The notes beneath the pieces were generated by a model, which saw only the letters and a program-made list of their open reading frames with translations, was not told the DNA's origin and ran no database searches. Below are positions 1-42,084 of a stretch of 42,084 nucleotides of DNA, in pieces; within the stretch, counting starts at the first letter, position 1, and every line of letters starts with the position of its first letter. The position numbers were made by a program, and so were the translations under genes. Origin of the DNA: Bacteroidales bacterium (GTDB lineage: Bacteria > Bacteroidota > Bacteroidia > Bacteroidales > UBA932). The DNA is taken from the NCBI GenBank assembly GCA_017550025.1, contig JAFYLU010000098.1, forward strand, positions 1 to 42,084, written 5' to 3'.

Positions 1-12
1 AGCTACACTGGC
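1..12 (-). tRNA. 5' end of a tRNA gene, cut by the window edge
   Basis: Read on the minus strand, bases 12 to 1 give GCCAGTGTAGCT. This fits a 7-nt acceptor strand, TA at positions 8-9 and the start of a D-arm. It lies five bases beyond the tRNA-Gly 3' end in the same direction, so it is probably the next member of the cluster. The anticodon is outside the window. tRNA-Thr(GGT) is the guess from the usual Bacteroidales gene order, not something seen here. Confidence 0.55.
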
Positions 13-17
13 GTAGT

Positions 18-93
18 TGGAGCGGAAGACGAGGTTCGAACCCGCGACCCTCAGCTTGGAAGGCTGATGCTCTACCGACTGAGCTACTTCCGC
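18..93 (-). tRNA. tRNA-Gly (anticodon TCC)
   Basis: The reverse complement folds as a complete cloverleaf: acceptor GCGGAAG pairing with CTTCCGC, D-arm with AGCTCAGTCGGTAGAGC, anticodon loop CTTCCAA (anticodon TCC), and T-arm with GGTTCGAACC. The 3' CCA is encoded (TCCA at 21-18), unlike the Tyr and Thr genes upstream. It is the third gene of a minus-strand tRNA cluster and is separated from tRNA-Tyr by a terminator-like hairpin. Confidence 0.96.
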
Positions 94-103
94 TTTTCAA
101 AAT

Positions 104-134
104 AAAAGCCCGATCTGAAAAATGTCGGGCTTTT
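104..134 (-). terminator. terminator-like hairpin between tRNA-Tyr and tRNA-Gly
   Basis: AAAAGCCCGA at 104-113 pairs perfectly with TCGGGCTTTT at 125-134, a 10-bp stem with an 11-nt loop. On the transcribed minus strand the stem ends in TTTTATTTTG, so it has the form of an intrinsic terminator inside the tRNA cluster. It could cap a Thr-Tyr transcript, act as a processing or attenuation signal, or be partly read through. No separate consensus promoter for tRNA-Gly is visible in the gap. Confidence 0.6.
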
Positions 135-135
135 G

Positions 136-218
136 TGGGAGAAGATGGATTCGAACCACCGAAGGTATAAACCAGCAGATTTACAGTCTGCCCCATTTGG
201 CCACTCTGGTATTCTCCC
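136..218 (-). tRNA. tRNA-Tyr (anticodon GTA)
   Basis: On the minus strand the acceptor GGGAGAA pairs with TTCTCCC, the anticodon loop is CTGTAAA (GTA), the extra arm is long as expected for bacterial tRNA-Tyr, and the T-arm contains GGTTCGAATCC. Total length is 83 nt. CCA is not encoded: the discriminator A is followed by CAAAA. It lies 22 bp downstream of tRNA-Thr in the same orientation, so the two are probably co-transcribed. Confidence 0.96.
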
Positions 219-240
219 AAAATTCACTTAAGAACTTTTG

Positions 241-314
241 AGCCGATGGAGGGAATCGAACCCACGACCCCGAGATTACAAATCACGTGCTCTGGCCAAC
301 TGAGCTACATCGGC
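241..314 (-). tRNA. tRNA-Thr (anticodon TGT)
   Basis: The reverse complement gives acceptor GCCGATG pairing with CATCGGC, a D-arm with AGCTCAGTTGGCCAGAGC, anticodon loop TTTGTAA (TGT), and a T-arm with GGGTTCGATTCCC. Length is 74 nt including the discriminator. It is the promoter-proximal member of the tRNA cluster, with a consensus promoter just upstream. Confidence 0.96.
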
Positions 315-357
315 AATATTGTTTTCCGTTTCGGTGCGTATTTCCTTAACGGGATTG

Positions 358-388
358 CAAAGGTAGACATTATTTTTAAATCTCCAAA
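358..388 (-). promoter_or_regulatory. Bacteroidota-type promoter of the tRNA cluster
   Basis: On the minus strand TTTG (388-385) is followed after 19 nt by TACCTTTG (365-358), an exact match to the TTTG / TAnnTTTG consensus of the primary sigma factor in Bacteroidota. It points at tRNA-Thr, whose 5' end lies 44 bp downstream, and it begins only 5 bp beyond the dxs stop codon. Confidence 0.8.
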
Positions 389-393
389 ACTTT

Positions 394-2313
394 TCAGACT
401 TTTTTTAAACTTTTTTCGCATTTACCCGCAAAAACAGCTTTCAACGCCCCAGTGGAAAGACCGCATTCTTCCCTCAATTCCTCCTGTGTTCCCTGACTTA
501 AATAACTGTCCCCGATCGCAATAGGAGTCACTTTCACCCCAGGATAACGTTCTGACACATATTCGCTCACCGCTCCATGAAGTCCACCTATCTCCGAACC
601 GTCTTCCACAGTGATGATTTCAGCAAATCTTCCACATATTCCGTCAAGCAGATCGAGATCGAGCGGCTTTATATACCTTATATTATATATGGCAGGATTT
701 GTTCCTCTTTCATCCCTGACCATAAGCGCAGCTTCGACAGCCCTGTTTGCAGAAGGACCGGCAGCTATCACAGCCACTCCCTCACCATCGAGGAGCATCT
801 CACCCTTTCCGGCAGCTATTTCAGCGAATTCATGAGAGCGCCAGTCGCGACCTTCACCATTTCCCCTCGGATACCTTATTATATAAGGACCGGCCTGTGC
901 CTTCATTGCCGAGTACATCATGTCCTTGAGCTCTATCTCATCCTTCGGCGCAGCTATGACGGCACCCGGGATCGTCCTGTATATGGCCATGTCATAGCAT
1001 CCGTGATGAGTCGGACCATCCTCCCCTACTATACCGGCCCTGTCAAGACAGAGCACGACAGGAAGTTCCTGAAGGGCGACATCGTGCATGATCTGGTCAA
1101 AGGCTCTCTGCGAGAATGACGAATATATGTTGCAGAAAGGCTTCAGTCCTCCTGCGGCAAGACCGGCAGAGAAGGTCACCGCATGTTCCTCCTCAATACC
1201 CACGTCATAAAACCTCTCCGGCATTTCCTTTGCCAACATATTCATTCCGCATCCGGAAGCCATCGCAGGAGTAACTCCGACGACCTTCGGATTCATCTTT
1301 GCCAGATCGACAAGCACAGCTCCGAACACATCCTGATACCTGCTCACCCCGCCACCGCTGCTTATACGCTCGCCTGTCTCCGGATCAAATATGCCCGGAG
1401 CATGCCATACGGTCTGATTCGCTTCGGCCGGAGCATATCCCTTTCCTTTAGTGGTAAGGGCATGGAGAAGTATCGGGCCTCCAATATCCTTGAGCTTGGC
1501 AAGTGTCTTCACCACCTGTTCTATATCATTACCGTCGACAGGGCCGAAGTATCTGAAGCCCATAGCTTCGAAAAGATCTCCGCCACTATGTCTGACCAGC
1601 GACGATTTGGCATTCACGACAAACCTCTGAAGCCATTTTCTGAACCGGCCTTCACCGAGCCTGTCCCAGACATGCTTCTTCGCCTTGTTGTATCTCGGGT
1701 CGGTGGTTATGTCAAGGAGATATTCATGTATGGCTCCGATATTCCTGTCAATCGAGATATTGTTGTCGTTCAGGATCACCAGGAGATCGGACTTGGCGGC
1801 ACCGGCATTGTTGAGACCTTCGAAAGCAAGACCGCCTGTAAGGGATCCGTCACCTATAAGGGCGACAGCCTTGTGGGGCAGTCCCTGAAGCTTGGCAGCC
1901 TCGGCAAAGCCCAGTGCAGCTGAAACGGATGTCGACGAATGTCCTGCACCGAAGGCGTCATATACGCTTTCCGACCTTTTCGGGAAGCCGCTTATTCCAT
2001 CCTTCATCCTGTTTTTCCTGAAAGCCTCCCTCCTGCCTGTGATAATCTTATGAGCATACGCCTGATGTCCCACATCGAATACGATCTTATCCTCGGGAGC
2101 ATCATACACATAGTGCAGACCTACGATAAGTTCGACTGCGCCAAGGCTCGAACCGAGGTGGCCGGGATTCACGGAACAGCATTCGATCATATAACGGCGT
2201 ATTTCATCACAGAGCCTTCGAAGGTCATCCATGCTGAATTTCTTTATATCTTCTGGGGAATCCACCCTTTCAAGAAGTCCGTATCCTATCTCTTTATGTT
2301 CCATGATACACAT
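394..2313 (-). CDS. dxs: 1-deoxy-D-xylulose-5-phosphate synthase
   Basis: Condenses pyruvate and glyceraldehyde 3-phosphate to 1-deoxy-D-xylulose 5-phosphate, the thiamine-diphosphate-dependent first step of the cytosolic MEP isoprenoid pathway. At 639 residues it is normal for the family. Visible features are the N-terminal transketolase-like domain with VGHQAYAHKIITGR, the ThDP/Mg site GDGSLTGG followed by NDN, the middle pyrimidine-binding domain with VGIEEEHAV, and a transketolase C-terminal domain with GSEIGGLHG. The frame opens with ATG at 2313; a second ATG three codons later (2304, MEHKEIGYG) is an equally good start and leaves a longer leader. It is divergent from the MFS pair and followed closely by the tRNA promoter, with no obvious terminator between. 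Confidence 0.97.
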   Translation of the reverse strand: MCIMEHKEIGYGLLERVDSPEDIKKFSMDDLRRLCDEIRRYMIECCSVNPGHLGSSLGAVELIVGLHYVYDAPEDKIVFDVGHQAYAHKIITGRREAFRKNRMKDGISGFPKRSESVYDAFGAGHSSTSVSAALGFAEAAKLQGLPHKAVALIGDGSLTGGLAFEGLNNAGAAKSDLLVILNDNNISIDRNIGAIHEYLLDITTDPRYNKAKKHVWDRLGEGRFRKWLQRFVVNAKSSLVRHSGGDLFEAMGFRYFGPVDGNDIEQVVKTLAKLKDIGGPILLHALTTKGKGYAPAEANQTVWHAPGIFDPETGERISSGGGVSRYQDVFGAVLVDLAKMNPKVVGVTPAMASGCGMNMLAKEMPERFYDVGIEEEHAVTFSAGLAAGGLKPFCNIYSSFSQRAFDQIMHDVALQELPVVLCLDRAGIVGEDGPTHHGCYDMAIYRTIPGAVIAAPKDEIELKDMMYSAMKAQAGPYIIRYPRGNGEGRDWRSHEFAEIAAGKGEMLLDGEGVAVIAAGPSANRAVEAALMVRDERGTNPAIYNIRYIKPLDLDLLDGICGRFAEIITVEDGSEIGGLHGAVSEYVSERYPGVKVTPIAIGDSYLSQGTQEELREECGLSTGALKAVFAGKCEKSLKKV

Positions 2314-2325
2314 ATAAATATCATG

Positions 2326-2357
2326 CGAAGTTACGACTTTATTCGGACAATCTGAAA
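2326..2357 (-). promoter_or_regulatory. Putative dxs promoter
   Basis: On the minus strand TTTC (2357-2354), 20 nt, then TAACTTCG (2333-2326). Each box has one mismatch to TTTG / TAnnTTTG and the spacing is right. The transcript would start about 5-8 nt upstream of the first dxs ATG. It sits back to back with the MFS promoter in the same 126-bp gap. Confidence 0.6.
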
Positions 2358-2362
2358 TCTGT

Positions 2363-2394
2363 TTTGCCGATTAGGACAAAAACCGCTATCTTCG
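2363..2394 (+). promoter_or_regulatory. Promoter of the MFS transporter pair
   Basis: TTTG at 2363-2366, 20-nt spacer, TATCTTCG at 2387-2394 (one mismatch to TAnnTTTG). The predicted start is about 40 nt before the ATG at 2440. Confidence 0.65.
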
Positions 2395-2439
2395 CACCGG
2401 CTTAATCGCCTCTGACAGAATGATCAAATTACAAATATT

Positions 2440-3792
2440 ATGGCAGAAACAATCAAAAAGTATCTAAACGACAGCTTTGCCGCCAGATGGACGGCGCTGA
2501 TCCTCATTGCCCTGGCAATGTTCTTCGCCTATATGTTCGTTGACGTAATGTCACCTCTTCAGTCTCTCATCGAGAAGAGCCGGGGATGGAACGGATCGGT
2601 ATTCGGAACATATGCAGCTTCAGAGTACATCCTCAATGTATGCGGATTCCTCATTCTTGCAGGTATAATCCTTGACAAGATGGGTGTACGCTTCACCGGT
2701 ATCCTTTCGACATCACTCATGGTTGCCGGAGCAGCGATCAAATACATAGGTATCACCGACTGGTTCCAGACAACAGCCTTCTGCGAGTGGCTCGGTTCAT
2801 GGTGGGTAGCCCTTCCAGGCAGCGCGAAACTGGCATGTCTTGGATTCATGATTTTCGGCTGCGGCTGCGAAATGGCAGGTATCACAGTATCCAAGGCTAT
2901 CGCAAAATGGTTCAACGGCAAGGAGATGGCTCTGGCAATGGGTCTCGAGATGGCAATCGCACGTCTTGGTGTATTTGCAGTGCTTTCGGCGTCCCCTCGC
3001 CTTGCAGAGCGATTCGGAAACATTGAGGCACCTATCCTTTTCTGCGTGGTACTCCTCCTCATCGGACTTATCAACTTCATCGTCTTCTCTGTGATGGACT
3101 CCAAGCTTGACAAGCAGATGGGAGTGACATCCGGCGGAGATTCAGAGGAAGAGTTCAAGGTAAGCGACCTCGGAAAGATCTTCTCAAGCAAGATGTTCTG
3201 GTTCGTAGCCCTTCTCTGCGTGCTTTACTACTCGGCGATCTTCCCATTCCAGAGATATGCAACAAACTTCCTTGAGGTAACGCTGAACATCCCTAACACA
3301 GAGGCAGCGGACCTCTTCAGATGGTTCCCTATCCTCGCTATGGTTCTCACACCATTCCTGGGAGCTTTCCTCGACAACAGGGGCAAGGGAGCCACCATGC
3401 TGATGATCGGCGCAATAATCATGATCGCATGCCACCTCAGCTTCGCATTCCTTCTTCCTGCATTCCCTAACAAGGCGTTCGCTCTCCTTCTTATCGTAGT
3501 GCTCGGAGTATCATTCTCGCTCGTTCCTGCAGCTCTCTGGCCATCGGTTCCAAAGATCATCGACCCTGTGATCCTCGGCAGCGCATACTCGCTCATCTTC
3601 TGGATCCAGAACGTAGGTCTTTGCTTCGTACCGCTTGTCATCGGTATCGCATTCGAGAAGACCGGAGGATATGTCATACCGATGATCATCTTCGCTTCAT
3701 TCGGAGTTCTTGCATTCATCATGTCATTCTTCCTCAAGATTGAGGACAAGAAGAAGGGATACGGTCTCGAACTTCCTAACATCAAGAAATAA
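2440..3792 (+). CDS. MFS transporter, first of a coupled paralogous pair
   Basis: A 450-residue inner-membrane protein with about 12 hydrophobic segments and a soluble loop near residues 205-240, typical of the major facilitator superfamily. The motif-A region after TM2 reads ILDKMGVRFTG. Two conserved stretches are shared with the next gene: AKWFNGKEMALAMGLEMAIARLG in the first half and a WPSVPKII...LGSAYSLIFWIQNVG segment in the second. From memory these resemble the MFSD1-like (peptide) clade more than sugar or drug carriers, but the substrate is not shown by the sequence. The stop codon overlaps the next start as TAATG. No metabolic gene in the operon points to a substrate. Confidence 0.88.
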   Translation: MAETIKKYLNDSFAARWTALILIALAMFFAYMFVDVMSPLQSLIEKSRGWNGSVFGTYAASEYILNVCGFLILAGIILDKMGVRFTGILSTSLMVAGAAIKYIGITDWFQTTAFCEWLGSWWVALPGSAKLACLGFMIFGCGCEMAGITVSKAIAKWFNGKEMALAMGLEMAIARLGVFAVLSASPRLAERFGNIEAPILFCVVLLLIGLINFIVFSVMDSKLDKQMGVTSGGDSEEEFKVSDLGKIFSSKMFWFVALLCVLYYSAIFPFQRYATNFLEVTLNIPNTEAADLFRWFPILAMVLTPFLGAFLDNRGKGATMLMIGAIIMIACHLSFAFLLPAFPNKAFALLLIVVLGVSFSLVPAALWPSVPKIIDPVILGSAYSLIFWIQNVGLCFVPLVIGIAFEKTGGYVIPMIIFASFGVLAFIMSFFLKIEDKKKGYGLELPNIKK

Positions 3793-5171
3793 TGTCAATC
3801 CTGAAGAATACAATCAGGGACAACAGATGGGCATGCTGGCTTGCGCTGGCGTGCCTTGTTGTTCCTATGTTCGCGTCATACTTCTTTGACGACATGTTCT
3901 CATCCCTTTCCGAACTTTTCAAGAATCCTGAATCTCTCGAACTGGGATGGAACATGGCAGACTATGGTTTCTACTCCAGCGGTTATTCATTCCTGTGCAT
4001 CTGGGGAGGACTCATAATCTGCGGAGCCCTGCTGGACCGCTTCGGAGTGCGTCTGGTCGGATCGATCTTCGTGGGAATGATGACTGGCGGAGCAGCATTG
4101 GTGACATTTGCGATTTCAGCGGGATTTGAACCTAAAACCTCGCTGGCGGTGGCATATGTCGGATGCATGCTTTTCGGTCTGGGAAGCGAGATCGCCGGAG
4201 TATCGGTGACAAGATCCATAGCGAAATGGTTCAAGGGAAGGAATATGGCCCTCGCAATGGGACTCCAGCTGGCCATAGCACGATTCGGAACCGCCACAGC
4301 TATCCTCGTGGCTCCTATGATTGTAAGGCAGAAGGCAATCGGTGAGTTCTATACGCTTGCGGAAACCAACAGACCGGCCCTCATAGGACTTGGAGTCCTC
4401 GCCGTAGGAACCATCCTCTGGGCTGTATTCGTGGCAATGGACGCAAGATTCGACAGAGAGACTGGCGGGACCGACAAGGTCAATACTGCAGAGGAAGACA
4501 AATTCCGCATATCTGACATCTGGAAGGTTCTGTCGAACCCACGTTTCCTCATGATAGCCGTGCTTTGCGTGACATTCTATTGCTGCGTGATAAGGTTCAA
4601 GAAGTTCGGTGTATCCATACTCCTGCCTCTTTTCGGAGTAGATCTTGACATTGCGACTGTCCTGCTGGCCATGATACCGTTCTTCACCATCCTCTTCACC
4701 CCTCTCTTCGGAGCTCTCGTGGACAAGGTAGGCAAGGCTACTCTATGGATGATCGTTGGTTCAGCACTTGTGCTTGTGTCGCACCTTATCATCACCTTCG
4801 CTCCTCAAGGCGTGGCAGCTTATGCCTATATAGCCATTGCCCTTCTCGGAATCGGCTACTCCCTGGTTCCGTCAGCGATGTGGCCATCCGTGCCGAAGAT
4901 CATTCCGGAGAAGAATCTCGGAACAGCGTACTCCCTCATATACTGGGTGCAGAACCTCGGCATGTGGGCAGTACCTATATATATAGGACGCATATTCACA
5001 AAGACCATAACAGAGTCCGGCAATCACATCCAGGAGGTTCAGGCAGCGATCCATGCAGAATATATATTCATCTTGCTGGGCATCGTTGCCATTGCTGTGG
5101 CACTGATGCTGTTCAACTCATCGAGAAAGAATCCGCAGCTGAAGCTTGACGAGCCGGCACAGAAGCAATAG
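3792..5171 (+). CDS. MFS transporter, second of a coupled paralogous pair
   Basis: A 459-residue, 12-TM MFS protein, clearly paralogous to the preceding gene: it keeps AKWFKGRNMALAMGLQLAIARFG and WPSVPKIIPEKNLGTAYSLIYWVQNLG at equivalent positions. Its ATG shares one base with the preceding stop (TAATG), so the pair is likely translationally coupled and may function together or as alternative carriers. Divergence is greatest in the TM1-2 loop and the central loop. The C-terminus is charged and lysine-rich. The gene ends just before a large bidirectional structured element. Substrate unknown; membership in the superfamily is secure. Confidence 0.88.
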   Translation: MSILKNTIRDNRWACWLALACLVVPMFASYFFDDMFSSLSELFKNPESLELGWNMADYGFYSSGYSFLCIWGGLIICGALLDRFGVRLVGSIFVGMMTGGAALVTFAISAGFEPKTSLAVAYVGCMLFGLGSEIAGVSVTRSIAKWFKGRNMALAMGLQLAIARFGTATAILVAPMIVRQKAIGEFYTLAETNRPALIGLGVLAVGTILWAVFVAMDARFDRETGGTDKVNTAEEDKFRISDIWKVLSNPRFLMIAVLCVTFYCCVIRFKKFGVSILLPLFGVDLDIATVLLAMIPFFTILFTPLFGALVDKVGKATLWMIVGSALVLVSHLIITFAPQGVAAYAYIAIALLGIGYSLVPSAMWPSVPKIIPEKNLGTAYSLIYWVQNLGMWAVPIYIGRIFTKTITESGNHIQEVQAAIHAEYIFILLGIVAIAVALMLFNSSRKNPQLKLDEPAQKQ

Positions 5172-5187
5172 AGGTACAACTATAAGC

Positions 5188-5287
5188 AAACAGACTGGCA
5201 ATGATTGTAAGCGACATGCCACCCCCGGCCAGGGGGTGCCTCCCGACAGGGAGGCGGGGGTCGCTGGAAATCATTGTCAGTCTGTTT
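5188..5287. repeat. 100-bp cloverleaf-like inverted repeat, probable bidirectional terminator
   Basis: The outer arms 5188-5206 and 5269-5287 pair over 19 bp with one G-T wobble. Inside are a second stem (AGCGAC 5210-5215 with GTCGCT 5260-5265) and two GC-rich hairpins (CACCCCC/GGGGGTG, 5220-5238, and CCTCCC/GGGAGG, 5239-5254). This makes a four-way junction. It lies between the convergent ends of the second MFS gene and folD and has short T-runs leaving on both sides. The elaborate interior is more than a terminator needs and suggests a dispersed palindromic element. Confidence 0.75.
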
Positions 5288-5306
5288 TGTATCGGATTAT
5301 AGAGTA

Positions 5307-6164
5307 TTATTTCTCCATCTTGCGGAGGAAGCACTCGATAGTGTTCTCCATGAGGCAGCAGATTGTCATAGGACCTACACCGCCAGGGACAGGAGTAATG
5401 ACAGATGCCTTCGGCTCGATTGCGGCATAATCCACATCTCCGCAAAGCTTCCCTGTCTCCGGATCGCGGTTTACTCCTACATCAATGATTACCGCTCCCT
5501 CTGAAACCATGTCAGCTGTCACGAATTTAGGACGGCCGATCGCAACGACAAGAATCTCTGCGTTGCGTGTCACTTCAGGAAGATCAACTGTACGGCTGTG
5601 AGCGATAGTGACTGTAGCATTCTCATCAAGGAGAAGCTTCGATACTGGAAGTCCGACGATATTACTTCGGCCGATGACCACTGCTCTCTTGCCCTTGATC
5701 TCAACGCCAGCCCTCTTGAGCATCTTGATGATACCTTTAGGAGTGCATGGGAGGACACAATCCTGCTTCTGCCACAATGCAGCCACATTGAGAGGGTGGA
5801 ATCCGTCGACATCCTTCTCCTTTGCAATTGTAGCTATCACCTTATCCTCGCTGATATGCTTCGGAAGAGGGAGCTGAACAAGGATTCCGTCTACACTGTC
5901 ATCAGCATTCAGTTCCGCGATAAGTCCGAGAAGTTCCGCTTCTGAAATCGTATCCGGCTTGCGGATAGTCGTGTTCTTTATACCGACTACTTCCGACGCC
6001 TTCGCCTTGCCGGTAACATATGAGACGCTGCCAGGGTCCTCTCCCACGAGAATCACAACAAGATGAGGCACTCGTCCGTATTTTTCCGGAAATGTAGCCA
6101 CCTGGGCCTTCATTTCCTCTTTCAGCTGTGCTGAAAGTTCTTTTCCTGATATTACGTTAGCCAT
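5307..6164 (-). CDS. folD: Bifunctional methylenetetrahydrofolate dehydrogenase / cyclohydrolase
   Basis: Converts 5,10-methylene-THF to 5,10-methenyl-THF and then to 10-formyl-THF in the cytosol, using NADP or NAD. The 285-residue length is standard. Seen are the substrate region SYVTGKAKASEVVGI with its conserved lysine, DGILVQLPLPKH, PCTPKGIIKML, the Rossmann signature VIGRSNIVGLPVSKLL and the C-terminal TPVPGGVGPMT. 10-formyl-THF is the formyl donor for PurH, encoded nearby, and its location after purD (76-bp gap) fits supply to purine synthesis. It ends at the structured element shared with the MFS pair. Confidence 0.97.
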   Translation of the reverse strand: MANVISGKELSAQLKEEMKAQVATFPEKYGRVPHLVVILVGEDPGSVSYVTGKAKASEVVGIKNTTIRKPDTISEAELLGLIAELNADDSVDGILVQLPLPKHISEDKVIATIAKEKDVDGFHPLNVAALWQKQDCVLPCTPKGIIKMLKRAGVEIKGKRAVVIGRSNIVGLPVSKLLLDENATVTIAHSRTVDLPEVTRNAEILVVAIGRPKFVTADMVSEGAVIIDVGVNRDPETGKLCGDVDYAAIEPKASVITPVPGGVGPMTICCLMENTIECFLRKMEK

Positions 6165-6192
6165 AGCATTAATATTTTCTGATATCTAACAA

Positions 6193-6238
6193 GGCGTCAT
6201 CAGACGCCCGCCCGAGCCGGGACTTTCGCAAGAAAGTC
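6193..6238 (-). other. Two tandem hairpins between purD and folD
   Basis: GGCGTC (6193-6198) pairs with GACGCC (6203-6208) around ATCA, and GACTTTC (6221-6227) pairs with GAAAGTC (6232-6238) around GCAA. The second begins two bases after the purD stop. Neither is followed by a T-run on the minus strand, so they look like mRNA-stability or partial-attenuation structures rather than a strong terminator. purD and folD may therefore be co-transcribed. Confidence 0.5.
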
Positions 6239-6240
6239 GG

Positions 6241-7491
6241 TTACAACACTCTCCAGCCGATATCACGACGATAGAAGAGATTGTCGCACTCAATAGACTC
6301 GACAGCTGCAAGAGCCTTGTCATGAGCCTCCTGGAGATTCTCGCCGAAACCTACCACCATAAGCACTCGTCCGCCGGAAGTGTAGTACTTGCCATCCTTC
6401 AGGGCTGTACCCATATGATATATCCTCACATTGCCGAGATCTTCAGGGAATGTTATCTCATATCCCTTCTCATAATCGCCGGGATAGCCCTTCGACGCCA
6501 TCACAAAGCCCATTGTAACCTCCTTCTTCCACTCGATGGCAGGCATAGGAGTGTGGTCTGCAACAGCAGAGAAGATGTCATAGATGTCTGTTTCGAGACG
6601 AGGAAGTACCACTTCTGTCTCAGGATCGCCGAAACGGCAGTTGAACTCGATGACCTTTACGCCGTTCGGAGTCTTCATGAGTCCGCCATAGAGAACGCCT
6701 GTGAACGGGCAGCCCTCTGCAACCATGCCTGCAGCTGTAGGCTTCATGACCTTCTCAAGTGAATACTCAAGATCCTCATCAGTAATGAGAGGAACAGGAG
6801 AATATGCACCCATACCGCCTGTGTTAGGTCCCTTGTCTCCTTCATAAGCCCTCTTATGGTCCTGCGACAGAGTCATAGGATATACATCAAGTCCGTCTAC
6901 AAAACACATGAAAGAGAACTCCGGTCCGGTGAGGAACTCCTCAACCACGACCTTTCCTTTTCCGAACTTGTCATCAAGAAGCATGTCCTTGAGTGTAGCG
7001 TCAGCCTCCTCAAGTGTCTCCGGAATCACAACTCCCTTGCCGGCAGCAAGTCCGTCATATTTGAGAACTACAGGAAAAGAGCCTTTCTTCACATATTCGA
7101 GAGCAGCCTCATAATCCTCAAAAGTCTCGAATGCGGCTGTAGGAATATCATATTTCGCCATGAGCTGCTTCGCAAAATCCTTGCTGGCCTCGATAGTAGC
7201 AGCCGCCTTCGAAGGTCCGAAGATGCGGAGTCCCGCAGCCTTGAAAGCATCAACCACACCTGCAGCCAAAGACACTTCCGGACCAACGACCGCAAGATCA
7301 ATCGAATTTTCAAGTGCAAAGTTCTTAAGCGCCTCCACATCAGTATCCTTGATGGCTACGCATTCTGCCTGTGCGGAAATTCCGGCATTGCCGGGTGCAC
7401 AATAGATCTTTCCTACCTGTGGCGAGCGACTGAGCGCATCCACAATGGCATGCTCACGTCCACCGCCTCCTATGACAAGTACTTTCTTCAT
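6241..7491 (-). CDS. purD: Phosphoribosylamine-glycine ligase (GAR synthetase)
   Basis: ATP-dependent ligation of glycine to phosphoribosylamine, step two of de novo purine synthesis. The ATG at 7491 is chosen because it begins MKKVLVIGGGGREHAI, the canonical PurD N-terminus; a TTG three codons upstream is not needed. The 416-residue product shows the N-terminal Rossmann-like domain, the ATP-grasp domain with VVLKYDGLAAGKGVVI and VVEEFLTGPEFSFM, the substrate loop SQDHKRAYEGDKGPNTGGMGAY, and the C-terminal metal-binding EFNCRFGDPE. It is apart from purE-L-F-M-H but has the same orientation, and carries its own promoter beyond the glycan operon. Confidence 0.97.
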   Translation of the reverse strand: MKKVLVIGGGGREHAIVDALSRSPQVGKIYCAPGNAGISAQAECVAIKDTDVEALKNFALENSIDLAVVGPEVSLAAGVVDAFKAAGLRIFGPSKAAATIEASKDFAKQLMAKYDIPTAAFETFEDYEAALEYVKKGSFPVVLKYDGLAAGKGVVIPETLEEADATLKDMLLDDKFGKGKVVVEEFLTGPEFSFMCFVDGLDVYPMTLSQDHKRAYEGDKGPNTGGMGAYSPVPLITDEDLEYSLEKVMKPTAAGMVAEGCPFTGVLYGGLMKTPNGVKVIEFNCRFGDPETEVVLPRLETDIYDIFSAVADHTPMPAIEWKKEVTMGFVMASKGYPGDYEKGYEITFPEDLGNVRIYHMGTALKDGKYYTSGGRVLMVVGFGENLQEAHDKALAAVESIECDNLFYRRDIGWRVL

Positions 7492-7508
7492 AATTTTCAA
7501 ATTTTGCG

Positions 7509-7540
7509 CGAATATACGATATTTCCCGCAGAGTTAAAAG
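7509..7540 (-). promoter_or_regulatory. Putative purD promoter
   Basis: Minus-strand CTTT (7540-7537), 20 nt, TATATTCG (7516-7509). The -7 box has one mismatch to TAnnTTTG and the -33 box is weak. The transcript would start about 10-13 nt before the purD ATG. The promoter lies directly at the 3' end of the upstream radical-SAM gene. Confidence 0.5.
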
Positions 7541-7541
7541 T

Positions 7542-8795
7542 CTATTTATTTCCTGCCCATTGCATGACCATGGCAGGAGGAAGCCCCTTGTCCAGAAGCT
7601 CCTTCATCATCTTCATATATGGTTCCGTATGCTCAAAGAAGCTGTAATATCCCTCACACAAGGCATTCAGTCCCGCATCGCCCGAATCCGTAAGTGAAAA
7701 GCGATGCTTGGGACACTCGCCCATGCAAAGAAGCCCATATCTGCACGAAAGGCAGCGCGAAGGCAGTTCATTGCGCTTGTCAGAACCGAAACGGAACATC
7801 TCCGGACTTTCCACAACCGTACGTAGCGAATCTTCACGTACATTGCCAAGACGGTAGCGCGGATAGACGAAATGGTCGCATGGATAGAGGTCTCCGTTAT
7901 GCTCCACGACCATATTGTTGCCACATGTACGGGCATATGCACATGTTCCGGGAAGCACACCGCACATATTGGCTAAAGTGGCATCGAAAAGGTTCACGAA
8001 ATATTTTCCGACGTCCTTGAGGATCCAGCTGTCAAATATATCGCACATGAAGCGGCCGAAACCGGAAGACGAGACCGACCATGGTGCAAGCACAGCTCCC
8101 TCCGTCATCGGAGGAACAATATAGGGACGGGCACCGGGACGGCTTATCACATGCTCCACAACCGGCATGAACTGCATATATCGGCTGCCAGAAGACTTCA
8201 GGAACTCATAGACTTCTGCGCCACGCCCCTCGGAAGCCTTGTTGACTGTAGTCATTGTGTTGTATTCCACTCCATGACGGTAAAGCTTCTCAAGTCCCCT
8301 GATGACCTTGTCAAAGGTCGGAGCTCCGCCCTTATCCTTCCTGAACCTGTCGTGGATATCTGCAGGACCGTCAAGCGAAATGCCTATCAGGAAGGCATTG
8401 TCATGGAAAAAGGAAGCGAAATCCTCCGTAATCAGGGTACCGTTGGTCTGCAGGGTATTGAAGATATTCTTGCCGTCAGCGTATTTCTTCTGGAAGTCGA
8501 TTGCCTTACGATAGAAGTCCAGTCCGACAACAAGAGGCTCTCCCCCGTGCCAGTTGAAGGTCACATCCGGTACATCATTGGCCCGGATATATTCACGGAT
8601 CACGGTCTCGAGCATCTCTATGCTCATCACCGGCTGCCTGCCTCCGTAAATATCGGCCTTGTCGAGATAATAGCAATAGCTGCAGTCAAGATTGCACAAC
8701 GATCCTGCCGGCTTGATCATAAGATTGAAGGCCATTGGCCCTGTCAGCCTATGCTCATCCTCCAGCAGGAATGTGTTCTTCAGCGGATGCCCCAT
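7542..8795 (-). CDS. Anaerobic sulfatase-maturating enzyme (radical SAM, SPASM)
   Basis: Converts the active-site Ser or Cys of sulfatases to formylglycine in the cytosol without oxygen. The 417-residue protein has the radical-SAM cluster C34-x3-C38-x2-C41 in CNLDCSYCYY, the SAM-binding WHGGEPL, LQTNGTLI and GISLDGP strands, and a Cys-rich SPASM end (CAYARTC, PCDHF, CLSC, CMGEC) for two extra 4Fe-4S clusters. Length and motifs match the AnSME family. It is the last gene of the operon containing the serine-type sulfatase, starting 5 bp after the GH2 stop, so its client is in the same transcript. AnSMEs usually also serve other sulfatases in the genome. Confidence 0.95.
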   Translation of the reverse strand: MGHPLKNTFLLEDEHRLTGPMAFNLMIKPAGSLCNLDCSYCYYLDKADIYGGRQPVMSIEMLETVIREYIRANDVPDVTFNWHGGEPLVVGLDFYRKAIDFQKKYADGKNIFNTLQTNGTLITEDFASFFHDNAFLIGISLDGPADIHDRFRKDKGGAPTFDKVIRGLEKLYRHGVEYNTMTTVNKASEGRGAEVYEFLKSSGSRYMQFMPVVEHVISRPGARPYIVPPMTEGAVLAPWSVSSSGFGRFMCDIFDSWILKDVGKYFVNLFDATLANMCGVLPGTCAYARTCGNNMVVEHNGDLYPCDHFVYPRYRLGNVREDSLRTVVESPEMFRFGSDKRNELPSRCLSCRYGLLCMGECPKHRFSLTDSGDAGLNALCEGYYSFFEHTEPYMKMMKELLDKGLPPAMVMQWAGNK

Positions 8796-8800
8796 ATTGT

Positions 8801-12400
<3,600 letters not shown>

Positions 12401-12407
12401 TTATGCA

Positions 12408-12439
12408 CGAATATAGCCTTTTTCCGCCTACTCCGCAAC
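12408..12439 (-). promoter_or_regulatory. Putative internal promoter ahead of the GH2 gene
   Basis: Minus-strand GTTG (12439-12436), 20 nt, TATATTCG (12415-12408), each one mismatch from consensus, ending about 20 nt before the GH2 ATG and overlapping the 3' end of the sulfatase gene. It could give independent expression of GH2 and the maturase in addition to operon read-through. Confidence 0.45.
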
Positions 12440-14014
12440 AAGGCTTCCCGTATTCCTTGCCTTGTCATAGCCGAAACGTACAGGATCGTCATACTTTTCC
12501 TGAAGCATGGCAAGTTCCGCCTTGAGAGTCTCCGTTATCTCCCCATACCCTTCCTTTCCGTAAAGATTATCCATCTCTGAAGGATCATTCTGAAGGTCAT
12601 AGAGTTCCCAGAAATCCTGGTCATTGTAGAAATGGATGAGCTTATAGCGGTCCGTACGCACACCGAAATGACGCATAACCTGATGTTCGGCAGGATATTC
12701 ATAGAAATGGTAGTAAAGGGACGAACGCCAGTCATCAGGACTCTCCCCTTTGAGCAGAGGAACGAGCGAGACTCCGTGAATATCTTCAGGTACCTCAACG
12801 CCTGCGAGCTCAAGGAATGTAGGGGCAAAGTCGATATTCTGAACGAGTTCCCCAATATCCCCTTTTCTTTCAAAGCGGTCCGGAAGACTCATCACAAGAG
12901 GGGTACGCATCGATTCCTCATACATGAACCTCTTGTCGAACCATCCATGCTCTCCCATATAGAAGCCCTGGTCGGAAGTATATACGATAAGGGTATTCTT
13001 GTCAAGTCCTTTTTCCTTGAGATAGTCCAGGACCCTTCCCACATTGTCGTCAAGACTCTTCACGACCTTGGCATAATCCCTCATATATCTCTGGAACTTG
13101 AATTCGGCCAGTTCGTCACCTTTAAGGTCGCGTGAGATGAAATCAACCGCAAGGGAGTCATAGAATGCATCGTATTCCTTCCTTTCCGCAGAGTCCAGTC
13201 TGGAAATGAAGCCCTTATATGCATCCGTCAGACGCGTCTTTGCACCTTCGGTGAATATTTTCGTGTCATAAACGATGTCCATATCCTTTCCGATATGCAT
13301 TTCCTGACGCGCCGCAGCTGTCCTTCCAGCATAGTCATCATAGAAATTGTCAGGCAGCTCAAATGTCTTGTCCTCGTATTCACGAAGATATTTCATTTCT
13401 GGCAGCCAGTTCCGGTGGACAGCCTTGTGGTGGATCATGATGCAGAAAGGCTTGTCCTTGTCACGTCCCCTTTCAAGCCATTCGATGCTCTTGTCAGTGA
13501 TGATGTTGGTAAGATAGCCCTTCTCCTGATGCATCTGCCCGTCGGCAGTAATGAAATGAGGGTTGTAATAGTCACCCTGGCCGGGAATGATCTCCCAATA
13601 GTCAAATCCTTCCGGATTTGCCTCGAGATGCAGCTTTCCCACAATGGCAGTCTGATATCCGGCCTCCTGCAGAAGTTTCGGGAAGGTCTGCTGACTGAAA
13701 TCAAATACACAGGAGCTGTTGTCATAGAAATGATTTGCACAGCTGTGTTTTCCGGTCAGGAGACATGCACGGGAAGGACCGCTGAGGGAATTGGCCACGA
13801 ATGCGTTGGTGAAACGCACGCCGTCTGCTGCGATCCTGTCAAGATTAGGAGTATGCACATGCCTGTCATCAAAGCAGCTCATCATCTGGGCCGTATGGTC
13901 ATCAGTCATGATGAACACGATGTTGCACCTCCTGTCGGCATCACTGCATGATGCCAAAGAACCGATGGCGGACATTGCCGCCATCGCATAATAGAATCTT
14001 TTGTCAACTGTCAT
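12428..14014 (-). CDS. Serine-type S1 sulfatase, lipoprotein
   Basis: A 528-residue arylsulfatase-family hydrolase that removes sulfate esters, probably from sulfated glycans. The signal peptide ends in a lipobox (SLASC, Cys23), so it is membrane anchored outside the cytoplasm. The modified residue is Ser78 in S-G-P-S-R, the serine variant of the C/S-x-P-x-R sulfatase motif. This requires the anaerobic maturase encoded two genes downstream. Metal ligands are seen in MTDDH (Asp38, Asp39) and YTSDQGFYMGEHG. Overall character resembles the GlcNAc-6-sulfatase / mucin-desulfating (MdsA-like) group from memory, but the subfamily needs a SulfAtlas comparison. It is 15 bp downstream of the kinase. 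Confidence 0.93.
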   Translation of the reverse strand: MTVDKRFYYAMAAMSAIGSLASCSDADRRCNIVFIMTDDHTAQMMSCFDDRHVHTPNLDRIAADGVRFTNAFVANSLSGPSRACLLTGKHSCANHFYDNSSCVFDFSQQTFPKLLQEAGYQTAIVGKLHLEANPEGFDYWEIIPGQGDYYNPHFITADGQMHQEKGYLTNIITDKSIEWLERGRDKDKPFCIMIHHKAVHRNWLPEMKYLREYEDKTFELPDNFYDDYAGRTAAARQEMHIGKDMDIVYDTKIFTEGAKTRLTDAYKGFISRLDSAERKEYDAFYDSLAVDFISRDLKGDELAEFKFQRYMRDYAKVVKSLDDNVGRVLDYLKEKGLDKNTLIVYTSDQGFYMGEHGWFDKRFMYEESMRTPLVMSLPDRFERKGDIGELVQNIDFAPTFLELAGVEVPEDIHGVSLVPLLKGESPDDWRSSLYYHFYEYPAEHQVMRHFGVRTDRYKLIHFYNDQDFWELYDLQNDPSEMDNLYGKEGYGEITETLKAELAMLQEKYDDPVRFGYDKARNTGSLVAE

Positions 14015-14029
14015 GTCCTGTTAACACTT

Positions 14030-15109
14030 CTATTCCCTGCAGAAAGCAGCCATCTCATCCATATGAGCCATGACGCTTCTGAAAAGAGCCATCTGATTGC
14101 GAGTACGCACCAGATTATGCTCCGGATATGATGTCTTGTAATATGTGTCGCCGTTGATGTAGTCTGCAAAGAAACGCACTGCCTGCATGAATGGGAAAAG
14201 GGCGGCAGCATACGGAAGGTTCTCCTTCTCCACCGGAGTCAGGAACACCGAGGCAGACTCGAGATATCCCTTTGCAAACGACCTGAATATGTCCATATCG
14301 AAGGCTACCTTGTCGATTTCAGGGCAGTCTTCCGCAACCTTGTTGGCAGCAGTACGGAGAAAATCTCCGAAATCGGAGAAGATGAAGCTCGGCATGACAG
14401 TGTCGAGATCTATCACGCAAAGCACATTGCCTTCCTTGTCGAAGAGCATATTGCTGACCTTTGTATCGCAATGACAGATGCGCTTCGGAAGTTTTCCTTC
14501 CCTATGAAGTCTCTCCGCAAGACACATGTCGTCGATATGCCTTTCGATTTCAGCGAGTATCACACGGACCTCCTCCTCGGCCAATCTTCCTGCAGCATCC
14601 GCCTCGACAGCCTCACGAAGCTGACGTGCCCTCAACTCCATATTGTGGAAATCAGGAATGGTCTCGCCAAGCTGCTCCGGAATATCCGCAAGCATTGCCT
14701 GGAAATTTCCGAAGGCCTTTCCGGCATGATAAGAGTATTCCGGATTGACGGTCTCGACTGTAACGGAATCCTTTATGAACGCAGAAACTCTCCAATATGT
14801 CTCCCCGTCGGTCCAGTATGTCCTCGGCGAATCCTTCAACGGAATGAATTCCAGCACCTTCCTGTCCAGGTCCTTTTCACCGGCCTCCTGCAGCTTCGCG
14901 CGTATATGCGATGTCACACATTCGATATTATGCTGAAGAAGCTCCACATCCTTGAATATGGCATTGTTCACCCTCTGAAGGACATAGGATTCTCCCTCGG
15001 AGGTGCAGACGCGATAGGTATCATTGATAAGTCCGTTACCTAAAGGAGAGATTTCCGTAACCTCTCCCTTCAGCATGAAACAGGAAGCTATTGCCTTTAA
15101 CTTTTCCAT
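14030..15109 (-). CDS. NahK-type N-acetylhexosamine 1-kinase
   Basis: Likely phosphorylates GalNAc or GlcNAc at C1 in the cytosol, feeding nucleotide-sugar or catabolic routes. The start at 15109 (MEKLKAIASCF) is preferred over an in-frame upstream extension that would overlap the preceding gene. It leaves a 4-bp gap and gives 359 residues, the size of bifidobacterial NahK as I recall it. The aminoglycoside-phosphotransferase fold is shown by H213-x-D215-x4-N220 (ICHCDTKVSNM) and VIDLDTVMPS. The N-terminal region (PLGNGLINDTYRV, YVLQRVNN) and the C-terminal stretch ADYINGDTYYKTSYPEHNL with VRTRNQ closely recall NahK. Homologues are sometimes labelled MdsC in mucin-desulfation loci. The adjacent GH109-like gene suggests GalNAc as the sugar. 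Confidence 0.85.
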   Translation of the reverse strand: MEKLKAIASCFMLKGEVTEISPLGNGLINDTYRVCTSEGESYVLQRVNNAIFKDVELLQHNIECVTSHIRAKLQEAGEKDLDRKVLEFIPLKDSPRTYWTDGETYWRVSAFIKDSVTVETVNPEYSYHAGKAFGNFQAMLADIPEQLGETIPDFHNMELRARQLREAVEADAAGRLAEEEVRVILAEIERHIDDMCLAERLHREGKLPKRICHCDTKVSNMLFDKEGNVLCVIDLDTVMPSFIFSDFGDFLRTAANKVAEDCPEIDKVAFDMDIFRSFAKGYLESASVFLTPVEKENLPYAAALFPFMQAVRFFADYINGDTYYKTSYPEHNLVRTRNQMALFRSVMAHMDEMAAFCRE

Positions 15110-15113
15110 ATGA

Positions 15114-16493
15114 TTATTCAGCAAATGCGTACTTGAATCCATCCACCTTATTCCACTCTCCACGTGTGAAGTCCGGAACTGCCACAGGCATAGATCCGTT
15201 CTCGAGAGAGATTCTTGAAAGCTCGCTGATGCAGCACCACTCGGCAAGGTCATACACGTCCATATCGAGCGGAAGTCCATGGTGCAGACAGTATACAAGT
15301 CTGTAGTCCATGATGAAGTCCATCCCGCCATGGCCTCCCACGCGCTTTGCCACCTCGACAAGCTCCGGAGTCATGAGAGGATTAGGATATTGCTGCTGAA
15401 GCTTCGAAAGTTCTTCGCCAGAATAGATCTTCTCCACTCCGAGAGCATCATATCCGGCCTCCATAGAAGCGTTTTCACGGAGACAGTAAAGTTCGAGCGG
15501 GTATTTTCCGGCATATCCGTCTGTTCCGACCACCTGATACATACGGTCATAAGGACGAGGAGTCAGCACATCATGCTGGATGAGCATTGTCTTGCCGTTT
15601 TCTGTTCTGATGAGAGTGTTGGTCTGGTCGGCATTCTTGAAGTCAGGACATGGCTGTCCGGTCTTGAGTTCATAGACCTTCGGGCCGTTGAAAGGAGCCG
15701 TATCCATAGAAACGAGGGTCTTCATGCGGTCTCCTCTGTGAATGTCAAGCACCTGACATACAGGTCCTATGCCGTGAGTAGGATAGACATCTCCTCTGAA
15801 GTCCTTGTTATATTCAAGTCTCCAGCTGTTCCAGTATTCGCTCCAGTACGGATCGAGGCAATGGTGATATGCACCCTCAACATGGATGACCTCACCAAGC
15901 ACGCCCGCCTGAACCATTGCCAATGTTGACATCTCGAAAAAGTCATATATGCAGTTTTCGAGCATCATGCAATGCTTGCGTGTCTTCTCCGACATGTCGA
16001 TAAGGGCCCAGATCTCCTCAAGAGTATTTGCAGCAGGCACCTCCACAGCCACATGCTTTCCGCATTCCATGGCATAAAGAGCCATCGGAACATGAGTCTT
16101 CCAGTCTGTGCAGATATACACCAGGTCCACCTCCGGGCTCTCGCAGAGTCCTCTCCATGAATCTTCAGCTCCTCCGAAAGTCTGCACCTGATCGATTCCG
16201 CGTCTCTTCAGGATCTGCACGCTGTTCTCCACCTTGTCTTCCTGCAGGTCACAGAGTGCAGTCACCTTTGCATCAGGGACATAAGTAAGTCTGTCCACCG
16301 CGCTGGCACCTCTCATGCCCAGACCGATGACACCGATTCTTACGGTCTCGATAGGATCAGTGGCAAGTCCCACCACGCTTTCCTGACCGGCCGGACGCTC
16401 CGGCACATCAACACAAATGACATTTTCTGTTCTTTCAGAACAAGAGACGGCACCCACAACAAGGGCCACAAGGAAAAATAGATATTTCTTCAT
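15114..16493 (-). CDS. GH109-like (Gfo/Idh/MocA) lipoprotein, probable alpha-N-acetylgalactosaminidase
   Basis: GH109 enzymes use bound NAD to cleave terminal alpha-GalNAc, for example from blood-group A or mucin glycans. The 459-residue protein begins with a lipoprotein signal (VVGAVSC, Cys18). It has a dinucleotide fold (VRIGVIGLGMRGASAVDRL), then ICTDWKTHVPMALYAMECGKH and VEVPAA. The far C-terminus has GGHGGMDF and VPDFTRGEW, features I recall from characterised GH109 members. It is first in the five-gene operon, directly behind a consensus promoter. A non-hydrolytic Gfo/Idh oxidoreductase role is possible, but the export signal and neighbours favour the glycosidase. Confidence 0.82.
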   Translation of the reverse strand: MKKYLFFLVALVVGAVSCSERTENVICVDVPERPAGQESVVGLATDPIETVRIGVIGLGMRGASAVDRLTYVPDAKVTALCDLQEDKVENSVQILKRRGIDQVQTFGGAEDSWRGLCESPEVDLVYICTDWKTHVPMALYAMECGKHVAVEVPAANTLEEIWALIDMSEKTRKHCMMLENCIYDFFEMSTLAMVQAGVLGEVIHVEGAYHHCLDPYWSEYWNSWRLEYNKDFRGDVYPTHGIGPVCQVLDIHRGDRMKTLVSMDTAPFNGPKVYELKTGQPCPDFKNADQTNTLIRTENGKTMLIQHDVLTPRPYDRMYQVVGTDGYAGKYPLELYCLRENASMEAGYDALGVEKIYSGEELSKLQQQYPNPLMTPELVEVAKRVGGHGGMDFIMDYRLVYCLHHGLPLDMDVYDLAEWCCISELSRISLENGSMPVAVPDFTRGEWNKVDGFKYAFAE

Positions 16494-16510
16494 GTCAGCA
16501 ATATTTTCTG

Positions 16511-16542
16511 CTAATATACGGCATTCTCATCTATAAATCAAG
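16511..16542 (-). promoter_or_regulatory. Promoter of the glycan operon
   Basis: Minus-strand CTTG (16542-16539), 20 nt, TATATTAG (16518-16511), each box one mismatch from consensus with ideal spacing. It ends 18 bp before the GH109-like ATG. The -33 box falls within the 3' arm of the purH hairpin, so termination and initiation signals overlap. Confidence 0.6.
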
Positions 16543-16571
16543 CCTGCCGCCAAATGGTGACGACAGGCTTG
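16539..16571 (-). terminator. Hairpin after purH, weak terminator
   Basis: CAAGCCTG (16539-16546) pairs with CAGGCTTG (16564-16571), 8 bp, with a partly paired 17-nt interior. It lies 25 bp downstream of the purH stop. On the minus strand it is followed by ATTTATAG rather than a clean T-run, so termination may be partial. Confidence 0.45.
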
Positions 16572-16596
16572 TATACATTATATCCCGAAGGGACTG

Positions 16597-18147
16597 TTAA
16601 TGCTTGAAGTGGCGCATTCCTGTGCAGAGCATTGTGATGCCGCACTCGTTTGCCTTCTTTACAGAATCTTCGTCACGAACGCTTCCGCCAGGCTGTACGA
16701 TAGCCTTCACGCCATACTCCGCAGCGAGGGTTACAGTATCATCGAATGGGAAGAAGCCGTCTGATCCGAGTACGAGAGCCTCGTTCCTGATGTCCTTGCC
16801 AATCTCTGCAAGAGCTGCTGAAGCCTGCTCAAGGGCGATCTTTGCAGAACCTACACGGTTCATCTGACCAGCACCCACTCCGAGAGTAGCACCGTCCTTC
16901 ACAACTACGATCGCATTAGACTTCACATGCTTTACGATTCTCCATGCGAAATCGAGGTCAGTAAGCTGTGCCTCACATGGCTTTGCCTCTGTCACGCACA
17001 TGTCTGCGACAACTGTCTTGGTGTCGATGTCCTGCTCCTGAACGAGGATACCTCCGTTCATGCTGACATACATGTTGTGTCCACCCTCTTCCTTGCTCAT
17101 GTCCACCTTGAGAAGACGGAGATTCTTCTTTGTGCAGAGAACCTCAAGAGCCTCGTCTGTGAATGAAGGAGCCATGATGATCTCAAGGAAGATAGGCTTC
17201 ATAAGCTCTGCAACCTCCTTGTTCACCTCACGGTTCACGGCCACGATACCGCCGAAGATGCTGACCTTGTCAGCCTCATATGCCTTCTTCCATGCATCAA
17301 CCACATCTGTTCCGATGGCTGCGCCGCATGGATTCATATGCTTGAGACCTACGCAGAAAGGAGCATCGAACTCACGCACGATGTTGAGTGCCGCATTTGC
17401 GTCCTGGATATTGTTGTATGAAAGTTCCTTGCCGTTGAGCTGCTCCGCTGTAGCGAGCGAGTAAGGAACCTTGTCCATAGTTGCATAGAATTTGGCGTTC
17501 TGATGAGGGTTCTCACCATAACGGAGGGTCTGCTTGAGGTCATACTCAAGGAAGAGTTTCTCGTTAAGACCTGCCGCCTTGCGCATATAGGTAGAGATCA
17601 TCATGTCATACTCTGCAGTATGGGTATATGCCTCTGCCGAAAGCTGAAGACGTGTCTCCTTTGTAGTGTTGCCAGTCTCTCTGATCTCACTGATGATCTT
17701 CGCATAGTTCTCAGGATTGCAGACAACTGTGACCGCACTCCAGTTCTTTGCTGCAGAACGAAGCATTGAAGGACCTCCGATGTCGATGTTCTCGATTGCA
17801 TCCTCCATAGTCACATCCTGCTTTGCAATAGTCTGCTTGAACGGATAAAGGTTCACACACACCATGTCGATGAACTCGATTCCGTTTTCCTTGAGCTGCG
17901 CGATATGGCTGTCAAGGTCGCGACGGCCAAGAAGACCTCCATGAACCTTTGGATGAAGTGTCTTTACACGTCCGTCACAGATTTCAGGGAATCCTGTGAT
18001 CTCGCTGATGTTGATCACATCAAGTCCTGCATCCTGCAGAAGCTTCATAGTCCCTCCGGTTGCGATGATCTCCCAACCGAGTTCCACTAACTGACTGGCG
18101 AATTCTACTACTCCAGTCTTATCACTTACACTAAATAACGCTCTCAT
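16597..18147 (-). CDS. purH: Bifunctional AICAR transformylase / IMP cyclohydrolase
   Basis: Catalyses the last two steps to IMP: formylation of AICAR with 10-formyl-THF, then ring closure. The 516-residue protein starts with the IMP cyclohydrolase (MGS-like) domain (MRALFSVSDKTGVVEFA, GWEIIATGGT, GRVKTLHPKVHGG) and continues with the transformylase domain (LRYGENPHQNAKFY, GLKHMNPCGAA, VLGSDGFFPF). Its ATG at 18147 is the natural start. It follows purM on the same strand with an 84-bp gap containing two hairpins, and the glycan operon promoter lies beyond it. FolD supplies the cofactor. Confidence 0.97.
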   Translation of the reverse strand: MRALFSVSDKTGVVEFASQLVELGWEIIATGGTMKLLQDAGLDVINISEITGFPEICDGRVKTLHPKVHGGLLGRRDLDSHIAQLKENGIEFIDMVCVNLYPFKQTIAKQDVTMEDAIENIDIGGPSMLRSAAKNWSAVTVVCNPENYAKIISEIRETGNTTKETRLQLSAEAYTHTAEYDMMISTYMRKAAGLNEKLFLEYDLKQTLRYGENPHQNAKFYATMDKVPYSLATAEQLNGKELSYNNIQDANAALNIVREFDAPFCVGLKHMNPCGAAIGTDVVDAWKKAYEADKVSIFGGIVAVNREVNKEVAELMKPIFLEIIMAPSFTDEALEVLCTKKNLRLLKVDMSKEEGGHNMYVSMNGGILVQEQDIDTKTVVADMCVTEAKPCEAQLTDLDFAWRIVKHVKSNAIVVVKDGATLGVGAGQMNRVGSAKIALEQASAALAEIGKDIRNEALVLGSDGFFPFDDTVTLAAEYGVKAIVQPGGSVRDEDSVKKANECGITMLCTGMRHFKH

Positions 18148-18178
18148 ATATGTTTATATTAGAATTTCAAACACTGTC

Positions 18179-18227
18179 TTGCCGGTCCTTCCGGCAATAT
18201 ATAAAGATGCCCGACCAGGTCGGGCAT
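18179..18227 (-). other. Two hairpins between purM and purH
   Basis: TTGCCGG/CCGGCAA (18179-18197, 5-nt loop) and ATGCCCGAC/GTCGGGCAT (18207-18227, 3-nt loop). Both lack a following T-run on the minus strand, so they are probably stability or differential-expression structures in a purM-purH message. The second resembles short dispersed palindromes and recurs in style at 20526-20547 and 21973-21996. Confidence 0.5.
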
Positions 18228-18231
18228 GACA

Positions 18232-19401
18232 TTAATATACAAATTCTCCGAATTCCGAACGGATGATGAGTTCCTTATGGTCGCACTCTTCCACACGACC
18301 CACAACCTGCGCATCGATACCGAAGCTCTTTGAGATCGCGATAACCTCCTCTGCATGTTCAGGAGAGAGATATACCTCGAGTCTGTGACCCATATTGAAC
18401 ACCTTGTACATCTCCGCCCAGTCTGTTCCGCTCTGTTCATGGATAGTCTTGAAGAGAGGCGGCACAGGGAAAAGGTTGTCCTTGATGACACGGATATTGT
18501 CTCCCACGAAATGGAGGATCTTGGTCTGCGCACCGCCTGAGCAGTGAACCATGCCATGGATTTCAGGTCTCAATGCATCAAGAAGCTTCTTCACCACAGG
18601 CGCATAGGTACGGGTAGGAGAAAGAACGAGCTTTCCGGCATCTACAGGAGAACCTTCCACTGCATCGGTAAGCTTGAGTCCGCCGCTGTAAACGAGGTCT
18701 TCAGGGACACCCTTGTCGTAGCTCTCCGGATATTTCTCGGCAAGATACTTCGAGAACACATCGTGACGGGCGCTGGTAAGACCGTTGCTGCCCATTCCGC
18801 CATTATATTCCTTCTCATATGTAGCCTGTCCGAAAGAAGCAAGACCCACGATCACGTCGCCGGGACGGATATTCGCATTGTCGATTACATCGCTGCGCTT
18901 CATACGGCAGGTCACGGTAGAGTCTACTATGATGGTGCGTACAAGGTCGCCCACATCGGCAGTCTCACCACCTGTCGCATAAACTCCGACACCCATCTCG
19001 CGAAGCTCCGCAAGGAGTTCGTCAGTTCCGTTGATGATCGCGCTGATCACCTCACCAGGAACAAGAAGCTTGTTACGGCCGATTGTAGAAGAAACGAGGA
19101 TATTGTCCACCGCTCCCACACAGAGAAGGTCATCGATGTTCATGATCAGAGCATCCTGTGCGATACCTTTCCATACGCTGAGGTCGCCTGTCTCCTTCCA
19201 GTAGAGATATGCAAGTGATGACTTTGTTCCGGCACCGTCAGCATGCATGATGTTGCAGTACTCCGGATCGCCGCCTAAAATATCAGGAATGATTTTGCAG
19301 AAAGCCTTTGGGAAAACACCTTTGTCAATGTTCTTGATAGCGTTGTGCACATCCTCCTTCGATGCGGACACACCACGCTGCATATACCTTTGGTTGCTCA
19401 T
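18232..19401 (-). CDS. purM: Phosphoribosylformylglycinamidine cyclo-ligase (AIR synthetase)
   Basis: Closes the imidazole ring, converting FGAM to AIR with ATP, in the cytosol. The 389-residue sequence has the PurM/SelD-like nucleotide-binding half (HADGAGTKSSLAYLYW, NIDDLLCVGA, LLVPGEVISA, YATGGETADVGD) and the C-terminal half with GLASFGQATYEKEYNGGMGSNG and the phosphate-binding HCSGGAQTK. The insertion-rich form, somewhat longer than the enterobacterial enzyme, is the usual one in Bacteroidota. It has its own promoter and is followed by purH. Confidence 0.96.
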   Translation of the reverse strand: MSNQRYMQRGVSASKEDVHNAIKNIDKGVFPKAFCKIIPDILGGDPEYCNIMHADGAGTKSSLAYLYWKETGDLSVWKGIAQDALIMNIDDLLCVGAVDNILVSSTIGRNKLLVPGEVISAIINGTDELLAELREMGVGVYATGGETADVGDLVRTIIVDSTVTCRMKRSDVIDNANIRPGDVIVGLASFGQATYEKEYNGGMGSNGLTSARHDVFSKYLAEKYPESYDKGVPEDLVYSGGLKLTDAVEGSPVDAGKLVLSPTRTYAPVVKKLLDALRPEIHGMVHCSGGAQTKILHFVGDNIRVIKDNLFPVPPLFKTIHEQSGTDWAEMYKVFNMGHRLEVYLSPEHAEEVIAISKSFGIDAQVVGRVEECDHKELIIRSEFGEFVY

Positions 19402-19427
19402 ATCAGGTCTGTTTTTGAATTCGGGCG

Positions 19428-19458
19428 CAAAGATAACAAAAGAAAGCGAGACCCGAAA
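19428..19458 (-). promoter_or_regulatory. purM promoter
   Basis: Minus-strand TTTC (19458-19455), 19 nt, TATCTTTG (19435-19428), with an exact -7 box. The -33 box is the loop of the terminator hairpin of the upstream transporter gene, so one short segment ends one transcript and starts the next. Leader of about 20 nt to the purM ATG. Confidence 0.65.
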
Positions 19459-19467
19459 GGGCCCCGC
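19436..19467 (-). terminator. Intrinsic terminator of the BASS transporter gene
   Basis: On the minus strand GCGGGGCCC (19467-19459) pairs with GGGTCTCGC (19454-19446) as a 9-bp stem with two G-U wobbles and a TTTC loop, followed by TTTCTTTTGTT. It lies 10 bp downstream of the transporter stop codon. Confidence 0.75.
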
Positions 19468-19476
19468 CTTAAAACA

Positions 19477-20505
19477 TCATTCATCTTTATGCCCGGCACG
19501 ATAGAGCTGCCAGGAGTTATAGATATTGTGCCATATGCTGTACAGACCGCCTACGATGGCCGTTTCCGGCGTCATGAATGTATAGGCCATCCATATTGCG
19601 AACACTGTATTCTTCTGTCCGAGCGACTGTCCTGCAGTCACCTTCCTGACTTCCTTTCCCCTTTGGACTGCAAGTTCGTCAGCCTGAAGACGCAAGGCCC
19701 TCGGGCGGTAAGTACTGCCGACAAAGCGGCCGGCCGCAAACTGGAATGCGCAACATACGAGAGACACTGCAGACATCGAGAGGATAAGACCCCAGGACAT
19801 GTCACTCTGCACTATAGACTTGGTCGTGATCGAAATCGCGAGAGTCAGAGCCACCGCCCAAAGGTAGAACGGGAGGTCGGGATATTGCAGCAGTCTGCGG
19901 TGCACCCTCGGAAACATATATCTTATAAGCCATGCACACAGGCACGGGGTTATGAGCAGAGGAAAGACCTTCGACAAGATCAGTCCGAAAGCTGTCCAGA
20001 AATCAGCATCGGATGACTGGCGGATCATTGGCAGCATCAGAGGAACAAGCAGAGCGGTGAGGAGGTTTATAAGGACGACATATGTCGTTATTCCCGGCAC
20101 ATCACCTCCAAGCTTGCGCGTAACCACGGCGGCTGCTGTAGCTGTGGGACATATGAAGCACAACATTGCACACTCGAGCAGAATCACCCAGTTTTGCGAG
20201 CCTTCCGGCATCCACTTCAAAAGTCCTGCGGCCATAAATGCCAGCGCCACAAAAAGGCCTCCCTGTATCAGGAGGAGCCACCAATGCCAGCGGTGTGGCT
20301 TCAGATCCTTCGGCTCTATCCTGCAGAATGTCAGAAAAAGCATGGCAAAAATCAGCATCGGCTGCATGAAAGACACTATTTCCGCCAGGAAAGGTCCGGC
20401 CCTATGTATCGGAGCAGGCATTACATGATATAACAGGTATACAGACGCGCCGCCCACCATCGCGATGGGCAACATCCATTCCTTTATGATCTTCTTCATA
20501 TCCAT
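19477..20505 (-). CDS. BASS-family (bile acid:sodium symporter-like) transporter
   Basis: A 342-residue membrane protein with about nine or ten hydrophobic segments. The pattern resembles the bile acid/sodium symporter superfamily: an early CPTATAAAVVTRKLGG crossing-helix region and a late AGQSLGQKNTVFAIWMAYTFMTP segment. Family members move organic anions, pantoate, keto acids or arsenite, so the substrate here is open. ATG at 20505 (MDMKK) or two codons later are both possible. The gene sits between purF and purM on the same strand, yet purF has a terminator before it and it has a terminator of its own. It may be a separate unit inserted in the purine cluster rather than an operon member. 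Confidence 0.8.
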   Translation of the reverse strand: MDMKKIIKEWMLPIAMVGGASVYLLYHVMPAPIHRAGPFLAEIVSFMQPMLIFAMLFLTFCRIEPKDLKPHRWHWWLLLIQGGLFVALAFMAAGLLKWMPEGSQNWVILLECAMLCFICPTATAAAVVTRKLGGDVPGITTYVVLINLLTALLVPLMLPMIRQSSDADFWTAFGLILSKVFPLLITPCLCAWLIRYMFPRVHRRLLQYPDLPFYLWAVALTLAISITTKSIVQSDMSWGLILSMSAVSLVCCAFQFAAGRFVGSTYRPRALRLQADELAVQRGKEVRKVTAGQSLGQKNTVFAIWMAYTFMTPETAIVGGLYSIWHNIYNSWQLYRAGHKDE

Positions 20506-20510
20506 ACCCG

Positions 20511-20518
20511 CAAAGGTA
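20511..20518 (-). promoter_or_regulatory. -7 box for the BASS transporter gene
   Basis: Minus-strand TACCTTTG (20518-20511) matches TAnnTTTG exactly, but no TTTG-like -33 box is seen 19-20 nt upstream, where the purF terminator stem lies. Only 5 nt separate it from the first ATG, so the mRNA would be leaderless or nearly so. Confidence 0.45.
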
Positions 20519-20520
20519 AT

Positions 20521-20547
20521 AAAAAATCCCCGGCATGAGCCAGGGAT
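20521..20547 (-). terminator. Intrinsic terminator of purF
   Basis: On the minus strand ATCCCTGGC (20547-20539), loop TCAT, GCCGGGGAT (20534-20526) with one internal mismatch, followed by TTTTTATT. It starts 5 bp after the purF stop. Confidence 0.8.
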
Positions 20548-20552
20548 CGATG

Positions 20553-21953
20553 TTATTCCTCGTTGTAAAGAGATGTCGGATATTCATGGTTGAAGCAAGC
20601 GAGGCAAAGGTCCTCACGATGTCCCGCTGCAAGCATTCCTTCATGCGAGAGGAAGGCAAGAGAATCGGCATCGATGAGCTTGCAGACCTGCTCCACGCTG
20701 TTGCTGTTGCTGATAAGCTCTTCCGGAGTATGCACATCCACACCATAGTAGCATGTATACTTCAGAGGCGCACTGGCAATGCGGACATGAACTTCAGCAG
20801 CACCTGCCTCACGAAGCATCTTCACAATCTTGAGGGATGTGGTACCGCGCACGATGGAGTCATCCACCAGCACTACCCTCTTACCCTTGACAATTGTCTT
20901 GACCGGAGAAAGCTTCATCTTCACGCCTTTCTCACGAAGGCTCTGCGTAGGAAGGATGAATGTACGGCCCACATATTTGCTCTTGATAAGTCCCATCTCA
21001 TATGGAAGTCCGCTGGCCTCGGCATAACCCTGGGCTGCACTCAAGCTCGAATCCGGAACACCGATCACGATGTCCGCATCAGCTGGAGCTTCGTGAAAAA
21101 GAAGTCTTCCCGACTCCTTTCTGTAATTATGCACATTACAGCCTTCGATATCACTGTCAGGACGGGCAAAATACACATACTCCATTGCACACATCGCATG
21201 ACGCACAGGCCCTGCATAGAACTGGCTGCGCACGCCATGATGGTCGATAGTCACGATCTCACCGGGCTCGACATCACGGATATATTCTGCACCTATCACA
21301 TCAAATGCACATGTCTCACTTGCGACAACATAGCCGTCCCCGAGCTTTCCGAGAGCAAGAGGATGAAAGCCATATTTGTCACGACATGCATAGATTCTGC
21401 GTCCGGTCATGACAACAAAGGCAAATGCACCATCAATCTGATTCAGTGCATTCTTGAGAGCATTGATACGCGGCTGGTCCTTGTCGATACCCTGCTTCTT
21501 GATAAGATGAGCCAGGACTTCAGCATCCGAAGACGACTGGAAAAGGCTGCCCCTGTCCTCAAGGTCCGAACGAAGCTGGTTATAATTGACTATCTGACCG
21601 TTGTTGGCCATGGCAAAGTCTCCGGAATTGTGATGGAAGAGGAAAGGCTGGATGTTTTCTGTTCCCTTGCATCCGGCATTGCTGTAACGCACATGGCCAA
21701 TAGCCATTCTGCCCGGAAGCTTTTCCATCTTCTTCTCATTGAAGACCTCATTGACAAGGCCTTCACCCTTCACTCTGTGGAATTCTCCTTCAGAATCCAC
21801 TGTGACGATACCGCAGCCCTGCTGACCGCGATGCTGAAGAGCGTGAAGTCCATAGTAGGCAAGACCTGCCGCATCCTCAACTCCATAGATGCCTATGACT
21901 CCACACTCATGGTGAAGCTTGTCATCCCTATAATTGTTGTTACACTTACACAT
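20553..21953 (-). CDS. purF: Amidophosphoribosyltransferase (glutamine PRPP amidotransferase)
   Basis: Commits PRPP to purine synthesis by making phosphoribosylamine from glutamine. The start at 21953 (MCKCNNNYRDD) places a 16-residue propeptide before Cys17 of HECGVIGIYG, which would become the N-terminal nucleophile after cleavage, as in the Bacillus subtilis enzyme. The 466-residue product has the Ntn glutaminase domain (ALQHRGQQGCGI, NNGQIVNY) and the type-I PRTase domain with VVLVDDSIVRGTT. Cysteines in MCAMEYVYFARPDSD, TCYYGVDV and LCLACFNHEYPT match the 4Fe-4S ligands of the B. subtilis type, indicating an oxygen-sensitive cluster. It follows purL by 79 bp containing a perfect palindrome and ends at a strong terminator. 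Confidence 0.96.
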   Translation of the reverse strand: MCKCNNNYRDDKLHHECGVIGIYGVEDAAGLAYYGLHALQHRGQQGCGIVTVDSEGEFHRVKGEGLVNEVFNEKKMEKLPGRMAIGHVRYSNAGCKGTENIQPFLFHHNSGDFAMANNGQIVNYNQLRSDLEDRGSLFQSSSDAEVLAHLIKKQGIDKDQPRINALKNALNQIDGAFAFVVMTGRRIYACRDKYGFHPLALGKLGDGYVVASETCAFDVIGAEYIRDVEPGEIVTIDHHGVRSQFYAGPVRHAMCAMEYVYFARPDSDIEGCNVHNYRKESGRLLFHEAPADADIVIGVPDSSLSAAQGYAEASGLPYEMGLIKSKYVGRTFILPTQSLREKGVKMKLSPVKTIVKGKRVVLVDDSIVRGTTSLKIVKMLREAGAAEVHVRIASAPLKYTCYYGVDVHTPEELISNSNSVEQVCKLIDADSLAFLSHEGMLAAGHREDLCLACFNHEYPTSLYNEE

Positions 21954-21972
21954 TGTTGTTCTGTTTATATAA

Positions 21973-21996
21973 GATCCCCGGTCATGACCGGGGATC
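21973..21996. repeat. 24-bp perfect palindrome between purL and purF
   Basis: GATCCCCGGTCA followed immediately by its exact reverse complement, 24 bp with no spacer. It lies 36 bp beyond the purL stop and 19 bp before the purF ATG. On the minus strand it is followed by TTATATAAAC, not a T-run, so it is an operator candidate, an attenuating RNA hairpin, or a dispersed palindrome related in sequence to the purF terminator stem. Confidence 0.7.
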
Positions 21997-22032
21997 GTGA
22001 TTTCCGTCATTACCTTCCGGCAATCATATCAA

Positions 22033-25000
22033 TTATTCACCACGAAAATATTTCACGGCATTGTCAAAGAGCGGCTGCTCAAGCCCCTCATCCATGATGT
22101 TCTTGAAGAGGTTGCCCTCGAAGCGCTCTGTATGACCCATCTTTCCAAGGATCTGGCCATTGCGGCTTATGATACCCTCGATAGCATAGTATGATCCGTT
22201 CGGGTTGTATGGAGACTCCATTGTAACCTCCTCATCGATAGGATCCACATACTGGAAGGCCACCTGTCCGTTTGCAAAGAGTTCCTTCGCAAACTCCTCG
22301 TTCACGACAAACTTACCCTCGCCGTGGCTGACAGCAATTGTATGAAGATCGCCTATGGCAAAGCCTGAAAGCCATGGAGAATTAACAGTCGAAACGCGTG
22401 TTGTGACCATCTGCGAGATATGACGGTTGATGTCGTTGCGGAAGAGTGTAGGACTGTCCTTTGTCACCTGACCAAGTCGGCCATATGGAAGGAGACCTGA
22501 CTTCACGAGGGCCTGGAATCCGTTGCAGATACCGAGAATGAGGCCACCACGGTCGATAAGGGCATGGATCGCGTCAGCGATATCCTTGTTGTTCAGCACA
22601 TTGGCGATGAACTTACCGCTTCCGTCCGGTTCATCTCCCGCAGAGAATCCGCCGCAGAGCATGAGGATATGACACTCGTCGATATTCTTCTTCATTTCCG
22701 CGATAGAACGGAAGATGTCCTCTTCTGTAAGGTTGCAGAATACGCTCATGCGCACTTCGGCACCGGCATTGCGCCAGGCCTTTGCAGAGTCATAATCGCA
22801 GTTTGTACCAGGGAATACCGGGAGATATGCGACAGGCTTCTCCACCGGTTCGCCCTTATATTTAAGGTCTGCCTTCTTCGCCTTGAACGGCTTCACGCCG
22901 TCGAGGCCTGCAGGAACCACATTCTGATTGTATGCTTCGGCAGTGTCAGGATATACCTGTGCGAATCTCGCTCCGTTGACATCCATGAGTTCGAAGATAT
23001 CGAGCTTCTTGCCGTTGATTGTGAGTTCGCTTTCCTCTCCGTCAGTAACCTCTCCCACGAGAACAGCGTTCGGATAGTCAAGCTCGCCCTCAACCTCCAC
23101 GAGGATAGAACCGTAACCGTAGTTGAAGAGTTCCTTCTCGTCGTATGTGATCTTTGCATCAAGTCCGTTACCGAAAGACATCTTGCAGACAGCCTCTGCA
23201 AGTCCGCCGAATCCGAGAGCATATCCGGACACGATCTTCTCCTCGCAGATCTGCTCATGGACATATTTCCAGTTTGCCTTGAGCTGCTCTACATCAGGCA
23301 TATGGTTGGCAAGCGGAGTATGCTTGATGAGATAGAGCTTGTTACCCTCGTACTTGAGTTCCGGAGAAATCACGAGGTCAGCATCTACCGTAGTGATACC
23401 GAATGCCATGAGCATCGGCGGCACATTGATGTTCTCGAATGTTCCGCTCATCGAGTCCTTGCCTCCGATCGAAGGAAGACCGAACTCAACCTGCATCTTG
23501 AGAGCTCCGAGAAGAGCCGAAAGCGGCTTGCCCCAAGACTTGCGGTCAGTCATTCTCTCGAAATACTCCTGATATGAGAAACGCATCTTCTCATATGAAG
23601 CACCTGCAGCGACAACCTTCGCACATGCCTCGACAACTGCATATGCAGCGCCGTGGTAAGGGCTCCAGCTTGCGATGAAAGGATTATATCCGAAAGCCAT
23701 GATTGAAGCTGTGTCCGTGTAGCCGTCAACAGGAAGCTTCTGTACAGACACCTGTGTCTCTGTAGACTGGAGCATACCTCCGAAAGGCATGAGGACTGTC
23801 GAACGGCCGATTGTAGAGTCGAACATCTCGATGAGTCCCTTCTGTGAAGTCACATTAGGATCCTGGAGATTGTTGAAGATCTTCTCCTTGAGATCCTCAC
23901 CCTCTACTGTACGCTCGAACGGATTTGTGTTCTCCACAGCACCTACCGTAGCCTTTGCATAATGCTTTGCTCCGGCACTGTCGATGAACTCACGCGAAAG
24001 ATCCACTACGAGCTTGTCTCCGTTGAACATACGCATGCGGCCTCTGTCAGTAACATCAGCTACATGTGTAACCTCGACATTCTCGCTCGCACAGTAAGCC
24101 ATCATGGCCTCCTTGTCCTTCGCCTCGATCACCACCGACATACGCTCCTGCGACTCGCTGATCGCAAGCTCTGTCGAGTTGAGACCGTTATACTTGACAG
24201 GGACTCTGTCAAGATATATGTCAAGACCATCGGTAAGCTCGCCGATCGCAACGCTGACACCGCCGGCACCGAAGTCATTTGATTTCTTGATAAGCTTTGT
24301 AACCTCCGGACGACGGAAAAGCCTCTGAAGCTTTCTCTCCTCCGGTGCGTTACCCTTCTGAACCTCACTTCCGCAAGTCTCGAGAGATTCCTCTGTGTGC
24401 TCCTTTGATGAACCTGTAGCTCCACCTACACCATCACGGCCGGTACGACCTCCGAGAAGGAGAACAACATCTCCCGGAGCCGGGCTCTCACGGCGTACGC
24501 TGTCAGCCTTCACCGCACCTACCACGGCACCCACCTCAAGACGCTTCGCAACATATCCTTCATGGTAAACCTCGCGGACATGAGTCGTAGCAAGTCCGAT
24601 CTGGTTGCCATAGCTTGAATATCCATGGGCAGCCTTGCGTGAAATTATGCTCTGCGGAAGCTTTCCAGGCATGGTCTCCGATACCGGGAGATAAATGTCG
24701 CCGGCGCCGGTCACACGCATTGCCTGATAAACATATGCCCTGCCTGAAAGCGGGTCACGGATCGCACCGCCAAGACAAGTTGCGGCACCGCCGAAAGGCT
24801 CGATCTCTGTAGGGTGGTTGTGAGTCTCGTTCTTGAACTGGAGGAGCCACTTCTCTGTAGTCATCTCGCCCTCGTCATTCACGATGTCCACATCCACATA
24901 GATGCTGCATGCATTGTTTTCCTCACTCACCTCCATGTCGTCTAGAAGACCCTTCGACTTGAGATAGCGGGCGCCAACGGTAGCCATGTCCATAAGGTTC

Positions 25001-25791
25001 ACACCCTTGTGCTCCCTGCCGAGCTCCTGACGGATCTTCATGTAAAGATTGAGTGTTCCGTCGATCTCTTCCTTGAGGAAAGACTCCTCTACGTCGATAT
25101 CCTCGAGCTCTGTTGTGAAGGTGGTATGGCGGCAATGGTCGCTCCAGTATGTATCGAGGATGCGGAGCTCTGTCTCGAACGGATCGCGTCCCTCTGCCTT
25201 GAAATAATTGACGACCTCACGAAGGTCATCAGCATTCATTGCAAGACCCATCTTCTTGCAATATGGAGCAAGTTCCTCCTCTGTAAGTGCGGTAAGTCCT
25301 TCAAGGACAGGAACCGGAGCCACTTCAGGCTGCTCCATCGCAGTAAGCTTCGCAAGATCCTTCTCGCGTGACTCCACTGCATTGATATAATATTTTCTGA
25401 TCTTGGCCAGAGTCTCGTCCAATGTGTCTGCAGGAAGGATGATGAGCTTCGAGCTCTTGATGCTCACCTTTGCCGAAGGGTCGATGAGACGCACGCAGTC
25501 CACGGCAGAAGCCGCACGCTGGTCAAACTGGCCCGGAAGATATTCCACAGCGATATACTTTGAATCCGACAGGTCACACTCGTCTGCAACACTGTCTGTC
25601 ACGATCTCTCCGAACACGCTGTAGCGGCTCTTCTCGAGAAGTTCCTCCGAGAAACCGAAGAGGTCATAGACATTGAGGAAACGCAGCGACGGAAGTTCGA
25701 GCTGAAGGTTCTCGTTCAGCTCGTTCAGAAGGCTGCGCGCCTCTACCTGAAATTCAGGATACTTTTCTACGAAAATGCGGTAATTGTTCAT
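22033..25791 (-). CDS. purL: Phosphoribosylformylglycinamidine synthase, large single-chain type
   Basis: Makes FGAM from FGAR, glutamine and ATP. At 1252 residues it is the large form that fuses synthetase and glutaminase, so no separate PurQ and PurS are needed. In order: PurS-like N-terminal domain (about 1-150); linker; two PurM-like halves (DTYWSDHCRHTTF, LQFKNETHNHPTEIEPFGGAATCLGG, LLGGRTGRDGVGGATGSS, FGAGGVSVAIGEL, LPSIGGKDSMSGT); and a C-terminal class-I glutaminase with PGTNCDYDSA and the nucleophile cysteine in LILGICNGFQAL. The ATG at 25791 begins MNNYRIFVEKYP. purE lies 52 bp upstream and the two are probably co-transcribed. Confidence 0.97.
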   Translation of the reverse strand: MNNYRIFVEKYPEFQVEARSLLNELNENLQLELPSLRFLNVYDLFGFSEELLEKSRYSVFGEIVTDSVADECDLSDSKYIAVEYLPGQFDQRAASAVDCVRLIDPSAKVSIKSSKLIILPADTLDETLAKIRKYYINAVESREKDLAKLTAMEQPEVAPVPVLEGLTALTEEELAPYCKKMGLAMNADDLREVVNYFKAEGRDPFETELRILDTYWSDHCRHTTFTTELEDIDVEESFLKEEIDGTLNLYMKIRQELGREHKGVNLMDMATVGARYLKSKGLLDDMEVSEENNACSIYVDVDIVNDEGEMTTEKWLLQFKNETHNHPTEIEPFGGAATCLGGAIRDPLSGRAYVYQAMRVTGAGDIYLPVSETMPGKLPQSIISRKAAHGYSSYGNQIGLATTHVREVYHEGYVAKRLEVGAVVGAVKADSVRRESPAPGDVVLLLGGRTGRDGVGGATGSSKEHTEESLETCGSEVQKGNAPEERKLQRLFRRPEVTKLIKKSNDFGAGGVSVAIGELTDGLDIYLDRVPVKYNGLNSTELAISESQERMSVVIEAKDKEAMMAYCASENVEVTHVADVTDRGRMRMFNGDKLVVDLSREFIDSAGAKHYAKATVGAVENTNPFERTVEGEDLKEKIFNNLQDPNVTSQKGLIEMFDSTIGRSTVLMPFGGMLQSTETQVSVQKLPVDGYTDTASIMAFGYNPFIASWSPYHGAAYAVVEACAKVVAAGASYEKMRFSYQEYFERMTDRKSWGKPLSALLGALKMQVEFGLPSIGGKDSMSGTFENINVPPMLMAFGITTVDADLVISPELKYEGNKLYLIKHTPLANHMPDVEQLKANWKYVHEQICEEKIVSGYALGFGGLAEAVCKMSFGNGLDAKITYDEKELFNYGYGSILVEVEGELDYPNAVLVGEVTDGEESELTINGKKLDIFELMDVNGARFAQVYPDTAEAYNQNVVPAGLDGVKPFKAKKADLKYKGEPVEKPVAYLPVFPGTNCDYDSAKAWRNAGAEVRMSVFCNLTEEDIFRSIAEMKKNIDECHILMLCGGFSAGDEPDGSGKFIANVLNNKDIADAIHALIDRGGLILGICNGFQALVKSGLLPYGRLGQVTKDSPTLFRNDINRHISQMVTTRVSTVNSPWLSGFAIGDLHTIAVSHGEGKFVVNEEFAKELFANGQVAFQYVDPIDEEVTMESPYNPNGSYYAIEGIISRNGQILGKMGHTERFEGNLFKNIMDEGLEQPLFDNAVKYFRGE

Positions 25792-25843
25792 ATCTGCTTA
25801 CCTTATTGATTGAATCTTGATTGGATTTTCCAGAGAAGGATTA

Positions 25844-26311
25844 TCAGATTGTAGCATCGAGCACCTTCTGGGTCTGCTCCTGCCTGAACTGGTCAAGCTT
25901 TGCAGCGAGAGCCTCATCGGTAAGTGCAAGGATCTGGGCAGCGAAAAGTCCTGCATTCTTCGCTCCGTTGATAGCCATTGTGGCTACAGGGATTCCGGCC
26001 GGCATCTGAACGATAGACAGAAGTGAATCCATTCCGCCGAGAGCCTTGGTCTGGATAGGGACTCCGATGACAGGCACTGTGGTCATTCCCGCAACAACAC
26101 CTGCAACATGAGCGGCTCCGCCTGCACCGGCGATGATAACGCCTATTCCCTCACTCTTTGCAGATTTTGCAAACTCACACATCAGATCCGGAGTTCTGTG
26201 CGCGCTGATTACCCTTTTCACAACCTCAACCCCGAAACCTTCGAGGACATTAATCGCCTGCGACATGATGTCAAGGTCGCTGGTCGAACCCATGATTATA
26301 GCTACTTTCAT
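25844..26311 (-). CDS. purE: N5-carboxyaminoimidazole ribonucleotide mutase (class I PurE)
   Basis: Interconverts N5-CAIR and CAIR in purine synthesis. The 155-residue protein shows [53 protein letters not shown] and [21 protein letters not shown], the complete class I PurE signature. A partner PurK is not in the window. It is the first gene of the minus-strand purE-purL-purF run, behind an exact -7 promoter element, and is divergent from the GH20 gene. Confidence 0.97.
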
Positions 26312-26330
26312 AATGTCATATATTAAGTCG

Positions 26331-26338
26331 CAAAGATA
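26331..26338 (-). promoter_or_regulatory. -7 box of the purE-purL-purF transcript
   Basis: Minus-strand TATCTTTG (26338-26331) matches TAnnTTTG exactly, 19 bp before the purE ATG. The upstream region is AT-rich, without a clear TTTG at the expected spacing. Confidence 0.6.
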
Positions 26339-26362
26339 ATCATTTTTTAATGTTATTTTATA

Positions 26363-26370
26363 TATTTTTG
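26363..26370 (+). promoter_or_regulatory. -7 box of the GH20 gene
   Basis: TATTTTTG matches TAnnTTTG exactly and ends 22 bp before the GH20 ATG. A T-rich run at 26343-26348 replaces a proper -33 box. It diverges from the purE promoter across about 25 bp. Confidence 0.5.
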
Positions 26371-26392
26371 CATGTAGAAGAAAACCATCATC

Positions 26393-28303
26393 ATGAAAAA
26401 CAGCATCATAATCCTATTTTCAGCCATCATGGCTGCTGCAGCCGGATGCAACAGTCAGACAGGCGCAGCACCGGAGTACCTGATACCGCAGCCGAAGGAA
26501 ATCACGATCAACAGCACAAAGACGATCCGATTGGGCGGAATCACCCAGGTCATCGACAGCACATCAGAGCTCCCGGAAGAAGGATATACCATCACTATGA
26601 ACGGCAATACGGCAGAGATCAAAGCCTCTGACCATCAGGGAATAATGCGTGCGAAAGCCACCCTCGCACAGCTGGCCGGCCTCACTCCGGACACATTTGC
26701 AGAGGAAGACGCATTCCGCAACGCAAGGGTGCCGGACATCACGATAAAGGACTGGCCGTCATTTCCTTTGAGAGGATTCATGCATGACACCGGCAGGAAC
26801 TTCCGTGAAGTCGAAACCCTCAAGAAAGAGATTGATCTCATGGCATTCTACAAGGTGAACGTATTCCACTGGCACCTGACCGACAACCCCGCGTGGAGGA
26901 TCGAATGCAGGGCATACCCGCAGCTCAACGACCCGCAGTATCAGCGCGCAGGCAGGGATGAGGGACGATTCTACACCTACAGTCAGATCCGCGAAGTGAT
27001 CGCTTATGCCAGAGAACGCGGAGTCATGGTGATTCCGGAAATCGACATGCCGGGACACAGCCAGTATTTCGACAAGACATTCGGATTCCCGATGGCATCG
27101 GAGGAAGGAATGGAAGTGCTCAAGAAATGCCTCAAGGAGTTCATGGAAGAGATTCCGGCAGAAGACTGCCCTTACATACACATCGGATCGGATGAGGTGT
27201 ATATCGCTGACCCACAGGGATTCATGCAGTTCTGCGAAGGAATAGTCAGAGAAGGCGGACGCACACCGATGGCATGGTATCCGGGACTTCCTTCGGACGA
27301 GGGAACCGTTTCACAGATATGGTCGGAGGCCGGCAGAGTCGCGGCGGGAACTGACTTCCCCGGCAGATATGTCGACTCATACATGGGATATCTGAATCTC
27401 GGAAACCCTCTTGTGAACACATCATATTTCTTCCTGCACCAGCTCTGCGGAACAGAGGAATGTGACGGCAAGGCCATGGGAGGAATCCTCTGCCTGTGGA
27501 ACGATACAAGGGTGGCCGACAAGAGCCGCACCTTCCCTCATAACGGAATGCCGGAAGGACTTCTCGGTTTTGCGGAAAGCAGCTGGAAAGGCGGAAAGGG
27601 CTACGGACACGACAACCCTTACCTTCTCCCGGAACCAGGAACACCGGCCCACGAAGCACTCCTTTCATTCGAGAAGAAGCTTGCATTCCACAGAGACAAC
27701 TTCTTGAAAGCCTGGGATGTAAGATGGGTCGCAAATGCTGCCTTGCCATGGAAGGTCAGCATATCTTCAGACGGAGGCTCCGAGCTTCTTGCCCAGACAT
27801 CGGCATGGGGTGGATGCATCGACCTGAACGCATTGTGCAGGAAAAACGGAATCACCCCGGGAGCAGAAAGACTCGAAGTGTGCATGACAACTGAAATATA
27901 CGCAGAGAGCGACACAACCATCACGGCATGGGTGGGCTTCGACTCTCCTGCCCGCTCCAACAGAATGTCCGACGGAATCGGCGAACAGGGCAGATGGGAA
28001 TGTTCTGCAAGAGTATTTGCCGGAGACACGGAAATCTTCCCGGCAAAGCCTTGGAACGAACCGGGAGCATACCGTTTCCACTTCCCTACATGGCACAAGC
28101 CGGCCAACGAGCTGCCTTATACAGACGAGCAGTTCTTCTGGACCCGCGAACCGGCACAGATACCTTTGAAGGCCGGATGGAACACAGTCCGCATAGAATG
28201 CCCTCGCGTGTTCAACGCAGCAATATGGGTAGCCGCATTCGCCCCTGTCTCACAGACCGAGGACGGCAGGATTTCGGAGGCGACCGGAATCATCTGCAGA
28301 TAG
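26393..28303 (+). CDS. GH20 beta-N-acetylhexosaminidase, lipoprotein
   Basis: Removes terminal beta-linked GlcNAc or GalNAc from glycans by substrate-assisted catalysis outside the inner membrane. The 636-residue protein has a lipoprotein signal (AAAAGC, Cys19), a GH20b-like N-terminal domain (about 25-120), and a TIM barrel with [23 protein letters not shown] (158-165) and EIDMPGHSQ. The catalytic Asp267-Glu268 pair lies in HIGSDEV. Residues from about 465 to the end form an extra beta-rich C-terminal region ([19 protein letters not shown]) that I do not recognise; it could bind carbohydrate. It stands alone on the plus strand but functionally complements the sulfatase, GH109 and GH2 operon. 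Confidence 0.94.
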
Positions 28304-28311
28304 GCCGACAT

Positions 28312-28343
28312 ATTGCAAACGAACGGAATAATAGCTATATTTG
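28312..28343 (+). promoter_or_regulatory. cysS promoter
   Basis: ATTG (28312-28315), 20-nt spacer, exact -7 box TATATTTG (28336-28343), giving a leader of about 55 nt before the chosen ATG at 28406. The promoter position argues against the upstream in-frame ATG at 28313. Confidence 0.65.
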
Positions 28344-28405
28344 CAGGTTGCAGCCTCGTGGCGGCAAAAAAGCGTGAGACACACGGGAAAAACTGTATCA
28401 GGAAT

Positions 28406-29944
28406 ATGAGAGAACTTTATATAACCAATTCTCTTTCAAGAAAGAAAGAGATCTTCAAGCCGATCAACGAAGGCCATGTAGGCCTTTATGTATGCGGCCC
28501 TACAGTCTATGGAGACGCGCATCTGGGACATGCAAGACCAGGCGTGACATATGACGTATTCGTAAAACTTCTCAAGCACCTCGGCTACAAGGTGCGCTAT
28601 GTGCGCAACATCACCGACGTGGGACATCTCGAGCACGATGCGGACGAGGGAGAAGACAAGATTGCAAAGAAGGCGAGGCTCGAGCAGCTCGAGCCTATGG
28701 AAGTGGTGCAGAGATGTACCCTCGCCTACCATGAAGCGATGAGGATGCTCAACGTGGCACCTCCTTCGATCGAGCCGCGCGCTTCGGGACACATAATCGA
28801 GCAGATCGACCTTGTCAAGAAGATCCTTGATGCTGGATACGCATATGAAAGCAACGGATCGATATATTTCGACGTACTCAAATACGACAAGGACCACAAG
28901 TACGGCATCCTTTCGGGCCGCACCCTCGACGAGGTAAAGGAGGGCACACGCGACCTTGACGGACAGCAGGACAAGCGCGCCTCATACGACTTCGCCCTCT
29001 GGAAGAAAGCTTCTCCGGAGCACATCATGCGCTGGCCTTCACCATGGAGCGACGGCTTCCCGGGATGGCACCTCGAGTGCTCTGCGATGAGCGAGAAGTA
29101 CCTCGGCAAGGAATTCGACATCCACGGAGGCGGAATGGACCTTCTCTTCCCTCATCATGAGTGCGAGATCGCGCAGAACACAGCATCACGCGGATGCAGC
29201 GGCGTCAAGTACTGGATGCATAACAACATGATCACGATCGAGGGCAAGAAGATGGGCAAATCGCTCGGAAACTTCATCACCCTTCCTGAACTTTTTGCAG
29301 GAAAGCACGAGAAGCTTGAACAGGCATATACCCCTATGACCGTACGCTTCTTCATCCTTCAGGCTCACTATCGCGGCACACTCGACTTCAGCAACGAGGC
29401 GCTTCAGGCAGCGGAAAAGGGTCTCAAGAGGATCATGCAGGCAGGAAAGGATCTCCGCGCACTCGCTTCAGCAGCAGGTGTGACTGCAGCGCCGGCACTT
29501 GCATACGGAGAGTTCGTCCAGGCAGCGGCTCCTTCAGAAATCACAGCAACTAATGCAGAAGTGAAGGCAATCGTGGAGAATGTCTACGACGCTCTCTGCG
29601 ACGACCTCAACACCCCTATAGCACTTTCGCACATCTTTGACGCAGTACGCATCATCAACACTGTAAAAGACAAGAAGCTTACGCTTGACGCATCTGACTA
29701 TCAGACTCTTGTAAGCCTCTTCGACAACATCGTATACGGAGTCCTCGGAATTCGCGACGAGGAGAGCGAAGGCGGAAAGGCGGTGCAGACCATCGACGGA
29801 CTCGTGAACATGGTGCTCGAGCAGAGAAAAGCTGCAAAGGCTGCAAAGGACTGGGCTACATGTGACCGTATCCGCGACGACCTCAAGGCCATCGGAATCC
29901 AGATCAAGGACACCAAGGACGGCACAGAGTGGACTTTGGAATAA
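28406..29944 (+). CDS. cysS: Cysteinyl-tRNA synthetase
   Basis: Charges tRNA-Cys. The chosen start gives 512 residues beginning [17 protein letters not shown]; an in-frame extension of 31 residues begins inside the promoter and is rejected. The class I fold is clear: zinc ligand Cys30 in [22 protein letters not shown] motif as H39-L-G-H42, [48 protein letters not shown], and the KMSKS loop as K282-M-G-K-S286. The DALR-type anticodon domain and C-terminal tail follow. A strong intrinsic terminator follows the stop codon. Confidence 0.97.
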
Positions 29945-29973
29945 ACTTGGTGCAATTTTATAGGAAAAGCGCT

Positions 29974-30012
29974 CGCGGTACCCTGAAAAACAAGGGTACC
30001 GCGTGCGTTTTT
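29974..30012 (+). terminator. Intrinsic terminator after cysS
   Basis: CGCGGTACCCT (29974-29984) pairs perfectly with AGGGTACCGCG (29993-30003), an 11-bp stem with an 8-nt A-rich loop, then TGCGTTTTT. It begins 29 bp after the cysS stop. Confidence 0.85.
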
Positions 30013-30048
30013 GGCCGTTTTTGCTCTAGGTCACTCATCATTTTTCGT

Positions 30049-30056
30049 TATATTTG
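30049..30056 (+). promoter_or_regulatory. -7 box of xth
   Basis: TATATTTG, an exact -7 match 20 bp before the xth ATG. No TTTG at 19-20 bp spacing; the nearest TTTG is 25 bp upstream. Confidence 0.45.
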
Positions 30057-30076
30057 CGAAAAATGCGTAGGTAAAC

Positions 30077-30832
30077 ATGTATAAGTTCATTTCATGGAAT
30101 GTAAACGGCCTGAGGGCCGTGTGCGGAAAAGGTTTCGCAGACATATTCGCAGAGCTTGACGCGGACTTCTTCTGCCTGCAGGAGACAAAGCTTCAGGCAG
30201 GTCAGATCGACCTTGAATTCCTCGGTTACAAGTCATACTGGAACTATGCGGAGAAGAAGGGATATTCCGGAACCGCGATATACTCCAGACATGAACCCTT
30301 GAGCGTATCATATGGCATCGGGGTGGAAGAACATGACCATGAAGGCCGTGTTGTGACGCTCGAAATGGAAGACTTCTATCTTGTATGCGTATATGTGCCG
30401 AACTCGCAGGACGGTCTGAAAAGGCTGGACTACCGCATGAGCTGGGAAGATGATTTCAGGGCATATCTCTGCGGACTCGCGGAAAAGAAAGGTGTGATCG
30501 TATGCGGAGACCTCAACGTGGCCCACAAGGAGATTGACCTCAAGAACCCGAAGTCCAACAGGATGAACGCAGGATTCACCGATCAGGAGAGAGAAAAATT
30601 CTCGACACTGCTTGACGCGGGATTCATAGACACATTCAGGCACTTCTACCCGGATCAGACAGACATATATTCATGGTGGTCGTACAGGTTCCAGGCAAGG
30701 CAGAAGAATGCAGGCTGGCGTATCGACTATTTCGTAGTATCGGAGGACCTGCGCGACAGGCTAGAAGGAGCAAAGATACACACGGACATCTTCGGTTCGG
30801 ACCATTGCCCGGTGGAACTCACCTTGAAATAA
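30077..30832 (+). CDS. xth: Exodeoxyribonuclease III (AP endonuclease family 1)
   Basis: Repairs abasic sites and 3'-blocked ends in DNA. The 251-residue, Mg-dependent endonuclease/exonuclease/phosphatase fold shows [11 protein letters not shown], the metal-binding glutamate in [49 protein letters not shown] and [11 protein letters not shown]. Length is standard. It is a single gene between the cysS terminator and a convergent hairpin shared with the GNAT gene. Confidence 0.96.
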
Positions 30833-30851
30833 ACAGGATTACATATAGAGA

Positions 30852-30888
30852 CAATGATGGGGCATCGAAATTCGGTGCCCCATCATTG
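30852..30888. terminator. Hairpin between convergent xth and GNAT genes
   Basis: CAATGATGGGGCA (30852-30864) pairs perfectly with TGCCCCATCATTG (30876-30888), a 13-bp stem with an 11-nt loop that can add three more pairs. There is no T-run on either side, so it is terminator-like by position and stability only. Confidence 0.6.
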
Positions 30889-30978
30889 AACTATAACCCT
30901 ATTATTAACAACTAAACTAACCACGACTTAACATTTTGCAAATGATGTGCCAAAACCGAAAACGCGCAAGAAAATTTG

Positions 30979-31236
30979 TTAATATCCGTGTTTTTCCAGC
31001 CAGGACAAGGCATATGAGCATGTAGCCTTGCAGCGAAGCCCGTTAAGATCGGCAAATCTGTATGCCTCACCGACCAGCTCCGAGGCGATGCCGAGCCCTT
31101 TTATAGGTTTGGGCACATAGGTATGGGTCACCACCAATGCGCCGTCGCTGATCACATAGTCAACATGGGCTTCATGCCCTTCCACCACCGTCGAGAAACG
31201 GCGTTCATTTTCCAGATGTCTGATGTGCGATTTCAT
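30979..31236 (-). CDS. Small GNAT-family N-acetyltransferase (YjdJ-like)
   Basis: An 85-residue protein from ATG 31236 (MKSHIRHLENERRF); an upstream in-frame ATG adds ten residues and would sit before the -7-like CAAATTTG. The pattern RRFSTVVEGHEAHVDYVI, VVTHTYVPKPIKGLGIASELV (acetyl-CoA loop) and KATCSYALSWLEKHGY is typical of the small, minimal GNAT domain proteins. The acyl acceptor is unknown. It follows lrgB by 49 bp on the same strand and may be the last gene of the flippase-lrgA-lrgB unit. Confidence 0.82.
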   Translation of the reverse strand: MKSHIRHLENERRFSTVVEGHEAHVDYVISDGALVVTHTYVPKPIKGLGIASELVGEAYRFADLNGLRCKATCSYALSWLEKHGY

Positions 31237-31285
31237 TGTACTGCAAATTTGACGCTTCCTTATCAAAAGGGATGCCTCATGCAGG

Positions 31286-31984
31286 TCAGAATCCTACAAG
31301 AAGATTGAACAGAGGCACAATCAGCGAGGTCAATACTCCCATGAGGGCGATCGAAAGACCGCTGACAGCACCTTCCACAGCCCCGAGTTCGATAGCACGT
31401 GCCGTACCCAATCCATGAGAAGAACAGCCCATAGCCAATCCTCTGGCAACGGGATCCTTTATCCGGAGGAGCTTCATCACGGCAGGACCTATGACCGCGC
31501 CAATAAAACCTGAAAGGATGACCGACACGACAGCAAGGGACGCGTCTCCACCGATGGAACGCGTGATGTCCATTGCGATCGGAGATGTCACAGACTTGGC
31601 TTCGAGAGAACGGATGAAGAGTTCGTCGAGTCCTAAAAGCGGACAGAGAAGATAGACGCTCACAACTCCGGTAATGCTGCCGGTAACGACCGCCGACATG
31701 ATTCCGACAATATGTTCGCGGACTGTCCTGCGGTGACGATAGAGAAGATATCCGAGAGAGACCACGCATGGTCCCAGCATGAAATCTATTATGAAATTAG
31801 ACTTGACATAATAATCCGGAGATATGTCCAGCGACTTTATGACCGCGATTATCACAGGAATGCTTATTATGAACGGATGCATAAGGGACAGTCCGGATTT
31901 CTTCTTGACCCACAGGCCGAGAAGATAGGATCCTACCGTAAGCAGAAGCATCATCGGAACATTACAGAAGATTTCTCCAGCCAT
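31286..31984 (-). CDS. lrgB: LrgB/CidB-family membrane protein
   Basis: Partner of LrgA. The pair is described as holin/antiholin-like murein hydrolase regulators and, in other bacteria and plastids, as exporters of small carboxylates. About 232 residues with many TM segments; characteristic stretches are SLGYLLYRHRR, SLEAKSVTSPIAMDI, GFIGAVIGPAVMK and the strongly conserved GLAMGCSSHGLGTARAIELG. The start is taken at 31984, where the ATG overlaps the lrgA stop; ATGs at 31987 and 31999 are also possible. lrgA lies immediately upstream. Confidence 0.93.
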   Translation of the reverse strand: MAGEIFCNVPMMLLLTVGSYLLGLWVKKKSGLSLMHPFIISIPVIIAVIKSLDISPDYYVKSNFIIDFMLGPCVVSLGYLLYRHRRTVREHIVGIMSAVVTGSITGVVSVYLLCPLLGLDELFIRSLEAKSVTSPIAMDITRSIGGDASLAVVSVILSGFIGAVIGPAVMKLLRIKDPVARGLAMGCSSHGLGTARAIELGAVEGAVSGLSIALMGVLTSLIVPLFNLLVGF

Positions 31985-32337
31985 CATTTCTTCCTCCATA
32001 TCTTATCCGTCAGCTGCTTTGTCCATCCGGACACGGCCATGACGATTACGGCTGTAAGGGTCAGCAATATCAGCCATCCCCAGAAATGCACCTTAATGAG
32101 CCCCCACATATCCAGGATTCCTATCAGGGCCGGGATGAAGAAAAGGGCCATATTGTCTGTGAGGAAGGTCGCGACATCCCTCACAGAGTCTTCCTTCACC
32201 AGTCCGGTCATCAGCGATCCGAACATAAGAATCATTCCCAGTACGCTGCCCGGGACAAAGCCTCCGATAAGGGAAGACAGAAGATTTCCGAGTACGAGAT
32301 GGAGAAGGATGACGAATATGCCTTTTATGATATTCAT
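31984..32337 (-). CDS. lrgA: LrgA/CidA-family membrane protein
   Basis: A 117-residue protein with four hydrophobic segments. The family signature is visible in GNLLSSLIGGFVPGSVLGMILMF and FFIPALIGILDMWGLI. It forms the standard pair with lrgB, with stop and start overlapping. Its own ATG overlaps the flippase-like gene's stop by four bases (ATGA), indicating translational coupling of all three. Confidence 0.93.
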   Translation of the reverse strand: MNIIKGIFVILLHLVLGNLLSSLIGGFVPGSVLGMILMFGSLMTGLVKEDSVRDVATFLTDNMALFFIPALIGILDMWGLIKVHFWGWLILLTLTAVIVMAVSGWTKQLTDKIWRKK

Positions 32338-33344
32338 GGCTTCAGGGCTTCATATGAATACGATCCGAGGCCGAATAGAATCTGCGTGATGGCCTGGGAA
32401 GTATGTGACAGGGTCGCATAGATGATGCCTGTCTCTACCGGAACTCCGTATATCGCTGAGAGGGCGAGACTTATGACGAAATGGAAGGCACCGATACCGC
32501 CGGGAACAGGAACCGCAAATCCGACGCCTCCCACCAGCGAAAGGAAGAGAGCATCGACAATGCCAAGTCCGTCAAGGAAGGGAGCTGCCCACATGGTGCT
32601 TGCGGCCATAAGCCAATATGTAAGCCATATAGCTGCAGTATAAGCGAAGAAAAGCCATTTCTGCTGCATCTTGAGGCAGCTTGCAAATCCCTGGAGGATG
32701 CCGGAAAAGAGCCCCCATACCTTACGGCAGAATCCGTTGGTCTGACGGTAACGCCAGAGTGCATACAGGGCTGCAGCACAGGCCATGGCAAGAAGAGCCA
32801 CGATCCACCAGATGCTGAAATCAAGGTTCTGCGTAGCCGGAGTCCATATCTGTTCCATGAAGAATCCGCCGAAACGGTCGAAGCCACCGGCCACGACCAC
32901 GGCAAGCAGGACAAGCATCACGAGGAGCTCCCAGCTGCGCTCGAGCACCACGGTACCGAGAACCTTCTCATAGGAGGCCTTCTTATGCTCCGGATCAGAA
33001 GGATCGACAGGCTGCGAGCGACGCGTGATGACACCGCAGCGGATGAATTCTCCGATTCTCGGAAAGATGAAATTGGAAATATTGCCGATATTGACGCCGT
33101 TGAAGGCTGTCGTACGGGTTATGCTGTCGTCGATAGGAAGCAGCAGCCTGCGCCAGCGTACTGCGCGAAGCCAGAATGCAAAAGAGCCTGCCGCCATTGA
33201 AAGAAGAATATACTCCCACCTGCACGACCTGATCCCGCTGACGAAATCGGCCCACTCGACACCCCTGAACGAGAAGTACAGAAGTGCAGCCGCCAATCCC
33301 GCCGACAGAAGATATTTCAGTATTTTCGATAGTCTTTTATCCAT
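32334..33344 (-). CDS. YbhN/LPG_synthase_TM-type flippase-like membrane protein
   Basis: A 336-residue protein with about eight TM helices, resembling the membrane domain of MprF-type lysylphosphatidylglycerol synthases but without any aminoacyl-transferase domain. Typical features are WLRAVRWRRLLLP after TM2, NGVNIGNISNFIFPRIGEFIRCGVI, the charged VLERSWELLVML and VPVPGGIGAFHFVISLAL near the end. Such standalone proteins are thought to move lipids or lipid-linked molecules; the substrate is unknown. It is first in a coupled operon with lrgA and lrgB and divergent from the kinase gene. Confidence 0.85.
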   Translation of the reverse strand: MDKRLSKILKYLLSAGLAAALLYFSFRGVEWADFVSGIRSCRWEYILLSMAAGSFAFWLRAVRWRRLLLPIDDSITRTTAFNGVNIGNISNFIFPRIGEFIRCGVITRRSQPVDPSDPEHKKASYEKVLGTVVLERSWELLVMLVLLAVVVAGGFDRFGGFFMEQIWTPATQNLDFSIWWIVALLAMACAAALYALWRYRQTNGFCRKVWGLFSGILQGFASCLKMQQKWLFFAYTAAIWLTYWLMAASTMWAAPFLDGLGIVDALFLSLVGGVGFAVPVPGGIGAFHFVISLALSAIYGVPVETGIIYATLSHTSQAITQILFGLGSYSYEALKP

Positions 33345-33373
33345 ATATATTCAATCCCTTCAGGATGCGGCTG

Positions 33374-33381
33374 CAAATTTA
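33374..33381 (-). promoter_or_regulatory. -7 box of the flippase-lrgAB operon
   Basis: Minus-strand TAAATTTG (33381-33374), an exact -7 match 29 bp before the ATG. No clear -33 box. It is back to back with the kinase promoter. Confidence 0.45.
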
Positions 33382-33394
33382 TCCAATAATTTGC

Positions 33395-33402
33395 TAACTT
33401 TG
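33395..33402 (+). promoter_or_regulatory. -7 box of the PfkB kinase operon
   Basis: TAACTTTG, an exact -7 match 27 bp before the ATG at 33430. No clear -33 box at 19-20 bp. Confidence 0.5.
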
Positions 33403-33429
33403 TCCGGTTTACATATAAAAAGAATTATT

Positions 33430-34431
33430 ATGGCGTCAATATTAGGCATCGGTAACGCACTGACAGACATCCTTGCAGTTCTTCCTGACGACAGGTTCCT
33501 GAAGGAATTCCACCTTCCAAAAGGAAGCATGCAGCATGTGGACATGGAGACAGGAGACAAGATCTGGAAGACTCTCAAGCCTATGGGAGTACAGCTTGTG
33601 GCAGGCGGATCCGCAGCCAACACGATAACCGGAACAGCCATCTTCGGAATGGAATCGGGCTTCATCGGCAAGGTGGGCGACGACGATCTGGGACACCTCT
33701 TCAAGAGCGACCAGGAGCAGTACGGCATCCGTTCCACACTTCTCAAGGGCGTTCATTCTTCGGGAAAGGCCATGGTGTTCATCACCGCACCGAATGCAGA
33801 AAGGACATTCGCCGTATATCTGGGAGCAGCGCTGGAGCTTGTTCCTGAAGACCTCAAGCCAGAATATTTCGAGGGATATGACTATTTCCACATCGAAGGA
33901 TATCTTGTTCAGAATCAGGCGACTATCCGCAGGGCGGTCGAGCTGGCAAAGGAAGCAGGATGTCTCATATCCATCGACATGGCATCATATAATGTGGTGG
34001 AATCCAACGACGCCTTCCTCCATGACATCGTGGAGAACTATGTAGACATCGTATTCGCAAACGAGACAGAGGCCAAGGCCTTCACCAAGATGGAACCTCG
34101 CGAGGCTCTCGACGAGATCGCCCGCAGCTGCAAGATCGCGGTGGTCAAGGTAGGCAAGGACGGATCGATGGTCAAGAGCGGCGACGAATACCATTTCATC
34201 GAGGCATGGCCGGCAAATCCGGTAGACGCAACAGGAGCAGGCGACACATATGCGGCCGGCTTCCTGTATGCACACTCCCTCGGCATGCCGCTGAAGGTCT
34301 GCGGAGAAATAGGATCCATCATTGCTGCGAAAGTAGTGGAAGTCGTCGGCACAAAGATTGACATACCGCGCTGGAAGGCGGCTAAAAAGGAAATACGAGA
34401 ACTCATAGCAGCAAACACTGAAGCAGAATAG
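33430..34431 (+). CDS. PfkB-family carbohydrate / adenosine kinase
   Basis: A 333-residue ribokinase-fold kinase starting MASILGIGNALTDILAV at 33430; the long in-frame upstream extension crosses the divergent promoters and is rejected. Motifs are VAGGSAANTITGTAIFG (sugar-binding loop), GFIGKVGDDDLG, VVKVGKDGS and the anion hole/catalytic base DATGAGD (266-272, base Asp272). Homologues in Bacteroidota are usually labelled adenosine kinase. That fits a purine-salvage role, but ribose- or fructose-type substrates cannot be excluded. The next gene starts three bases after the stop, then the PopT gene follows: a three-gene operon. Confidence 0.87.
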   Translation: MASILGIGNALTDILAVLPDDRFLKEFHLPKGSMQHVDMETGDKIWKTLKPMGVQLVAGGSAANTITGTAIFGMESGFIGKVGDDDLGHLFKSDQEQYGIRSTLLKGVHSSGKAMVFITAPNAERTFAVYLGAALELVPEDLKPEYFEGYDYFHIEGYLVQNQATIRRAVELAKEAGCLISIDMASYNVVESNDAFLHDIVENYVDIVFANETEAKAFTKMEPREALDEIARSCKIAVVKVGKDGSMVKSGDEYHFIEAWPANPVDATGAGDTYAAGFLYAHSLGMPLKVCGEIGSIIAAKVVEVVGTKIDIPRWKAAKKEIRELIAANTEAE

Positions 34432-34434
34432 ACT

Positions 34435-34974
34435 ATGCTTGACACGATATTCAGATTTTTCCGCGAAAGGAAGATAAAGAAGTTCCTCAGCGACATCCCG
34501 ACAGGAATGCGCTCGCTCAGGAACATATCTTCTGCAAACGTAATCATAGATGTCGAAGAACCGGGATTCGAGCTCCTCAAGGAAGATATACTTGCCTGGG
34601 GCCGCCAGAAGGGCCTGAAGGTCAACATATATTTCTTCGACTTCAGGAAGATCGGCAAGGAAGAACTACTTCTCACCAGCATCACCACCACCATCCTGAA
34701 AAAGGAACTCGACTGGATCGGAACCCCGGAATTCAGCAAGGTGGGCGCACTGATGTATGAGCCAAGCGACCTTCTGATATCTCTGATTGACAACAGCGAC
34801 TTCCCTATCGAATTCCTCAGCAAATGCTCTAAAGCAAGATTCAAGATAGGCAGATGCGGATTTGAGGGAGATGCATACGACGCGGTATTCACCGGCAACC
34901 CGACCGAAGACCTCCGCTCCGATGCAAGAAGGATATTCGCAGCCATGACCGAATTCATAGACAAGATAGTATAG
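34435..34974 (+). CDS. Conserved Bacteroidota protein, possibly DUF6913-like
   Basis: A 179-residue soluble protein with no signal peptide or TM segment. It begins with a basic helix (LDTIFRFFRERKIKKFLSDIP), followed by alternating strands and helices (NVIIDVEEPGFELLKEDILAW, KVNIYFFDF, GALMYEPSDLLISLID) and a C-terminal FTGNPTEDLRSDARRIFAAMTEFIDKI. The pattern recalls the DUF6913 proteins common in this phylum, from memory. Function unknown. Three bases separate it from the kinase stop and four from the PopT start, so it is embedded in a tight operon, which hints at a cytoplasmic role near the envelope. Confidence 0.7.
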   Translation: MLDTIFRFFRERKIKKFLSDIPTGMRSLRNISSANVIIDVEEPGFELLKEDILAWGRQKGLKVNIYFFDFRKIGKEELLLTSITTTILKKELDWIGTPEFSKVGALMYEPSDLLISLIDNSDFPIEFLSKCSKARFKIGRCGFEGDAYDAVFTGNPTEDLRSDARRIFAAMTEFIDKIV

Positions 34975-34978
34975 TGTA

Positions 34979-35959
34979 ATGAAAGGACTTTTGAAGAATC
35001 TGACAGTCGCCGCGAAAGGCGCCTGCATGGGAGCGGCAGATGTGATACCGGGAGTTTCCGGAGGAACCATCGCCTTCATAATGGGAATCTACGACGAATT
35101 CGTCGGCTCGCTGGCATCATTCAATGCAGAAGCGGTAAAGCTGTTATTCAGCGGCAGATTCAAAGAGTTCTGGAAACACATAAACGGCACATTCCTGCTC
35201 TCGCTCGTCGCAGGAATAATGGTGAGCGTGGTCACATTGGCCGGCCTGATGCAGATGCTCCTGACCAATTACCCCATCCAGACATGGGCTTTCTTCTTCG
35301 GTCTCATCGTAGCATCGTCCATCTTCATCCTGCGCGGCATATCCGGATGGAAGCTGCGTGAAGCCTTCATGCTCGTATCCGGCGTATTGCTTGGAGCCGT
35401 AGTATGCACCCTCTCCCCCACCCAGACTCCTGAAGGGCTGTGGTTCATCTTCATCAGCGGCGCCATCGCCATCTGCGCGATGATCCTTCCCGGCATATCC
35501 GGCAGCTTCATCCTGCTAATACTCGGCAAATACCAATACATAATGGGATGCATATCCGGCCTGGCATCCGGAAACGACTTCTCCCGCAACCTGCTCATAC
35601 TCTGCACATTCGGCTGCGGCGCAGTAATCGGCATCCTCTCATTCTCGAAATTCCTGCACTGGCTGCTCGCAAGATATCAGAAAGAGACAATGATAGTCCT
35701 TGCCGGCTTCATCATCGGTTCCCTCGTCAAGGTATGGCCATGGAGCAATGCAGAGGCCATAGTCCTGTCCCAGTTCCCGGAACTCGCTGCGGCTGACTCT
35801 CTCGCAGGGGCAGCTCTTCCCGCAGAAACAGTCGAGATGTATATGGAAACTGCAGACCCGCATATCGCAGGAGCAGTAATCTTAGCCATTATAGGATTCA
35901 CCCTTGTCAGCGGCATCGAAATCGTCGGCAGAATGATTTCGCGAAGAAAAACGGCATAA
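34979..35959 (+). CDS. DUF368 / PopT-type polyprenyl-phosphate translocase
   Basis: A 326-residue membrane protein with about eight to ten TM segments and the DUF368 internal repeat: GAADVIPGVSGGTIAFIMGIYDEF near residue 20 and ICAMILPGISGSFILLILGKYQYIM near residue 165. DUF368 (PopT) proteins have been shown to recycle undecaprenyl phosphate across the inner membrane for cell-wall synthesis. Assignment to that role here is by family. It is the last gene of the kinase operon. A flippase-like protein is encoded divergently just upstream, giving a small cluster of envelope-lipid transport genes. Confidence 0.9.
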   Translation: MKGLLKNLTVAAKGACMGAADVIPGVSGGTIAFIMGIYDEFVGSLASFNAEAVKLLFSGRFKEFWKHINGTFLLSLVAGIMVSVVTLAGLMQMLLTNYPIQTWAFFFGLIVASSIFILRGISGWKLREAFMLVSGVLLGAVVCTLSPTQTPEGLWFIFISGAIAICAMILPGISGSFILLILGKYQYIMGCISGLASGNDFSRNLLILCTFGCGAVIGILSFSKFLHWLLARYQKETMIVLAGFIIGSLVKVWPWSNAEAIVLSQFPELAAADSLAGAALPAETVEMYMETADPHIAGAVILAIIGFTLVSGIEIVGRMISRRKTA

Positions 35960-36004
35960 TCATTGGTATGCAGCCTGTCAACGAACATAAAACAGACTGC
36001 ATCC

Positions 36005-36478
36005 ATGAAAACCATGCTTCACCGCTGCCTTGCCTCATTCCCCCTGATGGCGGCAGCACTTTCAGCAACATCCTGCATCTACGACACCCCCGACGGCGAC
36101 CATTTCTTCCGCACCCTCTGGACATCATCCGAAGCCCCGTTCGAGAATCTCACCATCGAATTCCTGTGCGGAGGCAACATTTCAGCCAAAGCCGACAACG
36201 CTGCAGGCTCCTATGGAAGCTACCAGCCGTCCGGCGAGACAGCCTGGTTCACCGGCCTCCACCTGATTCTGGAGAACAATCCCGAGCATGACACCAGCAC
36301 CGCTGCAGGCGAAGACAATCCAGCAGCCGGACCCGACGGCAGCCAGACAACCGGCAAAGGCCTCATCATCATAGAGGAAGCCCACCGCACCGACGATCTT
36401 CTGACCATAATCTGGCACCACTCCGGATCCCCCACATCCTGCTCTACACGACTGCGCCGCCTGTCCTCATACCAATGA
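36005..36478 (+). CDS. Small lipoprotein of unknown function
   Basis: A 157-residue protein starting MKTMLHRCLASFPLMAA with a lipobox ATSC followed by IYDTPDGDHFFRTLW. The in-frame ATG at 35963 would place 14 polar residues before the signal and is less likely. The mature part is low in recognisable motifs: LTIEFLCGGNISAKADN, a Gly/Asp/Ala-rich linker around residues 95-120, then LLTIIWHHS. It looks like one of the short surface or periplasmic lipoproteins seen across Bacteroidales. It is 45 bp downstream of the PopT gene, so it may be co-transcribed. I do not recognise a function. Confidence 0.7.
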   Translation: MKTMLHRCLASFPLMAAALSATSCIYDTPDGDHFFRTLWTSSEAPFENLTIEFLCGGNISAKADNAAGSYGSYQPSGETAWFTGLHLILENNPEHDTSTAAGEDNPAAGPDGSQTTGKGLIIIEEAHRTDDLLTIIWHHSGSPTSCSTRLRRLSSYQ

Positions 36479-36525
36479 CGGACAAGTTCAAAAATCACCG
36501 GCAACAACACATTTTATGAAATATA

Positions 36526-36557
36526 TTTGCCAATTACAAGAAATTGTCATATATTTG
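36526..36557 (+). promoter_or_regulatory. Consensus promoter of tRNA-Arg
   Basis: TTTG (36526-36529), exactly 20 nt, TATATTTG (36550-36557): a perfect match to both boxes. The leader to the tRNA is about 40 nt and holds a small hairpin (CGTACC 36569-36574 with GGTACG 36582-36587). Confidence 0.85.
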
Positions 36558-36604
36558 CAGCCACTTTCCGTACCGCCACAAGGTACGCAAAGAAAATACG
36601 GATC

Positions 36605-36678
36605 GGTTCGGTAGCTCAGTTGGATAGAGCAACAGCCTTCTAAGCTGTGGGTCTTGGGTTCGAATCCCAACCGAATCA
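36605..36678 (+). tRNA. tRNA-Arg (anticodon TCT)
   Basis: Complete cloverleaf: acceptor GGTTCGG pairing with CCGAATC (one G-T), D-arm AGCTCAGTTGGATAGAGC, anticodon loop CTTCTAA (TCT), T-arm with GGGTTCGAATCCC. 74 nt, CCA not encoded. It has its own promoter and terminator and marks the boundary between core genes and the AT-rich accessory region. tRNA 3' ends are common attachment sites for integrases. Confidence 0.96.
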
Positions 36679-36683
36679 CACTA

Positions 36684-36720
36684 ATCGCCCTCTCAGATAT
36701 CTGAGGGGGCGATTTTGTTT
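36684..36720 (+). terminator. Intrinsic terminator of tRNA-Arg
   Basis: ATCGCCCTCTCAGA (36684-36697) pairs with TCTGAGGGGGCGAT (36700-36713), 14 bp with one T-G wobble, followed by TTTGTTT. A strong factor-independent terminator 5 nt after the tRNA. Confidence 0.85.
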
Positions 36721-36727
36721 GTTCTTT

Positions 36728-36745
36728 CCCCACATTTTCCCCACA
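36728..36745. repeat. Two CCCCACA direct repeats, 11 bp apart
   Basis: CCCCACA at 36728-36734 and 36739-36745, separated by TTTT, so the period is about one helical turn. They lie just past the tRNA-Arg terminator at the presumed element end. That spacing would suit tandem binding of an integrase or accessory protein. No third copy was noticed nearby. Confidence 0.4.
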
Positions 36746-37064
36746 AGAAAAAATTATCAACAAAAAGAAAGGTAAAGGATAACACGAGTCAAAATAATTG
36801 CACTATCTTTGTCATGATAGAACATATTTAACCACACATAGTTATGATCTGAATTTTCATATCGACTATCTTCAAGGTATTTTAGGTTTATATAAAAAGG
36901 TGCAACGCATTGGGAGAGTAAAGAGCTTAATTTAACTAATAATATTTGCCGCGAAGAGTCTTACACGAAAAACAATTAAATACATGACTTTTTTAACACA
37001 AAAGGAATATTATTTGTTATTTTTGTAGTAACTTTGAACCGAGAGGACAAAACAAAATTCAGCG
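36746..37064. other. AT-rich non-coding stretch at the element end
   Basis: About 320 bp without a convincing gene. It contains several -7-like boxes on the plus strand: TATCTTTG near 36802, TATTTTTG at 37018-37025 and TAACTTTG at 37029-37036. None has a well-spaced -33 box. The last two are the best candidates for driving the three-gene module. No attachment-site duplicate of the tRNA was found here. Confidence 0.4.
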
Positions 37065-37751
37065 ATGGCAATATTCCCATTCATAAACCACGTTAGAAGA
37101 AAGAGCTTCGATCGCACTTTCATGAATGAAATTGTATTGTTTTTTACCTATGACCAAATTGATTTGGAAATTGTAAAAGAAGATCTTATAACGATATTGC
37201 CCTCTATTGATTGTTGTTTTTACCCTGAGAAATCAAATAAGAGTAGTATTATCTACACAGATAAGGATACAATTATCACCCTCACTCCTATTGGTGTTTT
37301 AGTAAGCATTCCATCCAAAGAATATAGGGATTTTTCAAAAACGACCTCTATATGGGACCATTTGGAAACCGTTCTGAAGTACATCGGAGTAAATCCATTA
37401 ACATGGACTTTCACTAAGGGAAATCGTTTTGTCTTTAACAAGCCTATCTTAAAAGAACAATACGACGCTGTTTATCATTTGATCTTGTCTCCCAGTCTAC
37501 TTTCAAAAGCAAATGAAAAGCACATGTATGTATCGGAATCCGAGGATCAAACATGTGTTTTTACATGCCGCTTTGGAATGGAAAATTTTCAAGGAAAAGA
37601 CAGTTTAGGCTTAAAGACGATGATTATTTCGCAAGCATATTCCATAGAAGGATTAGCTAGTCAAGTACTGGAAAGAAACGAAGATATGTTTGACTGCTGG
37701 CATTGGTGTGTGAGTGAAAAGACTTTAGCTATCATGAATAATAATGCATAG
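37065..37751 (+). CDS. Unknown protein A of a three-gene overlapping module (TIGR04255-reminiscent)
   Basis: A 228-residue soluble protein with no signal peptide or TM segment. The N-terminus MAIFPFINHVRRKSFDRTFMNEIVL leads into alternating strands (IIYTDKDTIITLTPIGVLVSI). The C-terminus ends in a helix (GLASQVLERNEDMFDCWHW then CVSEKTLAIM). That closing helix recalls the end of the sporadically distributed TIGR04255 proteins, but I am not certain. The stop overlaps the next start by 8 bp. It is AT-rich, unlike genes left of the tRNA. No catalytic motif is evident. Confidence 0.7.
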   Translation: MAIFPFINHVRRKSFDRTFMNEIVLFFTYDQIDLEIVKEDLITILPSIDCCFYPEKSNKSSIIYTDKDTIITLTPIGVLVSIPSKEYRDFSKTTSIWDHLETVLKYIGVNPLTWTFTKGNRFVFNKPILKEQYDAVYHLILSPSLLSKANEKHMYVSESEDQTCVFTCRFGMENFQGKDSLGLKTMIISQAYSIEGLASQVLERNEDMFDCWHWCVSEKTLAIMNNNA

Positions 37752-38361
37752 TAAAATGACGTTTGACGATATACTCATAGAACAAGATACCGAAATGAAA
37801 ATATCGGCACGACAAGTTCTTGACGAAATCAAGGACATGATTAGTTGTGCTTTATCTACTGTAAAAAAATGCTTGGCATTAGGTACTATTACTCTTTCCC
37901 TAATGTCTCTAAGTACTGCACCAGAAAGTTTAATCATTGAAAACAGCGAAACCACTGTTCAATTAGACATTTATCAGCCCCAGCCGTCTATAGATCTCTC
38001 AATCGCTTCCATTTCAGCCGCCCAAATTAGGCTAGAAAAAGAGCTCGGCCAGTTGTGTGACCTCGAAACAGGATGGGATGACAGTACGGCATCAAAGCCC
38101 AAGCCTGCTGCCATCAAACAAGCATCCATGCTAATCTCACAGCTTGACGACAATGTGCTTTCATCTTGCACATTGTTCCCAAGCAATGATTCAGGCATCT
38201 ACCTACAAGGTAAACTTACAAATGGCAAACTATCCATATTTATGGACGGTGAAGTAATGGCATATATAGTAAAAGGGAAAGATAGCAAACTATCTTCAAC
38301 AGCCAAAGTAAACGCTGACACCATCAATTATCTTAATCAAGGGCTCAAAATGTATGTCTAA
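37744..38361 (+). CDS. Unknown protein B of the module, one hydrophobic helix and GWDD motif
   Basis: A 205-residue protein starting at 37744, inside the previous gene; an ATG at 37756 is an alternative. Residues about 45-63 (KCLALGTITLSLMSLS) form a single hydrophobic segment that may be a TM anchor. The part after it contains LCDLETGWDDSTASKPKPAAIKQA. I recognise this as the L-x-x-GWD(G/D)-x-x-(A/S)-x-P motif found in many unassigned proteins encoded in accessory islands. The end has repeated strand patterns (GIYLQGKLTNGKLSIFMDGE). It overlaps the next start by 8 bp. Function unknown; the middle position and coupling imply stoichiometric expression with A and C. Confidence 0.7.
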   Translation: MHSKMTFDDILIEQDTEMKISARQVLDEIKDMISCALSTVKKCLALGTITLSLMSLSTAPESLIIENSETTVQLDIYQPQPSIDLSIASISAAQIRLEKELGQLCDLETGWDDSTASKPKPAAIKQASMLISQLDDNVLSSCTLFPSNDSGIYLQGKLTNGKLSIFMDGEVMAYIVKGKDSKLSSTAKVNADTINYLNQGLKMYV

Positions 38362-38815
38362 TAGTATCGAAAACTCCGAAACTTTACTAAGGCTACTATG
38401 TTCACCTCAATATTATAACGAGGAGTTAAACATAGTCAATCCTGATGCGTTTGACCTTCGCATGCTACCTTCCGGAAAACCTGAAAGTTTCGTTTCACTC
38501 GGTAGAAAGAAATATCTGGCTACTGATGAAGAATTCAACAAATACATAGACTTAGGGCGTCGTATCCATTGGCCTGTATCAACCCCAGCAAACCAGTTTA
38601 CTGCATACGGAGAATTTAATTGCGAGGATGCCAGAGAGGTACATCAGATGATACAAATCAAAGCATTAGATAAAAGTAATGCATGGCATATTGGTCTTTA
38701 TTACTATAAGCAAAATGACGAATGCTATGAAGGGCCATTACCCAAAACAGATCCAGAAATCCTTGAAATGTTATCCGATCTTTCCGACTTACTGGTTGTA
38801 ACCCGCATCAAATAA
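38354..38815 (+). CDS. Unknown protein C of the module
   Basis: A 153-residue soluble protein, ATG at 38354 within the end of gene B. The beginning (LLRLLCSPQYYNEELNIVNPDAF, then LPSGKPESFVSLGR) has the look of small proteins with an [N/R]-x-x-AF ... S(V/L)-x-R layout often found beside GWDG-motif proteins. This is a recollection of a pattern, not a database result. The remainder (YGEFNCEDAREVHQMIQIKALD, WHIGLYYYKQNDE, PEILEMLSDLSDLLVV) alternates strands and helices. No catalytic residues are obvious. It ends before a convergent, decayed gene on the other strand. Confidence 0.68.
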   Translation: MSNSIENSETLLRLLCSPQYYNEELNIVNPDAFDLRMLPSGKPESFVSLGRKKYLATDEEFNKYIDLGRRIHWPVSTPANQFTAYGEFNCEDAREVHQMIQIKALDKSNAWHIGLYYYKQNDECYEGPLPKTDPEILEMLSDLSDLLVVTRIK

Positions 38816-39075
38816 GGCAGCGCACCATAAGCGTCCGATAGTAGAAGACTTGACACATATTTTTCAACTTTATTCCAATTCGCTTCAAGCTGGGACATTT
38901 CTTCCAAGTCCGTCCAACTTGGTGTAAGCATACGATAAAGCACATCTAGATAAGATTTGCCGCTACTTCCTGCATGCTTCAGGAAGTAGCGGCAATATGT
39001 TCAAAGTGGCAGCAAGTTGCTCTTAGTCCCGGCCAGCTGCAAGGGAATAAGCTTGATCGGATACTTACTGGGCAT
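38725..39075 (-). pseudogene. Small reading frame interrupted by an in-frame TGA, decayed or recoded
   Basis: On the minus strand an ATG at 39075 opens MPSKYPIKLIPLQLAGTKSN and runs to a TGA at 39003-39001. The same frame continues without a stop to 38725 (TYCRYFLKHAGSSGKSYLDV, then LYRMLTPSWTDLEEMSQLEA). Both halves look protein-like; the last third is antisense to protein C and probably not meaningful. The TGA is followed 5 nt later by a perfect 16-bp hairpin. The simplest reading is a broken gene remnant. Read-through or selenocysteine is a less likely alternative treated in the findings. Family not recognised. Confidence 0.35.
38957..38995. repeat. Perfect 16-bp inverted repeat
   Basis: TTGCCGCTACTTCCTG (38957-38972) and its exact reverse complement (38980-38995) with the 7-nt spacer CATGCTT. 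There is no T-run on either strand, so it is not a typical intrinsic terminator. It lies within the interrupted minus-strand frame and about 140 bp past the stop of protein C. Confidence 0.8.
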
Positions 39076-39229
39076 TATAGTATGTATTTTATTACGCAAA
39101 ACCAACAAAAGTCATATTTCGCAGGTAAAAGGATATTTTAAACATATTGAGGAACACCTACCAAATCAATTGGACTAGATGAAATATGGCACAAACTCAA
39201 CGCAAAGAACATGGCACTAGCATACTGCT

Positions 39230-40057
39230 TCAAACCTTCAAGTGATTATCTAGCAATAGTACCTTTTTTACTCCATTTTCCGTATAAGAATAATCACTAT
39301 TAACGTCTATGATTCCTGCTGTTTTCTTCGCATGGCAATTGGGGCATAGAACTAAAAGATTATCTATGGTCTCACCTCCTCCTTCTGACTTTGGCAGGAT
39401 GTGATCGACCTCAATAATCCAACGCTGTTTACCAGCCGAGTTTGTATATGGCTGGTAGAATCCACATATCTGACATGTATGATTTTCTATAGTAGCGATT
39501 CGTTCTTTTTGACATCTACTTTCATGGCGAACTTTATAAGAATGAGCCATCACATATTGTTCTTCAAAATCCTTAAATGAACGTGCTGCCTCCATTATCT
39601 TATTATGATCTTGCTGATTGATGATGTCAATATACGAGTCATCCTCCATCGGTTTAAAAAATTCTGTTAGATCTAACTCATAATCTTTAGAGTGGAGTAT
39701 ATACTTATCATCATCTATTCTTATTCTCAAGAAATAGCGCAGTTCACCTTTATAGAGTTTGGAGTTAGCATAATCAGTGTATTGAGAGAGAATCTCCATA
39801 GGAATCAACAATAAACCTCTTTTACCAACTGTTTGACAGATATACTTCACCCCATATTTTCTGAAAAAGTCAAGAAACGCACTACTCCACAAATGTTCAC
39901 CACTATATTCATTATATATACGAGAGTTGGTGATAGCCATGAAACCTTGTGCTGTCCTAAAAATCAATTTTCTATGAACTTGTTCTAACGGAAGGAATGA
40001 ATTCGGTAAAATGCTTTTGATTTCATTTATATCCAGATATTTCCCACTATTATACAT
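39230..40057 (-). CDS. HNH endonuclease family protein
   Basis: A 275-residue protein whose C-terminal third is a zinc-stabilised HNH nuclease. Cys195-x2-Cys198 (CQIC) and Cys238-x2-Cys241 (CPNC) are probable zinc ligands, with the core VDHILPKSEGGG (Asp218-His219), DNLLVLCPNCHAKK after it. The first 190 residues are of mixed alpha/beta character (SGEHLWSSAFLDFFRKYGVKYI, ELRYFLRIRIDDDKYILHSKDY) and could recognise DNA or a partner; I do not recognise that part. No methyltransferase is adjacent, so this is not an obvious restriction pair. A solitary defence nuclease, Mcr-like enzyme or homing-type role are all possible. The gene is AT-rich like its neighbours. Confidence 0.85.
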   Translation of the reverse strand: MYNSGKYLDINEIKSILPNSFLPLEQVHRKLIFRTAQGFMAITNSRIYNEYSGEHLWSSAFLDFFRKYGVKYICQTVGKRGLLLIPMEILSQYTDYANSKLYKGELRYFLRIRIDDDKYILHSKDYELDLTEFFKPMEDDSYIDIINQQDHNKIMEAARSFKDFEEQYVMAHSYKVRHESRCQKERIATIENHTCQICGFYQPYTNSAGKQRWIIEVDHILPKSEGGGETIDNLLVLCPNCHAKKTAGIIDVNSDYSYTENGVKKVLLLDNHLKV

Positions 40058-40131
40058 ATCAGAACTATTAGTCCAACAAATTTAAGAAATTCATTTTATT
40101 TAAAGAATCATAAACCCATCTGACCTAAAAC

Positions 40132-40178
40132 TATAGGGTTGTATCAGGAGTCTTTATCACTCCTCATACAACCCTATA
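40132..40178 (-). terminator. Long hairpin after the DUF4468-like gene
   Basis: The arms 40132-40151 and 40159-40178 pair over 20 bp with one mismatch around a 7-nt loop. On the minus strand the stem is followed by GTTTTAGG, a short T-run, 27 bp after the stop of the DUF4468-like gene. Probable terminator. Confidence 0.7.
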
Positions 40179-40204
40179 TAAAACATATGATATTGTAGCC
40201 AAGG

Positions 40205-40753
40205 TTACCAATCTTCCTCTACCGCCTTATAGTTCAAGATATTGTATATTAAAGAGTTCATCTTATCATTGTATTCATCAATGACTTTTTTCTTATTCGG
40301 TTTAGAATTCACAACACCTTGAACGAAGAAGTTCTGAGTATTCAGCCATCCTGTGAAGTTTGTAGTGATTTTTCCACTATCAAAACGAATGCTCACAACT
40401 TGCGGCGAATTAATACGAATTTTGCCGTCCTTAAACAATATCGTAATAGAGTAATTTACAGAGACGATATTCATACCATAATGTAAACACTCTTTAGCAT
40501 ACCCATTAATTGTAATAGACTCATTCTCTACAACAGACAGAACATCCTTCGGTGACACATACATTGCAGATGAGGACACCAAAATATCTGAATATAGTTC
40601 AGATTTTGTTTTACCTGGAAATTCTACAACGATATAACTCTTATCGTTAGCTACCATTGTTCCATCTACTTGCAAAGCAAATTTGTCTGGAATTACTTGA
40701 GCCCAAAGTCCCATAGACATTAGAAGTCCACAAATGACCAATAACTTTTTCAT
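40205..40753 (-). CDS. DUF4468-like secreted protein
   Basis: A 182-residue protein starting at 40753 with a clear signal peptide (MKKLLVICGLLMSMGLWAQ); an in-frame ATG seven codons earlier is not needed. The mature part (SYIVVEFPGKTKSELYSDIL, DVLSVVENESITINGYA, then IRINSPQVVSIRFDSGKIT) matches my recollection of the DUF4468 TBP-like-fold domain found in many Bacteroidota secreted proteins. Function unknown. It sits alone on the minus strand in the element, followed by a 20-bp hairpin. Confidence 0.72.
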   Translation of the reverse strand: MKKLLVICGLLMSMGLWAQVIPDKFALQVDGTMVANDKSYIVVEFPGKTKSELYSDILVSSSAMYVSPKDVLSVVENESITINGYAKECLHYGMNIVSVNYSITILFKDGKIRINSPQVVSIRFDSGKITTNFTGWLNTQNFFVQGVVNSKPNKKKVIDEYNDKMNSLIYNILNYKAVEEDW

Positions 40754-40781
40754 AATCTTGAACTTATCAAACAAATAGCCC

Positions 40782-40828
40782 CAGTTCCACCCAAGGCCTC
40801 TAACACATATATAAGAAATGTGGAACTG
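40782..40828. repeat. 9-bp inverted repeat upstream of the DUF4468-like gene
   Basis: CAGTTCCAC (40782-40790) and GTGGAACTG (40820-40828), 29 bp apart, in the upstream region of the DUF4468-like gene. Possibly an operator or the edge of a small insertion. Low information. Confidence 0.3.
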
Positions 40829-40852
40829 CTATACTATATTCAGTTCGGAGGT

Positions 40853-40949
40853 CCTGAGAAAACCCTGTGTACAGACATAGTAATGGCAGCCCACGCTAAA
40901 CGTGAGAACCATCATGCCATCCTTGTACACATATCAGAAATTTCTCAGG
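40853..40949. other. Nested inverted repeats forming a ~97-nt imperfect hairpin
   Basis: Four colinear stems: CCTGAGAAA/TTTCTCAGG (40853-40861 with 40941-40949), TGTGTACA/TGTACACA (40866-40873 with 40924-40931), ATGGCA/TGCCAT (40883-40888 with 40915-40920) and CACG/CGTG (40892-40895 with 40901-40904) around a CTAAA loop. It is non-coding as far as I can tell, between the mobilization gene's end and the DUF4468-like gene. Candidate structured RNA or transfer-related DNA site. Confidence 0.45.
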
Positions 40950-41072
40950 TTTCCAAACTACAAGATAAGCATAACGCTTCTTTTATAATCATATGTCTTG
41001 GATAGTAATATCCTACCCGACAGCAAAAATAGCAAAAAGAAACTATTATTCAACGTTTTCATTCTGCGTTCT

Positions 41073-42084
41073 CTACAATTTCGGTCCCCTCCAGATTTCT
41101 TGCCGGTGGCTTCTTTCGTGATCTTCCCGGGCTCTTTCCCAGTTGGATTTGCCGACGATGTCTTTAAGACCTATCCGGACGAGTTTTTCCACGAGTTCTG
41201 GTTGGAAGTGTTTGAAGATGAATAACAGGACATTTCTCAGGCGAAGATTACTGTCGCTGACGGTCGTACGGAGAGAGGCGTTGTTGGATCGGAGATCCTG
41301 GTTCTCCCTTTCAAGTCTGATTCCGTTGGCTGACAGGCAACGGATTTCTTCTTTAATCTTTTCCTTTTCGCTGCCGAGATCTGCGATCATACGGTCTTTA
41401 GCGGTAAGAGCTTCACGATAGGAGTCGGTCTGATCCTTCATCTGCGCCTGACTATCCTCCAGCGCCTTGGAAAGACCTCGCACTTTCGGAGATATACCCA
41501 ATCCATCCGTCACTCTGTCGAAAACGGTCTTAGCTGCGGATTTGACGGACTTCTGTAGTTCTATCTTTCCGAGCTCAACCTTTTGCAGATGAACTTCATC
41601 CTTGATGCGATCGAGCAATGCAGACAGACCGATGATGACCTTCGACAGCGAGCCCTCCAGTTTTGACAGCATTCGATATATAGCAGGGACATCCCTTTGT
41701 GCCAACACCTTCGAATCATCCCGAAGCGTATCACGGCGTAGTTCTTCCGCATCTTTCTTCAACGGCTCGTCGGCATATCCGGATACCTTGTCATATTCCT
41801 TGAGGGTGACTGTCGCTTGTTCTTTTGTGTCGAGGTATGTGTTGGTTACCATTTCTGACACTCGATCATACTGCGTACGAAGTTCCGATATTTCAGACCT
41901 CTGTTTTTCGATTGTGGATTCTTGTTCTTCAACGGACTTCTTCAACAGGTCATTGCTCTTGACCAGTTCCTCATTCGCTGACTGCATTTCATTGTATGTC
42001 TGTTCCAACGCCTTCACCTCCTCCGCAATAACCTGTGCCTTGTACCTTTGGGCATCGAGATGTACCTTGTCGCTGGCTACACCT
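41073..42084 (-). CDS. C-terminal part of a MobV/Pre-like mobilization protein (truncated by window)
   Basis: The frame is open to the right edge, so the N-terminus lies outside; 336 codons plus stop are seen. Most of it is a long coiled coil (LEQTYNEMQSANEELVKSND, EKEKIKEEIRCLSANGIRLE). It ends in SDSNLRLRNVLLFIFKHFQP and a short basic tail, an arrangement I know from the plasmid-recombination/mobilization (Pre/MobV) relaxases of Bacteroidales mobilizable elements. The catalytic histidine motifs would be in the missing part. Other long coiled-coil proteins could look similar. It is the main evidence that the right-hand region is mobilizable. Confidence 0.7.
   Translation of the reverse strand, partial: GVASDKVHLDAQRYKAQVIAEEVKALEQTYNEMQSANEELVKSNDLLKKSVEEQESTIEKQRSEISELRTQYDRVSEMVTNTYLDTKEQATVTLKEYDKVSGYADEPLKKDAEELRRDTLRDDSKVLAQRDVPAIYRMLSKLEGSLSKVIIGLSALLDRIKDEVHLQKVELGKIELQKSVKSAAKTVFDRVTDGLGISPKVRGLSKALEDSQAQMKDQTDSYREALTAKDRMIADLGSEKEKIKEEIRCLSANGIRLERENQDLRSNNASLRTTVSDSNLRLRNVLLFIFKHFQPELVEKLVRIGLKDIVGKSNWERAREDHERSHRQEIWRGPKL

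What the first reader, a model, noticed from the sequence alone, without database searches (positions are those of the whole stretch)
37065..38815. Three-gene overlapping module of unknown function in a mobile element
Three consecutive genes overlap by exactly 8 bp at both junctions, so they are expected to be translated together. They encode a soluble TIGR04255-reminiscent protein, a protein with one hydrophobic helix and a GWDD motif, and a third small soluble protein. They occupy the tRNA-proximal end of an AT-rich mobile segment, a usual place for defence or competition cargo, and none has a recognisable enzyme motif. The combination looks like a conserved cassette rather than chance hypotheticals. 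A defence, toxin/immunity or stress role is inference only.
Basis: partly seen in the sequence, partly recalled or inferred. Interest (0 to 1): 0.72.

Follow-up and report, generated by a model that had tools for sequence, protein, structure and literature searches.

The report
Three-gene cassette resembling phage defence systems
Three overlapping genes form one unit of a widespread, untested bacterial gene cassette that keeps two partner genes together and swaps the third; relatives lie beside known phage-defence genes and in viral contigs, so it may be a new form of bacterial immunity.

Summary
The three genes are real and form one operon: A 37065-37751, B 37744-38361, C 38354-38815, with 8-bp overlaps ATGCATAG and ATGTCTAA. 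B and C belong to a recurrent gene pair. B carries a W-motif domain that matches the C-terminal domain of PADLOC's phage-defence candidate PDC-M32A (E 3.9e-6). C is a remote relative of PDC-M32B with near-invariant R, F, S and H. In all 46 distinct C loci compared, a B match lies within 700 bp upstream. The first gene varies: DUF3467, DUF6941, TIGR04255, an unnamed about 223-aa type, or a domain fused to B. Window A has no relative in the sets searched; its TIGR04255 likeness is weak (hhalign E 0.02; 4 of 200 shuffles reach the score).

Eight of ten hand-picked neighbours of relatives match PADLOC models (Lamassu, Septu, restriction, two candidates), and relatives occur in viral contigs. Best reading: a toxin-antitoxin-like defence module with C as effector, B as its partner and A as an exchangeable trigger or chaperone-like subunit. 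The family assignment is sequence evidence; the mechanism is inference. No structure could be predicted.

The parts
37065..37751 (+). Gene A, 228 aa, slot-1 protein; possibly a far-diverged TIGR04255-like protein
   Evidence: no hit at E<=1 in Pfam, NCBIfam or PADLOC, one PHROG hit at E 0.12; only own genome among 393 of the order; hhalign to TIGR04255 E 0.02-0.022
37744..38361 (+). Gene B, 205 aa; variable N-terminal part and C-terminal W-motif domain (about residues 85-205)
   Evidence: PADLOC PDC-M32A E 3.9e-6, residues 100-195 to 264-360 of 375; found by a family profile built without window and L069 at E 3.9e-10
38008..38358 (+). W-motif domain of B; W111 in 36 of 36 rows, P146 in 34 of 36
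38354..38815 (+). Gene C, 153 aa; small protein with conserved R13, F33, S48, H112; proposed effector
   Evidence: 48% identical to C of L069; family profile without window and L069 finds it at E 6.8e-4; hhalign of the pair window+L069 against the rest prob 79.8, E 1.5e-5; no direct PADLOC, Pfam or NCBIfam hit
37744..37751 (+). A/B overlap ATGCATAG, 8 bp
38354..38361 (+). B/C overlap ATGTCTAA, 8 bp
37018..37036 (+). Two TAnnTTTG boxes (37018 and 37029), 39 and 28 nt before A; possible Bacteroidota-type promoter (consensus recalled; no -33 TTTG at 19-21 nt)
38958..38994 (.). 15-bp perfect inverted repeat with 7-nt loop between C and the convergent HNH gene; possible terminator
   Evidence: Read by eye in the sequence

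Best explanation
A, B and C form one translationally coupled operon. It is a diverged three-gene form of a modular, defence-type system whose constant core is the pair B+C, related to the two genes of PADLOC's candidate PDC-M32. It most likely works like a toxin-antitoxin or abortive-infection module. C is the effector that harms or arrests the cell; its conserved R, S and H may form an active site. B is C's cognate partner that holds it inactive, perhaps through its W-motif domain. A fills an exchangeable slot 1 and couples the B-C complex to a trigger, as a sensor or as a chaperone-like subunit. Supported by sequence: the three genes, the B-C family, the varying slot 1, the presence of defence genes or viral context in a number of relatives. 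Inferred: defence function, which partner is toxic, and A's role.
For: (1) A B match lies within 700 bp upstream of C in 20 of 20 loci fetched by C profile, 23 of 23 and 8 of 8 (sets overlap; 46 distinct loci). Loci not used to build the profiles also show it: L099 and L109 and 8 of 9 viral loci, the ninth being cut at its contig end (L111/L112 and L116/L117 look alike, so these are fewer independent cases). (2) Slot 1 varies while B-C stays: DUF3467 type 11 loci, DUF6941 type 6, TIGR04255 6, about 223-aa type 3, PDC-M32A N-terminal domain fused to B 8, none assigned 12 including the window (L059 and L071 added). Pairwise hhalign of the five slot-1 profiles gives probabilities of at most 2.45. 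(3) In PDC-M32A a domain takes the slot-1 place in one chain with the W-motif domain, which suggests that slot 1 and B act together (inference). (4) C has S48 in 35/35, F33 and H112 in 34/35, R13 in 32/35. (5) C is broken or truncated in 7 of 48 loci and in 6 of these B is whole; no locus shows B split over frames with C whole. (6) 8 of 10 hand-picked neighbours match PADLOC models, among them LmuA near L069, the closest B-C pair found (listed, tested). (7) Relatives lie in viral contigs: one cassette about 1.8 kb after an amidase-like gene, one before genes that look like terminase and portal. (8) TIGR04255 operons also carry other third genes: DUF7689 (L091, L092) and a weak HEPN match (L058, E 0.0043, below cut-off).
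Against: No functional data. Window C matches no PADLOC, Pfam or NCBIfam model directly; C of L011, L037, L059 and L069 also match no PADLOC model at E<=1; only L009 and L013 give the link to PDC-M32B. No solved structure by sequence. A has no convincing relative, and L069 lacks a slot-1 gene, so A could be accidental. The defence neighbours were picked by eye and have no control set; two of the eight models are themselves candidates (PDC-S60, HEC-05). 6 of the 7 broken-C loci are from one genus (g253) in draft assemblies, so few independent events; four loci with whole C have a B match that covers only 0.72-0.79 of the profile (L052, L062, L063, L099). The W-motif domain of B has no known antitoxin relative in the searches made. 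No fold could be predicted.
Confidence: 0.5

Rival explanations
1. The B-C pair is a maintenance (addiction) or superinfection-exclusion module that serves the mobile element or prophage itself, not the host's defence.
For: Copies in viral contigs; relatives of C of L002 on three plasmid records predicted to be mobilizable (B not checked there); the window copy lies in an AT-rich stretch beside a tRNA.
Against: Several copies lie within about 3.5 kb of Lamassu, Septu-type or restriction genes. Exchange of slot 1 fits diversification against changing triggers better than plasmid addiction (inference).
Confidence: 0.25
2. The roles are reversed: B is the harmful part (its hydrophobic N-terminal part acts on membranes) and C is the inhibitor.
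For: Some B proteins have a hydrophobic N-terminal stretch (up to 2.00).
Against: The stretch is weak in the window (1.32) and in many relatives. C carries the near-invariant polar residues. C, not B, is the gene found broken.
Confidence: 0.12
3. A is an unrelated passenger; only B and C form a unit.
For: A has no detectable relative in the order sample, plasmids or viral contigs. L069, the closest B-C pair found, has no first gene. 12 of 46 loci have no assigned slot-1 gene.
Against: The 8-bp A/B overlap; 34 of 46 loci have an assigned slot-1 gene or fused domain; A scores best with TIGR04255 of five slot-1 families, though weakly.
Confidence: 0.2
4. The module has no conflict role, for example regulation or metabolism carried by islands.
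For: No known catalytic family; several Lachnospiraceae copies lie among ordinary genes (by eye).
Against: Patchy distribution (8 of 384 order genomes, own included), broken copies, viral and defence-gene context.
Confidence: 0.13

Closest known systems
PDC-M32 (PADLOC phage-defence candidate, PDC-M32A + PDC-M32B)
   Same: B's C-terminal domain matches about the last 100 residues of PDC-M32A. C's family links to PDC-M32B through L009 (E 7.1e-4) and L013 (E 1.5e-4). Same gene order, close spacing.
   Different: The N-terminal about 260 residues of PDC-M32A are missing from B, and a separate gene A without detectable relation takes that place. Window C does not hit PDC-M32B directly.
TIGR04255 three-gene operons (TIGR04255 + W-motif B + C)
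   Same: Same order, similar sizes and the B-C pair in L059, L060, L062, L063, L068, L071, L099, L109.
   Different: Window A is not recognised by the TIGR04255 model and only weakly similar by profile.
CmdTAC and other toxin-antitoxin-chaperone systems
   Same: Three-part operon in which one part varies widely between homologues (there the antitoxin); TA-like phage defence (PMC11618068 and PMC9519451, passages read).
   Different: CmdT has an H-Y-[E,D,Q] triad and the order is T-A-C. C shows R, F, S and H in near-invariant positions. No SecB-like protein was shown here.
B-C pair of L069/L081 (same order, near LmuA)
   Same: C 48% and B 34% identical to the window proteins.
   Different: No slot-1 gene directly upstream; B reads GWDG and has no hydrophobic N-terminal part.

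Membership tests
PDC-M32 | Protein with PDC-M32A C-terminal domain | tested here: met
   E 3.9e-6, positions 264-360 of 375
PDC-M32 | Full-length PDC-M32A including the N-terminal about 260 residues | tested here: not met
   Only positions 264-360 matched; B is 205 aa
PDC-M32 | Adjacent PDC-M32B | tested here: inconclusive
   No direct hit at E<=1; family link by leave-out profile E 6.8e-4 and hhalign prob 79.8
TIGR04255 | A scores above the family cut-off of 30 bits | tested here: not met
   No hit at E<=1
TIGR04255 | Profile-profile similarity like that of true members | tested here: inconclusive
   Score 19.8, reached by 4 of 200 shuffles; seven left-out true members score 46.8-85.6
CmdTAC / TAC | ADP-ribosyltransferase toxin with H-Y-[E,D,Q] | tested here: inconclusive
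   No fold available; near-invariant residues of C are R, F, S, H; no Pfam hit
CmdTAC / TAC | SecB-like chaperone | not tested
   No SecB profile was compared on its own; A gave no Pfam hit; A was not searched against solved structures
Toxin-antitoxin module | One gene toxic alone, the partner neutralises it | not testable with these tools
   Needs expression tests
B-C family described here | W-motif domain protein followed at once by the R/F/S/H protein | tested here: met
   Window recovered by profiles without it and without L069: B E 3.9e-10, C E 6.8e-4, both top of 502 frames

The most novel reading that the evidence does not exclude
The window carries one member of a so far unnamed, widespread class of three-slot immune operons. 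Slot 2-3 pairs (adaptor or antitoxin plus effector) are combined with exchangeable slot-1 subunits (TIGR04255, DUF3467, DUF6941 and others) that set the trigger, and slot-1 families such as TIGR04255 in turn serve several unlike effector pairs. C would be a new effector type with an R-S-H active site.
Probability: 0.35. Interest if true: 0.8.

Novelty: new variant of a known kind. Interest (0 to 1): 0.58.

Why it matters
PADLOC lists PDC-M32 as a candidate only; the one paper in the library that names it calls it hypothetical (PMC12429752, two passages). The present comparison shows that its core is part of a larger family with a varying first gene, and puts several uncharacterised families (TIGR04255, DUF3467 and DUF6941 type proteins) into a common operon setting. 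If the TA-like reading holds, a small set of expression tests would explain them together and give a rule for finding more: look for the constant B-C pair and read what stands before it.

Tried and rejected
Relatives in plasmid and phage records: window B and A against plasmids and window C against phages gave none; window C against plasmids and A and B against phages were not run. C of L011, L013, L037, L069 and L059 against plasmids and of L045 against phages gave none; only C of L002 found three plasmids. Genome-contig scan with window B alone found nothing. Viral scans with A5, window A and A11 found nothing. The window's C subtype in the family of L069's genome: 1 of 14, L069 itself. Solved structures by sequence: nothing convincing for C, DUF3467 type, TIGR04255 or the B domain (lowest E 0.39). 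L011's first gene as a relative of window A or of TIGR04255: not supported. A second att copy: none found in the own assembly; in the window one further site with 2 mismatches, no more than chance. Hydrophobic helix as defining feature: rejected. Literature: TIGR04255 in 0 papers, PDC-M32 in 1, DUF3467 in 1 that I saw only in the listing, DUF6941, DUF7689 and LIC11631 in 0; the library holds open-licence PMC papers only. Papers and 101 other than the three cited were seen as listings only.

Full report
What is there. The window is a whole contig, C106 of a 121-contig draft genome. The phylum is inferred to be Bacteroidota, since a locus of a same-phylum genome (L011) coincides with a contig titled 'Bacteroidetes bacterium' (L054). 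Three + strand ORFs lie 385 bp after a tRNA-Arg gene: A 37065-37751, B 37744-38361, C 38354-38815. The overlaps are ATGCATAG and ATGTCTAA. GC falls from about 0.50 to 0.35-0.41. Two TAnnTTTG boxes stand 39 and 28 nt before A (consensus recalled), and a 15-bp perfect inverted repeat at 38958-38994 separates C from a convergent HNH gene (sequence, by eye). So A-B-C is probably one transcription unit.

Direct searches. A, B and C match no Pfam model at E<=1. In NCBIfam only a chance-level repeat model appears for B (E 0.087), in PHROGs only one family for A (E 0.12). PADLOC gives B a partial match to PDC-M32A, E 3.9e-6, residues 100-195 to 264-360 of 375, and nothing for A or C.

The family. A search with PDC-M32A found 13 of 296 phylum genomes, own included. 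Some hold a full PDC-M32A plus a small gene, others a shorter B-like gene with a small gene after it. The small gene of L002 is PDC-M32B (E 4.1e-52); those of L009 and L013 match PDC-M32B at E 7.1e-4 and 1.5e-4; that of L011 matches nothing, nor do those of L037, L059 and L069. Profiles of the small gene (C) then found 17 of 395 phylum genomes and 8 of 384 order genomes, own included in both, 23 loci in named genome contigs from Bacteroidota, Chlorobiaceae, Lachnospiraceae, Clostridiales, Synergistaceae and Scatousia and 9 loci in viral contigs.

Is the window a member? Profiles rebuilt without the window and its nearest relative L069 still rank window B and window C first among 502 window frames, E 3.9e-10 and 6.8e-4 (next best 0.067 and 0.83); profile-profile comparison of the pair window+L069 with the rest gives probability 97 (B) and 80 (C). 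L069 itself is 48% identical in C and 34% in B.

The constant pair. In every one of 46 distinct loci with a C match, a B match lies within 700 bp upstream on the same strand (48 rows, two loci being split in two by a stop in C; L006 and L007, from two genomes, are counted once). B was not used to fetch the loci. The profiles were built from most of these loci, so their E-values there are not independent. L099 and L109 and the viral loci, not used for the profiles, repeat the pattern: B upstream in 2 of 2 and in 8 of 9, the ninth being cut by its contig end; L111/L112 and L116/L117 look alike. W111 of B is in 36 of 36 rows, and the next-but-one position (D113 in the window) is G in 25 of 36. 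In C, S48 is in 35 of 35, F33 and H112 in 34 of 35, R13 in 32 of 35.

The varying first gene. Upstream of B stand genes of unlike types: DUF3467 type in 11 loci, DUF6941 type in 6, TIGR04255 in 6, an unnamed type of 221-225 aa in 3; in 8 loci a domain in one chain with B (PDC-M32A); none assigned in 12, the window among them (L059 and L071 were missed by the distance rule and added). Pfam supports DUF3467 (E 5.6e-6, above cut-off, in L037; E 0.0015, below it, in L040) and DUF6941 (E 2.1e-6 and 8.5e-7, above cut-off); NCBIfam supports TIGR04255 in L068 and L071. The five types show no relation to each other (highest hhalign probability 2.45).

Window A. It is found only in its own genome (1 of 393). 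Against 21 TIGR04255 proteins its hhalign score is 19.8, E 0.022, over 77 columns at the C-terminal end; 4 of 200 shuffles reach this, the other four slot-1 types score 12.7-14.1, and seven left-out true members score 46.8-85.6. With a smaller profile it scored 21.6, first of 32 window ORFs and above 40 shuffles (maximum 19.6). So A may be a far-diverged TIGR04255-like protein, but this is not shown.

TIGR04255 elsewhere. TIGR04255 occurs in 6 of 118 phylum genomes; 4 of the 6 loci continue with B and C. In the order it occurs in 18 of 384 genomes at E<=0.01, with 16 places above the cut-off; 4 of these 16 continue with B-C (L068/L100, L071/L098, L099, L109). I read 15 of the 19 loci; two more are L068 and L071 again, and the fragments L107 and L108 were not read. 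The others carry different second and third genes, among them DUF7689 (L091, L092) and, in L058, a weak HEPN match below the cut-off. So both ends of the cassette appear to vary, with slots 2 and 3 changing together.

Setting. I picked ten neighbour genes by eye from the ORF tables (and earlier) and tested them: 8 of 10 match PADLOC models: LmuA, type I restriction, type I, II and III methyltransferases, PtuA, and the candidates HEC-05 and PDC-S60; L080 and L041 gave none. All eight lie within about 3.5 kb of the pair. There is no control set, so this is no enrichment test. LmuA stands near L069, the closest B-C pair found. In viral contigs, L110 has DUF3467-B-C about 1.8 kb after an amidase-like gene, L112 has B-C before terminase-like and portal-like genes, and L113-L115 have PDC-M32 after regulator-like genes (phage gene names by eye). 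In the window the next gene is an HNH nuclease with a partial PADLOC type IV restriction match, E 1.6e-9.

Which gene is harmful? In 48 loci C is interrupted or truncated in 7 (L026, L030-L034, L043), and B is whole in 6 of these; in L030 B is broken too. No locus shows B split over frames with C whole, though in L052, L062, L063 and L099 the B match covers only 0.72-0.79 of the profile in an open frame. This fits C as the costly gene, but 6 of the 7 belong to one genus and are draft assemblies. The polar invariants of C, and the other third genes of TIGR04255 operons, point the same way. None of this is proof.

Comparison with known systems. The window operon shares B's domain and, remotely, C with PDC-M32, which is a computed candidate; the library's one paper naming it calls it hypothetical (PMC12429752, two passages). 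It is not a PDC-M32 member in the strict sense, since the N-terminal part of PDC-M32A is absent.

Verdict. Most likely a TA-like defence module; confidence about 0.5 for the mechanism, and much higher for the family assignment of B and C.

Noticed in passing
L093, L095, L096, L097, L103, L104, L105, L106: TIGR04255 genes (a partial match in L106) are followed by a 143-211 aa protein with a motif like [SN]xxCD[LV] (seen by eye; the three tested, L093, L097 and L103-L104 group, matched no Pfam family above cut-off), with a small gene between in L093, L096, L097, L103 and L106; looks like a second recurrent TIGR04255 operon.
   Followed up: partly
L091:630-1070 and L092:1815-2411: Third gene of two further TIGR04255 operons is DUF7689 (E 4.3e-38, 2.2e-33).
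   Followed up: partly
L069:1405-1893: C of L069 has a weak match to NCBIfam LIC11631 family (E 7.3e-4, 19.4 bits against a cut-off of 185).
   Followed up: no
window 39230-40057 (-): HNH nuclease gene convergent with the operon; PF01844 E 9.1e-12, PADLOC type IV restriction model E 1.6e-9.
   Followed up: partly
window 38958-38994: 15-bp perfect inverted repeat with 7-nt loop between two convergent genes.
   Followed up: no
window 40205-40774 (-): Protein with a sub-threshold DUF4468 match (E 0.0017) and a signal-like N-terminus (by eye).
   Followed up: no
window 41073-42017 (-): Long coiled-coil-like protein near the contig end; may be the tail of a mobilisation protein (by eye; no curated model reached its cut-off).
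   Followed up: no
L110:1287-5399: Viral contig with an amidase-like gene and, about 1.8 kb on, a DUF3467-B-C cassette.
   Followed up: partly
L112:4433-10141: B-C pair upstream of genes that look like terminase and portal (by eye).
   Followed up: no
L045:1-3975: B-C pair between genes that look like phage terminase and portal (by eye); the small gene upstream resembles DUF3467 proteins by eye only.
   Followed up: no
L081:4735-7619: LmuA and an ATPase-like gene (by eye) near the closest relative of the window B-C pair.
   Followed up: partly
L050:3561-4007: B fused to what look like the first residues of a DUF6941-type protein, as if slot 1 had been deleted (by eye).
   Followed up: no
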